NCBI GenBank assembly: GCA_003599535.1
Contig: QZKQ01000071.1
Coordinates: 1 to 64,000 of the forward strand
Source of the DNA: Candidatus Zixiibacteriota bacterium
Lineage (GTDB): Bacteria > Electryoneota > B3-LCP
Direction of reading: 5' to 3'
Length of the DNA stretch: 64,000 bases
Below, piece after piece: positions 1-64,000 of the stretch. The translations under genes were made by a program, and so were the position numbers. The notes under the pieces are model-generated. The model was not told where the DNA came from. It made no database searches and saw only the letters and a list, made by a program, of their open reading frames with translations. Each line of letters starts with the position of its first letter. The first letter of the stretch is position 1.

Positions 1-25
1 ATTATCCACCCCTCCCGGCGCCGGT

Positions 26-994
26 ATGCTTAAAGCTGTCATTTCGATTCTGGCCCTCTTCGTCCTGGTTTCCACGGCGGCGGCCCAGAACGCCCGCCTG
101 GACCAGGCCGTCGCCCTGTTCGATTCCGGCCGCTACGCCGAAGCCCGCGCCGAGCTGGAGGCCATCGTCAAGCAGCAGCCGAAGAACGCCCGGGCCTACG
201 CTTACCTGGGGCGCATCGCCTTCGCGGAGCGGGATACTGACCGCGCCGTCAAGTGGCTGAAGAAGGCCGTGGACCTGGAGGAGACCAGCTCACAGTATTA
301 CGCCTGGCTGGGCTACGCCTACGGCCAGGACGCCCAGCACGGCAATCCCCTGGGCCGGCTGGCCGCGGCGCGCAAGTGCAAGAGTAGTCTGGAAAAAGCG
401 GTGAATCTGGACCCGCAGAACCATGCAGCGCGCATGGGCCTGATGGAGTACTACCTGCAGGCTCCCAGCGTGGCCGGCGGGGACAAAGAGAAGGCGCTGG
501 CCGAGGCGGAAACCCTGCGCCGCCAGGATCCGTTGCTGGGCCACCGCGCCTTCGCCCTAATCTACGAAGTGGAAGAGCAGTACGACCTGGCCCGCCGGGA
601 ATACGACCAGGCCATCGCGGCGTACCCTGATAGCATTGATCTGCGCATCCAGTTAGGCTACTTCCAGCAGCGCCGGGAAGCCTGGGATCAGGCCTTCGCC
701 ACCTTCGAGCAGATCTGGGCGGAACATCCCGAAGAGATCAACGCCTGCTACCAGATCGGCCGCACCGGAGCACTGTCCGGGCAGAACCTGGATCGCTCCA
801 CCGAATGCCTGCGCCATTATCTGCAGCAGCAACCGGGAGAAGACGATCCGCCCCTGGAGGCCGCTCATTACCGCCTGGGCATGGTGTACCAGAAGGCCGG
901 CAAAGTGGATCAGGCCCGGGCGGAATACCAAGCCGTCCTGCGCACGGACCCCAAGCACGAAGGAGCAAAGGAAGCGCTGAAGAGTTTAAAGTAA
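26..994 (+). CDS. TPR-repeat secreted/periplasmic protein
   Basis: 322-aa ORF with N-terminal signal-like segment and repeated TPR signatures (ARAYAYLGRIAFAERD, AHYRLGMVYQKAGKVDQARAEYQAVLRTDP). Confidence 0.85.
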   Translation: MLKAVISILALFVLVSTAAAQNARLDQAVALFDSGRYAEARAELEAIVKQQPKNARAYAYLGRIAFAERDTDRAVKWLKKAVDLEETSSQYYAWLGYAYGQDAQHGNPLGRLAAARKCKSSLEKAVNLDPQNHAARMGLMEYYLQAPSVAGGDKEKALAEAETLRRQDPLLGHRAFALIYEVEEQYDLARREYDQAIAAYPDSIDLRIQLGYFQQRREAWDQAFATFEQIWAEHPEEINACYQIGRTGALSGQNLDRSTECLRHYLQQQPGEDDPPLEAAHYRLGMVYQKAGKVDQARAEYQAVLRTDPKHEGAKEALKSLK

Positions 995-1343
995 CCATGG
1001 CCTTATCCGTACGGGCGCCAAGATAGCGGTTCGCCATAGCGACAGGACAATTGGGTTCATTCAGGGTTTCAGCCGGCTCTGCCCGGAACCGTCACCCCGT
1101 GGTCCATTCGGGATAGTCACTGGGCTATTCGTCAGTTGTCGGACCCATCTTCTGAAAGTAGATGTATTGGGGAGCATCCCGCTTCAGCGGGATAGCTCGA
1201 CCGTAGCCCGGGAATTCATTCCCGGGCGCGATGGGGAGCAGCGAACCTCGCCTGCCATCACGGCGCCCCCTGAAGGACCCCATTCATATCACGAAGACAA
1301 TCTCAGCACCGGGAACAAGCTGCGTTTTTAACCTGGAACAGTC

Positions 1344-2210
1344 ATGAACCTCACCCCTCGTCAGCCCAGCAAGAACGTCCTGTACTTCGCCAAGTATCAC
1401 GGCGCCGGCAACGACTTCATCATGGTTGACGGCATCAAGTACCCGGACACGCCCAGTTGGTGGCATCGGGAGACCATCTACAAGCTATGCAGCCGCCGCT
1501 TCGGCGTGGGCGCGGACGGTCTGATCGTCCTGCTGCCTTCCGAGGAATGCGACTACCGCATGAAATACTTCAACTCCGACGGTGTGGAAGCCCAGATGTG
1601 CGGCAACGGCCTGCGCTGCCTGGCGCTGTTCATCCGCGACCAGGGGCACCGGGTCTCCTCGCCCATGAGCATCCAGACTCTGGCCGGTGGCGTGACCGTG
1701 GACATTCTGGCCGGTGAGCGGGTGCGGGTGGGCATGCCGGGCGTCTCCTTCGAGCGCAAGGACCTGCCCATGCGCGGCAAGGGGGAGTGCATCAACGAGG
1801 AGCTGAAGATTGACACCCAGGCCTACCGTATTACGGCGCTGTCGGTGGGCAATCCTCACGTGGTTCTGTTCGGCGATTACACCGACGAGCAGGTGTCCGA
1901 CCTGGGGCCCAAGATCGAGACCCACGAGCTGTTCCCCCAGCGCACCAACGTGCACTTCGTCAAGATCGCCGGGATTGACCGCCTGGAGCAGAAGATCTGG
2001 GAACGGGGCTGCGGTCGGACCCTGGCCTGCGGGTCGGGGGCCGTAGCCGCCGCCGCCGCGGCCATCGTCCGGGGGCTGATGCCGGCCGGAGTGCCGCTCC
2101 GGGTGCAGCAGCCGGGCGGAGAGTTGACCGTGGCCGTGGCCGACCAGTTCCGGGAATCCTCCCTGGAAGGCGAGGCGGTGTACGTTTACCATGGGGTGGT
2201 GGAGTTCTGA
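1344..2210 (+). CDS. dapF: Diaminopimelate epimerase
   Basis: YHGAGNDFIMVDG, MCGNGLRCLA and ERGCGRTLACGSGAVA catalytic motifs of DapF. Confidence 0.95.
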   Translation: MNLTPRQPSKNVLYFAKYHGAGNDFIMVDGIKYPDTPSWWHRETIYKLCSRRFGVGADGLIVLLPSEECDYRMKYFNSDGVEAQMCGNGLRCLALFIRDQGHRVSSPMSIQTLAGGVTVDILAGERVRVGMPGVSFERKDLPMRGKGECINEELKIDTQAYRITALSVGNPHVVLFGDYTDEQVSDLGPKIETHELFPQRTNVHFVKIAGIDRLEQKIWERGCGRTLACGSGAVAAAAAAIVRGLMPAGVPLRVQQPGGELTVAVADQFRESSLEGEAVYVYHGVVEF

Positions 2211-2235
2211 CCGGCCGGCGTTGTCCCGTCCTCTC

Positions 2236-2263
2236 AAGGCGCACTGCGGTGCGCCTTTTTTTT
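2236..2263 (+). terminator. Rho-independent terminator after dapF
   Basis: AAGGCGCAC-tgcg-GTGCGCCTT followed by T8. Confidence 0.85.
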
Positions 2264-2345
2264 AGCCGGTCATGTTCCCCTAAAACCGGTGGAAGGGTTA
2301 CGCCGGTCTTATCATGGGTGAAAAATCGAATCTGGAAAATTTCCC

Positions 2346-2374
2346 TTGACATTGTCTTGATTTTGATGTATATT
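2346..2374 (+). promoter_or_regulatory. Sigma70-type promoter
   Basis: TTGACA-N17-TATATT upstream of CDS 2461. Confidence 0.7.
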
Positions 2375-2460
2375 TTATGTTAATGCGTCCCGAAGCGTCC
2401 AGTTCCGCGACCGGCGGTCTCGTCCGCCGGGGTGCGGCCTACTTTTGCATCGGAGGAGAC

Positions 2461-4455
2461 ATGAGCTGTTCACATTTCAACAGGGGGGTGGTTGCGCTGC
2501 TGCTTTTGGCCGGGATGAGCGCCGCCGTTCAGGCCCAACTGGTAACCCCGGAATGGATCGTGGAATACGGCACCCCGGGAGTTGGCCTGCAGGGACAATT
2601 CATCGCCCTTTCCCCGGAGGGGGGCATCTGCGTGGCCGGCAGATCCGGGGGATACCCTTCCTGCGATTATCTGACCACCAAGTTCAGCCCCGACAGCGTT
2701 TTGCTCTGGTCGGCGACCTACAACGGCCCGGCCAACGGGGTGGACCAAATCTGCGCGCTGGCGGTGGACACCCAGGGTAACGTCTACGTCACGGGGATCA
2801 GTGGAACCAGCGCCGACCGGGATTTCGCCACCATCAAGTACGACTCCGCCGGGGTACAGCAGTGGCTTAACCGGTATGACAGTGGTCAGAATGACCACTG
2901 CGCGGGTCTGGCGGTGGATGAGGCCGGCAACGTCTACGTCGCGGGACAAAGTCAAGTCAACCCGTTGCACAACTGTCTAACTCTGGTAAAGTATGACAGC
3001 ACCGGGAACCAGGTATGGGTGGTCAACTACACGGTGCCGGGCGGCTATGAGAATCATCAGGCTTCGGGAATTGATCTGGACAGCCAGGGGAATATCCTGC
3101 TCGCCGCGGACAATTATGGTTCCGAGAACAGAAATTCCGTTCTGCTGAAGTATTCCCCCGCCGGCCAGTTGCTGTGGCAGACGATTTACCCCCAAACGGC
3201 CTTGGATTGGTCCACCAAAGTGGTTGTCGGGGAAAACGACGCGGTGTACCTGGCCGGGACCAAGTGGCTAAGTTCGAGCCATCTGGCGCCGTATGTCGCG
3301 AAATATTCCCCGGCCGGCCAGCAGCTCTGGAATTCCGTCTACTCCGCGCCCCCCGTAACCATCAACACCTGCCTGAAACCCGTGCTGGACGCCGACGGCA
3401 ATGTGATCCTGGGCTGCAACCTGGGGTACGATTACGGCGCTCTGAAATATAACAGCGCCGGAGAGTTGCAATGGGCCGCCACCTGGGGCAACCCTTCCCT
3501 TAGCTCTGATGCCGCTATGGATGTCGCCGTAGATGATGAAGGCAACGTCTACGTGACCGGCAGCAGTTGCTTGGTCAGCAGCTACTGGGATTGCAATACC
3601 GTGAAATTCGACGCCCAGGGGCAGTTCCAGTGGCTCCACACTTACGGTGACAATCCCGGGAACTCCGAGGAAGGAGGATATGCCGTCGCCGCCGATGGCG
3701 AGGGTCACGTCTACGTCGCCGGCCTGTGCGATGTCATGCTGGATTACCAGGTGCTGCTGATCAAACTGGACCAGGCGGACCTGGATTTGACCTTCACCCT
3801 CGTCCCGATGGTCCTGCCCATTCAGATGCCCGCCACCGGCGGCGTGTTCGACTTCCTGGCCTTCGCCACCAACAACGATTCCGTGCCCCAGGCGGTGAAC
3901 CTGTGGACGAAGCAGATCCTGCCCAACGGAGCGATGCAGAGCCCGGTGCTGGGGCCCGTATCCCTCACCCTGCCGCCGGGAACCCTGGGCTGGTTCCGCC
4001 ACCAGAACGTGCCCGGCACGGCGCCGGCGGGAAGCTACACCTACATCGGCTGCCTGGGGGTCTATCCCAACGGCGCCTGGGCCGCGGACAGCCTGGTCTA
4101 CGCCAAGCAGACGCGCGGCGTGGGCGAATGGGTGGACGACTGGGCCAACTGGGGCGATCCCTTCCCCGGGCAGGCACAGCCTGCTCTTCTCCCTTCGGGT
4201 CTGACCTTGGAGGCGTTCCCCAATCCCTTCAATCCGGAAACGGCTGTCGGCTACCGGTTATCGGCTCCCGGCCTGGTCAGCCTCCGGGTTTACGATACCG
4301 CCGGACGTGTGGTGGCGACGCTGGTGGACGGCTGGAGGGAAGCGGGCGCGCACGAGGCGACCTTCGACGCTTCCGGGTTTCCCAGCGGGATCTACTTCGC
4401 CCGGCTGGAGGCGGGAAGCTTCACCCAGACACAGAAGCTCATTCTGCTGAAGTAG
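2461..4455 (+). CDS. Secreted SBBP-type beta-propeller repeat protein with C-terminal sorting domain
   Basis: Repeats such as DxxGNVYVTG.SGTSADRDFATIKYDSAGVQQW; signal peptide after RBS GGAGGAG; C-terminus NPFNPETAVGYRLSAPG..KLILLK. ORF track start 2377; 2461 is the better start. Confidence 0.85.
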   Translation: MSCSHFNRGVVALLLLAGMSAAVQAQLVTPEWIVEYGTPGVGLQGQFIALSPEGGICVAGRSGGYPSCDYLTTKFSPDSVLLWSATYNGPANGVDQICALAVDTQGNVYVTGISGTSADRDFATIKYDSAGVQQWLNRYDSGQNDHCAGLAVDEAGNVYVAGQSQVNPLHNCLTLVKYDSTGNQVWVVNYTVPGGYENHQASGIDLDSQGNILLAADNYGSENRNSVLLKYSPAGQLLWQTIYPQTALDWSTKVVVGENDAVYLAGTKWLSSSHLAPYVAKYSPAGQQLWNSVYSAPPVTINTCLKPVLDADGNVILGCNLGYDYGALKYNSAGELQWAATWGNPSLSSDAAMDVAVDDEGNVYVTGSSCLVSSYWDCNTVKFDAQGQFQWLHTYGDNPGNSEEGGYAVAADGEGHVYVAGLCDVMLDYQVLLIKLDQADLDLTFTLVPMVLPIQMPATGGVFDFLAFATNNDSVPQAVNLWTKQILPNGAMQSPVLGPVSLTLPPGTLGWFRHQNVPGTAPAGSYTYIGCLGVYPNGAWAADSLVYAKQTRGVGEWVDDWANWGDPFPGQAQPALLPSGLTLEAFPNPFNPETAVGYRLSAPGLVSLRVYDTAGRVVATLVDGWREAGAHEATFDASGFPSGIYFARLEAGSFTQTQKLILLK

Positions 4456-4690
4456 GGGGTATGGGGTATAGGGTATGGAACGGGCGATCCCTGCCGGGGT
4501 CGCCCCTTTTGTTATGGAAGAGGGAAAAAGTGAAAAGTGAAAAGTAAAAAGTAAAAAGGAAAATGGAAAGATGGAAAGATAGAAAGATAGAGGGTGGGAC
4601 AGACATGCTTGTCTGTCGGTAGGGGAGGGGTGTAGGGGCGATGCATCTGCCCTCGGGAGGCCTCTGTCCCTCCCCAAACCCCGATTCTCC

Positions 4691-4803
4691 CCCGAAGGCA
4701 GCACCATCCAACCCGTCGAGCAGATGCTTCGCCCTCCTCTGGCAGCGGCACACCCCCTCCCGAAGGCAGCACCATCCAACCCGTCGAGCAGATGCTTCGC
4801 CCT
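4691..4803. repeat. Two-copy 45-bp direct repeat (68-bp period)
   Basis: CCCGAAGGCAGCACCATCCAACCCGTCGAGCAGATGCTTCGCCCT at 4691-4735 and 4759-4803. Confidence 0.9.
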
Positions 4804-4967
4804 TTCGACGGTAGCGGCCTCGCCCCTGCACCTGCCGCACCCGGAGTTCCGCAACGGGGGGCGGCCCTGTCTGTTGGCTGTCTGCTGTAAGCTGACAGCT
4901 CTTTCCCGCCTCTTGGCTTTCTATCGCCCCGGACGGCCTCACTTCGCATTTAAACGCTTGAATTCGC

Positions 4968-4996
4968 TTGACAAAAGGGGCTCAGTGATATATATT
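4968..4996 (+). promoter_or_regulatory. Sigma70-type promoter
   Basis: TTGACA-N17-TATATT upstream of CDS 5055. Confidence 0.7.
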
Positions 4997-5054
4997 AAGA
5001 GCACAACACCAGACGGGCGCCCCCGCGGGCGCGATTTCACGCAAAGGAGGCATC

Positions 5055-5519
5055 ATGAACATTCGACCGGCTCAGGAGTCGGATCGGGCGACGCTGACCG
5101 CCCTGCACATCGCCGACGATATCGAAAAGTACAAGGACGCTCCCCAGGTCATGCCGGCGCTGCGGCTGTCGGAGCTGTCCAGCCAGGGCCGGGACGTCAT
5201 CCTGGTGGCCGAGGAGGAGGGCGAGGTGGTAGGTTACTTCTGGGCCGTGGCGTTGCGGGTGTTCGACTACCGCCTGGGCCTGCTCTTTTACCTGTACGTG
5301 GAACGCAGTCACCGGCGCCGCGGCATCGGCCGCAAGCTGCTGCAGCAGGGCATCCAGGAACTGCACGCGTTGGGCGTGCGGCGTTTCTGGGCCACACCCG
5401 AAGCCCGTAACAGCATCACCCGGTCTCTCCTGGAAGCGGTCGGCTTCGAGCCCGGCCCGGAAAGGGTTTTCTACGTGAAGGTCGAGCCCGGCGCCCAGCA
5501 CGAGTGGGATCGAGGTTAG
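5055..5519 (+). CDS. GNAT family N-acetyltransferase
   Basis: MNIRPAQESDRATLTAL start; YVERSHRRRGIGRKLLQQGIQEL acetyl-CoA binding motif; RBS AAAGGAGG. Confidence 0.9.
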   Translation: MNIRPAQESDRATLTALHIADDIEKYKDAPQVMPALRLSELSSQGRDVILVAEEEGEVVGYFWAVALRVFDYRLGLLFYLYVERSHRRRGIGRKLLQQGIQELHALGVRRFWATPEARNSITRSLLEAVGFEPGPERVFYVKVEPGAQHEWDRG

Positions 5520-5560
5520 GCGGGCGCCCCCATGCTGCTTCCGGTTCGTCCGGAGCGAAA

Positions 5561-5586
5561 AATGGCCGCACCGGAGTGCGGCCATT
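5561..5586. terminator. Hairpin terminator between convergent genes
   Basis: Perfect 11-bp arms AATGGCCGCAC-cgga-GTGCGGCCATT. Confidence 0.7.
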
Positions 5587-5616
5587 GCCGTTTCCAAAGC
5601 CAAACTGAAGAAAGCG

Positions 5617-5994
5617 TCAACCGGGCAGGTTCACGTCCGGCAGCAGCTTGGCGATCAGTTCTTTCATCTGCCAGAACATGTAAGGCTTCTCCAGGAAGGC
5701 ATCCGCCCGCTCTCGCTGCATCTGCATCTCCACGTCCGACAGTTGCACACCGCTGATCAGCACCACCGGAGCGGGATGCTCGTCTGACTTGATTTTTTCC
5801 AGGAGCTCCACTCCGGTCATGCCCGGCATGAAAATGTCGGCGATGACCAGGCAGGGCCGCTGACGCTGGTAGATTTCCCAGCCCGTGTGCCCATCTGTGG
5901 CGTGGAAAATGGTGAACCCCAGCGTCTCCAGGTAATCCTGCAGGATGGTGCGGATGGTCGGATCGTCGTCCACAACCAGGACCATGCGATTCAT
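5617..5994 (-). CDS. Response regulator receiver-domain protein (stand-alone)
   Basis: LVVDDDPTIRTILQDYLETLG, VIADIFMPGMTGVELLEKIK, VLISG, EKPY. Confidence 0.9.
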   Translation of the reverse strand: MNRMVLVVDDDPTIRTILQDYLETLGFTIFHATDGHTGWEIYQRQRPCLVIADIFMPGMTGVELLEKIKSDEHPAPVVLISGVQLSDVEMQMQRERADAFLEKPYMFWQMKELIAKLLPDVNLPG

Positions 5995-6135
5995 GGACCT
6001 CTCCCAAGCAACGTGCGTGATCCGCCGGACAGGTCAGGTGGTCCGGCGAGGGAAGATAAAAATGTCGGAGGGAGAACAATCAGCGACGAGAAGCAGTCCG
6101 AGCCAAGAGACTGTGTGCGCCAACAGCCGAGGGAA

Positions 6136-6210
6136 TGGTGACCCCCAGGGGATTCGAACCCCTGTTACAAGATCGAAAATCTTGAGTCCTAACCACTAGA
6201 CGAGGGGGCC
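6136..6210 (-). tRNA. tRNA-Glu (anticodon TTC), CCA encoded
   Basis: Reverse complement folds as a cloverleaf: GGCCCCC acceptor, anticodon stem-loop CAAGA-TTTTCGA-TCTTG, T-arm GGTTCGAATCC, 3' CCA. Confidence 0.95.
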
Positions 6211-6507
6211 GTGGCGGAAGGCATTTCAGCCAATTAATATACACAACTCCGATTATAAATCCAAGCAATTTTTGGACATTCGCGTTTCCCCATGAGGGCC
6301 GCTGCACGTCCTCGCCGCCGGTTCTCCCGTCCCTACGCTTAAACCCATCTTCTCGCCCCGGGTGTTCCCGCCGGCCAACAGCGCCGCGCGGGAATTCGTA
6401 CCTTTTACGACCCTTTTTCCCGGCCTGCATAAGGCTGATATTTTTTTTCGCCTGCGCCACGACTGTATTCGCCTTTCACGTACACCATTGCAGAAGGGTC
6501 ATTACGC

Positions 6508-6975
6508 ATGAAATCCGACCTCGTCAAAGCGTTTATCGCCGCTCTGGAATCGGACGATCCGCACCGTGCAGGCGAGTACTTGTCTGACGATTTCACCTTT
6601 CAGGGGCCCATTCCCGGCCCCTTGAATAAAGCGGAGTTTCTGGACTATTTCAGCGCTTTGAAGAAGGGCTTGCCGGACTTCGCCTTCAACCTGGACACCA
6701 TCCGGGAAGAGGAAGGCATCCTCTTCGGCGTGCTCCACCGCACCGGGACCCACACCGGGGAACTGGCGCTGCCCGGCATCGTGCCCATCCTGCCCACCGG
6801 AATGTCGGTGGCCCTGCCCAACGAGCCCATCCATTTCCACTTTTGCGGCAACCAGATCTGCGAGCTGGAAATTGACCACGCCTCCGGGGGAGGCCTGGAG
6901 GGCATCCTGGAGCAGTTGGGGGCCGAAATGCCGCAAAACTGGAACTGGCACCAGGAACCCGTACCGTCGATATGA
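6508..6975 (+). CDS. SnoaL/NTF2-like ester-cyclase family protein, paralog 1 of 6
   Basis: LESDDPHRAGEYLSDDF..GTHTGELALPGI..GGGLEGILEQLG signatures shared with the five downstream genes. Confidence 0.75.
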   Translation: MKSDLVKAFIAALESDDPHRAGEYLSDDFTFQGPIPGPLNKAEFLDYFSALKKGLPDFAFNLDTIREEEGILFGVLHRTGTHTGELALPGIVPILPTGMSVALPNEPIHFHFCGNQICELEIDHASGGGLEGILEQLGAEMPQNWNWHQEPVPSI

Positions 6976-7021
6976 CCGGGGATACCGTGACCGTCGCGTA
7001 GCCGGATGGTACCTCGACTGG

Positions 7022-7054
7022 AAAAAACCGTGCCTGAAAAGCGCACGGTTTTTT
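7022..7054 (+). terminator. Rho-independent terminator after paralog 1
   Basis: AAAAAACCGTGC...GCACGGTTTTTT. Confidence 0.8.
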
Positions 7055-7179
7055 CCTTCCCGTGCCATCGAATTAAACTGGAAATAGCCAAATTCGGGCT
7101 AACTCCCTGCCGTATCCTTTAATGAATCACGCAAACGACCGGCCATGCTTGGTCGCTGTTTTATCCTTGACCCGAAGCC

Positions 7180-7713
7180 ATGATCGAACCACAAGAGATG
7201 ACGGATACGCAGGACCGGCTGTCCACCCGGGTGGACTTCATCCTCGCGCTTATGCCCGAGATGGAATCCGGCCATCCCGACCGAGCCGTCCGGTACCTCT
7301 CGGACGATTTCATATACACCGACACGTTCCCCGAACCCCTGAACCGGGATCAGTACCTGGAATTCCAGCGTCTCCTGAAGCAGGCCTTCCCCGATTGGTC
7401 GCATCACCTGCGGGATTTCGAAGCGGAGGGCGAAGATATCGTTCACGCGATCCTGGAGCGCGGCGGCACGCACACAGGCGAGCTGGTGTTGCCCGGATTG
7501 CAGCCCATACCTCCCACCGGCGTCACCGTACAGTTACCGCCCGAGCCGGTCATCTTCTCCTTCTTCGAAGACATCATTGACAAAATCCAGGTAGAAGAAA
7601 TCCCGGGCGGCGGTCTGGAAGGCCTCCTGAGCCACCTGGGGGTCGAAATGCCCTGGACCTACAGCGGCCTGTGGACCCGGCGCCTGATCAAACCGCCCGC
7701 CGCCATTCTCTGA
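7180..7713 (+). CDS. SnoaL/NTF2-like protein, paralog 2 of 6
   Basis: HPDRAVRYLSDDF, KQAFPDWSHHL, GTHTGELVLPGLQPIPPTG, PGGGLEGLLSHLG. Confidence 0.75.
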   Translation: MIEPQEMTDTQDRLSTRVDFILALMPEMESGHPDRAVRYLSDDFIYTDTFPEPLNRDQYLEFQRLLKQAFPDWSHHLRDFEAEGEDIVHAILERGGTHTGELVLPGLQPIPPTGVTVQLPPEPVIFSFFEDIIDKIQVEEIPGGGLEGLLSHLGVEMPWTYSGLWTRRLIKPPAAIL

Positions 7714-7779
7714 TTCCTCCTGCATCGCCATGCACCTTCCCGGGACCTCCCGCCGGGATATCCCTGCCTTTCGCGCCGG

Positions 7780-7920
7780 ATGTTATCAATTATAACATAA
7801 TTGTTGCATTTGTAACAATTAGGCGCTTTTCGATCCAACGGGGCAGCAGTCGCCTCGTACCCCTTACGTACCCTTGATTTACCCGCCGTACGACCCGCTA
7901 AGTTACTGTTATTTATAACA
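7780..7920. promoter_or_regulatory. Cluster of three AT-rich inverted repeats upstream of paralog 3
   Basis: ATGTTAT-N5-ATAACAT (7780-7798), AATTGTT-N8-AACAATT (7799-7820), TGTTAT-TT-ATAACA (7907-7920), all with perfect arms. Confidence 0.6.
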
Positions 7921-7968
7921 TTATTTAAAGCACCAACCCTCTCGTGGGGCTATTCAGCAGAGGAACCC

Positions 7969-8487
7969 ATGGAAAAATTGAACCTCCTCAAGGCAGTCGC
8001 GGCGGAACTGGAAATGGAAAATCCCAGGGGCTTGGCCCGTTACCTGTCGGATGATTTCGTCTACAGCGGCGCGATTCCGGAACCCTTGAGCAAGCACCAG
8101 TATATTGAGTTCATGGCGGCCATCAAGCAGGCGTTGCCGGACTGGTCTTACGCCATCGAGGCGATCAAGGATCTCGGCCACAATGTCATCCGGCTGTTGG
8201 TGCAGCCCCAGGGGACGCACATGGGAGATCTGATCCTGCCGGGGATGGAGCCGATTTCTGCCACGGGCGCCCGGCTGGTCCTGCCCCACGAGATCGTGGA
8301 TTACACCTTCAAAGACCATAAAATCCTGGAAATTGTCTCCTGGACGAGCTCGGGAGGAGGGTTCAGCGGTCTGCTGACGCAGCTGGGCGCCGACCTCACC
8401 CGCATTTTCTGGTCCATGTTGGGCCTGCCGCAAACGGAGCGGGAGACGCGGGAAAGAGCGCCGGCGCGCGAGGCGGTTCTGGCCTGA
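7969..8487 (+). CDS. SnoaL/NTF2-like protein, paralog 3 of 6
   Basis: LARYLSDDFVYSG, KQALPDWSYAI, GTHMGDLILPGMEPI, SGGGFSGLLTQLG. Confidence 0.75.
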   Translation: MEKLNLLKAVAAELEMENPRGLARYLSDDFVYSGAIPEPLSKHQYIEFMAAIKQALPDWSYAIEAIKDLGHNVIRLLVQPQGTHMGDLILPGMEPISATGARLVLPHEIVDYTFKDHKILEIVSWTSSGGGFSGLLTQLGADLTRIFWSMLGLPQTERETRERAPAREAVLA

Positions 8488-8731
8488 TTCCAGCCGATTC
8501 CGGCCGGGAAAAAAGTGACAACAACGGGCCCGCCCCGGGGGTAGTCTGCGGATATCCCCGGAGCGGGTTTGTTGTTTTCCGGCGAATTTTTCGGCGTTTG
8601 CGCACCAAACTGGGGTTTCAGGCTGTGCGTATCTCATCACAGGCGGGAAATGGCAGCGCCATTCCCCGATCCCCCTGCGTTTCACGCATCACCCGCGCCT
8701 GCATCCCACTGCGACCCTTGAAAGTGACGCC

Positions 8732-9196
8732 ATGAAGAATTCCCAAATTGTCAAGACCGTCATGGACCATCTCGAATCGGACGATCCGGAGCGAGCGCGC
8801 AAGTTCCTCGCCCCCGACTTCCACTTCGAAGGGTCCGTGACCCGACCCCTGAACCTCGACCAGATGCTGGAGATCGTCACCGCCATCATGAAGGCCTTTC
8901 CCGACTGGAGCATGCAGTTTTCCCTGCTCCACGAGGACGGCGAAGTGGTGCGGGGGATGGTCGAACCGCAGGGCACACACACGGGAGATGATTTACGCTT
9001 GCCGGGCATCGCGCCGATCCCGGCCACCGGCATCTCGGTCATTCTGGCCCGGACGCCGATCCAATTCCTGGTCCGTGAAGGGAAAATTACGCAGATCCGC
9101 CTGGAGGCGGGGTCCAGCGCCGGCATTCCCGCAATTCTGGAACAACTGGGGCTGGAACCGGAGGCCATTTTACCGCAACTGCTGGAAGAAGAATGA
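8732..9196 (+). CDS. SnoaL/NTF2-like protein, paralog 4 of 6
   Basis: LESDDPERARKFLAPDFHFEG, KAFPDWSMQF, GTHTGDDLRLPGIAPIPATG, AILEQLG. Confidence 0.75.
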   Translation: MKNSQIVKTVMDHLESDDPERARKFLAPDFHFEGSVTRPLNLDQMLEIVTAIMKAFPDWSMQFSLLHEDGEVVRGMVEPQGTHTGDDLRLPGIAPIPATGISVILARTPIQFLVREGKITQIRLEAGSSAGIPAILEQLGLEPEAILPQLLEEE

Positions 9197-9374
9197 CCGG
9201 CTCTTAGAGTTGCGGGCCGGGATCCTCTGGCTGCCTGATCCCGTCCCCGCTTGCGCCGATCCCCCTGTCCCGCCGGAGGCGATCCTCCGGCGCCTCCAGA
9301 CCCTCAGCGTACGGTGCGCCACGACCTATCCTGATCGAGTATCGCGATCACTATCGTAACGACGGGAGGCACCC

Positions 9375-9857
9375 ATGGAACGGGTGGACATCATCAAGGC
9401 GTTGGTCGCGGACCTGGAATCGGATGATCCGCGCCAGGCGGCAGCCTATCTTACCGAGGACTTTCGACTGATCGGAGAAAGCCCCCAACCGCTAGACAAG
9501 GACGCGTTCCTGGAACTGGCTAAAGCCCTGAAACGCGGTTTCCCCGATTGGTCTTATGGTCTGGGCGAGTACATGAGCCAGCACGGCCGGGTGATCCGGA
9601 CGGTGATGAGTAACTCCGGCACCCACGTGCAGGAGTTCTCGCTGCCGGGCCTGCGGCCGGTACCGCCGACGGGATTTTCCATCGCCCAGCCTCCGGAAGC
9701 CATGGAATTCGAATTCCGGGGATCGCGCATCTGCGTCATCCGGGTGGAAGCGGCCTCCGGCGGCGGACTCATGGGCCTGCTGGAGTGGCTGGGAGTCGAA
9801 CTCCCCGTCTGTACCCATGGATTGTTCAAAAAAAAGCCGGAAGTGGAATACGCATGA
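9375..9857 (+). CDS. SnoaL/NTF2-like protein, paralog 5 of 6
   Basis: LESDDPRQAAAYLTEDF, KRGFPDWSYGL, LPGLRPVPPTG, SGGGLMGLLEWLG. Confidence 0.75.
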   Translation: MERVDIIKALVADLESDDPRQAAAYLTEDFRLIGESPQPLDKDAFLELAKALKRGFPDWSYGLGEYMSQHGRVIRTVMSNSGTHVQEFSLPGLRPVPPTGFSIAQPPEAMEFEFRGSRICVIRVEAASGGGLMGLLEWLGVELPVCTHGLFKKKPEVEYA

Positions 9858-9888
9858 TGGCTGCGGCCATGATCTGCATGAGGTAAGG

Positions 9889-10344
9889 ATGGATAAAATC
9901 GCGATCGTTAAAACCTTCATGGCGGAAATCGAATCCCGGGACCCGACCCGCGCCAGCCGTTACCTGTCGGACGACTTCGTGTTCCAGGGGCCGGCGCAGC
10001 ATCAACTGGACAAGGACGACTTTCTCCAAGCCATCGTTGCCATCCGGGAGGCATTTCCCGACTGGTCCTTCAACTTGGGCGAAGTGACGGAACGCGGGGG
10101 CCGCGTCCGGGTGCAGATCAGTCCCGGCGGCACCCATACGCGGGCTCTGCGGCTGCTGGACATGATTTCCCTGCCGGCCACCGGGACCATCGTGGATCTG
10201 CCGCCCGAAACCCTCCAGTTCATCTTCGAAGGGCTGTTGATCCTGGAGATTCGCGTGGAGAAGGCTCGCAAGGGATGGATGGGGAAACTGCTGGCCGAGC
10301 TGGGGATCCCCCACCCCACCCGGGCCCTCGAGCCGGTAACGTAA
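9889..10344 (+). CDS. SnoaL/NTF2-like protein, paralog 6 of 6
   Basis: IESRDPTRASRYLSDDFVFQGP, REAFPDWSFNL, GGTHTRALRLLDM, LLAELG; ATG at 9889 preceded by AGGTAAGG. ORF track start at 9817 overlaps paralog 5. Confidence 0.75.
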   Translation: MDKIAIVKTFMAEIESRDPTRASRYLSDDFVFQGPAQHQLDKDDFLQAIVAIREAFPDWSFNLGEVTERGGRVRVQISPGGTHTRALRLLDMISLPATGTIVDLPPETLQFIFEGLLILEIRVEKARKGWMGKLLAELGIPHPTRALEPVT

Positions 10345-10453
10345 CCGGCAACAAAGTATGGGGGGCGTCCGGGAAGGACACGATGAAGCTGACCAGGACC
10401 CGATACCATAGACCCGGGACGCCCCACCTGACGTGCGATGACCCCGAAACGAC

Positions 10454-10482
10454 TCCGGGCCGGCAGAATCTGCCGGCCCGGA
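10454..10482. terminator. Strong hairpin between convergent genes
   Basis: TCCGGGCCGGCAGA/TCTGCCGGCCCGGA palindrome followed by ATTTATTAT. Confidence 0.6.
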
Positions 10483-10510
10483 TTTATTATCCCCATAACC
10501 GCGCCCGAAG

Positions 10511-12253
10511 TCAGGGGACCAGGTCCACTCTCTCCACCACTGCGCCTTCCGGCGTGATCACCGACAGGGTCACCCGGGAACCGTCCACCTCCACCAGGCT
10601 CAGGTGGGACAGCGGGTAAAAGGCCTGTACCGCCCCGGCCCAGGGGACCTCGCGGTCGCGCTGGTAGAACGGGGCGCCGGCGCCTCCGGTGACGATCTGC
10701 CACACGGGGTGGGTATAGGCGGAATCCACCCGGGCATCCACCAGGGTGCGGCTGTAGTTGTGCTCGTGGCCGAAGAAGGCGGCCGCCACCCGGTGGCGGA
10801 CGAGAAGACCCCAGAAATGGTCGCGGAGAGCCAGAATTTCCGGGTCCTGGCCCTTCCACCACATGGCGTCCTGCACGTGCCCGCCGTTGGGGAAGGCGGG
10901 ATCGTGGGCCAGTACGAAGAGGTGTTCCTGCCCCCGGGCGCGGGCGGCGGCCAGGTCGCGGTCGAGCCACTCCAACTGTTCGGGGCGGAAGAATCCCTGG
11001 CGCAGACCCGGCTCTCCGGCGGCTAACGGGCCGGGCCCTTTGAGGAACCAGGTGTTGTTGAGCATGACGAAATGGGCGGGGCCCCAGTCGAAGGAGTAGA
11101 CGTTCTCGCGGTACGTCGGGAAGCCCGCGGCGGCGGAATCGGGGCCGTTTACGGGGTTGACGAAGTGCCGGGCGAAGAGGGCCTCCCCCGATTCTTCTCC
11201 CACACGGGGCAGGTAGTCGCCTTTGCCTCCCTCGGCCATCCACTGCACGGTCTGGTCGTGGTTGCCCATGCCTTCGTAGAGGGGAATCCGGGCGGCGATG
11301 GGGGCCGTGGCGCGGTTCCAGGCGCGCAGTTGCCGGGCCATGTCCTCGGGATCCGTGGTGAAGCCGCTGACCAGGTCGCCGGGGAAGAGGATGAACTCGG
11401 CGCCGGCGGCGGCCGCCTGGTTCAACAGCGCCTGGAGCGCCGGCTGGCTGACCCCTTCGACGAGGTACTCCCCGCCCAGGCTGTTACCCCGGCTGTCGCA
11501 CAACACGGCGAAGCGAACCGGGGCTGCCGCGCCCGGGGCCGGGGCGGTGCGGAAGGCGTAGACGGGGGTGGAAAATTCCTGCCCGCCGCCGGCCTCCCAG
11601 GTGAGGCGGTAAGTATACCGGGTGGCCGGCTCCAGGCCATCCAGGGGCAGTTCGAAGGTTTGCGCCGGGGTCGGGGGAGCGATGATCCGCCCGCCGGGAT
11701 CGAGGGTGAGGCGGAAATTGGCGGGGACGTCAAACGCTCCCGAAACCACCGCCCCGCGATCGCTGACCAGGTCCAGGAAGGGGCCCTCGGCCAGGGCGGG
11801 GGCGGAATGGTACCGGCCGTCGGGGGTGCGCCGGTAGGCGAAGCTGCGGTCCAGGACGCGCAGCCGCTCGCCGAGAATCTGGAGGCGCAGGCAGACAGAA
11901 CCTCCGCCGCGGCCGGCCAGGTCGTTGACGTCGGCCCGGATATATTCCAGGTCCTTCAGGTGCAGGCGGACGGTCAGGCGCCGGCCGCCATCATCGGGGG
12001 ACAGCGTGCCGGAGACACGGTAGGCGGGGTAGTCGAGGGGGGCATCCAGGGGCCGCACGCCCAGGAACGCCTGGCCGCCGGTGCAGGAGTCCCAGGTTTC
12101 CACGACCACCTGCACGGCGCCGTCGGGGGCGACGGTGACAGCCGGCTCGGACTTCAGGAAGGTGCCGGGGTTCGGCCGGTCCGCGGCGGCGGGCCGGGCG
12201 GCCAGCAGGAGGGCGGCGCAGAGGACAAAACGTACCCGCAGGGCAAGGGTCAT
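10511..12253 (-). CDS. Secreted metallophosphoesterase (purple acid phosphatase-like, Fn3-like N-terminus)
   Basis: FAVLCDSRG, LFPGDLVSG, GNHDQ, FVLAHDP, FFGHEHNYSR motifs; start CAT at 12251-12253 overlaps the stop of the upstream kinase gene. Confidence 0.85.
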   Translation of the reverse strand: MTLALRVRFVLCAALLLAARPAAADRPNPGTFLKSEPAVTVAPDGAVQVVVETWDSCTGGQAFLGVRPLDAPLDYPAYRVSGTLSPDDGGRRLTVRLHLKDLEYIRADVNDLAGRGGGSVCLRLQILGERLRVLDRSFAYRRTPDGRYHSAPALAEGPFLDLVSDRGAVVSGAFDVPANFRLTLDPGGRIIAPPTPAQTFELPLDGLEPATRYTYRLTWEAGGGQEFSTPVYAFRTAPAPGAAAPVRFAVLCDSRGNSLGGEYLVEGVSQPALQALLNQAAAAGAEFILFPGDLVSGFTTDPEDMARQLRAWNRATAPIAARIPLYEGMGNHDQTVQWMAEGGKGDYLPRVGEESGEALFARHFVNPVNGPDSAAAGFPTYRENVYSFDWGPAHFVMLNNTWFLKGPGPLAAGEPGLRQGFFRPEQLEWLDRDLAAARARGQEHLFVLAHDPAFPNGGHVQDAMWWKGQDPEILALRDHFWGLLVRHRVAAAFFGHEHNYSRTLVDARVDSAYTHPVWQIVTGGAGAPFYQRDREVPWAGAVQAFYPLSHLSLVEVDGSRVTLSVITPEGAVVERVDLVP

Positions 12254-13443
12254 GACGACTCCAGGGGAAGATGGATGGTGAACCGGCTGCCGCGCCCCAA
12301 CTCGCTGGCGACTTCGATGCTGCCGCCGTGGGCTTCCACGGTGCGCTTGACAATGGCCATACCCAGCCCGGTGCCGTCCTGGCGCTGGGAAAAGAAGTCG
12401 TCGAACACCCGGGCGGCCACTTCCGGGGTCATCCCCGTGCCGGTGTCGCGGAATTCCAGGCACAGGAGGCGCCCCTGGCGGCGGCAGGAGAAGGCGAATG
12501 TGCCCCCTTCGGGCATGGCGGCGGTGGCGTTGGCGGCCAGGTTGTAGAAAACGTTCTTGAACTTGTCCGGGTCGAAGAAGACCGGGCCGTCGTACTCCAC
12601 GTGCGTCTGGAAGCGCACGCCGCTGCCTTCGAAGTCGCGGCCCAGGAACTCTTCCACCTCGCGCAGCCAGTCGGCCAGGTTCACCCGGCGCATGTGGATG
12701 TCGCGCTCGCCCTTGGAGAAGCGCAGAATTTCATTGGCCATGTCCACCAGTCGCTGCACCTCCCGCACGATGGTGTCGGCGTAGCGGCGGCGCTTTTCCG
12801 CGGCCAGGGCATCGCCGGCCAGGAGCTGGGCGTAGCCGCTGATGCAGGTCAGCGGCTTCTTCAGGTCGTGGATGATGCCGGAGGCGAGCCTGCCTACCAG
12901 TGAGAGACGCTCTTGTTGCAGGAGCTGTTCCTGGGCGGCCTTCAGGTCGGCCAGCGCCTGGGCGAGCTGGCGGTTCTTTTCCAGGATCTTTTCGGCGAAG
13001 CGGGTGTCGCTGCGGCGCAGGTTGTGGGACAGCGCCCGGGTCACCTCAAAGTGGATGGAGGGGTGCTCGCGGATCAGCTCGTCGAAATCGGGGCGGGAGA
13101 TAACCAGCAGCTCGCAGGGGGTCAGGGCCCGCACGGTGGAGGATCGGGGGCGGGATTCGATCAGGGCCATCTCGCCGAAGAAGTCCCCGGAGCGGCCCAG
13201 GGTGGCCACCACCTCGCTGCCGGCGCTGGTGTCGCGAACGATCTCCACCCGGCCCCGCTCGATGATGTAGAAGGCTTCCGGCGGTTCCCCGCTGCTGATG
13301 ATGACTTCGCCGGACTCCACCGAGAGGATGGAGACCAGGGTGGCCAGGCGTTCCAACTCTTCGAATTTCAGCCCGTCGAAGAAGTGGATGCGCCGCAGGA
13401 GCAGCACGATGGTTTCGTGGTTCGCCGTCAGGTCGGTGGTCAT
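12250..13443 (-). CDS. Sensor histidine kinase with N-terminal cyclic-nucleotide-binding (CRP-like) domain
   Basis: SGEPPEAFYIIERGRVEIVR..GDFFGEMALIESRPRSSTVRA (cNMP domain); LASGIIHDLKKPLTCISGYAQLL (H-box); NLAANATAAMPEGG, DTGTGM, GTGLGMAIVKRTVEAHGG. Confidence 0.9.
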   Translation of the reverse strand: MTTDLTANHETIVLLLRRIHFFDGLKFEELERLATLVSILSVESGEVIISSGEPPEAFYIIERGRVEIVRDTSAGSEVVATLGRSGDFFGEMALIESRPRSSTVRALTPCELLVISRPDFDELIREHPSIHFEVTRALSHNLRRSDTRFAEKILEKNRQLAQALADLKAAQEQLLQQERLSLVGRLASGIIHDLKKPLTCISGYAQLLAGDALAAEKRRRYADTIVREVQRLVDMANEILRFSKGERDIHMRRVNLADWLREVEEFLGRDFEGSGVRFQTHVEYDGPVFFDPDKFKNVFYNLAANATAAMPEGGTFAFSCRRQGRLLCLEFRDTGTGMTPEVAARVFDDFFSQRQDGTGLGMAIVKRTVEAHGGSIEVASELGRGSRFTIHLPLESS

Positions 13444-13608
13444 GGGAGGGGCCGTCGCGTCTGGGTTGATTTCTGCAGGCCAATATACGAAGGCGGCGCG
13501 GGCTTGTCAACGGAAATCACCACGGTTTGACCCATGCCCCCCCCGGACCGGCGGGCACACGGTAAAACCTGACTTTGTCCTTGCGCGAGGCCTCGGGGGG
13601 AGGTATCT

Positions 13609-13638
13609 TAAAAAAAAACGGCGATCGAGTGATCGCCG
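13609..13638 (-). terminator. Terminator of cold-shock gene (minus strand)
   Basis: CGGCGATC-gagt-GATCGCCG flanked by A9 on + (U-tract on minus). Confidence 0.85.
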
Positions 13639-13657
13639 CTTAAGGACACCAGCGAAG

Positions 13658-13864
13658 TTATTCGATGATCCTCACGTTAACGGCCTTGGGGCCCTTGCGG
13701 CCTTCGGCAACTTCGAATTCGACGCGCTGATTTTCGAACACTTCGCGCCTGTAGCCAACTTCCGCCAAATCGCTGCGGTGCACGAAGATGTCTCCGCCTT
13801 CGTCCGACGTGATGAACCCGTACCCCTTCGTGGCGTTGAACCACTTGACCGTGCCCTGCGGCAT
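13658..13864 (-). CDS. Cold-shock protein (CspA family)
   Basis: MPQGTVKWFNATKGYGFITSDEGGDIFVHRSDL: RNP1/RNP2 motifs. Confidence 0.95.
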   Translation of the reverse strand: MPQGTVKWFNATKGYGFITSDEGGDIFVHRSDLAEVGYRREVFENQRVEFEVAEGRKGPKAVNVRIIE

Positions 13865-14057
13865 ACTGTACCTCATTTCCTGTTGAACCATGTGCCAGGT
13901 CTCGTTGTGCCAGTTCTCAGGGCTGCTCCAAGCGGTTGCGCCACTGATGCTGGTAAGACACTCGGCATTCGACGTTTATAAATTTACACTAAATATTCCG
14001 GGAAGAAAAGAAAAAATTTAAATTTTTCACAATCACGCACCTTTTTCTCCATGTCCC

Positions 14058-14753
14058 ATGCAGGTTAAGTCCCTTCATTCCTGGGTCCGGGATCCCCGCG
14101 AGGCGGTCCGGATTCAAACGGAACTGGCGGGGCGGATTTCGCTGCGGGCGGAACCCGGCGCGGATTACCGGGTAGTGGCCGGCGCGGACGTCTCTTCGGT
14201 CCTGTACGGCCACACCCTGTGGGCCGCGGTGGTGGTCCTGCGCCTGCCGGAATTCGAGGTGCTGGAAGAGGCCTTCGCCGTGGGCCGGGCCGATTTCCCC
14301 TACGTGCCCGGGCTGCTGTCCTTCCGCGAGATTCCGGTGCTGCTGGAGGCCTTCCGCCGGTTGCGCACCGTGCCCCAGGTGGTGGTCTGCGACGGCCAGG
14401 GCATCGCCCATCCCCGCTTCCTGGGGCTGGCCAGCCACCTGGGGCTGTGGCTGGATCTGCCCACGGTGGGCTGCGCCAAGTCGCGGCTGGTGGGCCAGGG
14501 CCCCGAGCCGGGGCCGGATCCGGGGGACTGGGTCCCGCTGGACTTCGCCGGCCGCACCGTGGCGGTGGCGCTGCGCACCCGGCCGCGGTCGCGCCCCCTG
14601 TACGTCTCGCCCGGCCACCGCATGGACCTGGAGGGGGCGGTGCGCCTGGTGCTGGCTTCCCGCCGCAGCGCCCGCCTGCCCGAACCCACCCGCCTGGCGC
14701 ACCTGGCGGTCAATAATTACCGCCGGAGGCAGGATTCCGGACCGGCCCTGTGA
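14058..14753 (+). CDS. nfi: Endonuclease V
   Basis: GADVSSV, FPYVPGLLSFREIPVLLEAF, DGQGIAHPRFLGLASHLG, GCAKSRLVG. Confidence 0.92.
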   Translation: MQVKSLHSWVRDPREAVRIQTELAGRISLRAEPGADYRVVAGADVSSVLYGHTLWAAVVVLRLPEFEVLEEAFAVGRADFPYVPGLLSFREIPVLLEAFRRLRTVPQVVVCDGQGIAHPRFLGLASHLGLWLDLPTVGCAKSRLVGQGPEPGPDPGDWVPLDFAGRTVAVALRTRPRSRPLYVSPGHRMDLEGAVRLVLASRRSARLPEPTRLAHLAVNNYRRRQDSGPAL

Positions 14754-14781
14754 TGCAGAACACAAAAAATGGAATTAAGCC

Positions 14782-14810
14782 TTGACTTCTGCCGCTGACC
14801 GTGTTAACTT
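14782..14810 (+). promoter_or_regulatory. Putative sigma70-type promoter
   Basis: TTGACT-N17-TAACTT. Confidence 0.45.
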
Positions 14811-15318
14811 TCGGTGGTTGCGCCAGAAACTCCGATGAACTCTACGAAACCATCGGGGCTTGCCGGGTGAAATGGTGTCCCCTCCCAACATTTCCCCATC
14901 ATGGCAGGTCTCCGATGGTTTTTTATGAGCTTCCCCGGCGGCACCGGGACCATTTCCCAAAACGGCCAATATTTCGTCCGGAACGGCACGGGAGGCAGGC
15001 CGGGCGGATAGCCAACAAGGGGTCTCCCTTGCCGTATATTCTAACGAGGCAGAAATTTTCCGAAATTTTCCTTTTGTGTGCTTAAGATCACCAATTATTA
15101 ACCCGGCATATTCTATCTTAGTGTCCACAGCATGATAACCAGGTGAAAAGCCGGAGAGAACGCGGAACCTCGTTTGCGACCTGTTTTTATATCTTTATCT
15201 TTAGCGCAACCTGTAAACCCTCACGAGGGGCCGCCTCTCTTCGGGCTGGTAACTCCATCCCTGATGTACGTCGCTCACGACACGATGAATAGGGGTGTGC
15301 CATCCATGTGAGGGTTGC

Positions 15319-16080
15319 ATGACGATTGAAAAGGCATTTTTCTCTGGAGTTCGGATTGACAAGGTAGACCTGGAACAAACGTTGGATCACTGCGATCGCT
15401 TCATTCGCACCCGGGTACCCCACCAGATCGTGGTGGTCAATGTGGCCAAACTCGTCAAAGCCAAGACCGACAAATTCCTGCGGCGCATCATAAATGAAGC
15501 GGACCTGGTAGGCGCCGATGGCGTTCCTCTCGTATGGCTGTCCAGGCTGCTCAAGGATCCCATTCCAGGCCGGGTCAACGGCACGGACCTGATGGAAAAG
15601 CTGGTGCAACGTGCTGCGCAGAAGGGCTACTCCATCTACTTCCTGGGGGCGCGCCTGGACGTGGTGCGCAAGGTCGTCGAGGTGTACCGGGCCAAGTATC
15701 CCACCCTGAAGGTGGCCGGTTACCGCGACGGGTACTTCCGGCCCCAAGAGGAAGCCCGGGTGGCGGATGAGATCCGGGCCAGCGGCGCGGACATCCTGTT
15801 CCTGGCGTTCGGGTCCCCCAAGAAGGAGAAATTCGTCCGCCGCTGGGTGTACCGCATGAACGTACCCCTGATCCACGGCGTGGGCGGCAGTTTCGACGTC
15901 GTGGCCGGGGTCACCAAGCGGGCTCCGGTGTGGATGCAGTCTGCCGGTCTGGAGTGGTTCTACCGCTTCCTGCAGGAACCCGAGCGCATGTGGAAGCGCT
16001 ATCTCTTTACCAACGCCGAATTCTTCCTGGTGGTGGTGGCCGAGCTGTTCCGCCGGGCCCTTCCCTTCCAGAAAGCGTAA
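15319..16080 (+). CDS. WecG/TagA/CpsF family glycosyltransferase
   Basis: NGTDLMEKL, GYSIYFLGARLDVVRKVVEVYRAKYP, GYRDGYF, DILFLAFGSPKKEKF, GVGGSFDVVAGVTKRAP. Confidence 0.92.
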   Translation: MTIEKAFFSGVRIDKVDLEQTLDHCDRFIRTRVPHQIVVVNVAKLVKAKTDKFLRRIINEADLVGADGVPLVWLSRLLKDPIPGRVNGTDLMEKLVQRAAQKGYSIYFLGARLDVVRKVVEVYRAKYPTLKVAGYRDGYFRPQEEARVADEIRASGADILFLAFGSPKKEKFVRRWVYRMNVPLIHGVGGSFDVVAGVTKRAPVWMQSAGLEWFYRFLQEPERMWKRYLFTNAEFFLVVVAELFRRALPFQKA

Positions 16081-16100
16081 TCTCCCCATCACGATACCGC

Positions 16101-16131
16101 GCCGGGCTCTTCGGGGCCCGGCTTTTTTTTG
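16101..16131 (+). terminator. Terminator after wecG-like gene
   Basis: GCCGGG..CCCGGC followed by T8. Confidence 0.75.
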
Positions 16132-16185
16132 CCTTGGAGTTCAAGCTGATTTTTCTTCACGACTTGGAAAAAGCCGAGAAATCGC

Positions 16186-16214
16186 TTGAAACCTAAATTG
16201 AATTTTTCTATATT
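16186..16214 (+). promoter_or_regulatory. Sigma70-type promoter of fixABCX operon
   Basis: TTGAAA-N17-TATATT. Confidence 0.6.
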
Positions 16215-16259
16215 GTAACTTCCAGCTTTATTATTCCCACCCTGTGACGAGGAGGAGAC

Positions 16260-17006
16260 GTGAACATCCTGGTCTGCGTCAAACATGTGCCGGATACCGA
16301 AGCCGCGGTAAAGATTGCCGCGGACGGCAAATCCATCCAGACTCAAGACGTCAACTTTGTTCTGAACCCCTACGACGAGTACGCCGTCGAGGAGGCGTTG
16401 CGCCTGCGCGAGGCCCGGGGCGGCGAAGTCACCCTGTTATCGGCGGGGCCGGAGGAGGCCAAGAAGAGCCTGCGCACCGGCCTGGCCATGGGCGCGGACA
16501 AGGCCGTGCACCTGGTCTGCGCGCACCGGCATGATACCCTGACTCTGGCCCGGGCCCTGGCTGCGGCCGCCGGACAGATCCCCTTCGACCTGATCCTGTG
16601 CGGCAAGCAGGCGGTGGACGACGACGAGGCACAGTTGGGCGTCATGCTGGCCGAAGCCCTGAGTCTGCCCAGCGTCTCGGCCATCGTGAAGCTCGAGGTG
16701 CTGGACGGCAAGGCCGTCGCCCGCCGCGAGGTGGAGAGCGGCCTGGAGGTGGTGGAAACCTCCCTGCCGGCCGTGTTCACCGCCCAGAAGGGGCTCAACG
16801 ACCCCCGCTACCCCTCCCTCAAGGGGATCATGATGGCCAAGCAGAAGAAGATTGAGGAGATAGCCTGCGCCCAGAGCGACAGCCAGGTCGAAATCCTCGA
16901 TTTAGCCTACCCCAAATCGCGCAGCGGCGGCAAGATCGTGGGGCAGGGCGCGGCCGCGGTCCCCGAACTGGTGCGGCTGTTGCATGAAGAGGCCAAAGTC
17001 CTGTAA
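16260..17006 (+). CDS. fixA: Electron transfer flavoprotein beta subunit (FixA/EtfB)
   Basis: MNILVCVKHVPDTEAAVKI, LNPYDEYAVEEALRL, LCGKQAVDDDEAQLGVMLAE; GTG start with GGAGGAG. Confidence 0.93.
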   Translation: MNILVCVKHVPDTEAAVKIAADGKSIQTQDVNFVLNPYDEYAVEEALRLREARGGEVTLLSAGPEEAKKSLRTGLAMGADKAVHLVCAHRHDTLTLARALAAAAGQIPFDLILCGKQAVDDDEAQLGVMLAEALSLPSVSAIVKLEVLDGKAVARREVESGLEVVETSLPAVFTAQKGLNDPRYPSLKGIMMAKQKKIEEIACAQSDSQVEILDLAYPKSRSGGKIVGQGAAAVPELVRLLHEEAKVL

Positions 17007-17056
17007 ATTTCCATCTTCTTCCGCCGGACCCCGGCGGGATTGCCATTGGAGGCGTG

Positions 17057-18025
17057 ATGAAAGTTCTGGTTTTCGCGGAACAGCGGGAAGGTGAGTTTCG
17101 CAAGGCCGCCCTGGAGGCGTGCGGCGCGGGCCGGCGCCTGGCCGAAGGCGGCGAACTGGTAGGCGTGGTGATCGGCCGGGGGGCTTCCGCCGCCGCACCC
17201 AAGCTGGCGGCCTACGGGCCCGACCGGATCCTGACGGTCGAGCACCCGCAGTTGGAACTGTACTCCACCGAAGGTTACACCACCGCCCTGGAAGCGGCCA
17301 TCAAGCAGGAGCAGCCGGACGCGGTGCTGATCGCCGGCACGGCCACCGGCCGCGACCTGGGGCCCCGCCTGGGAGCTCGCCTGGGCGTGCCGGTGCTGGC
17401 CGACGTCATCAACCTGTCCTGGAATGAGGGCAAGCTGGCCGCGGTGCGGCCCATCTACGCCGGCAAGCTGCACCTGTCGGTGCGCAGCCAGGCCCAGCCC
17501 GGAGTGGCCACCACCCGGCCCAAGGCCTTCCCCGCCGGCGCGCCCGATCCCGGGCGGCAGGCGCAGATTTCCCCCCTGGAGGTGGAGCTGGCCCCGGACG
17601 CCATCCGCGCCCGGGTGACCCAAATGCACTCCGAGGCCGAAGGCACCATCGAACTGACCGAGGCCGACATCGTGGTCTCGGGCGGCCGCGGGCTGAAGAG
17701 CCATGAGAATTTCAAACTGCTGGAAGAGCTGGCCCGGACCCTGGGCGCGGCGGTGGGCGCTTCCCGCGCGGCGGTGGATTCCGGCTGGCGCACCCACGGC
17801 GACCAGGTGGGGCAGACCGGTAAAGTGGTTTCGCCCACCCTGTACATCGCCTGCGGCATTTCCGGCGCCATCCAGCACCTGGCGGGGATGACCTCGTCCA
17901 AGGTGATCGTGGCCATCAACAAGGACCCCGAAGCCCCCATCTTCAAGATCGCCGACTACGGCATCGTGGGGGACGTGTTCGAGGTGGTCCCAGCGCTGAC
18001 GGAAGCCATAAAGGCGATGAAATAG
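17057..18025 (+). CDS. fixB: Electron transfer flavoprotein alpha subunit (FixB/EtfA)
   Basis: [68 protein letters not shown]. Confidence 0.94.
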
Positions 18026-18035
18026 GGAGTTACCC

Positions 18036-19343
18036 ATGTCCGACTCCGAAAAATTCGATTGCCTGGTCGTCGGGGCGGGGCCGGCGGGAATCTCCGCCGC
18101 CCTGGCCCTGGCCCGGGCGGGAATCCAGGTGGCGGTGCTGGAACGGGGCGAATACCCCGGCGCCAAAAACGTCATGGGCGGGATTCTTTTCACCACCGTC
18201 CTGAACAAGCTGCTGCCCGAATTCTGGAAGCAGGCCCCGGTGGAGCGGCACGTCACCCAACGGCGCTTCTCCATGCTCTCCCGCGACGGCGAAGTGGCCC
18301 TGGACTTCCGCACCGGCGCCTACAACGAGCCGCCCTACAACCACACCTGGACGGTGCTCCGCTCCAAGTTCGACCGCTGGTTCGCCGAGCAGGCCGAGGC
18401 GGCCGGGGTGATGATCGTCCCCGGCATGATGGTCTCCGAGCTGCTGGTGGAAAACGGCAAGGTGGTCGGGGTCAAAACCGAACCCGGCGGCGACGAGCTG
18501 CGCTCCGACGTGGTCATCTCCGCCGAAGGGGTCAACTCTTTCCTGGCCGAGCAGGTGGGTCTGCGCCGGCCCCACGACCCCCGGCACATGGCCGTGGCGG
18601 TCAAGGAAGTCATCGCCCTGCCCGCCTCCGTCATCGAGGACCGCTTCCGCATCAGCGGCGATGAGGGGAGCGCCTGGGAGGTGTTCGGGCAGGCGGTGCA
18701 GGGAACGTTCGGGTCGGGTTTCGTGTACACCAATAAGGACAGCATCTCCATCGGGGTGGGGTCCACCATCCACGACATGACGCGCCACCGCCTGAACCCC
18801 AACGAGGTGCTGGAGCAGTTCAAGCGGCATCCGGCCATCCGCCCGCTGGTGCGGGGCGGGGAGACCCTGGAATACGCCGCCCACATGATCCCCGAAGGCG
18901 GCTTCACCCATCTGCCCCGCATGGTCATGGACGGCCTGATCCTGACCGGCGACGCCGCCGGGCTGGTCAACGCCAGCCATTACCACGAGGGATCCAACCT
19001 GGCCATGGCCTCGGGGCTCTACGCCGCCGAGACGGTGGTCGAGGCCAAGCGCCGGGGCGACTTCAGCGCCGCCACGCTGTCCCAATACGCCAACAAGCTG
19101 GAACACAGCTTCGTGCTGCAGGATCTGCGCAAGTTCCAGCGGGTGTCCGCCTATTTCAACGAAAATCCGCACACGCTCCGGGATTACCCCGACGTCATGG
19201 TGAGGCTGCTCTCCGACTACTTCACCGTCAGTGAGAAGCCCAAGGCGGAAATTGAGAAGGAGGTCATCCGCAAGTTCCGCAGCGAAATCGGGGTACTCAA
19301 TTTAGTCAAGGATGTATTCAAAATCGGGAGGGCCATGCGATGA
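18036..19343 (+). CDS. fixC: FixC-like ETF:quinone oxidoreductase flavoprotein
   Basis: DCLVVGAGPAGISAALALARAGIQVAVLERGEYPGAKNVMGGI; GDAAGLVNASHYHEGSNLAMASG. Confidence 0.93.
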   Translation: MSDSEKFDCLVVGAGPAGISAALALARAGIQVAVLERGEYPGAKNVMGGILFTTVLNKLLPEFWKQAPVERHVTQRRFSMLSRDGEVALDFRTGAYNEPPYNHTWTVLRSKFDRWFAEQAEAAGVMIVPGMMVSELLVENGKVVGVKTEPGGDELRSDVVISAEGVNSFLAEQVGLRRPHDPRHMAVAVKEVIALPASVIEDRFRISGDEGSAWEVFGQAVQGTFGSGFVYTNKDSISIGVGSTIHDMTRHRLNPNEVLEQFKRHPAIRPLVRGGETLEYAAHMIPEGGFTHLPRMVMDGLILTGDAAGLVNASHYHEGSNLAMASGLYAAETVVEAKRRGDFSAATLSQYANKLEHSFVLQDLRKFQRVSAYFNENPHTLRDYPDVMVRLLSDYFTVSEKPKAEIEKEVIRKFRSEIGVLNLVKDVFKIGRAMR

Positions 19344-19651
19344 GCGAACCAGTGGCGCCGGCCGACGACAAGCTGAAAGAGACCATTGAAGATAAGCTGT
19401 ACCTGGTCAAGTACAAGCCCGACAAGCAGTCGCACATTGAAGTCATTCAGGAAGTCTTCAAGGCGGACAAGCTCAAGGTGGTGTTGTACATCTGCCCCGC
19501 CAAGGTCTACACCCTGAACGAGGAGACGGGCGAGTGCCTGGTCAATCACGAGAATTGTCTGGAATGCGGCACCTGCGCCATCGCCGCGCCGGAATACGTC
19601 AAGTGGCGTTACCCCCGGGGCGGATTCGGCGTGCAGTATAAACTGGGATGA
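19340..19651 (+). CDS. fixX: FixX-like ferredoxin
   Basis: VLYICPAKVY..HENCLECGTCAIA..W.YPRGGFGV; overlaps fixC stop. Confidence 0.9.
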   Translation: MSEPVAPADDKLKETIEDKLYLVKYKPDKQSHIEVIQEVFKADKLKVVLYICPAKVYTLNEETGECLVNHENCLECGTCAIAAPEYVKWRYPRGGFGVQYKLG

Positions 19652-19681
19652 TCACACGGTGAAACCACGGGGGGATTTCCG

Positions 19682-21127
19682 GTGAACTGGATACGCCGAC
19701 GCTGGAACCGGCTGACTGCGGCGGAGCAACGTTACGTTCTCATCCTGGCGGCCCTTGCCCTGGCGGTGCGCCTGGTTTACGCCTTTTCGGTGGACCTGAT
19801 CCCCGCAGATTACATGGGGATTGACCTGGACGCCGTGGAATACGATTACCTGGGCGTCAACGTGGCCGAAGGCAAGGGCCTGGTGGACCGCTTCGGGTTT
19901 CCCACCTCGTTTCGCTTCCCCGCCTACCCCTTCCTCCTGGGATTCATCTACTTCCTGTTCGGGCACAGTCACATGGCGGTGCTGGTGATCCAGGCCTTCA
20001 TGGGCGTGGCGACGCCGCTGCTGATTTACTTCACCGCCCGCCATCTCCTGCCGGAAACCACCAGCCGCATCGCCGGGGCGGTGGGCGCCATCTACCCCGG
20101 GTTCGTGTACTTCGTCGGCTGGCTGATGACGGAGAACCTGTTTCTCCTGCTGATCAGCCTGCTGTTGTACTACACAGTCAGTCTGGGGCGGGTGGCCTCC
20201 TGGAGAAAACTGGTGTTCCTGGGGGTCCTGCTGGGACTGCTGGGGCTGACCCGGGGGGTGGGCCTGCCCTTCCTGGGCCTGATTCCCGCCTACATTTTCC
20301 TGCGCCACCGGGGCGATTTCCGCACCCGGCTGGTGCGTTCCGGGGCGGTTATGGCCGTCGGCTGCCTGACCCTGCTGCCCTGGACGGTGCGCAATTACCT
20401 CCAATTCGACCGCCTCATGCTGCCCTCGGCGGAAGGCGGCGTGGTTCTGTGGCTGGGGTTCAACGATGTGCCCCTGATTCACTACCAGACTGACGCCGCG
20501 TTCGAGTACGTCGAGCGAGTGGGACGGGAGCACGCCCGCAGCGAGGAATTCTACCGTCTGCTGGCCGACCACAACCTCTTCGGCATCACCGCCATGAAGG
20601 AGTTGTTCCGCCTCTACTACCCGGACGAGCCGCCGCCGCAGAGCGAGGTGGAGGCGTCCGACCGGCTGGGGGCCAAGGCCCAGGTGCTCCTGTTCCAGAG
20701 CCCCATGGCCTGGGTGTACAAGTCCATCAAGCAGGTATTCCGCTTCTGGCACGTGCTGGATGAGCGGGGGCGCTACGTCTACGGCTACGGGTTTATCATC
20801 CCCTTCTTCTTCGCCGGGGCCTGGCTGCAGCGGCGCCGGGTGATGGACTTCATGCCCCTCTACCTCTACCCCGCGGTGCTTTACGCTGTGGCCATCGTCT
20901 TCTTTGCCGACGCCCGCTTCCGGCTCCCCTTCGAAGGGGTACTGATCATCGTGGGGGCCTGGGGCATCGAGCGCTTCCTGGCCCGCTTCAAGCCGGTGTA
21001 CTGGGGATACGGGATCCTGGCCGTTTTCTTCCTGGCCAACTACTACCTGAGGCTGCATTCGCCGCAGGTCCGCCTGGCCATCCGTTCGGTGGCGGGAGCC
21101 CTGGGCTTTCAGATGGCGGAAATATAA
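19682..21127 (+). CDS. Glycosyltransferase family 39-like membrane protein
   Basis: Multi-TM protein with early acidic loop DLDAVEYDYLG and FPAYPFLLGFIYFLFG, LTRGVGLPFLGL. Confidence 0.7.
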   Translation: MNWIRRRWNRLTAAEQRYVLILAALALAVRLVYAFSVDLIPADYMGIDLDAVEYDYLGVNVAEGKGLVDRFGFPTSFRFPAYPFLLGFIYFLFGHSHMAVLVIQAFMGVATPLLIYFTARHLLPETTSRIAGAVGAIYPGFVYFVGWLMTENLFLLLISLLLYYTVSLGRVASWRKLVFLGVLLGLLGLTRGVGLPFLGLIPAYIFLRHRGDFRTRLVRSGAVMAVGCLTLLPWTVRNYLQFDRLMLPSAEGGVVLWLGFNDVPLIHYQTDAAFEYVERVGREHARSEEFYRLLADHNLFGITAMKELFRLYYPDEPPPQSEVEASDRLGAKAQVLLFQSPMAWVYKSIKQVFRFWHVLDERGRYVYGYGFIIPFFFAGAWLQRRRVMDFMPLYLYPAVLYAVAIVFFADARFRLPFEGVLIIVGAWGIERFLARFKPVYWGYGILAVFFLANYYLRLHSPQVRLAIRSVAGALGFQMAEI

Positions 21128-21157
21128 CCCGCCGGTTCACCCGGCGCCTCGATACGC

Positions 21158-22633
21158 ATGGAAATACCCCGGCCGTTGCGCCTGCTGCTGCTCAGGCCCA
21201 GTTCCGAAGTCTACACCTCCACCCCTCCCATGGGGATCTTGACCCTGGCCGCCTACTACCGCGACCTGGGGTTGTGCGAGGTGGAGGTCTTCGATGGCCG
21301 GGCGCATGTCGCCACCACGGAACAGGTGGTGGAAAAAGCGCGGGAATTCCAGCCCGACGTGGTGGGCCTGAGCCTGTTTTCCATGGAGCGCACCGAGGGG
21401 CATGAGACGGCCTGGGCCCTCAAGCAGGCGCTGCCGAACGCGACCATCGTCTGCGGCGGGCCGTACCCCACCACCGAGTACCGCGAGGCGCTGCAGAACC
21501 CGGCCATTGACTTCGCCGTGGTGGGCGAAGGGGAAATCAGCGGGGCTGAACTGCTGCGCGCCCTTCAAGTCGGGCAACTGCCCGACAGCATTCCCGGCGT
21601 CTCCTGGCGCCGTGACGGGGTGGCGGTGGAACCTCGGGACCGCGAGTTCATCCAGAATCTGGACGCCCTGCCTCATCCCGCTTGGGACCTGCTCGACCTG
21701 GAGTACTACTTCTACCATTCGCCCAAGCCGGCGCCCATGAACCTGTACCAGAAGCGGGTCCGCTCGGCGCCGGTGTTCACCTCCCGCGGCTGTCCTTACC
21801 GCTGCACCTACTGCCATAACCTCTTCGGCAAGAAGCTGCGCCGCCATTCCGTCCCCTACGTGCTGGACGAGATCACCTATCTGAAAGAGAAGAAGGGGGT
21901 CGAGGAGATCGAGGTCACCGACGACATCTTCAACCTCGATCCGGAATGGACCCGGGAGTTCACCCAGGCCATCATTGACCGCAACCTGGGCCTGACCTTC
22001 TCCTTCCCCAACGGGCTGCGCGCCGACCGCATGACCGAAGAGGTGGTGGACGCCCTGGTGCGCATGGGCACCTACCGCATCGTCTACGCCGTGGAAACCG
22101 GCTCTCCGCGCATTCAGAAGGAGATCCACAAGAACGTGGACCTGGAGAAGGCCCGGCGCATGATTGACTACACCGCCTCCAAGGGGGTCTCCGTGGGGTC
22201 CTTCTTCATCCTGGGCTTCCTGGACGAGACTGAGGCGGAGATGCGCCAGACCATCCACTTCGCCTGCCGGTCGCGGCTGTCCACCGCCTCCTTCTTCATC
22301 CTGACTCCCTTCCCCGGCACGGAGATCTACCGCCAGGCGCAGGCCCGGCAGGTGGCCCTGGAGAGCGTAAACTACACCCATTACTACGCCCTGAGCGCCA
22401 ATTTAAGCCGGGTGCCGGACAAGAAGCTGCTGCGGCTGCGGCTGTGGGCCTACCTGCGGTTCTACGGCAACCCGCTGCGGCTGCTGCGCATGGTGCGCAC
22501 CACCCCGCTGCACCGGCATTTCTTCCGCACCCTGGCCAAGGCGTTCCTCTACTTTGTCGTGACGCCCAAGAACGCCCCCCGCCGGGACGTGAAGGAATTC
22601 CTGACCCAGGGACCGGTCCCGGCGCCGGAATGA
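21158..22633 (+). CDS. B12-binding-domain radical SAM protein
   Basis: LLRPSSEVYTSTPPMGILTLAAYYRD; VCGGPYPTT; radical SAM motif SRGCPYRCTYCHN. Confidence 0.92.
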   Translation: MEIPRPLRLLLLRPSSEVYTSTPPMGILTLAAYYRDLGLCEVEVFDGRAHVATTEQVVEKAREFQPDVVGLSLFSMERTEGHETAWALKQALPNATIVCGGPYPTTEYREALQNPAIDFAVVGEGEISGAELLRALQVGQLPDSIPGVSWRRDGVAVEPRDREFIQNLDALPHPAWDLLDLEYYFYHSPKPAPMNLYQKRVRSAPVFTSRGCPYRCTYCHNLFGKKLRRHSVPYVLDEITYLKEKKGVEEIEVTDDIFNLDPEWTREFTQAIIDRNLGLTFSFPNGLRADRMTEEVVDALVRMGTYRIVYAVETGSPRIQKEIHKNVDLEKARRMIDYTASKGVSVGSFFILGFLDETEAEMRQTIHFACRSRLSTASFFILTPFPGTEIYRQAQARQVALESVNYTHYYALSANLSRVPDKKLLRLRLWAYLRFYGNPLRLLRMVRTTPLHRHFFRTLAKAFLYFVVTPKNAPRRDVKEFLTQGPVPAPE

Positions 22634-22679
22634 TCCCGTTCCTTCCCGGCCTTCCACTTCTTTGCGACGTACTACGCCC

Positions 22680-23579
22680 ATGAACCATTCTTCCCGGATT
22701 TCCCGCCCCCTCCTGTCCGCCCTGGTTTGCGTTCTCCTGGCGCTGGCCTGGCTGCTGGCCTCCTGCGACAGCGACGACTCCGGCGGCACCTTCGCTCTGC
22801 CCCCGCCCCAGCCCCTGGTTCATCCCGCCGACTGCACCCTGGTCCTGGTGCCCGCCGGCCCCGTGGTCCTGGGGAACGTCCCGGAGGGATGGGGCAATTA
22901 CCAGGTCACCCCGGAGGTGGTCCCGGTGGATTCCTTTTACCTGGAACGCTACGAAGTCAGCAACCTGCGCTACGCCGCCTACCTGGCGGCGGCGCTGGAT
23001 TCCGGTTTGGTGGAGTATGATGGACAGAATGTCTACCAGGTTTCCACCGGAAAGCTGCTGCTGCGAACTGCGGCGGCGGAATCGCGCCTCCAGTACGTGG
23101 ATTCCCTGGACACCTTCGTGGCCGAAGCCGGGTACGAGAACCTCCCGGTGGCCCTGGTGAGCTGGTACGGCGCCCAGGCCTTCGCCGAGTTCTACGGCCG
23201 GCGGCTGCCCACGGAAGTCGAATGGGAGAAGGCGGCGCGCGGCACGGTGGACCTGTTCGGTAAAGTAGACGGCGTGGGGGTGGGCTACCCCTACCCCTGG
23301 GGCGACCAGGCCCCCAACGCCCAACTGGCCAACTTCGACAGCGGCCTGGGGGGGCTGGAGGTAGTGCAGTCCTATCCCCAGGGCATGAGCTGGTACGGAG
23401 CCTTCAACATGGGAGGCAATGCGTGGGAATGGACCGCCACCGCCAACGGGAGTTCCCGGGTGCGGCGGGGCGGCAGTTATCTCTCCTCGGCGGAAATGCT
23501 TCTGACCGCCGCCCGCTTCTTCTCCGATCCTGCCATCACCGACAAGGCCATCGGCTTCCGCTGCGCGATGGATCCCTGA
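22680..23579 (+). CDS. SUMF1/formylglycine-generating-enzyme-like lipoprotein
   Basis: LLASCDS lipobox; VPVDSFYLERYEVSNLRYAAYL, PVALVSWYGAQAFAEFYGRRLPTEVEWEKAARG, GNAWEWTA, RRGGSYLSS, GFRCA. Confidence 0.9.
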   Translation: MNHSSRISRPLLSALVCVLLALAWLLASCDSDDSGGTFALPPPQPLVHPADCTLVLVPAGPVVLGNVPEGWGNYQVTPEVVPVDSFYLERYEVSNLRYAAYLAAALDSGLVEYDGQNVYQVSTGKLLLRTAAAESRLQYVDSLDTFVAEAGYENLPVALVSWYGAQAFAEFYGRRLPTEVEWEKAARGTVDLFGKVDGVGVGYPYPWGDQAPNAQLANFDSGLGGLEVVQSYPQGMSWYGAFNMGGNAWEWTATANGSSRVRRGGSYLSSAEMLLTAARFFSDPAITDKAIGFRCAMDP

Positions 23580-23600
23580 CCCCGAACTCACCCTTCCATA

Positions 23601-23632
23601 TCCCGCCCAGTAACTGCGGCGGGATTTTTTTT
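23601..23632 (+). terminator. Rho-independent terminator
   Basis: TCCCGCC...GGCGGGA followed by T8. Confidence 0.8.
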
Positions 23633-23746
23633 GCGCCTCTCTTCACAAATGTTGCTGCGGCTTCGTATCATCAGCACGGGGCCGTGTTGGCCTTTCTGTA
23701 CCCTCACGGGCACTTGTCACGACCGCATGATTTTCTTGGAGGGCGT

Positions 23747-24958
23747 ATGAGAGGGATTTCCCGGCTGGCTATTCCGGCGCTCCTGGCGGCGATGATTCCG
23801 GCGGCCGCCTTGGCGCAGACGGTGGATATCTACGGGCAGGTGGGGACCTACGACGGTTCCTGCATCCCGGGTGAAGGCATCAACGGCCTCACCGTGCAAC
23901 TGTACACCAGTGAAGCACCGTACCTGAATTTCTGCGATACCACCTGCACCGATTCCAACTTCATGACCCAACACTCGCTGAACTCCCCCCACGGCATCTT
24001 CTATTTCGACGACGTGCCGCAGCGCGGCGACTATTGGCTGGAGATCTGCGTCCCCGACGGCTGGGCGGTGGCGGCGGATCCCACCCAGTTTCCCGGCTGG
24101 AATGCCAATCCCCGCGAGGTCGGCGACGATTACTTCCGCTGCTTCCTGCTGCTGCCGGCCTGCGGTTTCTCCCCGCACAGCAAGGGCTTCTGGAAGCACC
24201 AGGCGACGGTGGCCGCGGGAGGCCCGGGCAATGCCCAAGTCCCGGCGGACGACCTGCAGGATTTCCTGGACTGGATTTACGCCGAATTAGACGGCGCCAA
24301 CTACTTCCCGGTGGAAGGCGTCACTTCGGTGGGCGGCGCGGCGCTGACGCCCCAGGATATGCTGAACACCTTCGAACTGCCCAACGGCGGGGCCGCCGGC
24401 ATGGTCAACAAGGCCAGGAAACAGCTCCTGGCCCTGCTGCTGAACGTGGCGGCGGACTACCTGGACGTCTACGGGGTCATCAGCCAGGACGGCCGCACCG
24501 TGTCCCAGGCCTTCCAGTTCGGCGCGGACATGATCACCGGCGGCGGCGATGAAATTGAGACCGCCAAGGACGTCATGGATTGGATCAACAACGGCAATGT
24601 CGTGCCGGAAGGGTGGATTCCGGGCACCTACGGGCTGGCCTACGCCCCCGGCGATGACGAGGAGCGGCCGGTGGAAGAACCGCTGGCGGCGTCGGACCGC
24701 TTGACGCTCTACCGCAACTATCCCAACCCCTTCAACCCCTCTACCGTCATCCGTTTCGATCTGCGCGAGGCGGGCCGGGTGGACCTGCGCGTGTACGACC
24801 TGGCAGGCCGGCTGGTACAGGCCGTCGAGGCGGGATGGCGGGAGGCGGGGTTGCAGGAAATCGCCCTGGACGCCGCGGGTCTGCCTTCCGGGCTCTACCT
24901 GTACCGCCTGGAAAGCGGGGGAACCGCCGCTGCGGGAAAAATGATCCTGATGAAATAG
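23747..24958 (+). CDS. Secreted protein with SPHSKGFWKHQ domain and C-terminal sorting domain (paralog A)
   Basis: Signal MRGISRLAIPALLAAMIPAAALAQ after GGAGGGCGT; C-terminus NYPNPFNPSTVIRFDLREAG..KMILMK. Confidence 0.8.
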   Translation: MRGISRLAIPALLAAMIPAAALAQTVDIYGQVGTYDGSCIPGEGINGLTVQLYTSEAPYLNFCDTTCTDSNFMTQHSLNSPHGIFYFDDVPQRGDYWLEICVPDGWAVAADPTQFPGWNANPREVGDDYFRCFLLLPACGFSPHSKGFWKHQATVAAGGPGNAQVPADDLQDFLDWIYAELDGANYFPVEGVTSVGGAALTPQDMLNTFELPNGGAAGMVNKARKQLLALLLNVAADYLDVYGVISQDGRTVSQAFQFGADMITGGGDEIETAKDVMDWINNGNVVPEGWIPGTYGLAYAPGDDEERPVEEPLAASDRLTLYRNYPNPFNPSTVIRFDLREAGRVDLRVYDLAGRLVQAVEAGWREAGLQEIALDAAGLPSGLYLYRLESGGTAAAGKMILMK

Positions 24959-24980
24959 CCGGAGAAACTGCTTGCTAACG

Positions 24981-25005
24981 GGCGGGTTGACACCCGCCTT
25001 TTTTT
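24981..25005 (+). terminator. Rho-independent terminator
   Basis: GGCGGGT-tgac-ACCCGCC T7. Confidence 0.85.
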
Positions 25006-25087
25006 ATTCCTGTGCGCCGCGTCACCATCGGGCGGTCCGGGATTGCGCATATTATGGCCGGAATGTCACATAAACCAGGGGGGATAC

Positions 25088-26293
25088 ATGCATCATATGC
25101 ACCGCTTTGTCGCACTTCCGTTGGTCTTGCTGGTCGTGTTGGTGGGAAGCGCCCAAGCTGAAGTCTGGGACGTTTACGGCCAGGTCCGCATTTATAACGG
25201 CACCTGCAATACCGGCATCGGCATGAACGGAGTCACCGTCGTGCTGCGTAACACGTCTACCGGGCAAACCTGGTCCACGGTCACCGTGACCGATCAGGCC
25301 TTTATGAATACCCACGGGCTGACCTCGCCCCTGGGGATTTACTATTTCCACGAGGTGCCCTACAGCACCGCCTACGAAGTGGAAGTCATCGAACCGCTGG
25401 GCGTGGTCTGTTCCACCGCTGAACCGCCGCCCTGGAACGCCAATCCCCGCCCGGTGGGCTCACAGAACTACCGCTGCTTCCTGATGGATCTGGCCGGCAC
25501 CGATTTCTCCCCGCACACCATCGGCTACTGGAAGCACCAGTGCACCGTGGCGGCCGGAGGCAACGGCCATCCCCAGGTGCCGCCGGCCCAGTTGGCCGTC
25601 TACTTCCAGATGATCTACGACCTGTTCAACGACGCTCCGCACTTCCCCATCGCGGGCGTCAGCCATCATAACAACGGCCCTCTGACGCCGCAGGCGGCGC
25701 TGGCCACCTTCAACGCCCCCAACGGCGGCTCGGCGGGTATGGTCAACAAGACCCGGAAGCAGCTCCTGGCCCTGCTGCTGAACGTCGTCTCGGAATACGT
25801 GTACGTGTGGCAGGACATCAGCACCGACGACCGGGTCATCTCCCAGGCCATCACCTTCGCCGCGGACATGATCACCCCGGCGGCGGGATCGGCCATCTCC
25901 ACGGCGCAGAGCGCCCTGGACAAGATCAATAACGGGCAGGTGGTCCCCGCCGGCTGGATTCCCGACAGCTATGAGCTGATCTACTACGGTTCGCCCCAGG
26001 GTGCCGTGATCCCGGCGGCGACCCTGCCGGAAACGCCCCTGCTGCTGGACAATTACCCCAATCCCTTCAACCCCGTCACCACCGTCATCTTCGCGCTGCC
26101 GGAAGCAGGTGAAGTCACCGTGGCGGTGTACGACCTGGCCGGCCGGGAAGTGGCCCGCCTGGCGGACGGCTGGCGGGAAGCGGGCCGGCATGAAATCACC
26201 TTCGACGCCTCCGGTCTGGCCTCGGGCCTGTACCTCTGCCGCCTGACGTCCGGACCACATTCCGGCATCACCCGGATGATACTGGTCAAATAG
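25088..26293 (+). CDS. Secreted protein with SPHTIGYWKHQ domain and C-terminal sorting domain (paralog B)
   Basis: Signal MHHMHRFVALPLVLLVVLVGSAQA; extensive similarity to CDS 23747; C-terminus NYPNPFNPVTTVIFALPEAG..RMILVK. Confidence 0.8.
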   Translation: MHHMHRFVALPLVLLVVLVGSAQAEVWDVYGQVRIYNGTCNTGIGMNGVTVVLRNTSTGQTWSTVTVTDQAFMNTHGLTSPLGIYYFHEVPYSTAYEVEVIEPLGVVCSTAEPPPWNANPRPVGSQNYRCFLMDLAGTDFSPHTIGYWKHQCTVAAGGNGHPQVPPAQLAVYFQMIYDLFNDAPHFPIAGVSHHNNGPLTPQAALATFNAPNGGSAGMVNKTRKQLLALLLNVVSEYVYVWQDISTDDRVISQAITFAADMITPAAGSAISTAQSALDKINNGQVVPAGWIPDSYELIYYGSPQGAVIPAATLPETPLLLDNYPNPFNPVTTVIFALPEAGEVTVAVYDLAGREVARLADGWREAGRHEITFDASGLASGLYLCRLTSGPHSGITRMILVK

Positions 26294-26378
26294 GGAGGAA
26301 ACCGGTTGCGGCGAGGGTGGCGACAGGGCAGTCACCCGCGCCCGGCACAGAGTTCCTTTCACCGTTCCCCTTAACCAG

Positions 26379-26409
26379 AAAGGACGGAAGCTTCGGGCTT
26401 CCGTCCTTT
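26379..26409 (+). terminator. Terminator hairpin
   Basis: AAAGGACGGAAGC-ttcgg-GCTTCCGTCCTTT. Confidence 0.75.
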
Positions 26410-26447
26410 CCGTTTTCTCCCCACCCTTTAAGTCTTAAAAAAATCTC

Positions 26448-26476
26448 TTGCATTTCCCGCCACTGATTATTATTTT
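26448..26476 (+). promoter_or_regulatory. Putative sigma70-type promoter
   Basis: TTGCAT-N17-TATTTT upstream of MinD-like gene. Confidence 0.45.
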
Positions 26477-26536
26477 ACTGCCTGAGTTAATATTTCCATC
26501 CTCCCGAACCGGAAACCATTCTAACTTGGCAATCCC

Positions 26537-27568
26537 ATGAACGATGAGGTACTGGAGGAACGGGCGGTCCGCCCGGAGACGGGGACCGATTTACGCAGCA
26601 GGATTATCGCGGTAGGCAGCGGCAAGGGAGGCACGGGGAAATCCACCTTCGCCATCAACCTGGCCTGCAGCCTGGCCGCCCTGGGACAGGACGTCGTTTT
26701 AGTGGACGCCGATTTGGGGGGCATGGACATTTCCAACCTCCTGGGCCGCGACTTGTACCACTACACCCTGAACAGTTACATCGCCCGAGAAGTGGAAGAA
26801 CTCTCCGAGGTGCTGGAACCCACCCCCTCGCCGCGCCTGCACCTGATCAGCGGCGGGTCGGAAATCATCTCCCTGTCCAACCCCTTCTATCAACAGAAAT
26901 TGAGGTTGATACGCGGCCTCCTCCGGCTCAAGACGAACTACATCGTCGTGGACCTGGGGCCGGACATCGGCTTCAACACCCTGGACTTCTTCAACACGGC
27001 CCATGTGCGCTTCCTGATCACGCAGAACGTGGATCCGGTCATCATGGGGACCTACCGCTTCCTGAAGGCCGCCTTCATCCGGCAGATGAAGCAGGAATTC
27101 AAGGACAACAAAGCGGTCATCGAACTGATCAACCGGCACCAGAACAGCAGCGGGGAGGCGGTCCGGGCCAGCTTGATCGAAGCCATCCGCCAGGAAAACG
27201 GAAACCTGAACGCCCGCCTGGACAAGCTGATATTCGCCTTTCAACCCCGGCTGGTTTTCAATATGACGAAAAACCAGGCCAGCCGCAAGACCGCCGACCG
27301 TATCTTCTCCTTCATCCTGGAAAGCTACGGCTTCCGGCTGAAGACCGCGGGATTCATTCCCTTCGACAAGGACGTCGAACAGGCCTACGCCCATGCCGAA
27401 CCCGCCATTCTGCGCTTCCCCCGCAGCCTGACCGCCCGGGCCATGTTCGACCTGATGGCCGTCACCGGGTTGAACCTCCATGCCAGCGGCAACCCGGTGC
27501 CCGGATTCGCCAACTTCATGCCCCTGCTGGAGAAAGAGGCGGCTCACTGGAAGTTTGCCCGGCACTAA
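26537..27568 (+). CDS. MinD/ParA (FlhG-like) P-loop ATPase
   Basis: [25 protein letters not shown] deviant Walker [28 protein letters not shown]. Confidence 0.88.
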
Positions 27569-27699
27569 AGGCTGGCGCATTCCCGCCCTCGCGGCCCCCA
27601 GAAATACCGGCGCCGGCTCGAATATCGGGCCGGCGCCGTCCGCTTCGCCGCTGCGGAAGGTCCCGGAGGTTCGGGGGCCACCGGGGATGCTGCTATCTA

Positions 27700-28584
27700 T
27701 TAATCCGGGATGAGCTCGATCCTCAGGCTGCCAAGGCCCACCTCCGCGTCAATGAGCAGCTTGGAGGCGGCGCGATTCCAGTTGTCGCTCCGGTGCAACC
27801 CCTTGCGCACCTCGTTGATGTGGCGATCCAGGTCCAGCGAGGCCAGGAAGTTCTCCTCGGCATGGACTTCCACCCCCAGGCTGGCGGGAACTTCCAGGCG
27901 CGCCGACCCGAGTCCCACTTCCACCTTGATGTCGGCTTCCGGCACTCGCCACTGACCGCTCAGGTCCAGCACGATGCTGCCCAGTCCGCCTTCGGCCCGC
28001 AACCGCTCGAAGTTGGCGTTGCCCAGGTTGCGGCCCTTGAAATCCCCCAGCCCGCATTCGATGCGCAATTCCTTCATGATCACGGGGTTGGGTTCGTCGA
28101 AGTAGAGGTCGAGGTCGGACAGGCCGCTGCTGATGTCCAGGTCCGTCACCTTCATGCCGCTTAAGTCGAGCCTGCCGTCCACCAGGCCCACGTCCACGGT
28201 GAAACTGGTGGGTATCTTGGGGCTGAAGCGCAGTTCCCAGTTCTCGTCGCCGGATCTCAGCCCGTTGACGTGGGTTCCGTCATCGTCATTCTCGTCGGAT
28301 TCGGCCGATTTGATGGTCAAGTAGCCCACCCTGCCGGATCGTTCGAAGCGGATCCGCGGTTCACCCCGATCCACCTTGTAGTGGATGTCGGCTTCCAGCA
28401 GATGATTCCCCTTGACCGCCTCCACCAGCAGGTCGGCCACGCCGATTTCGATCTCGACGCGCAGCTCGTCCAACTCCTCGAAGGGAATGGTCTTTACCAG
28501 GTCCTCGTATTGGTCCCGGGACCAGGCCGGCCCGGCCAGCAGCAGGGCCAGCCCCAGGATCGGCAGCCAGCGTTGCGCTTTCAT
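27700..28584 (-). CDS. Secreted LiaF/DUF4097-like (toastrack) domain protein
   Basis: Signal MKAQRWLPILGLALLLAGPAWS; ELRVEIEIGVADLLVEAVKG, ERLRAEGGLGSIVLDLSGQW, ADIKVEVGLGSARLEVP. Confidence 0.6.
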   Translation of the reverse strand: MKAQRWLPILGLALLLAGPAWSRDQYEDLVKTIPFEELDELRVEIEIGVADLLVEAVKGNHLLEADIHYKVDRGEPRIRFERSGRVGYLTIKSAESDENDDDGTHVNGLRSGDENWELRFSPKIPTSFTVDVGLVDGRLDLSGMKVTDLDISSGLSDLDLYFDEPNPVIMKELRIECGLGDFKGRNLGNANFERLRAEGGLGSIVLDLSGQWRVPEADIKVEVGLGSARLEVPASLGVEVHAEENFLASLDLDRHINEVRKGLHRSDNWNRAASKLLIDAEVGLGSLRIELIPD

Positions 28585-28651
28585 GGTATCCTCCTTATGT
28601 ACAGGGTGGGAAACCCACCGCGTGATCATCCCACCGGTCGGGCGGCCGCCG

Positions 28652-30109
28652 TCAGAAGGGGCGCTCGATCCGGAGCATCCAGGTGTAGGCGTCTTCGGAC
28701 GTATCGGTGCGCTTGGCCACCTGCAGGCGCACCTGGCCCGAGGCGCTGCTCAGGCCCACGCCCACGTCGCTGGCCCAGTCCCGCGCCGCCAGGTCGGCCA
28801 GAGACCCGTCCGCGGTCATGCCCACGTCGGCGAAGAAGATCAGCCCGACTTCGTCGAAGAAGCCGCGGCCGTGCTCGTCGTGCAGGCGGATTTCCCCATT
28901 CCACAGGGCCATCTCCGTGCCGGCGAACTCCTTCAGGCCGAACCCCGGCAGGCTGGACGGCCCGCCCAGGTAGAAGAGTTTCTGGGGCGGCGGATCGCCC
29001 TCGGAACGGCCCAGCCGCAGCCGGGTGTCCAGGTTGACGAACCGGTACAGGGGCTGGTAGCGGCGCAGGTCCAGCAGGTAGCGGGTGTAGTCGAAATCAC
29101 TGGCCAGATCCGGATCGGTCAGCTCCATTTCGGCCGCCAGGCGCCAGCCGCATTCGGGGCGGTCGTCCCGGTCGCGGGTGTCCAGGCCGGCGGCGAAGAT
29201 AAAGGCCCGCAGCATGCCTTCGGTGATGGGCAGGTTCAGGCGGAAGCTCTTGGACCCCCAAAACAGCGCCCATTCGGTCTCGTTGCCCAGGCTGTGGTGC
29301 TGCTCCGCCTGGTAGCGGGCGCTCAGGTCGAAGGCCGGGACCGGATTCCAGGCCAGGGTCGTACCAAACCCCTCGCGCTCGTAGTAGTCGCGGAAATCCT
29401 CGTGCAGGAAAAAGGCGGCCAGGGTGTTCTCCCGGTCGGACATATACCAGGCGTCCTCGGTGTAGGTCAGGTGGTAGGCGTCCACCGACAGCTCCATCTG
29501 CCCCCGCGGCAGGAAGCCGAAGCCGAACCCGCCCCGCCCCTGCCAGGAATGGGAGGAGAAGCCGTAACCGCCGGAGGCGAAGGTGCGGAAGTGGATCCCG
29601 TAGTCGCTGAAGGGGAACTCCTCGACTTCCAGCCCCAGGAACAGTCCGTCCACCTTGTTGTAGGCCAGCTTCAGGTCGGTTTCGCCGATCAGGGAATGAT
29701 CATCGTCGCAGCATTCCTCCCGCTCCCGCAGGCTGCGGCGGCTCTCCCAGTCGCCTTCCCAGGCCAGCGCGGGGCTGTCATCCCGCCCGATTTGCACCCC
29801 CGGCAGAGACCCCTGCACGAGGTTGCCGGTCACCTGGGACCCCGGGGCGCGGAAGATGCGGCCCTGGCGGGCTACCACGTCGCCCTCTACCACGGCGGCG
29901 GAATCCAGGGTAATGTCGCCCACGTAGGCCACGCAGGTTCCCGTCACCCGGCCGCGAATGACCAGGTCCCCGGTGACGGCAATGATATCGCCGGTGACCG
30001 TCTCGTCCGCTTCCACCACCTTGTCGCCAAAGACCCGGACGTCGCCCGCCCCGGCCGCGCCGGCGGCCAGCAGGCCGATCAGGACGGTCATCATGAATCG
30101 CGTCGCCAT
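28652..30109 (-). CDS. Outer-membrane BamA/surface-antigen-like protein with N-terminal bactofilin-like repeats
   Basis: GDIIAVTGDLVIRGRVTGTCVAYVGDITLDSAAVVEGDVVARQG; C-terminal barrel with FYLGGPSSLPGFGLKEFAGTEMALWNGEIRL and terminal F. Confidence 0.7.
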   Translation of the reverse strand: MATRFMMTVLIGLLAAGAAGAGDVRVFGDKVVEADETVTGDIIAVTGDLVIRGRVTGTCVAYVGDITLDSAAVVEGDVVARQGRIFRAPGSQVTGNLVQGSLPGVQIGRDDSPALAWEGDWESRRSLREREECCDDDHSLIGETDLKLAYNKVDGLFLGLEVEEFPFSDYGIHFRTFASGGYGFSSHSWQGRGGFGFGFLPRGQMELSVDAYHLTYTEDAWYMSDRENTLAAFFLHEDFRDYYEREGFGTTLAWNPVPAFDLSARYQAEQHHSLGNETEWALFWGSKSFRLNLPITEGMLRAFIFAAGLDTRDRDDRPECGWRLAAEMELTDPDLASDFDYTRYLLDLRRYQPLYRFVNLDTRLRLGRSEGDPPPQKLFYLGGPSSLPGFGLKEFAGTEMALWNGEIRLHDEHGRGFFDEVGLIFFADVGMTADGSLADLAARDWASDVGVGLSSASGQVRLQVAKRTDTSEDAYTWMLRIERPF

Positions 30110-30139
30110 GCTGTCTCCCTTCGCTTTTCCCGCGCGGAT

Positions 30140-31516
30140 TTAGTTCTGCCGTTCGATGCGGATGTCGCCGTTGACGGTCTCCAGTTCAATCAGGGGGCCG
30201 CCGCCGTTGAGGTCGCCGGTGGCGCGGATCTGATGCCGCCCGCGGCGTCCGCCGTCGCCTTCCACCTCTTCGATCTTCAGCTTGAAGTCGCTGCGGATCT
30301 CGTACTCCTGCAGCAGCATGGGGTGGTCCACCCGGATGACGGCAGAAACGCTGGCCTGCACGTTGGAAGGCAGGCGCAGCTCGACTTCGCCGCCGGAAGT
30401 GGTCAGGCGGATGGGCCCGCGAAGCTTGCCGCCGTTGGCTACTTCAGCGCGCACGTCGCCGCCGGAGGTTTTGCCCGTCAGGCTCCCCTGGATTTCGCGC
30501 AGATCCAGGTCACCGCCGGAAGTGGAGATGTCCACATCGCCGGTCACGGCGTAAATTTCCATATTCCCCCCGGAAGTGTGCCCCTGCACCCGGCCCTGCA
30601 CCCGGTCGGCGATGACGTTGCCGCCGGAGGTGCGCAGGTCCACGCTGCCCGTCACTACGCGGGCTTCAACGTCCCCGCCGGAAGTGCTGGCGCGGTGGCT
30701 GGCGCCCCGGATCTCTTCGATCAGCACGTCCCCGCCGGAGGTGCGCACGTCCAGTTCCCCCTGCACGTTGCGGGCGTCAATGTCGCCCCCGGAGGTGGTG
30801 CCCCGGACCTTCCCGGTCACCTGCTGCAGGGAAATGTCCCCGCCGGAGGTCTTCACCGTGAAGGGGCCGGTCTTGGCCTCGATCAGGGTCACGTCGCCGC
30901 CGGAGGTGCTCAGGTCCACGGCGCCGTCCAGGGCGCGCCCCACGATGTCGCCGCCGGCGGTGTTGGCGTCCACCACTCCGGTGACGCGGCTGATCTCCAC
31001 GTCGCCCCCGGCGGTTTCCACTTCCGCCCGCCCCTTCAACTGGGTCACGGTTACGTCTCCCCCCGTGGTGGCCACGTCGGCGTTGAAATTGTTGGGCACA
31101 CGAATGGTGAAGGTGCCGCCGGTTTCCCCCATATTGCGCAGGAAGAAGACGTGCAGCTTGGGCTCAAGCATCCCGATTCCGGTGCGGTCGCGGGTGCCGT
31201 TGACATTCACCTGGTTGCCCAGCTTCTTGACCTCGGCGCGCATCTCCTCGAACGCCTCGCGGGCCTCAGATTCCTTGTCCGCCCGGATGAAGAATTCCTG
31301 GATCACTTCCACCTGACCGGAGGCGTCGCCGGTGACGGTCACGTCGCCGATGACGTCATCCACCTTCAGGTCCCCGCCCGGGGACACATCGAACTTGTCC
31401 GTGGCGCGGACCAGGAAGCCGTTGCGCTGCTTTTCGACGGTAACCTGGGCGCCGGCGCCGGCGGCCATCCAGGCCAGGGCCAGCGCTATGATGATGGGAG
31501 TAGCTGTCGGTCGCAT
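30140..31516 (-). CDS. DUF4097-like repeat protein with TSGGD repeats (beta-helix-like)
   Basis: About 13 copies of [TA]xGG[DNE][VIL] at about 18-aa spacing; signal peptide. Confidence 0.75.
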   Translation of the reverse strand: MRPTATPIIIALALAWMAAGAGAQVTVEKQRNGFLVRATDKFDVSPGGDLKVDDVIGDVTVTGDASGQVEVIQEFFIRADKESEAREAFEEMRAEVKKLGNQVNVNGTRDRTGIGMLEPKLHVFFLRNMGETGGTFTIRVPNNFNADVATTGGDVTVTQLKGRAEVETAGGDVEISRVTGVVDANTAGGDIVGRALDGAVDLSTSGGDVTLIEAKTGPFTVKTSGGDISLQQVTGKVRGTTSGGDIDARNVQGELDVRTSGGDVLIEEIRGASHRASTSGGDVEARVVTGSVDLRTSGGNVIADRVQGRVQGHTSGGNMEIYAVTGDVDISTSGGDLDLREIQGSLTGKTSGGDVRAEVANGGKLRGPIRLTTSGGEVELRLPSNVQASVSAVIRVDHPMLLQEYEIRSDFKLKIEEVEGDGGRRGRHQIRATGDLNGGGPLIELETVNGDIRIERQN

Positions 31517-31519
31517 GTT

Positions 31520-32590
31520 TTACTTTCCTTTCCCCGCCTCATCCAGTTTGAACCCCGGTATGGACGGCGTATTCTCTTGGCTGCCCTCCAGCATGCGATA
31601 ATCGGCGGTGGAGAGGCGTATGGCCTTGCGGGCCTGCATCCGGACGTACGCGTTGGAATCCGATTCGGCGGCCTGCAGCAGGATTCGGTCGGTATCCTGC
31701 GCCGGACCTTTCTGCAGCAGGGCGTCAATGGCGGCGATGCGTACGGCCGGGTTGGGATCCTTCAATAGGGCGTTCAGGATGGCCTGCTCGGCCAGTTCGT
31801 CGCGCTGGGTCCCCTGCAACGCCTCGATGGCCTTCAGACGCACGCCGTCGTTCTGGTCGTTGACCAGGGCGTAGGCCAGCACCTGGCGGGCCTTGGGGCT
31901 GAGCTCGGAAGCCCGAGCCAGCTCCTCGACCGACTGCAGCCGCACCCCGGAATTCTCTTCATTCTTCACCGCCCAGCCCAGCAGGTCCAGAATCACCTTG
32001 TCGTCGGGCTGGCCTTCGATGACGTAGTTTTTCACCGCCCGGAAGCTGACTTCCACGTGGCCCTCCTTCTTGCTCGAGGGCTTGACTTTGACGTCGGACA
32101 CCTCGGTCCCGCTCTTCAGCAGGTCGCCGATCAGGTACTTGCGATTGACTTCCTTCTGGTCCACGTAGGCGGCGGTGGTCATGTCCACGCCGGTCTCCCA
32201 GGGCATGATCTCGGGCAGCGGCTGGCGCAAAGTCAGGCGGCCGACGAACAGGCCGATGGCCAGTGCGGCGGCAGCGAAGCCCAGTTCCCAGCCCCAGGTG
32301 CGGCGGGGCCGGAGGCGATCCCAAAGATCGCTCAGGATGCTGGCCGGGCTGCGGCGCCGGCCGGTCTGGAGCCGGGCCAGGAGGCGGGCGCGGGCGGTTT
32401 CCAGGGCTTCGGGGCGCGGTTCGCAGGGGACCCGCACGTTCACCAGGGCCCGGACCCGCTCCAGCTCCTCCTGCCGCGCCTGGCAGCGGGGGCAGCTTTC
32501 CACGTGCCGCAGGAAGCCATCCTCCCCCCCGGGAAGGGCTTCCCCGTAGGCTCGCAGCCAGAACAGTTCATCGAATGCTTCGCACTTCAT
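31520..32590 (-). CDS. Anti-sigma factor with N-terminal zinc finger, TM segment and C-terminal HEAT repeats
   Basis: FLRHVESCPRCQARQEEL zinc-finger; WELGFAAAALAIGLFVG TM; NDQNDGVRLKAIEALQ.., DPNPAVRIAAIDALLQ, SNAYVRMQARKAI. Confidence 0.85.
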   Translation of the reverse strand: MKCEAFDELFWLRAYGEALPGGEDGFLRHVESCPRCQARQEELERVRALVNVRVPCEPRPEALETARARLLARLQTGRRRSPASILSDLWDRLRPRRTWGWELGFAAAALAIGLFVGRLTLRQPLPEIMPWETGVDMTTAAYVDQKEVNRKYLIGDLLKSGTEVSDVKVKPSSKKEGHVEVSFRAVKNYVIEGQPDDKVILDLLGWAVKNEENSGVRLQSVEELARASELSPKARQVLAYALVNDQNDGVRLKAIEALQGTQRDELAEQAILNALLKDPNPAVRIAAIDALLQKGPAQDTDRILLQAAESDSNAYVRMQARKAIRLSTADYRMLEGSQENTPSIPGFKLDEAGKGK

Positions 32591-32614
32591 ACGTAATCCT
32601 TAATGGGTCTTGGC

Positions 32615-33217
32615 TCACTCGCCGGCCTGGTAGTACGGCTCCAGGACGCGGCGCAGGGTTTCCACGGCGCGGAACAGGTACGCCTTGGCGGTGCCTTCGC
32701 CGATGCCCAGGAGGCGGGCAATTTCCTTCAGTTTCAATCCCTGGTCGTGCTTCATGACGAAGACGGTGCGCTGCCGGGCCGGGAGCGTCTCCAGGGCTCG
32801 TTCGATCTGCTCCAGAATTTCCCGGCGCAGTTGCCGGTTTTCCGGGTCGTCCCAGGGGTTGCAGGGGACGGATTGGAAGAAGTCGTCGTCGCCGTCCATC
32901 ACCCGTTCCTTGGCCCGCCGGCGGTCCAGGCTGCGCTTGCGGCTCAAGGCAGCGTTGACCGCCACGCGGTGCAGCCAGGTGGTAAATTCCGATTCAAAGC
33001 GAAACTCGGGCAGGGACCGGTGGACTTTCAGGAAGACTTCCTGATAAACCTCCTCGGCGTCGAACCCGGGACCCAGGACGGAGCGCACCAGGGACATGAC
33101 GCGGGCGTCGTGGCGCTCCACCAGCCGGGCGAAGGCCGCATCGTCACCGGAACGCGCCCGGGTTATCAGTTGGATCTCTTCATTATCCATGGACTTCGAT
33201 TCGTTGGCCGGTCCCAT
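32615..33217 (-). CDS. ECF RNA polymerase sigma factor
   Basis: GFDAEEVYQEVFLKVHRSLPEFRFESEFTTWLHRVAVNAALSRKR; LPARQRTVFVMKHDQGLKLKEIARLLGIGEGTAKAYLFRAVETLRR. Confidence 0.93.
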   Translation of the reverse strand: MGPANESKSMDNEEIQLITRARSGDDAAFARLVERHDARVMSLVRSVLGPGFDAEEVYQEVFLKVHRSLPEFRFESEFTTWLHRVAVNAALSRKRSLDRRRAKERVMDGDDDFFQSVPCNPWDDPENRQLRREILEQIERALETLPARQRTVFVMKHDQGLKLKEIARLLGIGEGTAKAYLFRAVETLRRVLEPYYQAGE

Positions 33218-33299
33218 TCCCCCCGCTCACCCGATTGGACGCCGCCACCCGGGGAAAAGTTGCTCCGGAGCAAAAAGTTATTTATGCAAAAAAATGCAC

Positions 33300-33328
33300 T
33301 TGACAAAGCGAAATAAATTGTTTATATT
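33300..33328 (+). promoter_or_regulatory. Sigma70-type promoter
   Basis: TTGACA-N17-TATATT upstream of CDS 33361. Confidence 0.75.
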
Positions 33329-33360
33329 GAAGCGCCTTTGTCAAAATGACGGGAGGAGCC

Positions 33361-35727
33361 GTGAAATCCATCACTGTGGGGATCGCCGCCATCCTGGCGC
33401 TGGGGTTGGCACTGCCGTGCGGGGCGCAGGATGAGTATTGGACACTGTTGGAAGAGTACCCTTCTCCGGCGAATTATGCCCTGGGATTATACTATGATGG
33501 AAAATTGCTCTGGCACGTGGACTGGGATTCTTCCCAGAACATCCATACTGTGTATACTCTTAATCCTTACAATATGCAAGTAATTGAGACCTTCGCCTCG
33601 CCGGTGACTCAACCCTGGGGAATTACTTTCGACGGAACCAACTACTGGATGACGAGCCACGGAACTCATGGACAGCCTACAGCACAACTGTGTAAAATTG
33701 ATGCGGACAGCTTTATTGTGGATACAACTTTTACTTTCCCTGGTTACTATTTCTACGGAATAACCTGCGATACCAGCACCGGGAATATTTGGGTGGCATC
33801 GCAGACTACTGCCTGGGTGAAGTGGTTCCTGGAGTTTAATCCCGGAACGGGACAGGTGGTGGAATGGCACCATTGGCCCTGGACATGGACGGTCGGCCTG
33901 CACTGGTTTCAGGGCAACTTGTGGGCCAACACCTACGATTACTTCTACCCCGATCACACCTACATTGTGGATGTGGATACCTGGACTATCCAGAATATAC
34001 TCATCCCCCCCTATGCCTGCCCGGAAGGGATTGCCACCAACGGCTTGGTATGGTGGATTTCCTACTGGCGGTATAATCATCACTGCATTCAAAAGCTGGT
34101 TCCCCCCGGCGTCACCATCCATGATATCGCCGCGCATACCATCATCGAGCCGCCAGGAGGGATTTTACCCGATTTATCCTTCATCCCGATTGGCAGGTTC
34201 GTTAATTACGGGTCGTGCGATGAAGAAGATGTGCCCTTCTTGTGCATGATCATTGATGATTCCAATGAGGTCGTGTATTACGACAGTATCGTCTACGAGG
34301 CGGTGATCCAGCCGGACCAGATAGTGGACATCACGTACGCCCAGGCAACCTTGGAGCCAAGCACCGATTACAAGGTAAAATTCTACAGCAATTTGGATAT
34401 TGATCAATATCGCAGTAACGACAGTATGCACGTTTATATTACGACCCCTACCTTCGAGCATGATTTGGCGGTTCTTTCGATTCTGGAGCCGGATTCGCTG
34501 GAACCGTTCGCCGCGATTTATCCCTTGGCCCGGGTTCAGAACCTGGGGAACTTATTCGAACCGGTGGCCCCCGTTCAGCTCCAGGTCCGCCATGAAGGGA
34601 CGGTCGTCTTGAATGTCCAGGCCCCGGCGACGAACCTGTCTCCCGGGGAAATTGACACCGTCGCCTTTCCTCCATTCATGCCTGCCGAAGAAGGCGAATA
34701 CACATTTTTCTTCGACGGACTGCTGCCCTTGGACAGCAATCCCGTCAACGACAGCGTAACCGTGGTCTGCCTGGTGGGCCCCACCCATGACGTGGCCCCG
34801 GTGCAGGTCACCAGCCCGCCGTCGTCCGTTTCCCTGGGCGTCATCTCCCCGCGGGCGATCGTGCGCAACCTGGGCGACTTTGACGAGACGGTGTTCAATG
34901 TCTTCTGCACCATCGGCAACAGCGGCGGATACCTGTACGCCCATTTGGCCTCCTGCCCGCCGCTGGCTCCCGGCCAGCAGTTCGAAGTGGCCTTTCCCAA
35001 CTTCTCCTTCACCGTGCCGGACTTCTACACGGTCAGCTTCATCACCATGCTAAGCGGCGACATGGTGCCGGAAAACGATTCGCTGGGGCAAGTGACCCAG
35101 GCGGCGCTGGTTCTGGATGTGGCGCCCACCGCGGTGCTGTCGCCCCCGCCGACGGTAGTCCCGGGCGTATACAATCCCACCGCCATCATCACCAATGTGG
35201 GGAACTATCCGGCGGAAAGCTTTACCGTCACCTGCCAGGCGGATTCCGGTTCGCAACCCTACTTCCTGCAGGAGACGATCCTGGACGGGCTGTCCCCGGG
35301 GGAAGCCGATACGGTGACGTTCGCCGCCATTCCCTTCTCGAATACGCAGGTATCCCGCCTGCTGTTCATCGCCGACTGGGAGCTGGACCAGAACCCGGAC
35401 AACGACACGCTGGTCTACTACACGCAGCCCCCTTCCGGGGTTACCGGCGGGAACGCCTCCGTTACCGGTTTCCAGGTGGCGGGTTGTTTCCCCAACCCCT
35501 TCAATGCCAGCACCTGTCTGCGGGTGCATTTGCCGGTCGAATCCCCGGTGAAGGTGGATCTGTACAGTCTGGACGGCCGCCGGGTGCTGAGCCGGGATTG
35601 CGGCAGCCTGCCGGCCGGAATTCAGACGGTTGTTCTCGAGGCTGACGATTTGCCCAGCGCCGTGTATATCGTTCATCTACGTGCAGGGAAGTGGCAACAA
35701 TCCCAAAAAATCGCCCTTTTGAAATAA
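33361..35727 (+). CDS. Secreted CARDB-like repeat protein with C-terminal sorting domain
   Basis: GTG start after GGGAGGAGCC; HDLAVLSILEPDSLEPFAAIYPLARVQNLGN CARDB-like repeats; CFPNPFNASTCLRVHLPVE..KIALLK. Confidence 0.8.
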   Translation: MKSITVGIAAILALGLALPCGAQDEYWTLLEEYPSPANYALGLYYDGKLLWHVDWDSSQNIHTVYTLNPYNMQVIETFASPVTQPWGITFDGTNYWMTSHGTHGQPTAQLCKIDADSFIVDTTFTFPGYYFYGITCDTSTGNIWVASQTTAWVKWFLEFNPGTGQVVEWHHWPWTWTVGLHWFQGNLWANTYDYFYPDHTYIVDVDTWTIQNILIPPYACPEGIATNGLVWWISYWRYNHHCIQKLVPPGVTIHDIAAHTIIEPPGGILPDLSFIPIGRFVNYGSCDEEDVPFLCMIIDDSNEVVYYDSIVYEAVIQPDQIVDITYAQATLEPSTDYKVKFYSNLDIDQYRSNDSMHVYITTPTFEHDLAVLSILEPDSLEPFAAIYPLARVQNLGNLFEPVAPVQLQVRHEGTVVLNVQAPATNLSPGEIDTVAFPPFMPAEEGEYTFFFDGLLPLDSNPVNDSVTVVCLVGPTHDVAPVQVTSPPSSVSLGVISPRAIVRNLGDFDETVFNVFCTIGNSGGYLYAHLASCPPLAPGQQFEVAFPNFSFTVPDFYTVSFITMLSGDMVPENDSLGQVTQAALVLDVAPTAVLSPPPTVVPGVYNPTAIITNVGNYPAESFTVTCQADSGSQPYFLQETILDGLSPGEADTVTFAAIPFSNTQVSRLLFIADWELDQNPDNDTLVYYTQPPSGVTGGNASVTGFQVAGCFPNPFNASTCLRVHLPVESPVKVDLYSLDGRRVLSRDCGSLPAGIQTVVLEADDLPSAVYIVHLRAGKWQQSQKIALLK

Positions 35728-36390
35728 ATGAATGAACCCATAGACATCTACATTCCTTGCTATCAGCCGGATGAGTACCTGGACCGCTGCCTGCGCTCCA
35801 TCTTCAAGCACACCCGCGGAGACTACAACGTCACCGTGATTGTGGGGAAACGTTCCATCGCCAAGAACCGGAACCAGGGACTGCGCAAGAGCGCCTCGGA
35901 GTGGATCTGTTCTTTGGATGCGGATTGCGAGGTGACCCAGGATGGCTGGCTGGAACTACTTCTGGAAACCGCGCGCAGCCGACCCGAGGTGGGGATCGTG
36001 GGGGCCAAAATCGTCATGCACGACGGTAAAATTTTCTCAGCCGGGACCGGACCGGACGGTTACCCCATGCTCTATGGCGAGCAAGACACCGGGCAGCGCG
36101 AAATTGTGGAAGAGGTGCACGCGGTCAGTGAGAACTGCCTGCTGATGCGCAAGGGAATCTTTGAATTCGATGAGTGGTTCTGGCAGTCCCGCAGTTCGGA
36201 AGGCCAGGACGCCTGCATCCGGCTGCGCCAGCAGGGATACAAGATCATCTACGATGGCCGGGTTAAAATCCAGCACGACAAGTACCCGCGAAAATCCAGT
36301 CCTTTCAACTGGGATCACATTTACTTTCACCTGAAGCATCCTTCCACCTATCTGGACCATTATCGCAAACGCCGCCGGTCGGGCAAATAA
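35728..36390 (+). CDS. Glycosyltransferase family 2 protein
   Basis: IDIYIPCYQPDEYLDRCLRSIFKHTRGDYNVTVIVGKRSIAKNRNQGL..ICSLDADCEVTQDGWLE; directly abuts the upstream stop. Confidence 0.85.
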   Translation: MNEPIDIYIPCYQPDEYLDRCLRSIFKHTRGDYNVTVIVGKRSIAKNRNQGLRKSASEWICSLDADCEVTQDGWLELLLETARSRPEVGIVGAKIVMHDGKIFSAGTGPDGYPMLYGEQDTGQREIVEEVHAVSENCLLMRKGIFEFDEWFWQSRSSEGQDACIRLRQQGYKIIYDGRVKIQHDKYPRKSSPFNWDHIYFHLKHPSTYLDHYRKRRRSGK

Positions 36391-36416
36391 CTTTTATTCC
36401 ACTTTGGAGGTGCATC

Positions 36417-38003
36417 ATGAAAAGCCTGATTCTCGCTACAGTTGCCGTGGCATTACTTTTCATCCCTGCCTCTGCCGTCACGATCTATGTGCCAGAGGAT
36501 TACCCCACCATCGGCGCTGCCGTCAACGCCGCCTGCGACGGCGATTCCATTCTGGTGGGACCCGGCATCTATGATCCAGTTCCCATCGTGTACCATGAGC
36601 CGGATGATATCACGTTGCTGGGCAACGGGTTCTACGGACCCGACCGCACCACCATCATGGGCAATTTCAGCGGCGAAGTGGAAGCCAAGATAGACATCCG
36701 CCACGCGGATGGATGGGAAATCGGTGGTTTTGAGCTGGTGGTGGGGCACAAAGGGATCAACACCGAAGGCAACAACGGCTGCCATATCCACGATATTTAT
36801 GTTCATGACGTGACTTGGGATTATGCGGATGGGGTAATGGTCAACGGCAACAACTTCCTCATCGAGCGGAGCATATTCCAGGGCTGCCCTTACGCCGGCA
36901 TTGAGATCTGGTATCCCCCGCAGTCAGGGCACATTTTCCGCAACAACACCATCGTGAATTGCAATAACGGAATCCTGGTGCGCGGCCAGACACAGAACCT
37001 GGTGATTGAGAACAACATCATCATGAACAACGATGATGGGGTGGAATTCACCTACGGAACCTGGACGGGGAGCGCAGTGCTGGATTACAACAATGCTTTC
37101 GGCAACTCCCCCAATTGGTCCGGCTGCACCCCCGGCCCGCACAACCTATCCGCCGATCCGCAGTTCATGGGTGGATCGGGCGGGGAACAGTACATGCTCC
37201 AGCCCACCTCCCCCTGCATTGACGCCGGGGATCCCGCCTCGCCGCCCGACCCTGACGGCACCATCGCTGATATCGGCTGCTTCTACTTCAACCAGGCCTT
37301 CACCCCCGGACAGCTGACCCTGGCCGTGGTCCCGGTCAGCCCGCCGGTGGTTCTCCCCCCGCAGGGCGGGTCTTTCGACTACACCTGCGCCATGGCCTGC
37401 GATTCCACCGGGTACGCCTTCTACGACGGCTGGGTCACCCTGCGCCTGCCCGACGGCCAGACCATGGGCCCGGTGCTGACCAAGACCAACATGCTCCTGG
37501 GTCAAGGCGCCTCCAACACCGTGACGCTGTCCCTGTTCGTATCCCCGTGGGCCATGCCGGGGATCTACGCCCTGCACGCCTGCCTGGGACAGGCGGAATC
37601 CGGCACGGTGTGGGCCGAAGACAGCCTGACCTTTGAGAAGCTGCCGTTCGACGGCCCCGGAATCGAAACGGGCTACGCCATCTTCTGCGGCTGGGAGCAG
37701 AGCGAGAAGGTTTACCTGGGTGCGGTGGATCTGGGCGTGGAGAAGGGGCCGGAACTGTCCGCCGGGCCCAATCCGTTCAACCCCTCGACGGTTGCGAGAT
37801 ACGAGATGCGAGATGCGAGTTACGTTACTCTCCGGGTCTATGATACGGCCGGGCGGGAGGTGGCTACCCTGGTGGAGGGATGGAGAGCCGCGGGGTCCCA
37901 CGAAGTGTCCTTCGACGCGTCCGGGCTGCCGTCGGGGATCTATTTCGCCCGCCTCCAGGCGGGGGACGTGGCCCAGGTGCAGAAGTTGATTCTTCTGAAG
38001 TAG
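36417..38003 (+). CDS. Right-handed parallel beta-helix secreted protein with C-terminal sorting domain
   Basis: TIYVPEDYPTIGAAVNAACDGDSILVGPGIY; IFRNNTIVNCNNGILVRGQTQNLVIENNIIMNND; C-terminal GPNPFNPSTVARYEMRD..KLILLK. Confidence 0.88.
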   Translation: MKSLILATVAVALLFIPASAVTIYVPEDYPTIGAAVNAACDGDSILVGPGIYDPVPIVYHEPDDITLLGNGFYGPDRTTIMGNFSGEVEAKIDIRHADGWEIGGFELVVGHKGINTEGNNGCHIHDIYVHDVTWDYADGVMVNGNNFLIERSIFQGCPYAGIEIWYPPQSGHIFRNNTIVNCNNGILVRGQTQNLVIENNIIMNNDDGVEFTYGTWTGSAVLDYNNAFGNSPNWSGCTPGPHNLSADPQFMGGSGGEQYMLQPTSPCIDAGDPASPPDPDGTIADIGCFYFNQAFTPGQLTLAVVPVSPPVVLPPQGGSFDYTCAMACDSTGYAFYDGWVTLRLPDGQTMGPVLTKTNMLLGQGASNTVTLSLFVSPWAMPGIYALHACLGQAESGTVWAEDSLTFEKLPFDGPGIETGYAIFCGWEQSEKVYLGAVDLGVEKGPELSAGPNPFNPSTVARYEMRDASYVTLRVYDTAGREVATLVEGWRAAGSHEVSFDASGLPSGIYFARLQAGDVAQVQKLILLK

Positions 38004-38033
38004 GGGTTGGCTGTTGGCCTTTGGCCATTAGCG

Positions 38034-38061
38034 GTAGGGGCACGGCGTGCTGTGCCCCTAC
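38034..38061. repeat. Intergenic palindrome
   Basis: GTAGGGGCAC-N8-GTGCCCCTAC perfect 10-bp arms. Confidence 0.8.
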
Positions 38062-38149
38062 AACTTTGTAACTTTCCAACCATGTACCTTTCGAACCAAA
38101 AGAAGAGGGGCGGCCCGTTGTGGCCGCCCCTTTCGCTCGCCTCTCACAG

Positions 38150-40276
38150 CTACTTCAGTCCCCGCTTCTCCAGCAGCGGTTCAACGGAGGGCTCGTGGCC
38201 CCGGAAGCGGCGGTACATTTCCATGGCTTCCACGCTGCCGCCCTGCTCCAGGATATGGGTGCGGAAAGCCCGCGCGGTGGCCGGGTCGAACAGGCCGTTC
38301 TCCTTGAAGGCCTGGAAGGCGTCGGCGGAGAGCACGTCGGCCCAGACGTAGTTGTAGTACCCCGCGGCGTAGCCTCCCGAGAAGATATGCTGGAAGTAGG
38401 GGCTGCGGTAGCGCACCGGGATCTCCGGCATCAGCCCGATTTCCGCCAGGGCCTCCGCCTCAAAAGCGGTAGCGTCCACCTCGGCGCCCGGAGCCAGGCG
38501 GTGCCAGGCCAGATCCAGGTAAGAGGCGGCCAGGTATTCCACGTTGGCGAATCCCTGGTTGAACTTTTTGGCCTTCTGCAGCTTGTCAATCAGAGTGTCG
38601 GGGATGGCCCGGCCGGTCTGCCAGTGGCGGGCGTACTCCTTCAGTACCTCCGGTTCCAGGGCCCAGTTCTCCATGATCTGGGAGGGGAGTTCGACAAAGT
38701 CGCCGGGGACGTCGCTTAAAGTCTTGTAGCGCACCCGGGACAGCAGCGAGTGCAGCCCGTGTCCCAGTTCGTGGAACAGCGTCTCCACCTCGTCCATGGT
38801 CAGCAGGGCGGGGGCATTCCCGGCGGGGCGGGTGAAGTTGCCCACGTTGACCACGATGGGGCGGACGTCCTTCCCGTCCCGGTAATACTGGTTGCGGTAC
38901 TCGCCGCTCCAGGCGCCGAAGCGTTTGCCGGCCCGGGGGTGGTAATCCACCAGGAACACGCCCAGGTGGGACCCGTCGGCGTCGAGCACCTCGTAGGTGC
39001 GCACCTCGGGGTGGTACTTGGGCAGGTCGGTCCGTTCCACGAAGCGCACCCCGTAGAGCCGCCCGGCCACACCGTAGGCCCCTTCGATCACCGCTTCCAG
39101 GGGGAAGAAGGGGCGCAGCTCGTTATCGTCCACGTGGTAGCGTTCCTGGCGCACCTTTTCGGCGTAGTAGCGCCAGTCCCACGGCTCCAGGGCAAAGTCG
39201 TACCCTTCCCGGCGGATCATGGTCTGCAGGTCGGCGGCTTCGCGGCGGGCGGCGGCCTGGGCCGGCTCCCACAGGCGGTCCAACAGATCCCGGGCCCGTT
39301 CGGGAGTGCCGGCCATGCGGTCGGCCAGAGCGTAGTCGGCGTAGGTGGGGTAGCTTAGGAGGTTGGCCTTCTGGGCCCGCAGTTCGGCGATGCGGGTCAG
39401 GATGGGCTTATTGTCGTGCTCGTCGCCGTGATGGCCCCGGTCGAGGTACGCCTGCAGGATCTGCCGGCGCAGGTCGCGATGGGGGCTGTAGGTCAGGAAC
39501 GGCCACAGGCTGGCCGCCTGCAGGGTGAAGACCCATCGGCCCTCCAGTCCGGCCTCCCGGGCGGTGGCGGCGGCGGCTTCCACGACGCTCTCCGGCATTT
39601 CGCCCAGGGCGGCGGGATCGTCCACCACCAGGCGGAACGCGTTGGTCTCGGCCAGGACGTTGTCGCTGAAGGTCGGGTGCAGCACCGACAGTTCGGCGTT
39701 GATGGCCCGCAGCCGCTCCTTGTCCTTGGGCGATAGTTTGGCCCCACCCCGGACGAAATCCTTGCGGGTCTCCTCCATCAGCCGGAGCTGCACCGGGGCC
39801 AGGCCCAGGGAATCGCGCCGTTCCCACACGGCTTCCAGGCGGGCGAAGAGCGCCTCGTTCATCAGGATGTCGTCATTCAGGGCCGCCTTCAGGGGTGCCA
39901 CTTCCCGGGCCAGGTCCTGCATTTGGTCGTTGGTTTCGGCCGCGTTCAGGTGGGAGAAGACCGCGTTGACCTTCTCCAGCAGCTCCCCGGCGGCGTCCAG
40001 CGCCTCGTAGGTGTTGGCGAAGGTGGGCGCTTCGGGGTGGGCGGCGATGGCCTCCACTTCGGCGCGCTTGCGGGCGAGGGCTTCCTGGTAGGCGGGCAGA
40101 TAGTGCTCGGTCCGGATACTATCGAACGGGGGAACGCCGAAGGGGGTGGACCACTCCTCCAGCAGCGGATTGGCCGAACCGGCGGAAACGGGTGCTCCGC
40201 CCAGGCAGACGTAAACCATGATGACGCTCGCGATAAGGGAAATCCCTGCGGATGCCAGGGAATGTCGTTGACGCAA
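38150..40276 (-). CDS. M3 family oligopeptidase (peptidyl-dipeptidase Dcp/PrlC type)
   Basis: FHELGHGLHSLLSRV zinc motif; NPLLEEWSTPFGVPPFDSIRTEHYLPAYQEAL; TTG start at 40276 supported by GGAGG 6-7 nt upstream and a following signal peptide. Confidence 0.88.
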   Translation of the reverse strand: MRQRHSLASAGISLIASVIMVYVCLGGAPVSAGSANPLLEEWSTPFGVPPFDSIRTEHYLPAYQEALARKRAEVEAIAAHPEAPTFANTYEALDAAGELLEKVNAVFSHLNAAETNDQMQDLAREVAPLKAALNDDILMNEALFARLEAVWERRDSLGLAPVQLRLMEETRKDFVRGGAKLSPKDKERLRAINAELSVLHPTFSDNVLAETNAFRLVVDDPAALGEMPESVVEAAAATAREAGLEGRWVFTLQAASLWPFLTYSPHRDLRRQILQAYLDRGHHGDEHDNKPILTRIAELRAQKANLLSYPTYADYALADRMAGTPERARDLLDRLWEPAQAAARREAADLQTMIRREGYDFALEPWDWRYYAEKVRQERYHVDDNELRPFFPLEAVIEGAYGVAGRLYGVRFVERTDLPKYHPEVRTYEVLDADGSHLGVFLVDYHPRAGKRFGAWSGEYRNQYYRDGKDVRPIVVNVGNFTRPAGNAPALLTMDEVETLFHELGHGLHSLLSRVRYKTLSDVPGDFVELPSQIMENWALEPEVLKEYARHWQTGRAIPDTLIDKLQKAKKFNQGFANVEYLAASYLDLAWHRLAPGAEVDATAFEAEALAEIGLMPEIPVRYRSPYFQHIFSGGYAAGYYNYVWADVLSADAFQAFKENGLFDPATARAFRTHILEQGGSVEAMEMYRRFRGHEPSVEPLLEKRGLK

Positions 40277-40430
40277 TGAAACCTCCGTGATACCCGGTAA
40301 TACCAGTATTTGATACGAAAGGGCGCGGCCCGGGCAATAGCCGTGGCCGGTACATCTTCTAACAGGACCTGCGCGATTGCCTGAAAGCGGTGCTGAAGAA
40401 AACAAAATGCGTAAGTCCTGTTATAAACGA

Positions 40431-40460
40431 AAAAAAGCGGCTACCAGATCCGGTAGCCGC
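40431..40460 (-). terminator. Terminator downstream of tRNA-Gln
   Basis: GCGGCTACC-agatcc-GGTAGCCGC with A6 on + strand side. Confidence 0.8.
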
Positions 40461-40468
40461 TGTCGCGT

Positions 40469-40542
40469 TGGCTGGGAGACAGGGATTCGAACCCCGATTC
40501 TATGGTCCAGAGCCATATGTCCTGCCGTTGGACGATCTCCCA
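40469..40542 (-). tRNA. tRNA-Gln (anticodon CTG), CCA encoded
   Basis: Reverse complement TGGGAGATCGTCCAACGGCAGGACATATGG-CTCTGGA-CCATA..GGTTCGAATCC..TCTCCCAGCCA. Confidence 0.93.
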
Positions 40543-40774
40543 GTGTTGTTCTCTAATATAATACGCAATCTGCGTCCTGTCAAGAGGAACTCGGAGAAAA
40601 ATTTCAGGTTCCAGGCTACGCGCCCCACTTCACCGTGGCCCGCAGGCAGCCGGAGTGGCAATTTCCAGGACCGCCCGGAAGGTGAGGGGCAATAAACCAG
40701 GCCAATCTTTCCAATGCGATCAATCCTCCCGCCCGGCGGAGCAGAAATACGATCCGCGCACGCTTGGGCGGCAT

Positions 40775-41608
40775 TCAGAGGCTGATCTCCCCTTCCAGGT
40801 ACGTCACCGCCTGGCCGGAAAGGTCCAGGCGCGACCCGCGGTGGCGGCACTTCAGGTATCCCCCCCGCGCCGACACCTGCCGCGCCGTCAGTTCGGTTTG
40901 GCCCAGGCGCCCGGCCCAGTAGGGGACCAGGCTGGTGTGCGCCGATCCCGTCACCGGGTCCTCGTCAATGCCCAGGGCGGGGGCGAAGAAGCGGGAGACG
41001 AAGTCCACGTCCCGCCCCGGCGCGGTAACAATCAGCCCGTGCGGCGCGACTTGCTTCAGGCGGGCGAAGTCGGGCGCCAGAGCTTCGACCGGTTCGGCCG
41101 TCTCGTACACGGCAAACCAATTGTCACGGGTCTGCCGCACTTCCTGCGGCGGGAGGTTCAGGGCGGCTCGGAGCGGTTCCAGGCCGGCGGTGAGGCTCTC
41201 GCCGGGGGGATCGGCGGGGAAATCGAGGGTCAGCCAATCGTCCTCCCGGGTCACGCGCAATTCTCCGCTGCGGGAGGCGAAGCGGATAACCCGACCGGCG
41301 TACCCCCGGTGGCGGAACAGGACGTGCCCCGTGGCCAGGGTGGCATGACCGCACAGGTCCACTTCAACCTGGGGAGTGAACCAGCGCAGGTGGAAATCAG
41401 CCCCAAGAACGCCGTGGGGCCCCGGACGGCCGGGATCGCCGGAAGCGGCCAGCGGCACGAAGAAGGCCGTTTCCGACAGGTTGTTTTCCGCGGCTACGGC
41501 TTGCAGGGTCGCGTCCGGCAGCCATTGATCCAGGGGCACCACAGCCGCCGGATTGCCGCCGAACAGCCTGTCGGTGAAGGCGTCAACCTGGTACAGGGGA
41601 AGCTTCAT
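40775..41608 (-). CDS. PhzF family isomerase/epimerase
   Basis: LYQVDAFTDRLFGGNPAAVVPLDQWLPDATLQAVAAENNLSETAFFV; VDLCGHATLATGHVLF; DEDPVTGSAHTSLVPYWAGRLG. Confidence 0.93.
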   Translation of the reverse strand: MKLPLYQVDAFTDRLFGGNPAAVVPLDQWLPDATLQAVAAENNLSETAFFVPLAASGDPGRPGPHGVLGADFHLRWFTPQVEVDLCGHATLATGHVLFRHRGYAGRVIRFASRSGELRVTREDDWLTLDFPADPPGESLTAGLEPLRAALNLPPQEVRQTRDNWFAVYETAEPVEALAPDFARLKQVAPHGLIVTAPGRDVDFVSRFFAPALGIDEDPVTGSAHTSLVPYWAGRLGQTELTARQVSARGGYLKCRHRGSRLDLSGQAVTYLEGEISL

Positions 41609-41674
41609 GGGGAGACTCGCGTTATGGACACCCGGTAAACGGGTTCCGAATGGAGGCGGTTCCGGGGCGCAATA

Positions 41675-41699
41675 AAAAAGGCGACTCTGGCGAGTCGCC
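41675..41699 (-). terminator. Terminator for minus-strand small gene
   Basis: GGCGACTC-tggc-GAGTCGCC with A6 on + strand side. Confidence 0.75.
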
Positions 41700-41747
41700 C
41701 CCTTCGCGAACTGGGAAATTCAGGGCCATCCAGCCTGATAAAATCGT

Positions 41748-41966
41748 TCAGTTCCAGCCGAGCTCAATGGCTCTCTGGTGGCATTCCGAGCACAGCACGA
41801 TGCAATTTTCCAGGGAGAACGGGCCGTCCGAAATTCTGCGGAAATGCTCCAGACTCTTTGAGTTCCCGCAACGTCCGGTGTGCACGCACTCGGGATGGTT
41901 GCATTCGCAACGGTAGTTAGCCCGCACCAGAGCCAGGAACTGGACGAGATCCGAAAACGCAGCCAT
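41748..41966 (-). CDS. Small HNH-like zinc-finger protein
   Basis: CECNHPECVHTGRCGN..LEHFRRISDGPFSLENCIVLCSECHQRAIELGW. Confidence 0.55.
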   Translation of the reverse strand: MAAFSDLVQFLALVRANYRCECNHPECVHTGRCGNSKSLEHFRRISDGPFSLENCIVLCSECHQRAIELGWN

Positions 41967-42204
41967 CGGACCTCCGGGGAAAAGAAAAGTGGCTCAATAT
42001 AGCCAATTAATTGCGAAAAGTCAAGCTCAATTTAATTTATTCTTTTGAACACCGTATCGCATATCACAATTAACCCTATTAAGCCGGCTGCTGCGAAGTC
42101 TCTGCCGTCCGCTTATCATGCGTATATATAATGATCGAGGCACGAAAAATCCCAGGGAGGTTTTAAAGTCTGCAAAGTGATGAATGTATTTGTGGAGGAC
42201 CGCC

Positions 42205-42546
42205 ATGCACGAATTTAAGACAAATCTGTTCCGCTGGGCTGGTTTCGTCCTGGCCTTGGGGCTACTCTGCGGCCCGGCTCTGGCGCAACGTCCTGAAGGT
42301 CGGGGCTACAGTGGGTGGGATCATATGATGGGATGGGGTTGGGGAGGCGGCTGGGTCATGATGCTGATCTGGTGGGCCATCATCATCGGCGGCTTGGTGC
42401 TGCTGATACGCTGGTTAATCTCCTCGCGCTCCCAAACTTCACAGAGCTCGCGGGATACTGCCCTGGACATCCTGCGGGAACGCTACGCCCGCGGCGACAT
42501 CAACCGGGAGGAGTTCGAGGAGAAAAAGAAGGACTTGGTGTCGTGA
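42205..42546 (+). CDS. SHOCT-domain small membrane protein
   Basis: Signal/TM plus ALDILRERYARGDINREEFEEKKKDL SHOCT motif; ATG after GGAGG. Confidence 0.8.
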   Translation: MHEFKTNLFRWAGFVLALGLLCGPALAQRPEGRGYSGWDHMMGWGWGGGWVMMLIWWAIIIGGLVLLIRWLISSRSQTSQSSRDTALDILRERYARGDINREEFEEKKKDLVS

Positions 42547-42566
42547 AATCGCCGTAAAGGAGGCAC

Positions 42567-42986
42567 ATGAACCCGCAATCGCGCCGTCTGGCCGGCTTGT
42601 TGCTGGTCATTTTCCCCACCGTCATCGCCGGCGGCGTCAGCCTGTTGACGCTGCTGATCGCCGATCCCGCCTACCCGGCCAATCCCTTGCGGCAGGACCT
42701 GTGGCGCGCCGGCCACGCCCACGCCGGGGTGATCCTGGTGCTGGCGCTGCTGGCCCTGCGCTATGTGGACCAGGCCCGGCTGTCTGAGGGGATGAGACGC
42801 TTCGTGCGTTCGGCCATTCCCTCCGCGGCTATCCTGCTGCCCGCGGCCTTTTTCCTCTCGATACTGGATCCCCGGGCTACGCAGCCGAACGGGTGGATTT
42901 ACTTGGCCTATCTCGGGGCGGTGGTGCTGGCGGCGGGATTGGTAACGCTGGGCGTGGGAATGCTAAGGCAGAAGCGTGAAAGGTGA
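42567..42986 (+). CDS. Four-TM hypothetical membrane protein
   Basis: RBS AAAGGAGGCAC; hydrophobic segments; follows SHOCT gene. Confidence 0.6.
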   Translation: MNPQSRRLAGLLLVIFPTVIAGGVSLLTLLIADPAYPANPLRQDLWRAGHAHAGVILVLALLALRYVDQARLSEGMRRFVRSAIPSAAILLPAAFFLSILDPRATQPNGWIYLAYLGAVVLAAGLVTLGVGMLRQKRER

Positions 42987-43126
42987 GCGCTTATTCGGGT
43001 GATGCACGATATGGCCTCTTCCCCGCGTAGGGGCGGGATAGGCTTACTTCCGGGATAATCAGCCTCCTCTCCCGCCCAACTCCCCGAGGTCGAACATGAG
43101 CCACTCCCCTTAACGACGCGGGGAAG

Positions 43127-43642
43127 TCACCGGCGCAACCAGGGCCACAGGAAGGGGACGCGGCGGCGGTAGGCCAGGTACGCCTCGCCGTAGCGGGCGG
43201 CCAGCTCGCGCTCCTCCCATTTCCCCACCGCCAGGACGTGCAGGTAAACCAGAACCGTTGCCGGGATCATGGGCGTCCAGCGCAGCAGCAGCGCCAGCGC
43301 GGCGAAGATGAAAATGCCCGCCAGGTACATGGGATTGCGGGTGTAGGCAAACAGCCCCGACGTTTCCAGCTGAACGCCTTCCGCCCCGGGAAAATATTCC
43401 ACTCCCGCCGCCCGCTGAAATCCGAGGCGGAACAGGCCGGCCAGAATCAGGAATCCCCCCGCCAGCAGCAGCGGCAACCCCAGAACCCAGGCCGCCCAAA
43501 CGGGCAGGGGCAGCTCTCCGGGCAAGCCCGCGGCCTTCACCGCCCACCACGAGACCAGGATGTAAGCGGCCATCCCGCCAGCGTTGATGAGTGGTATGGG
43601 AAGAAGGGGCTTGGGGTGTGGCATGGGAGGTTCCTTTTCCAT
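43127..43642 (-). CDS. Isoprenylcysteine carboxyl methyltransferase (ICMT/PEMT)-like protein
   Basis: LETSGLFAYTRNPMYLAGIFIFAALALLL..EERELAARYGEAYLAYRRRVPFLWP. Confidence 0.85.
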   Translation of the reverse strand: MEKEPPMPHPKPLLPIPLINAGGMAAYILVSWWAVKAAGLPGELPLPVWAAWVLGLPLLLAGGFLILAGLFRLGFQRAAGVEYFPGAEGVQLETSGLFAYTRNPMYLAGIFIFAALALLLRWTPMIPATVLVYLHVLAVGKWEERELAARYGEAYLAYRRRVPFLWPWLRR

Positions 43643-43838
43643 TCCGGGAGAGGACGGCGAAGAAACGGACCGGAAGGCGACCGGTCGCGCATGATGTTAC
43701 CTGAATGATGCTCCGGGGTCGGCGTTATTTTAAATATACGACGCCGCCCTGGCGGAGGCAATGATTTTTTCCCCGGGGTTGGTATCGCGGCTGGCCGGCG
43801 GCCCCCTCCTTTTCTCCCGTAATTCCCGCAATCCGCGC

Positions 43839-43867
43839 TTGACATCGGGAATAATTTGCCGTACTTT
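43839..43867 (+). promoter_or_regulatory. Putative sigma70-type promoter of ppx
   Basis: TTGACA-N17-TACTTT. Confidence 0.5.
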
Positions 43868-44012
43868 CTGGGTGGCCGGGGGCATCTCCATCACGGATTC
43901 GACGGATTCGATGGATGAAGCGGAGGGCCGCTTCGTGGCGGGAGGGAATCTCCCGACTCCCGGCTCCTGTTCTTCTGCCTGCTGGCTACTCTCCAACCCG
44001 TCTGCACCACCC

Positions 44013-44966
44013 ATGCCTGACCCGACGCCTGAAACCCGCCGCCTGGCCGCCCTGGACGTGGGCACCAATTCCACCCTGTTCCTGCTGGCTGAGGTGGACG
44101 ACGCCGGCCGCGTGCGCCCCCTGCGCCACGAAGCGGTCACCAATGACCTGGGCCGGGGCCTGTCCGCTTCGGGGGAACTATCCCCCGAGGTCATCGAGTT
44201 GAATTTGCGCCAGTTGGAAGATTTGACGCAAATCGCCGTACAGGACGGCGCCATAGAAATCCGCGCGGCGGCCACCGAGGCGCTGCGCCGCGCCGCCAAT
44301 GCCACGGATCTGATCGCCCGGGCCCGCGCCGAGCTGGGGCTGGAAATCCGCCTCATCAGCGGCCAGGAAGAGGCGGCCCTGACCTATTTGGGGGTGGCTT
44401 CCGGCCTGCCGGACCCCGCCGCCCCGGTTCTGGTGGCCGACGTGGGCGGAGGGTCCAGCGAAGTCCTCCTGGGACAGGCCGGGAACGTCCGCTTTTCCGT
44501 ATCACTTAAGGTGGGCGCGGTCTCCCTGGACCGGAGCTTCATCCGCCACGATCCGCCGCTGGCGCCGGAGCTGGACGCCATCCGCCGGCGGCTGGGTGAG
44601 ATTACCCCGGCCCTGGCGGATCTGCGCCGCCAGACCGGTGTTCCCCTGGTGTTCTGCGGCGGCACGGCTTCCGCCCTGGCCCACGCCGACCTGGGCCTGG
44701 CGGACTACCAGCCCGAAGCGATCTCCGGCCACCGCCTGACCCGGCAGCGTCTGGACGAATTCATCGCCCAATTCGCCGCCATGCCCCTGGAACAGCGCCG
44801 CATTATCCCCGGAATCGGCCGGCGGCGGGCGGAAATCATCCTGCCCGGAACCCTGATCCTGGCGCACCTGCTGGAGGTCCTGGAGCGAGCCGAGGCTGCC
44901 GTGTCGGAACGGGGCTTGCGGTACGGTTTGCTGCTGGCCCCGGAAAACTGGGGGGAAGTCCATTAA
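44013..44966 (+). CDS. ppx: Exopolyphosphatase / Ppx-GppA family
   Basis: AALDVGTNSTLFLLAEV, ATEALRRAANATDLIARARAELGLEIRLISGQEEAALTYLGVASGLP, VADVGGGSSEV, RRIIPGIGRRRAEIILPG; ATG 44013 preferred over ORF-track start. Confidence 0.9.
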   Translation: MPDPTPETRRLAALDVGTNSTLFLLAEVDDAGRVRPLRHEAVTNDLGRGLSASGELSPEVIELNLRQLEDLTQIAVQDGAIEIRAAATEALRRAANATDLIARARAELGLEIRLISGQEEAALTYLGVASGLPDPAAPVLVADVGGGSSEVLLGQAGNVRFSVSLKVGAVSLDRSFIRHDPPLAPELDAIRRRLGEITPALADLRRQTGVPLVFCGGTASALAHADLGLADYQPEAISGHRLTRQRLDEFIAQFAAMPLEQRRIIPGIGRRRAEIILPGTLILAHLLEVLERAEAAVSERGLRYGLLLAPENWGEVH

Positions 44967-44981
44967 AATCCGGGAATTCAC

Positions 44982-45010
44982 TTGACATTCTGACCTTGAC
45001 GTATTAACTT
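44982..45010 (+). promoter_or_regulatory. Putative promoter of hrcA-grpE-dnaJ
   Basis: TTGACA-N17-TAACTT. Confidence 0.5.
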
Positions 45011-45118
45011 TGTAACGGTAGAACCCGGTGTCATGAGAAGCGAAGCAAAGCCCGGCGCTCGGCGCCCGGCCGCCTTCGGCAGCCGGCAGCAGCAAGGGTG
45101 AAGGGCAGGTTTGCCAAG

Positions 45119-46147
45119 ATGAAACGAGAACTGAGCGATCGCGAAAAACTCATCCTGCGGGAAGTCGTCGCCCAATACGTGTTAACTGCGGACCCCATCA
45201 GCTCCCGCACCCTGTCCAAGCGGTTGAAGGGACGCTTTTCTCCGGCCACCATCCGCAATGCGATGGCCGACCTGGAAGAACTGGGCCTGCTGGATCATCC
45301 CCACACCTCGGCGGGCCGCGTCCCCACGGAACTGGGCTACCGCCTGTTCGTGGACGACCTGATGGCGCACGCCCGCCTGAGTCCGCGGGAGAAGGAGCTG
45401 CTGGATCGGGAAATCACCCGCCTCGGTTCGACCGACGTGGTGAACGTCCTGGAACAGACCGCGCACCTGCTGGCGGAAATCACCAACCTGCTGTGCGTGG
45501 TCATGTCGCCCCGCTTCCAGGAAGGCATTCTCCACCGCATTGACCTGATCGGCATCGGCGGGGAAAAAATCCTGGCGGTGATCACCATCCAGTCCGGCAT
45601 GGTGCGCTCCCTGCTGCTGGAAGTCACCGCCGGCATCACCCGCGACGAGATTGAATGGGTCGCGGCCTTCCTGAACCAGCGGCTGTCCGGCCTGTCCCTG
45701 TCGGAAATCCGCCACAGCATCGGCCAGCGCCTGAAGGACGGCCCCATGGACAACTTCTCCGTCCTGCGCACCATGGTGGACCGCGCCGACCAGGTCTTCT
45801 CCTTCGACGACCGCAACGCTTACCTGGTCGAAGGGGTCAGCCACCTGGCGCTCCAGCCCGAATTCTATGACGTGGACCAGTTGCGCCGGGTGCTGGAACT
45901 GCTGGAAGACCGCAAGTTGTTCGTGCACCTCTTCGCCCGCCGGGAAGGGGGCGTGGAGGTCCGGATCGGCCGGGAGAACGCCCTGGTGCCGCTGTCTTCG
46001 CTGTCCGTGGTTTCGGCCACCTACAAGTACGGCAACCTGGGCGGCGCCATCGGGTTGATCGGCCCCACCCGCATGAACTATCCCAAGGCTGTATCCATCG
46101 TCGAATATACCGCCCGGAAAATTGATTCCATCACGGGCGAACAGTAA
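45119..46147 (+). CDS. hrcA: Heat-inducible transcription repressor HrcA
   Basis: LSDREKLILREVVAQYVLTADPISSRTLSKRL..FSPATIRNAMADLEELGLLDHPHTSAGRVPTELGYR..GPTRMNYPKAVSIVEYTA. Confidence 0.95.
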   Translation: MKRELSDREKLILREVVAQYVLTADPISSRTLSKRLKGRFSPATIRNAMADLEELGLLDHPHTSAGRVPTELGYRLFVDDLMAHARLSPREKELLDREITRLGSTDVVNVLEQTAHLLAEITNLLCVVMSPRFQEGILHRIDLIGIGGEKILAVITIQSGMVRSLLLEVTAGITRDEIEWVAAFLNQRLSGLSLSEIRHSIGQRLKDGPMDNFSVLRTMVDRADQVFSFDDRNAYLVEGVSHLALQPEFYDVDQLRRVLELLEDRKLFVHLFARREGGVEVRIGRENALVPLSSLSVVSATYKYGNLGGAIGLIGPTRMNYPKAVSIVEYTARKIDSITGEQ

Positions 46148-46177
46148 CCCTTCTATTTTGTACATGGGCAAGACACC

Positions 46178-46759
46178 ATGAAGCATGACAAAGACCGCCC
46201 CATGGATTTGGATAACCCGGAAAACCCGGCGGCCGGCGAGGTCAACGACGGCGGCGCGGGGGACGAAAACGAGAACCTGCCGGAACCGTCGGGTGCCATT
46301 GATCTGGATGAGGAGATCCAGCGGCTGCGCCTGGAACTGGACGAGTACAAGAACCTTTACCTGCGCAAGGCGGCCGAATTCGAGAATTTCCGCAAGCGCA
46401 AGCAGCAGGAATTTTCCGCCCTGGTGGCCACCGCCGAGGAGAGCCTGGTCTCCGACCTGCTGCCCGTCCTGGACGACCTGCAGCGCCTGCTGGCCACGGC
46501 CCAGGATGAGTCCTGGAGCCGGGAGAGTTTCCTGCGCGGCGCGCAGATGATCCACGACAAGATGATGGACATCCTGGCCGCCCGGGGCCTGAAGCCCCTG
46601 GAAGCGGCCGGCATGCCCTTCGACCCCAACCTCCACGAAGCTCTGATGCAACAGCACGAAAGCGGAGCCGAGCCGGGCACGGTACTGCAGGAATTCCTGC
46701 GCGGCTACCGCCTGGGAGATAAAATCATTCGCCACGCCCAAGTCGTGGTGTCTGCCTGA
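46178..46759 (+). CDS. grpE: Nucleotide exchange factor GrpE
   Basis: [75 protein letters not shown]. Confidence 0.94.
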
Positions 46760-46770
46760 AACCATACGGC

Positions 46771-47919
46771 ATGTCCAAATCTGATTACTACGCCGTCCTG
46801 GAGGTGGATCACAACGCCACCCCCGAGGACATCAAGAAAGCCTATCGCCGCCTGGCCATCCGCTACCACCCGGACAAGAACAAGGGGGATAAGCAGGCGG
46901 AGGAAAAATTCAAGGAGGTCGGGGAAGCCTACACGGTGCTCTCCGACCCCCAGAAACGCTCCAACTACGACCGCTTCGGCCACGCCGCGCCGGGCGTGGG
47001 CGATTTCGGCGGGTTCGACTTCGACCTGTCCGACGCCCTGCGCATCTTCATGGAAGGCGGCTTCTCCGGCTTCGGCGGATTCGGGGACATCTTCGGCGGC
47101 GGGACCCGGGTCTCCACCCGCGAGCGCATCCGCCGGGGCAGCGACCTGCAGATCCCGCTGAAGCTGGACCTGGAGGACATCGCCGCCGGGGGCACCAAGA
47201 AGATCAAGATTTCCCGGCTGAAGACCTGCGAGCAGTGCAGCGGATCCGGCGCCGCCCCGGGGTCGCGCCCCAACGTCTGCGGCACTTGCGGCGGGCGCGG
47301 CGAAGTGCGCCAGGTGACCCGTTCCTTCCTGGGTCAGTTCGTGCAAACCGCCCCCTGCCCGGCCTGCGCCGGGACCGGCGAGGTGATTTCCAGCAAATGC
47401 CCCAAGTGTGGCGGCGAAGGCCGCTACAAGGGGGACGTGACCCTGTCGGTCAGCATTCCCGCGGGGGTGACCACCGGGAATTACCTGACTCTGCGCGGCC
47501 AGGGCAACGCCGGGCTGCGCGGCGGGCCCCCGGGCGACGCCTACGTGGTGGTCGAAGAGAAGCAGCACGAACTGTTCGAACGGCACGGCGACGACGTCAT
47601 TTATCGCATGCTGGTCTCCTTCCCCCAGGCCGCCCTGGGCGACGACATTGACGTCCCCACCCTGGACGGCCGCGCCCGGGTCACCATCCCGGCGGGGATC
47701 CAGTCCGGCAAGGTGCTGCGGCTGAAGGGCAAGGGCATCAAGCACCTGAACAGCGCCGGCATCGGCGACCAGTTGGTGATGGTCAACCTCTATACCCCGG
47801 GCAAGCTGAGCGCCCGCGAGCGCCAGTTGCTGGAAGAGCTGGCCCAAAGCGAGAACCTGAAACCGCGCGAAGAGGAGCGCAAGTCCTTCTTCCGCAAAGT
47901 CAAGGACGCCTTTCGCTGA
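46771..47919 (+). CDS. dnaJ: Chaperone DnaJ
   Basis: [32 protein letters not shown]; four CxxCxG zinc-finger motifs. Confidence 0.97.
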
Positions 47920-48341
47920 TGTCCCTCCGGCCTGGATCCTGGGGGTTCACACCGGGGGAACGCCGCGCCCTGCTGACGCTCTGCGCGGCCGCGGTTCTGG
48001 GCTTGGGCTACCGCGCCTGGCAGGCGCAGGAACTGCCGCCGTCGCCGCCCTTGAGCGCCGCTGATTCCAGCGCCCTGGCCGCCATCCGGCTGGCCGCGCT
48101 GCCGGATTCGGCGCCGCCCGCGGCGAATCTCCCCGCGACGGGCAAACTGGACCTGAACACCGCCACCGCCCGGCAGCTCGAAGCGCTGCCCGGCATCGGC
48201 CCGGTGCTGGCCGCCCGCATCATCGCGGAGCGGGAGCGGAGGCAGGGGTTCCGCCAGGCCGCCGAACTGCTGGAGGTTCCCGGCATCGGTCCGGGGCGCT
48301 GGAAAGCCCTGGAGCCCCTGGTGACCTGTACCCCGCCGTAG
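47919..48341 (+). CDS. ComEA-like helix-hairpin-helix protein
   Basis: KLDLNTATARQLEALPGIGPVLAARIIAERERRQGFRQAAELLEVPGIGPGRWKAL; ATG overlaps dnaJ stop. Confidence 0.88.
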   Translation: MSLRPGSWGFTPGERRALLTLCAAAVLGLGYRAWQAQELPPSPPLSAADSSALAAIRLAALPDSAPPAANLPATGKLDLNTATARQLEALPGIGPVLAARIIAERERRQGFRQAAELLEVPGIGPGRWKALEPLVTCTPP

Positions 48342-48381
48342 CCGCCGATTATCAACGGATATATCCGGTATAACCTGCATC

Positions 48382-49839
48382 GTGAGGCTGACCGTGTCCC
48401 TCGTACTCCGATGGCAACCCCGGGAAATCACCCTTTCCCGCCGCACCGAGACCGACCTCGCCGAGACGCTCCTGGAACGGGCTCCGCTGGATGCTCCCAT
48501 TTCCCCCCGCAAACTGGTCCGTGAAGGGGAACGCCGCGAGCTGGCGGAAGCGCTCTCCGGCCTGCGCGCCCAGGCGCCCGAAGAGGACGCCGCCGTGGAA
48601 TTGGCCGTGCCCCGGGACTGGGGCGTGAAGCTCATCATCTCCCATCCCGGCCTGGAAGGGTCCGACCTGGACCGGCACCTGGAGTGGGAGCTGTCCAAGG
48701 CGCTGCTGGACCCGGTGGACCGCTACCGCTACGCCCACCGGACCGACAAGGGCATCATCATCCATTTGGTGGCGTTGCGCAATGCCGTGATCGAGGCCGC
48801 CGCGCAGGCCGCCCGGGAGGCTGGATTCCGCCCGGTGGGCCTGTTCCTGGAAGACTGCCTCTACGAGGAACTCGATCTGCTGCCCCCGTCGCTGCGCCAG
48901 CCCGCGCCCCCGGCCGCCGCGGAGGCGCCTCCGCCCGTTGCCCCCGCACCCCCACCGGAACCGGCTGCGCTCGAACCGGCAGAACCGGAGCCGGAAGCGG
49001 AACCCTTCATGACCGAGCCGCCTCCGGAGGAGGAACCCGCCGAATCCTCCGCCGACTGGGAAGAGGCCACGGCGAGCGTCGAGGAATTGCTGCCGCCGGA
49101 ACACCGGGGATCGTCCCGAACCTTCGCCCTGGTGGCCGTCGCGGCCGTGATCCTGCTGGGCCTCTTCGTGGTTCTGCGGCTGACCGGCCGACAGACTACT
49201 CCGCCCCCCGCCGTTTCCCCGCCAGAGGCGTCGCTGAGCCCGGCTGAAACCCCGGCGGTTCCGGAAGAGTCCCTCCCGGCCGACAGCCTGAACCCGGCGG
49301 GTGACGAAACCGCCCCGGCGCCGTCCACGGAATTGGCCTCCACCGAACCGCTCCGCGCCGCGCGGCCGGACGCTTCCAGCCCGGCGGCCCTGCCCCAGCG
49401 GCTGGCGGTGGCCCACGAATGCCTGAATTCCGCCGGCCCGGCCACCTTCGACCTGCTCTCCTTCACCGTGGACCGCTTCCTCTTCCAGGTGTCGGCTCCC
49501 GACAGCGCTACGCTGTACGGCCTCCTGGCCCAAATCGAGGCGCAGCCCGGAGTGCGCGAAGCGCGGCTGAAGCGTTCGAACTTCGCCGGAACCCGTGCCG
49601 GCGGCACCATTACCGGGAAGTTGTCGGCGGTGTCCGCCGCCTCCGCGCCGCCTGACAGCGAGGCAGTGGCCCTGCTGGCAGAAAAGCACGATCTGCAGCG
49701 CCGCGCCATGGTGTTCACCGGGGCGCCGCAGGCCACCCTGGATTTCCTCCAGGACATGGCCGAGCGGGACTACGCCATCTACCGGGTGATCATGACCCCC
49801 TGGGAAGGCGGCAAGTACCGCACCATGCTGGACTTTTAA
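48382..49839 (+). CDS. PilM/GspL-like pilus or secretion assembly protein
   Basis: N-terminal PilM-like fragment (HPGLEGSDLDRHLEWELSKALLDPVDRYRY..AAREAGFRPVGLFLED), Pro/Glu-rich linker, one TM (TFALVAVAAVILLGLFVVLRL), C-terminal PilN/O-like region. Confidence 0.5.
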   Translation: MRLTVSLVLRWQPREITLSRRTETDLAETLLERAPLDAPISPRKLVREGERRELAEALSGLRAQAPEEDAAVELAVPRDWGVKLIISHPGLEGSDLDRHLEWELSKALLDPVDRYRYAHRTDKGIIIHLVALRNAVIEAAAQAAREAGFRPVGLFLEDCLYEELDLLPPSLRQPAPPAAAEAPPPVAPAPPPEPAALEPAEPEPEAEPFMTEPPPEEEPAESSADWEEATASVEELLPPEHRGSSRTFALVAVAAVILLGLFVVLRLTGRQTTPPPAVSPPEASLSPAETPAVPEESLPADSLNPAGDETAPAPSTELASTEPLRAARPDASSPAALPQRLAVAHECLNSAGPATFDLLSFTVDRFLFQVSAPDSATLYGLLAQIEAQPGVREARLKRSNFAGTRAGGTITGKLSAVSAASAPPDSEAVALLAEKHDLQRRAMVFTGAPQATLDFLQDMAERDYAIYRVIMTPWEGGKYRTMLDF

Positions 49840-49937
49840 GGCTTACCCCGCACCGCGGGTCGGGCCTCGGGGACCGCGCCACGGTTCCCCTTTTTTGCTT
49901 GTATGGATTCGTCATTTCCGCGTCAGCCCATTCTAAA

Positions 49938-50498
49938 ATGCGCATCATTTCCGGAACTTGGCGCGGACACGGCCTGAGGGTGCCGCCGGGTGCACGCGCC
50001 ACCACCGACCGGGTCCGCGAAGCCATCTTTTCGATCCTCGAGGAAGCGGAGGGCCGGTCGGTGCTGGACCTCTACGCCGGGTCGGGATCGCTGGGCCTGG
50101 AGGCCCTCTCCCGCGGCGCCCGGAGCGCCTGCTTCGTGGACCTTTCCCGCCACGCCCTGGCCGCCATCCGCGATAACCTGCGGGGCAAGGAGGCCGGTGC
50201 GGTGGGCCTGGTGAAGGCCGACGCCCTGGATTTCCTGCGCCGGGAGAAGCGCTCCTACGACTGGATCTTCTGCGACCCGCCCTACAACCGGGTGGACTAC
50301 CCCGCCCTGCTGGAAGCCCTGAAACGCTCGGAAACGCTGGGCCCGCTGTCGCTGCTGATCCTGGAATCGGATCGCTATCACCCCTTCGAGATCCCCTCCG
50401 GCCTGGTCCTGGAGAGCCGCCGCCAATTCGGAGATACCATCATTCATTTCCTGCACCGGGCGGAAACTGCGCCGCCGGAGGAGCCCCAGGTTGCGTAG
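49938..50498 (+). CDS. rsmD: 16S rRNA (guanine966-N2)-methyltransferase
   Basis: MRIISGTWRGHGLRVPPGARATTDRVREAIFSIL; VLDLYAGSGSLGLEALSRGA; FCDPPYN. Confidence 0.94.
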   Translation: MRIISGTWRGHGLRVPPGARATTDRVREAIFSILEEAEGRSVLDLYAGSGSLGLEALSRGARSACFVDLSRHALAAIRDNLRGKEAGAVGLVKADALDFLRREKRSYDWIFCDPPYNRVDYPALLEALKRSETLGPLSLLILESDRYHPFEIPSGLVLESRRQFGDTIIHFLHRAETAPPEEPQVA

Positions 50499-51354
50499 CC
50501 CCGCCCACGTCCGCGGCCCCCGGCCCTTGAAGGAGCTGGGGCAGCACTTCCTGGTGGACGAGGAAGTCGCCGCCCGCATCGTCGCCGCCCTGGAACTGCG
50601 CTGGGAGGAGCGGGCCATGGAGATCGGCCCCGGCCGCGGGGTGCTGCTGCGCTTCCTGCTGAAGGCCGGCAGCCGCATCACCGCGGTGGAGGTGGACCCG
50701 CGCATGTTGCGCACCCTGGAGCGGGTCTTCGGCGGCCACCCCGGGCTGAACCTGGTGCACCAGGATTTCATGCAGTTCGACCTGGCCGGCTGGCTGGAGA
50801 GCGACCCCGCTCCCGCGCGCATCGTGGGCAATCTGCCCTACTACCTCTCGAGCCCCATCATCTTCCGGCTGTTTGAAGCGGCCGGAGAGCTGGCCCGGAA
50901 CGACCGCTTTCCCCTGACTACGGCGGTGCTGATGCTGCAGAAGGAGGTGGCCCAGCGGCTGGCGGCCTCGCCCGGCGGGCGCGACTACGGCGCCATGACC
51001 GTATTCCGGGCCCTGGTGGCCGAGGCGGAACTGCTCTTCACCGTGCCGCCGGACGCCTTCCTGCCGCCCCCCAAGGTGACCTCTGCGGTGGCGCGGCTGC
51101 GTTTCCATTCCCGCCGCCGCTACGACATTCCCGACCCGGCCCTGTTCGGCCAGCTGGTGCACCACGTGTTCGCCCAGCGCCGCAAGATGCTGAAGAACAC
51201 CCTGGGGACCTTCCCCTGGGCGCGCCCCGGCTGGGAACGGACCCCGGACTTTGACTTCACCCGCCGCCCCGAAGAGCTGGGAGTGGAAGAGTTTATCAAG
51301 CTGTATCAGTTGGTGGTGGAGAAGAACGCTTCGCCGACTCCCTCCCAGGAATGA
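50491..51354 (+). CDS. rsmA: 16S rRNA dimethyladenosine transferase
   Basis: LKELGQHFLVDEEVAARIV; MEIGPGRGVLLRFLL; VGNLPYYLSSPIIF; VFAQRRKMLKNTL. Confidence 0.95.
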   Translation: MRSPAHVRGPRPLKELGQHFLVDEEVAARIVAALELRWEERAMEIGPGRGVLLRFLLKAGSRITAVEVDPRMLRTLERVFGGHPGLNLVHQDFMQFDLAGWLESDPAPARIVGNLPYYLSSPIIFRLFEAAGELARNDRFPLTTAVLMLQKEVAQRLAASPGGRDYGAMTVFRALVAEAELLFTVPPDAFLPPPKVTSAVARLRFHSRRRYDIPDPALFGQLVHHVFAQRRKMLKNTLGTFPWARPGWERTPDFDFTRRPEELGVEEFIKLYQLVVEKNASPTPSQE

Positions 51355-51425
51355 ATTCCTGGGCTGCTATCATGCTACCCGCTGATGATTATAAAGTAAT
51401 TGATACCCCCTAACATGCCCAGGCT

Positions 51426-51646
51426 GTGGTGGCATGCTTCTGGTTCCCGGATGGTGGGGAGAAGGGTTGTTTTCCTCGCTTCTGAATGACCTGACCACGA
51501 CCTCCGGCCAACGCCTCTGCCATCCGGGAAACGAAGCATGGGGGGCCAGGGTCCAGGGGGTACATGCTTCGTCTCCCGACCGGTTCAGGGGGGAGATCAC
51601 GCGAGATAATCCGGTGTCCGGTCAGGAGCCAGAAGCATGCCACCAC
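51426..51646. repeat. Transposase-less REPIN-like composite: two hairpin units in inverted orientation
   Basis: Ends GTGGTGGCATGCTTCTGGTTCCC (51426-51448) and AGGAGCCAGAAGCATGCCACCAC (51624-51646); internal hairpins 51433-51454/51520-51540 and 51563-51583/51617-51638. Confidence 0.85.
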
Positions 51647-51796
51647 CCGGACACCAAATCAGCGCATTAATTTCTCAATGACCATAAGTGGGTGCTCGGG
51701 TAGGGTGGAGGCAGGGACAACAGGCAAACCCATGCAAATTGCCCGAAATAAGTTTCCAACTTTTCAACTTTCCAACCTTCCGACTTTTATTCTGCT

Positions 51797-53155
51797 TTGA
51801 CCGACGAAACCCTAAATACCCTCCGCCAGCACATCGAGAACCTGGTGGAGTCCGGCGAGGTCGAAGAGCTGCAGCAGGTGCTGGCCGGGCTGCATCCCTC
51901 TGACATCGCCGATCTCTTCCCCCGGCTGGGGCGGCTGGAGCAGAACTTCATCTGGGATCTCCTGCCCGAGGAGGTCACCCCCGACGTCCTGGTCGAGCTG
52001 GACGAAGCCTTCCAGGAGAAGGTGCTGGACACCCTGACCGAGGGCGAGATCGGGCGGCTGATTGACGACATGGAGTCGGACGACGCCGCCGACGTGGTGG
52101 GCGCCCTGGACGAGGAGAAGGCCCAGAAGGTCCTGAACACCCTGGACCTGGAAGCGCGCCGCGAGATGCGCGCCCTCCTGGCGTACGAAGAGGACACCGC
52201 CGGCGGCATCATGGCCCTGGAGGTGGCCGCCGTCCGCGAGACCGACAACGTGGATCAGGCCATCCACCGGCTGCGGGAATTCCACGAGACGGAGGGGGTG
52301 GAAGATATCTACACCGTGTACGTGGTGGACAACGACGGGGTGTTGAAGGGGGCCGTATCCCTGCGCCAGCTCATCCTGGCCAAGCCGGAGGTCCCGGTAC
52401 GCGACCTGATGGAGCCCAACGTCATCTCCGTGGATACCTCCACCGACCAGGAGGAGGTCGCCACCCTGGTGCGCAAGTATGACCTGCTCTCCATCCCGGT
52501 GGTGGACGACCACCACCGACTCATGGGCCGTATCACCGTGGACGACGTGGTGGACGTAATGGCCGAGGAGGCCGAAGAGGACCTGTCCATCATCGCCGGC
52601 ACCGGCGAGGAGAACCCGGGGGAAACCTCGGCCCTAAGGACCTCCCGCGAACGCCTTCCCTGGCTCCTGACCGGACTGCTGGGCGGCCTGGTATCGGCGG
52701 TGGTGTTGCAGCATTTCCAGGAATCCCTGCTGCAGGTCATCGCCCTGGCCTTCTTTGTGCCGGTCATCACCGCCATGGGCGGCAACACCGGGATCCAGTC
52801 CTCCTCCATTGTGGTGCGCGGGCTGGCCACGGGGGAAATCGGTCTGGGCGACCTCCTGCCCCGCATCTGGAAAGAGTTGCGCGTGGCCCTGCTGAACGGC
52901 CTGGCCCTGGGCCTGGTGCTGGCTACCATCGTGGCCCTCTGGCTGCAGCAGCCCCACCTGGGCATCCTGATCGGCCTAATCCTGTTGCTGAACATCCTGA
53001 TCGCCACGGTGCTGGGCGCCACCGTGCCCATCATCCTGAAGCGGCTGGATTTCGACCCGGCGCTGTCCATGGGCCCCTTTGTGACCACCGCCAACGACAT
53101 CATCGGGCTGCTGATCTACCTGGGATTGACGGCCACGTTTTTATCGCTGCAGTAG
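51797..53155 (+). CDS. mgtE: Magnesium transporter MgtE
   Basis: LLAYEEDTAGGIM; two CBS domains; PVITAMGGNTGIQSSSIVVRGLATGEI; TTG start. Confidence 0.94.
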   Translation: MTDETLNTLRQHIENLVESGEVEELQQVLAGLHPSDIADLFPRLGRLEQNFIWDLLPEEVTPDVLVELDEAFQEKVLDTLTEGEIGRLIDDMESDDAADVVGALDEEKAQKVLNTLDLEARREMRALLAYEEDTAGGIMALEVAAVRETDNVDQAIHRLREFHETEGVEDIYTVYVVDNDGVLKGAVSLRQLILAKPEVPVRDLMEPNVISVDTSTDQEEVATLVRKYDLLSIPVVDDHHRLMGRITVDDVVDVMAEEAEEDLSIIAGTGEENPGETSALRTSRERLPWLLTGLLGGLVSAVVLQHFQESLLQVIALAFFVPVITAMGGNTGIQSSSIVVRGLATGEIGLGDLLPRIWKELRVALLNGLALGLVLATIVALWLQQPHLGILIGLILLLNILIATVLGATVPIILKRLDFDPALSMGPFVTTANDIIGLLIYLGLTATFLSLQ

Positions 53156-53196
53156 GAATCAATATGTTTCAATAAGAAATTCGCGGGCCCAAGGGG

Positions 53197-53993
53197 GTGG
53201 TGGCATGCTTCTGGTTCCCTTATGGCTTTCTGGCAGTTCACTGAGTTCCAAATGCCAGAACGGTCCAATGGCGTACTGATTTCCTTTGAATCCATAGCAG
53301 CCATAAGGGAAACGAAGCATGCATGAAGAGGCCAGATACAAGCGCATCAAACATTATCATGAACCCGGACAAGCGCATGAGTTGAGTTTTTCCTGTTTTC
53401 AGAAACAAAGCCTCTTATCTAATGATCAATTCTGTCAATGGTTTATTGAAAATCTTACTTCAGTGCGGGCGAGACACCAATTTGATCTGTGGGCGTATGT
53501 TGTCATGCCCAATCACGTCCACCTGTTGATTCGACCTTCCGGAGAAGTATTGAGTATTGGTCGCATCCTGTGGGACTTGAAGTTACCGGTAAGTATCCGT
53601 GTAGTGAATTACTGCAAAGCCCATGCTCCTGGAATATTGCAACGAATGCTGGATATTAATAAGACAGGAACGATTACTTACCGTTTCTGGCAACGTGGTG
53701 GCGGATATGATCGCAACATGATTCATTCTGAGATCATCCGCGCTTCCATCGAGTATTTGCATCTCAACCCTGTGCGCAAGCATCTGGTGGAAAGACCGGA
53801 AGATTGGCCCTGGTCCAGCGCCGGATTTTACACCGGCAAGGATACTTATCCGATTCGGATGGATGTTGAGACCCTGCCGTACAATATGCCGATTCGATAA
53901 GGTTGTGGAACATGCTTCGTCTCCCGACCGATTCAGGTTTATTCTCCATGAGATGGTATGGTGCCCGGTCGGGAGCCAGAAGCATGCCACCAC
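53197..53993 (+). mobile_element. RAYT-type element: hairpin - Y1 transposase - hairpin
   Basis: Same 23-nt ends as 51426-51646, with a REP-associated tyrosine transposase ORF between the two hairpins. Confidence 0.85.
53319..53900 (+). CDS. REP-associated tyrosine transposase (Y1_Tnp, RAYT)
   Basis: FDLWAYVVMPNHVHLLIRPSGEV (HUH motif); YLHLNPVRKHLVERPEDWPWSSAGFY signature. Confidence 0.95.
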   Translation: MHEEARYKRIKHYHEPGQAHELSFSCFQKQSLLSNDQFCQWFIENLTSVRARHQFDLWAYVVMPNHVHLLIRPSGEVLSIGRILWDLKLPVSIRVVNYCKAHAPGILQRMLDINKTGTITYRFWQRGGGYDRNMIHSEIIRASIEYLHLNPVRKHLVERPEDWPWSSAGFYTGKDTYPIRMDVETLPYNMPIR

Positions 53994-54098
53994 ATTTCGC
54001 AACACTGGGCTGAAATTGTGGGAGCCACTACGCGAGGCACATACATTTATTGAACTTGTTTCTTACCGAGCATCACTCATTTCCAATCACTTTGCCTC

Positions 54099-54860
54099 AT
54101 GCCCTTATTCAAAACCGAAGCGGTCATCCTGCAGAGCCGCAAATTCAGCGAAACTTCCAAGATCCTGGTCGCCTTCACCCGGGAAAAGGGGAGGATGTCG
54201 GTCCTGGTCAAGGGGGGGCGCAAGGGGACCAAGGGATTTGCCGGCGGGCTGGAGACGCTGAACCGGGTGGAGATGCAGATCTACCACAAGGGGGGACGGG
54301 AGCTGCAGAACTTCAAGTCCTCCGACCTGGTGGATGGCTACGCCGAGCTGCGCAAGGACTTGAAGCGCACGTACACCGCCCTGTCCCTGGCGGAAGTGGC
54401 CGTGCGCGGCACGGAGACGGAAGATCCCCACGCCGACCTCTACCGGGCGCTGGTGGAGACCCTGGAGGTGCTGGATCGCACCGGGGAAAACCCCTGGTCG
54501 GTGCGCTGGAACGGGCTGCTGCGCTTCTGCCGGGAGCTGGGCTTCGGCATGGCCCTGCAGGAGTGCCGCCAGTGCGGATCGAAAACCGGCCCGGTGAAGG
54601 GCTTCGACCTGGAGCGCGGGGGGTTCCTGTGCGGCGACTGCAAGCTGGAAAAACCGCACCAGATGCCCATGCCGGGGGAGTCCTGGGGGGTGCTGCGCTT
54701 TCTCGACACCTGCCGTCCCGAAGCCGCCGCCCGCATGGCCGTCCACGCCGACGCGGGCCGGCGCATCGAAGCCCTGTTCAACGCCTACTTCCGCTACCAT
54801 CTGCCCGGCCTGCGGGGGTTCGACAGTTGGAAAATGTTGCCGCAACTGTACTGGGAATAG
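54099..54860 (+). CDS. recO: DNA repair protein RecO
   Basis: FKTEAVILQSRKFSETSKILVAFTREKGRMSVLVKGGRK; GMALQECRQCGS..CGDCK. Confidence 0.93.
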   Translation: MPLFKTEAVILQSRKFSETSKILVAFTREKGRMSVLVKGGRKGTKGFAGGLETLNRVEMQIYHKGGRELQNFKSSDLVDGYAELRKDLKRTYTALSLAEVAVRGTETEDPHADLYRALVETLEVLDRTGENPWSVRWNGLLRFCRELGFGMALQECRQCGSKTGPVKGFDLERGGFLCGDCKLEKPHQMPMPGESWGVLRFLDTCRPEAAARMAVHADAGRRIEALFNAYFRYHLPGLRGFDSWKMLPQLYWE

Positions 54861-54875
54861 CCTGGGATTGACGCC

Positions 54876-55811
54876 ATGGATGAAACCGTATACTGGGCCC
54901 ACCTGGCCGCCGTGGAAGGGGTGGGCGGCGCCCTGATTGACGAACTGATCAAGCGCTTCGGCAGCCTGAAGCGGGCCATGGAGGCGCCGCTGGACCAGGT
55001 CAAGGAGATCCCCAACCTGGACGCGCGCACCGCCGAAGCGGTCTGCCGGGCCGCGCACACCCTGCCCGCCACCCGGGCCAAAATGGCCGCCCTGGCCAAG
55101 CTGGGCCTGCGGGTGGTGATCCGCCTGGACAACGCCTATCCCCCCCGCCTGCGGCAGGCCTTCAATCCCCCCCCGGTGATCTACCTGGCCGGCGAATTCC
55201 AGCCCGGAGACCGGCGCACCGTGGCCATCATCGGCAGCCGGCAGTGCAGCGACATATCCGCCCGGCGGGCCCGGGAATACGCCGCCGAACTGGCCCGCGC
55301 CGGCCTGACCGTGGTTTCCGGCTACGCCCCCGGGGTTGACGAAGCGGCGCACCGCGGCACCCTGGAAGCGGGCGGGCGCACCATCGTCGTGCCCGGCTGC
55401 GGCGCTGAACGGTTCGACTTCACTCCCCTGGCTGACCAGGGCGTCGCCTCCTTCGCCGACCTGGCCGGACGGGGAGTGTGGCTCTCCGAGCAGCCGCCCG
55501 AGGCCGGCTGGTCGGGGCAGGGATCGCTGGCCCGCAACCGCCTGGTGGCGGCTCTGGCCGGAGTTCTGCTGGTGATCGAAGCCCAGACGCATTCGAGCAC
55601 TCTGAACACGGTGGAACGGGGAATAGCCCTGGGCCGGCCGGTTTTCGTCCAGGATTTCGCCACCCTGACCCAGCGGGTCATGGGCAACGAAGCCCTGAAG
55701 CGGGAAGGCGCCGGCATCATCCGCACCGCGGCCGACCTGGATCAGGTGGTGGCCGCGGCGGGAGATTCGGACAACGGACGGCCGGAGCGGACGGAAGATC
55801 CCCGGCGTTGA
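54876..55811 (+). CDS. dprA: DNA-processing protein DprA (DprA/Smf family)
   Basis: AYPPRLRQAFNPPPVIYLAGEF; VAIIGSRQCSDISARRAREYAAELARAGLTVVSGYAPGVDEAAHRGTLEAGGRTIVV. Confidence 0.9.
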   Translation: MDETVYWAHLAAVEGVGGALIDELIKRFGSLKRAMEAPLDQVKEIPNLDARTAEAVCRAAHTLPATRAKMAALAKLGLRVVIRLDNAYPPRLRQAFNPPPVIYLAGEFQPGDRRTVAIIGSRQCSDISARRAREYAAELARAGLTVVSGYAPGVDEAAHRGTLEAGGRTIVVPGCGAERFDFTPLADQGVASFADLAGRGVWLSEQPPEAGWSGQGSLARNRLVAALAGVLLVIEAQTHSSTLNTVERGIALGRPVFVQDFATLTQRVMGNEALKREGAGIIRTAADLDQVVAAAGDSDNGRPERTEDPRR

Positions 55812-55845
55812 TACGGGCAACTCGGTTTAACGGGAGAGACACGCA

Positions 55846-56511
55846 GTGAAGGTACGTACGTGGGGAATCGCGGCGCTGGCGGGCATGATGCTGGCCGCCG
55901 CCTGGGCAGATCCCGCCGCCGCACAGCCGCGCACCCGGCGGCCCGCATGGAAGCCCCGCCTGATGGTCACGGCGGGAGGGTCGGTGTGGTCACCGGGCAG
56001 CGAGGACAAGGAGCGCTTTCTGGCCAGCTTCGGCGGAAGTTTGACGGCCATCTACTGGGCGCGGTGGAACACCCAGTTGGCCCTCTCGCTGGGCTATTCG
56101 CCCCTGAACACAGACCAATTCTACTGGAAGCCGGAAGCCCTGCAGGACACCACCGTGGACGTCTGGGAGGTGGAGGGCAGCCTGTGGACGGTCTCGGCGG
56201 AGATCCGGCAGATGTTCCCCACCGACCAGGTCAACTACCTCTACCTGGGCGCAGGCGTGGACTTCTATTACTTCGGGGATGTGGAAGGGCGCTGGGAGGC
56301 GTACGGCACGGCCCAGCCCCTGCAGGGAAACATTGTCGCGCAGCGCGACCCTTCCCAGGCCTTCGGGCTGCACGCTTCGCCGGGGCTGTTCTTCCTGTTC
56401 CATCCCCGCGTCCCGGTGGACATCGCCCTGCGCCTGCACCTGCTCTACGACGGGGAGGAGACGGCCTTCTGGCTGCAACCAACCTTCAACCTGGGATACC
56501 GGATATTTTAG
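55846..56511 (+). CDS. Secreted outer-membrane beta-barrel-like protein
   Basis: Signal peptide, alternating aromatic/hydrophobic strands, terminal aromatic YRIF. Confidence 0.6.
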   Translation: MKVRTWGIAALAGMMLAAAWADPAAAQPRTRRPAWKPRLMVTAGGSVWSPGSEDKERFLASFGGSLTAIYWARWNTQLALSLGYSPLNTDQFYWKPEALQDTTVDVWEVEGSLWTVSAEIRQMFPTDQVNYLYLGAGVDFYYFGDVEGRWEAYGTAQPLQGNIVAQRDPSQAFGLHASPGLFFLFHPRVPVDIALRLHLLYDGEETAFWLQPTFNLGYRIF

Positions 56512-56587
56512 TAATGTAAAGTGTGAGATTTACAACACAAAAAGGGCGGCCGCATGGCCGCCCTTTGGCGTTTCTGTCCCGCCGCCG

Positions 56588-57724
56588 TCAATTCCCGCCG
56601 GCGCTCAGGGTGAAAGTGTAAGAGTACCGTTCGCCGGTAACGATCTCCACGGACTGGACGTCGGCCAGATCGAATTGTAATTGCAGGGGGAGAGTATCCT
56701 GATTCACACGAATCCCCACGGAAAACCCCCACGCCTCGGGGTAATTCGCGGAATGCAGCAGCTCGGGATAGCGCCCTCCCCAGCGCAGGGCCGCCCGGAG
56801 CAGGTTCCCATGCAGATCGCGCCAGCCGACCTGGGCTTCAGTGCCGACATAGGTGTTGACTCCGCCACCGTATGTGGCGGGGTGGCCGTCCCGCCAGAAC
56901 TCATATATCGCCCTCCGGCTCCAGAATAGATTTTCCGCCGAACTGGGATCGGTCAACTCTCTCTCGAGATCGGCGTTCAGGTAGAGGTGCGTCCGCCAGG
57001 GGGAATCTTCCGGAATCTGCAACGCCGGGATCAGGGCGAACGCGTCCAGGGACGCCCCCATCCGCAGGGTCAGGGGCAGCGGTTCGATGATATCCAGTTG
57101 GCTGTACCCCAGGGCCGGCCCGAAGTTGGTCACGGTCAGCCCCAGGCGCAGGCCGGGCAGAAACGGCGCCCGGTAGAGCAGCCCGGCGTCCAGGGCCAGG
57201 GAAGTGGAGCTCTCCGCGATGGTAGTGGAGCGCCGGGCGGCGATGAACTTGCCCGCCACTCCAACTCCCAGCCCGGATGCAATTTGAGTGCCCGTGCCCA
57301 GCGTCACCACCGCATCGTAGCCGCGTTCCGCGGCGTACGGCGATTCTCAGTCATAGGGCCAATAAATTTCATCATGTGTGCGGAGCCACCCGCTGAGGCT
57401 TGCCGTACCCCAACCTGAAAAAGTGCGCAGGACGGTGAAGTTGGGGATGGTATAGCCTCCCTCGGAAGCGAGAATGGCGAGGTCGGACACCGCCGCGTAC
57501 GGCGCGTAGTGAATGAATCCCAGCCCCCCCGGATTCCACCACATGGCGGAGGCATCGTCCACGGCGGCGGTGAAGGCCTCCCCCAAGCCGGTCGAACGGG
57601 CGTCCGGCGGCAGCCGCAGGAAGAACGCTCCCGGCGACTTGCTGCGCCCCTCACCCGCAGCGGTGCCGATAAAAACGGCCAGCAGCGCCGTAAACATTAT
57701 CGTGAATCTTACCCTGGAACCCAT
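56588..57724 (-). pseudogene. PorV/PorQ-like (UPF0164-type) outer-membrane protein interrupted by an in-frame TGA
   Basis: ORFs 57347..57724 and 56588..57310 are in the same frame, separated only by TGA at 57347-57349; paralogous to the adjacent intact CDS 57860..59011. Confidence 0.75.
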
Positions 57725-57859
57725 GGTGTTCTCTCCGGCAGACAGTGTGGTATGGCTTCTATTGTGAATACCTTCCCGAATTGCCGCAGGATCCCAGGAA
57801 AAAAGAAAAGGGCGGCCGCATGGCCGCCCTGGGGCGTTTCGGAATCCGGCAGGGAAAGC

Positions 57860-59011
57860 CTATTTCAGTTGCAACCCCAGCACCAGGCCGTACGTCTCCT
57901 GTTTGTCCAGAGGATTGTCATGTGCGGCACTCAGCTGGGCGTAGTCGAAGCGGTACCAGAAGTCCAGGCCGGGAGTAGAAAAGTCCGCTCCCAGGGAGAA
58001 ACCCTGCGAGCTGGGGTTCCGGTCTCCGAGGATGTCATAGTAGGTCCCCGAGCGGACCGCCGCTCGCAGGAGCAGATCGGGGGTAGCCCGCAGCTTCCCC
58101 CAGGCTTCCATCCCCACGTGCCGGATGATGCCGTCCTTTTCGTTCTGGGGATCATCGTCGCTCCAGGCGGTAAACAGCGCCTGGTAGAACGGCCTCGGGC
58201 TCCGGTCCTCGCGCAGATCCACCAGTTCCTTGTCAAATTCGGCGTTCACCACCCAGCCCATGATGAAGGGTTCGGCTTCCAGGTTGGCCCCGGCCAGGCC
58301 GGCTAACGCCGCGAACACGTCGCAGGAGAGGCCCAGGCGAAGATTCTGGGGCAGCGGTTTCTCCGGCCCTATTCCGTAGTCCAGGGAGGGACCAATATTG
58401 GTCAGGGTGGCGCCCAGCCCCAGGCCCTGCATCCAGCCCGGCCGGTAGAGAGCGCCCAGGTCCGCGGCCCATCCCTGGCTGGTTTTGTTTCCTGCAGTGC
58501 TCTGGGGGGACAGGTGGCTGCCGAGGTATTTGAAGGCCAGGCCCACCCCCAAATCCGGGTGGACGCGGGCGCCGCCGGCGACCGCCGCGGCCAGCTCATA
58601 GCTGTGAAAGGTGCCAGCAGGATTGTTGTTCTCGTTCCGGCTTTCGGTCGTGCCGTAACTGGTGTAGATGAAATGTCCGCCCAACGTCGCACCCCAGGCC
58701 GGTACGGGGTAGACGGCCGCGGCGTAGCGGTGGTACAGGTCGGGCAGGTTAAACGACGGCAGCAGGTCGGTATTGGCGTAATAGCCTTCGATCCGCGTCT
58801 GGAATCCCAGCGCGCCGGGGTTCCACCAGACGGCGGCGGGGTTGTCCCATCGCGCCACTCCGGTTTCGCCCATGCCCGCCGAGACCGCATCAGGGACCAG
58901 CTTCAGGAAGATCGCCCCCGCTTCGCTGGGGCCGTCCGCCCGGGCGGTGCCCGCCAGCGCGCCGGCCAGCAGCATAACCCCCAACCCTCGCCGTACCATC
59001 TCCACCTCCAT
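57860..59011 (-). CDS. PorV/PorQ-like outer-membrane protein
   Basis: AIFLKLVPDAVSAGMGETGVARWDNPAAVWWNPGALG motif; terminal LGLQLK; start may be 58999. Confidence 0.8.
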   Translation of the reverse strand: MEVEMVRRGLGVMLLAGALAGTARADGPSEAGAIFLKLVPDAVSAGMGETGVARWDNPAAVWWNPGALGFQTRIEGYYANTDLLPSFNLPDLYHRYAAAVYPVPAWGATLGGHFIYTSYGTTESRNENNNPAGTFHSYELAAAVAGGARVHPDLGVGLAFKYLGSHLSPQSTAGNKTSQGWAADLGALYRPGWMQGLGLGATLTNIGPSLDYGIGPEKPLPQNLRLGLSCDVFAALAGLAGANLEAEPFIMGWVVNAEFDKELVDLREDRSPRPFYQALFTAWSDDDPQNEKDGIIRHVGMEAWGKLRATPDLLLRAAVRSGTYYDILGDRNPSSQGFSLGADFSTPGLDFWYRFDYAQLSAAHDNPLDKQETYGLVLGLQLK

Positions 59012-59176
59012 GGATAAAAACCGGTTATCAATGATATTTCAATATAATCCCCGCCGGCGTGGAAGTCAAGATGAAATCAGGCTAATTCGGCACGAGGTTC
59101 AAAGCGTTGATGGTTCCCCAATTAAAAAATCCCAAAGCCGGTTGGCGATGGGATTAAATGTCCTTGGGAGATGGCT

Positions 59177-59380
59177 CTACGCGAAATGCGCCACCGCCTC
59201 GTTCAGTTCGCGCAGCAGGGCGTCCTTGTCGGCGACCTGGGAGCGGTCCATGGCTTCGCCCAGAGTGCCCCACACCGGTTCGCCGCACTGGATGCAGACC
59301 ACGCCCCAGCGTACCAGCAGCGGCACGGTCTGGGGGAATTCCTGCACCAGGTCCTCCATGCTGATATCCAGGGTGATCAC
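59177..59380 (-). CDS. DUF1858-like small protein
   Basis: GTG start after GGAGGACCT, overlapping anti-sigma stop; VITLDISMEDLVQEFPQTVPLLVRWGVVCIQCGEPVWGTLGEAM (CxxC). Confidence 0.75.
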   Translation of the reverse strand: MITLDISMEDLVQEFPQTVPLLVRWGVVCIQCGEPVWGTLGEAMDRSQVADKDALLRELNEAVAHFA

Positions 59381-59628
59381 AGGTCCTCCGGAAGATCCAT
59401 TAACGGCAGGTTCAGGCGCGCCAGCAGGCGCTTTTGCATTTCCCCCGGCACGTGGGCGCAGGGGATGGAACGGTATATTTCCACGGTGCGCCGGACGCTG
59501 TCCAACTGCAGGGTGCAGTCGGGGCAGCTTTCCAGGTGCTCCTTCAGCTCGGTGCAGACGGGCGAATTCAGGTCTTCGCCCAGGGCCGTGCACAGCCTCT
59601 CCATAAAAGCCCGGCATTTGTCTTGCAT
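59377..59628 (-). CDS. Zinc-finger anti-sigma factor
   Basis: VCTELKEHLESCPDCTLQLDSVRRTV (HxxxCxxC); directly downstream of ECF sigma. Confidence 0.85.
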   Translation of the reverse strand: MQDKCRAFMERLCTALGEDLNSPVCTELKEHLESCPDCTLQLDSVRRTVEIYRSIPCAHVPGEMQKRLLARLNLPLMDLPEDL

Positions 59629-59634
59629 GGCGAT

Positions 59635-60261
59635 CTATCCTACTCGCTTCTGGGACGACTTCTGATCGGCGGCTTCGCGCGCCTCGATGAATTCCGCCAG
59701 GTGATCGCGCAGGGCGGTGCGGCCGCGGTGCAGGGCCGCCTTGACCGCGGGCACGGTGGTGTTCATGGTCTGGGCGATTTCCTGCAGGGACAGGCCTTCG
59801 ATATCTTTCAGGACGAAGGGAACGCGCCAGGAATCGGGCAGTTGGGCCATGGCGCGTTCCAGCGCGTCCTTGAATTCCGTATCGAGCAACAGTTCCAGGG
59901 GGTCGCGGTCCAGGGATTTCAGCATCCGGGCGTAGCGGGAGGTCTCCTCGTCGTCCCCCTCCTCTTCCATGGGCACCAGGCGCCCTTTGCGCTGGCGCAG
60001 CATCATCAGGGCGGCGTTGGTGGCGATGCGGTAGATCCAGGTGCCCAGCGCGGAGTCGAGGCGGAAGGTGTCCAGTTTTTCGAAGACCTTGAGGAAGGTC
60101 TCCTGCAGGACGCATTCCGCCCTCTCCGGATTGCCCGTCAGCTTCAAGGCCAGGTTGTAAACCAGATCCTGGTGCCGCAGCACGATCTCCGTGCGGGCGC
60201 GCACGTCGCCGTCCAGCGCGCGCTGCACCATTTCCTTTTCCGGCAGGGGTTGCAGGGTCAT
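59635..60261 (-). CDS. ECF RNA polymerase sigma factor
   Basis: ERAECVLQETFLKVFEKLDTFRLDSALGTWIYRIATNAALMMLRQRKG; LPDSWRVPFVLKDIEGLSLQEIAQTMNTTVPAVKAALHRGRTALRDHL. Confidence 0.93.
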   Translation of the reverse strand: MTLQPLPEKEMVQRALDGDVRARTEIVLRHQDLVYNLALKLTGNPERAECVLQETFLKVFEKLDTFRLDSALGTWIYRIATNAALMMLRQRKGRLVPMEEEGDDEETSRYARMLKSLDRDPLELLLDTEFKDALERAMAQLPDSWRVPFVLKDIEGLSLQEIAQTMNTTVPAVKAALHRGRTALRDHLAEFIEAREAADQKSSQKRVG

Positions 60262-60289
60262 CCCAGGCGTTTCCTTGCGCTTGGAGGTC

Positions 60290-60631
60290 TTACACTTTCT
60301 GTATGGGGGCCAGGTGGGGCTTCAGGCCCTGTTCCAGCATGGGGCGGGGCAGCGCGCCGATCCACTGGCCCACCGGCTTGCCGTTCTTGAACAGCAGCAG
60401 GGTGGGGATGCCGGTGATGCCGAAGCGGGCGGCCACGGCCGGATTTTCGTCCACGTTCACCTTGCCCACGGTCAACTGGCCGGCGTAATCCTGGGCCAGG
60501 CCGGACAGCACCGGGGCGATGATGCGGCAGGGGGCGCACCAGGGCGCCCAGAAATCCACCAGCACGGGCGTGGCGCTCTGCGTGATCTGTTCGTCAAAAG
60601 TGGCGTCGGTCAGGGTGATTTCGTGTTCCAT
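60290..60631 (-). CDS. trxA: Thioredoxin
   Basis: LVDFWAPWCAPCRIIAPVLSGLAQDYAGQLTVGKVNVDENPAVAARFGITGIPTLLLFKNGKPVGQWIGA (CAPC active site). Confidence 0.96.
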   Translation of the reverse strand: MEHEITLTDATFDEQITQSATPVLVDFWAPWCAPCRIIAPVLSGLAQDYAGQLTVGKVNVDENPAVAARFGITGIPTLLLFKNGKPVGQWIGALPRPMLEQGLKPHLAPIQKV

Positions 60632-60655
60632 CAGTCCCTCATGGTTGCAACAGTC

Positions 60656-60859
60656 TTACGGGGTTGGCGGTCCGGCCGGCGGTTCCGGCGTACCGGTGGT
60701 CTGTTCGGTGCGCGGAGTCTGGGCCCGATCCTCGGGCCCGCAGGCGCCCGACATTCACGTCGGCACGCCCAGCCGGGGCAACACCCAGCGGGACAGGGTG
60801 AACCAGGCGACGAATATCAGGATGATCAGAATGGCATCCATACCGTTTCGCTTTCTCAT
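60656..60859 (-). CDS. Candidate small membrane selenoprotein (67 aa, Sec at codon 35), not in ORF track
   Basis: ATG at 60859 with AAGGA upstream: MRKRNGMDAILIILIFVAWFTLSRWVLPRLGVPT-U-MSGACGPEDRAQTPRTEQTTGTPEPPAGPPTP; TGA at 60755-60757; hairpin GGGCCCGA-GGA-TCGGGCCC starts 15 nt after the TGA. Confidence 0.55.
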
Positions 60860-61007
60860 AAGTATCCTTCGGTTCAACTCCGGATGGTGCGCTCCGGGTC
60901 CCGCCGGGGGCCGCCCCGACCTCCACGGCATTTCATGGAATTAGATGCAGGAAGGGCGCGGAGGATGCGCGGGGGATCCGGGTATCAGCAGAGCGTCGGC
61001 ATAATAC

Positions 61008-61036
61008 TTGACTCATGCCCCTTCAGTGCTTATACT
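61008..61036 (+). promoter_or_regulatory. Putative sigma70-type promoter
   Basis: TTGACT-N17-TATACT. Confidence 0.55.
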
Positions 61037-61139
61037 CTAAAAGCGATTTCTGCTTTGGATCATGCAACTGGATGATCAGCGGAATGGAGTGACTTCTGAT
61101 ATTGTCATACGATGAATATGCCAGGAAAGGTGTTGTTAG

Positions 61140-61268
61140 ATGCCGGTAATTTTCTCCCACATCGGGGCCCATGAGGTGTACGTACTGACGGATCCCGGGG
61201 ATCTCTACTTCGCCCGGTTGACGGCGGGTTCATCCACCGCCACGCAGAAGTTGCTGCTGGTGAAGTAA
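61140..61268 (+). pseudogene. Orphan C-terminal sorting-domain remnant (42 aa)
   Basis: MPVIFSHIGAHEVYVLTDPGDLYFARLTAGSSTATQKLLLVK* matches the ends of full-length secreted proteins (GAHEATFDASGFPSGIYFARLEAGSFTQTQKLILLK). Confidence 0.7.
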
Positions 61269-61290
61269 TCGCCCTCGGGATACAACACCA

Positions 61291-61314
61291 AAGCCCCCTC
61301 ACCTGAGGGGGCTT
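61291..61314 (+). terminator. Terminator hairpin
   Basis: AAGCCCCCTCA-cc-TGAGGGGGCTT perfect 11-bp arms. Confidence 0.8.
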
Positions 61315-61399
61315 CTTAGTTTATCGGCGTTGACGGACGCGAGGTCCTTTGCCTTTGCAGATCGCGATGAGCCGACAGCCAACGACCGACGACTAACGA

Positions 61400-62305
61400 C
61401 TATTTCTGCGTCACCGGCGTCCCGGTGGAAAATTCCTTCAATTCCGCGGAGATGGCCCCGATCAGCACCTTGGACTGCATCTGCACCGGGAAGCGGTATT
61501 CGTCGTCGGAAAACCAGATGAAGATGCGCCCCTTCTGCTTGAAGATGCCCGCCGATTCCAGCACCGGCTCCACCTTGTAAGCCCAGAATTCGCCCGCCGG
61601 CACCTTGACCTTCTCCCGCTCCAGCACGTCCACCCGCAGCGGGTAGGTCTTGTGGATGTCGTGCACCTCGACGTGGTAGGACTTCCCCACCTCGATTTCC
61701 GGCAGCAGACGGAAGTAATACAGCGAGGAGATGGCGTCCTGGACGTAGAGGGGGATGTCGCTGGTATCCTGGGGTACCCCTTCGTCAAAGGTGTAGGCCT
61801 TGCCCAGCCGCTGATCGTAGTCCACCACCTTGACGTCGTGGTACTTGCCTTCGTTCAGGCGCTTTTCGAAGTACCAGGTGAACATGCCCCGGGTGTCCAT
61901 GTAGGAATGCACCTGGTCGTCCACCTTGAACACGCGGCTGAAGGTCTTGGACGACCGGGCCCAGGTGTGGATGTGGTAGCAGGGCGCCCCGCGGTAGGTT
62001 TCGAGGTCGGGCAGGATTTCGATGCCCGCTTCCCCGGCGGTGATGACCCCGTAGTTGACGTCGAAGAGGAACCGTTCGCCCAGGCCGAAGCGTCCGTTGT
62101 CCAGATGCCGGACAATGAACCCGGTGTTGTCAATGATGAATTCCGGCTCCGGGGCGGGATTCACGGGCAGGGCCGTCCCCAGGAACAGGACGAGCGGCAG
62201 GAGCGCCAGCGGCCATCGCCGTCGCGCCGCACCCGGCCGGGAAGAAGGGAAACTGCCGTGATTGATCCGCCGCAGCGGCCGAAACAAGCGGGAAATATGC
62301 CTCAT
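61400..62305 (-). CDS. DUF3108 domain protein
   Basis: GLGERFLFDVNYGVITAGEAGIEI, YHIHTWARSSKTFSRVFKVDDQVHSYMDTRGMFTWYFEKRLNEGKYHD, IFIWFSDDEYRFPVQMQSKVLIGAISAEL. Confidence 0.85.
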   Translation of the reverse strand: MRHISRLFRPLRRINHGSFPSSRPGAARRRWPLALLPLVLFLGTALPVNPAPEPEFIIDNTGFIVRHLDNGRFGLGERFLFDVNYGVITAGEAGIEILPDLETYRGAPCYHIHTWARSSKTFSRVFKVDDQVHSYMDTRGMFTWYFEKRLNEGKYHDVKVVDYDQRLGKAYTFDEGVPQDTSDIPLYVQDAISSLYYFRLLPEIEVGKSYHVEVHDIHKTYPLRVDVLEREKVKVPAGEFWAYKVEPVLESAGIFKQKGRIFIWFSDDEYRFPVQMQSKVLIGAISAELKEFSTGTPVTQK

Positions 62306-62306
62306 G

Positions 62307-63722
62307 TCAGTAAGCCTGCTTTCCGAACAGCACCTCGCGGACGGTCAACAAGAGGATTTTCAGGTCGAAGCCCGGAGACCAGTTCTCGACGTAGAAGATG
62401 TCGTATCGCGTGCGCTCCTCGATGGACGTGTTGCCGCGCAGGCCATTAACCTGCGCCCAGCCTGTTATACCCGAACGCACCCGGTGGCGTTCCAGATAGC
62501 GAGGCACGGCCTGGCGGAACTGGCCCACGAAGTGCGGCCGCTCCGGGCGCGGCCCCACCAGGCTCATGTCGCCTTTCAGGACGTTGAAGATCTGGGGCAG
62601 CTCGTCCAGGGAGAGGCGGCGCAGGAGGCGTCCCAGGCGGGTGGTGCGAGGGTCGCCCCGGCGGGCCCACACCGGCCCGGAAGCGGCCTCGGCGTCCGGC
62701 GCCATGGTGCGGAACTTGGTGATCAGGAAGGCGCGGTTGTCCAGCCCGATGCGTTCCTGGCGGTAGAACACCGGCCCCCGCGAATCCAGCTTGATCAGCA
62801 GGGCGATCAGGACCATAAGGGGCGCCGCCAGGGCCAGGGCCAGGGCCGCCACCACGATGTCGAAGGCGCGCTTGACCACGCCCTTCCAGCCGAACAGGGG
62901 GGATTCCTTGATCTTCAGCAGGGGCAGGCCGGCCAGGGTGGTGGACTGGATTTTCCCCTCGGCTACCACCAGGGAATCGGGGGCGAAGTAGAATTCCAGG
63001 TCCAGGCCGTCGCAGCGGCGCACGATCTCGTCCAGCCGAGGCCGCTCGGACAGGTCCAGGGCGATGAGCATCAGGTCCAGCTCCTCGCGCCGCACGAGGT
63101 CGGCGATGGCCTCCGTGTCGCCCAGCAGCGGCTGGACCTGCGGCTGGGGATCGTCGACCCGGATGAAACCCCGGCTGCGGTACCCCAGGTGAGGATTGCC
63201 GTTCAGCTTCTCGTGAAGGCAGCGGGCCAGGACGCCGGTGCCGCACACCGCCGCGTTCAGCACGCCGACCCCGCGGCGATAGAGCTTGCGCTGGACGCTC
63301 TGGATCAGGGCCCGCTCGGCGGTCACGATGACCAGCGCGTTGACCGCGATCAGCCCGAAGACGGCCCGGGAATAGGAAAAGTCGCGGTAGAAAAAGGCCA
63401 CGGTGAAGAGCCAGGGCAGGGCCAGCAGGGTGGCCTTCAGCACCCGGGAAAACTCCTCCACGGTGCTGACCCGGTGGTGCAGGCGGTACAGCCCCCGGGC
63501 GGCGAAGACCGCCAGGAAGATGACCACCGCCGCCAGGGAAAATTCCCAGTAGCGCCCCACCGGCGGCACGCCCAGAGTCACCGGCAGGATTTGGGTCAGG
63601 GGGGAATAGAAGCGCAGCCAGTACGACAGCCCGAAGCTGCCCATGATGGCCAGCGCGTCCAGGGCCACCGCGGCCAAGGGGAACAGGACTTCGGCGCGGG
63701 AGGCGGGCAGGTTACGCACCAT
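62307..63722 (-). CDS. Exopolysaccharide biosynthesis polyprenyl glycosylphosphotransferase (WbaP-like)
   Basis: KRAFDIVVAALALALAAPLMVLIALLIKLDSRGPVFYRQERIGLDNRAFLITKFRTM; LRRLSLDELPQIFNVLKGDMSLVGPRPERPHFV; GITGWAQVNGLRG. Confidence 0.94.
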   Translation of the reverse strand: MVRNLPASRAEVLFPLAAVALDALAIMGSFGLSYWLRFYSPLTQILPVTLGVPPVGRYWEFSLAAVVIFLAVFAARGLYRLHHRVSTVEEFSRVLKATLLALPWLFTVAFFYRDFSYSRAVFGLIAVNALVIVTAERALIQSVQRKLYRRGVGVLNAAVCGTGVLARCLHEKLNGNPHLGYRSRGFIRVDDPQPQVQPLLGDTEAIADLVRREELDLMLIALDLSERPRLDEIVRRCDGLDLEFYFAPDSLVVAEGKIQSTTLAGLPLLKIKESPLFGWKGVVKRAFDIVVAALALALAAPLMVLIALLIKLDSRGPVFYRQERIGLDNRAFLITKFRTMAPDAEAASGPVWARRGDPRTTRLGRLLRRLSLDELPQIFNVLKGDMSLVGPRPERPHFVGQFRQAVPRYLERHRVRSGITGWAQVNGLRGNTSIEERTRYDIFYVENWSPGFDLKILLLTVREVLFGKQAY

Positions 63723-64000
63723 GGCGGTCTCCCGCAGGCGGCAGGACCAGGTCCCGGTCGAAATGTTCGCGGACTTTTTCCCGGAGGAAGCGGGCCATCC
63801 GTTCCACGTAGAGCGGCCGGGCGAACCGTTCCGCCTGCCGCCGAATGACCTGCGGATCGAAAGCGTGGCGATCCAGGTCCCGCACCGCCGCGGCCAGCGC
63901 TTCCGGCGTGGGCTGGTGGAAGAACAGCCCGGTGGCCTCCGCCGCCGGCGGCGCGCCGTGGGCCGGGATCACCGTCTCCAGCACGCCACCGCGCCCGTAG
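63712..64000 (-). CDS. Glycosyltransferase group 1 family (GT4-like), C-terminal part truncated by window edge
   Basis: Open frame to the edge: YGRGGVLETVIPAHG..ATGLFFHQPTPEALAAAVRDLD. Confidence 0.8.
   Translation of the reverse strand, partial: YGRGGVLETVIPAHGAPPAAEATGLFFHQPTPEALAAAVRDLDRHAFDPQVIRRQAERFARPLYVERMARFLREKVREHFDRDLVLPPAGDRHGA

Follow-up and report, generated by a model that had tools for sequence, protein, structure and literature searches.

Six divergent SnoaL-like paralogs in tandem at one conserved site of a Zixiibacteriota genome: a probable old, lineage-specific expansion

Background

The aldol condensation carried out by SnoaL requires Asp121, together with Asn33, Gln105, His107 and His119, and IdmH functions without SnoaL's acid/base pair (PMC6830212). 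NTF2-like proteins that act as immunity proteins also exist (PMC3924330). A literature search for SnoaL arrays, or for tandem duplication of SnoaL genes in bacteria, returned nothing relevant. Here we examine six consecutive genes in a stretch of 64,000 nucleotides from a Candidatus Zixiibacteriota bacterium (contig QZKQ01000071.1; hereafter "the window"), whose products belong with SnoaL by profile and, in the two copies modelled, by predicted fold, but lack its catalytic residues. On balance we favour the view that they are an old, lineage-specific tandem expansion of a divergent SnoaL-like subfamily, encoding soluble hydrophobic-pocket proteins for a small non-polyketide molecule.

Results and discussion

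Six intact and long-diverged genes

The array comprises six intact open reading frames lying head to tail on the plus strand between positions 6508 and 10344, just as an earlier sequence-only reading of this DNA had described them:

6508..6975, plus strand: paralog 1, SnoaL-like, 155 aa
7198..7713, plus strand: paralog 2, SnoaL-like, 171 aa (an alternative longer start at 7180 would give 177 aa)
7969..8487, plus strand: paralog 3, SnoaL-like, 172 aa
8732..9196, plus strand: paralog 4, SnoaL-like, 154 aa; GTHTGDDL with one added residue, and no GGG turn
9375..9857, plus strand: paralog 5, SnoaL-like, 160 aa; AlphaFold2 model made
9889..10344, plus strand: paralog 6, SnoaL-like, 151 aa, the most diverged of the six (an alternative upstream start at 9817 would give 175 aa); AlphaFold2 model made

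G+C content by codon position (about 0.64/0.40/0.78 in the six paralogs) follows a coding-type pattern. The proteins span 151-172 aa, so that the length range originally proposed (about 150-177 aa) holds except at its upper end, which is reached only from the longer start of paralog 2. Any two paralogs share 32-42% identity, with alignment scores that exceed those of shuffled sequences by 33-74 SD in each pairing, which marks them as genuine homologs whose duplication is not recent. Direct DNA repeats between the copies fall almost entirely within coding sequence, with no spacer duplicated, from which it follows that the duplications are old; the possibility of recent, near-identical copies, raised in the sequence-only reading, is thus at odds with both observations. 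Most copies carry the shared motifs listed in that reading, the exceptions being GGGLxGLLxQLG, which is replaced by SSAGIPAILEQLG in paralog 4 and by RKGWMGKLLAELG in paralog 6, and the GTHTG/LPG block, whose alterations had been assigned to paralogs 4-6 and in fact begin in paralog 3 (GTHMG).

A distinct subfamily within the SnoaL family

The Pfam SnoaL and SnoaL_2 profiles match all six paralogs (best E 6e-11). Paralogs 1, 2, 4 and 6 exceed the curated cut-offs of both, paralog 3 falls 0.2 bits under that of SnoaL_2 and paralog 5 lies below the cut-offs; five of the six are therefore above a curated cut-off or no more than 0.3 bits from one. In NCBIfam no model was matched above its cut-off: the ketosteroid isomerase-related model TIGR02096 gave only 17 bits with paralog 2, against a cut-off of 97.1 bits, and its best E-value among 11 family members was 3.9e-6. 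AlphaFold2 models of paralog 5 (pLDDT 88.5, pTM 0.83) and paralog 6 (pLDDT 89.9, pTM 0.84) matched SnoaL2, AclR and SnoaL structures in Foldseek, so these two copies are predicted to adopt the SnoaL/NTF2 alpha+beta cone fold; limonene epoxide hydrolase was returned as well. The family assignment made from the DNA alone is therefore upheld by profiles and by the predicted fold of two copies.

Within that family the array proteins form a subfamily distinct from the ordinary SnoaL ester cyclases. Motifs such as FPD, GTHTG, PTG and QLG are partly generic to SnoaL proteins; the marks of the subfamily are an LxLPGxxPIPPTG insertion, the LPxE motif and, ahead of the last helix, a glycine-rich turn accompanied by four additional residues. 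In the phylogenetic tree one fully supported group (100/99) unites the array proteins with the members from the nearest genus (G005), a further copy on contig C102 of the source genome and two proteins from other phyla; it stands separate from the ordinary SnoaL proteins encoded in this genome and in others of its phylum.

The site and its neighbours

The array sits in a setting that can be recognized in related genomes:

5617..5994, minus strand: response-regulator receiver protein, left neighbour of the site and conserved across the six genera
6136..6210, minus strand: tRNA-Glu(ttc), which forms the conserved left edge of the site
10511..12463, minus strand: metallophosphoesterase, conserved right neighbour
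12250..13443, minus strand: cNMP-binding histidine kinase, conserved right neighbour, which served to locate the site in relatives

Histidine kinase, metallophosphoesterase, tRNA-Glu and response regulator follow one another in this order in each of the six genera of the family that were compared. In G005, which kinase identity also marks as the nearest genus (66%, versus 53-58% for the others), a pair of SnoaL genes is found between metallophosphoesterase and tRNA-Glu; the metallophosphoesterase gene there is split over two contigs and was joined to the site by inference. A SnoaL-free gap of about 120 bp occupies the position in G001, and the interval in G002, G003 and G004 likewise contains no SnoaL gene, matches to proteins with type IX secretion (T9SS) tails being found there instead. 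Since the neighbours are kept and relatives show empty or two-copy states, the array grew at the tRNA-Glu/metallophosphoesterase site in the line leading to the source genome and G005. The G005 site (locus L053, 9212-11075) also encodes a tandem pair of CTACH-containing proteins that bear T9SS tails, and the interval as a whole looks like a variable site in this family. Several proteins with type IX sorting tails, together with a PorV-like protein, are encoded elsewhere in the window (2377-4455, 23423-24958, 36417-38003 and 57860-59011), and the source organism probably has a T9SS.

Distribution and history of the copies

Seven members of the subfamily are present in the source genome, six in the array and one on C102, and five in G005, one of them frameshifted. 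In the remaining four genera no member is present except a decayed fragment in G003. This remnant is 5'-truncated and lies beside an LVIVD-repeat gene, the same neighbour that the C102 copy has (the two LVIVD proteins are 48% identical over 465 aa). In a sample of 386 genomes, three genomes outside the phylum had a match at E<=1e-8, with one gene each, and a follow-up of one of those three phyla found a match in two of seven genomes. Outside the family, then, members are rare singletons, and the profile search and phylogeny agree with the local expansion that had been proposed, which is lineage-specific by site and copy number across six genera.

The nearest array member to C161a, the first of the two SnoaL genes at the G005 site, is paralog 1 (46% identity). 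A single clade of the six paralogs has a p-AU of 0.107, so that some of the array duplications may be older than the split from G005; that clade with the C102 copy added is rejected (p 0.0005). The frameshifted G005 copy (contig C165, 852-1320, locus L015) lies beside an intact one, downstream of a UspA-like gene and a transporter-like gene, and shows that copies have been lost as well as gained.

One may also consider an altogether different origin, in which the paralogs are immunity proteins, i.e. diverged NTF2-fold antitoxins against the polymorphic toxins of neighbouring cells. Arrays of diverged paralogs with a pseudogene in a relative do resemble orphan-immunity arrays, and NTF2-like immunity proteins are known. 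Nevertheless, we consider this unlikely: the profiles matched are SnoaL and SnoaL_2, with no Imm-NTF2 family of Pfam appearing even at E<=1, PADLOC gave no defence-family match, no toxin, T6SS or contact-inhibition genes were found among the window genes scanned, and the relatives are single genes in unrelated contexts. A phage or defence origin of the array was likewise rejected, with no meaningful PHROGs or PADLOC match and no relatives in the viral contigs searched; a plasmid search gave one weak match.

Downstream of the C102 copy (locus L054, 8777-12154), and sharing its strand, come genes for an Rrf2 regulator and a DUF6448 protein, then NorC/NorB-like genes; a perfect palindrome, TTGTGGTA-TATTAG-TACCACAA, lies upstream of the regulator. 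It is possible that this unit responds to nitric oxide. A link between Rrf2 and the array itself was discarded, as the Rrf2-type palindrome lies downstream of the C102 SnoaL gene and has no match in the window.

Spacers and transcription

The spacers between successive paralogs measure 222, 255, 244, 178 and 31 bp, in keeping with the earlier estimate of 180-260 bp for most of them. The signals recognized in and beside the array are:

7020..7056, plus strand: intrinsic terminator-like hairpin 3' of paralog 1, symmetrical (AAAAAA..TTTTTT)
7780..7821, no strand assigned: AT-rich palindromes ATGTTATCAATTATAACAT and TAATTGTTGCATTTGTAACAATTA, within the spacer that separates paralogs 2 and 3
10454..10482, plus strand: terminator-like hairpin 3' of paralog 6, facing the convergent metallophosphoesterase gene

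The first hairpin, with its perfect 14-bp stem (-24.6 kcal/mol, z = -6.2), substantiates the terminator that had been noticed after the first gene. Separate transcription, as originally suggested, fits most of the array; the exception is paralogs 5 and 6, which probably share one transcript, given a spacer of only 31 bp. The palindromes at 7780-7821 possibly form an operator or promoter and belong to a group of AT-rich palindromes at 7780-7920, including TTGTTGCATTTGTAACAA, in a genome of 63% G+C. Each of the two that were searched (ATGTTATCAATTATAACAT and TAATTGTTGCATTTGTAACAATTA) occurs once in the genome and so defines no regulon; the idea of a shared operator for the array was accordingly dropped.

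Catalytic positions and the pocket

Four of the positions that matter in SnoaL were compared in the array (Gln105, His107, His119 and Asp121). The Gln105 position holds Glu in five of the six paralogs and Thr in paralog 4, the His107 and His119 positions are hydrophobic in all six, and the Asp121 position is hydrophobic save for one Ser. None of the four residues is conserved, and the aldol-cyclase set is thus missing; for the last strand the register varies with the alignment chosen, and no conserved Asp or His is found there in either case.

Could these proteins still be polyketide cyclases or hydroxylases like SnoaL and SnoaL2, working for a biosynthetic cluster at another genomic location? 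Their closest solved relatives by sequence and fold (AclR, SnoaL2 and IdmH) suggest as much, and IdmH is itself active without SnoaL's acid/base pair. Yet, in addition to the unconserved residues, Pfam scanning of window genes around the array found no polyketide genes, in line with the sequence-only reading, and a single tailoring enzyme would hardly be expected in six copies, so that we hold this very unlikely.

The strands alternate between hydrophobic and polar residues, with the hydrophobic residues and the Glu sharing one face; a second conserved inner polar residue was not found on the strands examined. Inward-facing strand residues are 45% identical among the six paralogs, versus 18% for outward-facing ones, a stronger contrast than in canonical SnoaL proteins (43% versus 28%). 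The earlier proposal of a diversified ligand-binding set did not survive this comparison: pocket divergence was not seen, and diversification of pockets or ligands was set aside as unsupported. The residues of a protein core are generally better conserved than those of its surface, and for this reason the inner/outer contrast is weak evidence about chemistry. Taken together, sequence and predicted fold support a hydrophobic pocket with one conserved carboxylate, the Glu at the SnoaL Gln105 position, the Thr of paralog 4 being a point against this model.

A serious rival is that the paralogs are enzymes of ketosteroid-isomerase, epoxide-hydrolase or dehydratase type, whose pockets have diverged for different substrates as a catabolic or detoxifying set. 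The carboxylate on the inner face would suit such enzymes, as would the weak match to the ketosteroid-isomerase-related model and the limonene epoxide hydrolase hit, and enzymatic NTF2-like proteins are mostly intracellular (PMC3924330). On the other hand, the inner residues are conserved rather than diversified, no second polar residue accompanies the Glu on the strands examined, and no metabolic genes suggesting a pathway were recognized beside the array among the window genes scanned. We therefore give this explanation a real but minor chance.

The expansion of soluble pocket proteins that we favour would have proceeded by local duplication at the one conserved site, bounded by tRNA-Glu and the response regulator on one side and by the metallophosphoesterase and kinase on the other. 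Each product would be cytosolic, in line with the lack of an N-terminal hydrophobic stretch in every copy; with its hydrophobic pocket and single conserved carboxylate, it may bind or convert a small, hydrophobic, non-polyketide molecule. Pocket residues are conserved although the surface has diverged, and most copies are set off by spacers of their own; what distinguishes the copies is therefore probably their expression, partner or oligomer surface and not their chemistry. More speculatively, and with doubt prevailing, the separately expressed proteins might represent a new class of enzymes or carriers for small molecules, built around the single carboxylate and expanded in a T9SS-bearing family.

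Comparison with known systems

The array offers a natural series, with six old duplicates at one site and relatives showing empty, two-copy and decayed states, through which the birth and loss of a family of soluble pocket proteins can be traced. Neither Pfam nor NCBIfam offers a curated model specific to the subfamily, whose members are otherwise liable to be misnamed as polyketide or ester cyclases.

With the SnoaL (PF07366) and SnoaL_2 (PF12680) families the array shares the fold, the FPD, GTHTG and PTG motifs, the C-terminal QLG and the profile matches. In contrast to canonical SnoaL, it adds LxLPGxxP between GTHTG and PPTG, as well as LPxE, and it has four more residues and a glycine-rich turn in place of the canonical xxWxxxD segment before the last helix. 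AclR/SnoaL2 (PDB 2gey, 2gex, 8r2b) and IdmH (6hnn) are its best PDB relatives, and like IdmH the array proteins have no acid/base residues at the positions of SnoaL Asp121 and His107; identity to these proteins is, however, only 16-23%, and the array is tandem and outside any polyketide cluster.

Relatives from other phyla, such as those on contig MGUL01000175.1 and in genome G217, have the same GTHKGELDLSALGMPNVPATG, LPxE and GGGVMGVLSQLGV, as single genes rather than a tandem array. MGUL01000175.1 is labelled Elusimicrobia bacterium RBG_16_66_12; its genes (a BMP lipoprotein and an ABC transporter) look more Chloroflexota-like, and our impression is that it could be a mislabelled or mixed bin.

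Tandem SnoaL genes as such do occur elsewhere: G013, which belongs to a different family of this phylum, carries ordinary SnoaL genes in two sets of three (contigs C19 and C2), and contig C51 of the source genome has a tandem pair. These match the canonical model much more strongly, are smaller than the array and lie on other contigs. Thus tandem SnoaL sets are known elsewhere in the phylum, and the present array is larger and of a less known subfamily.
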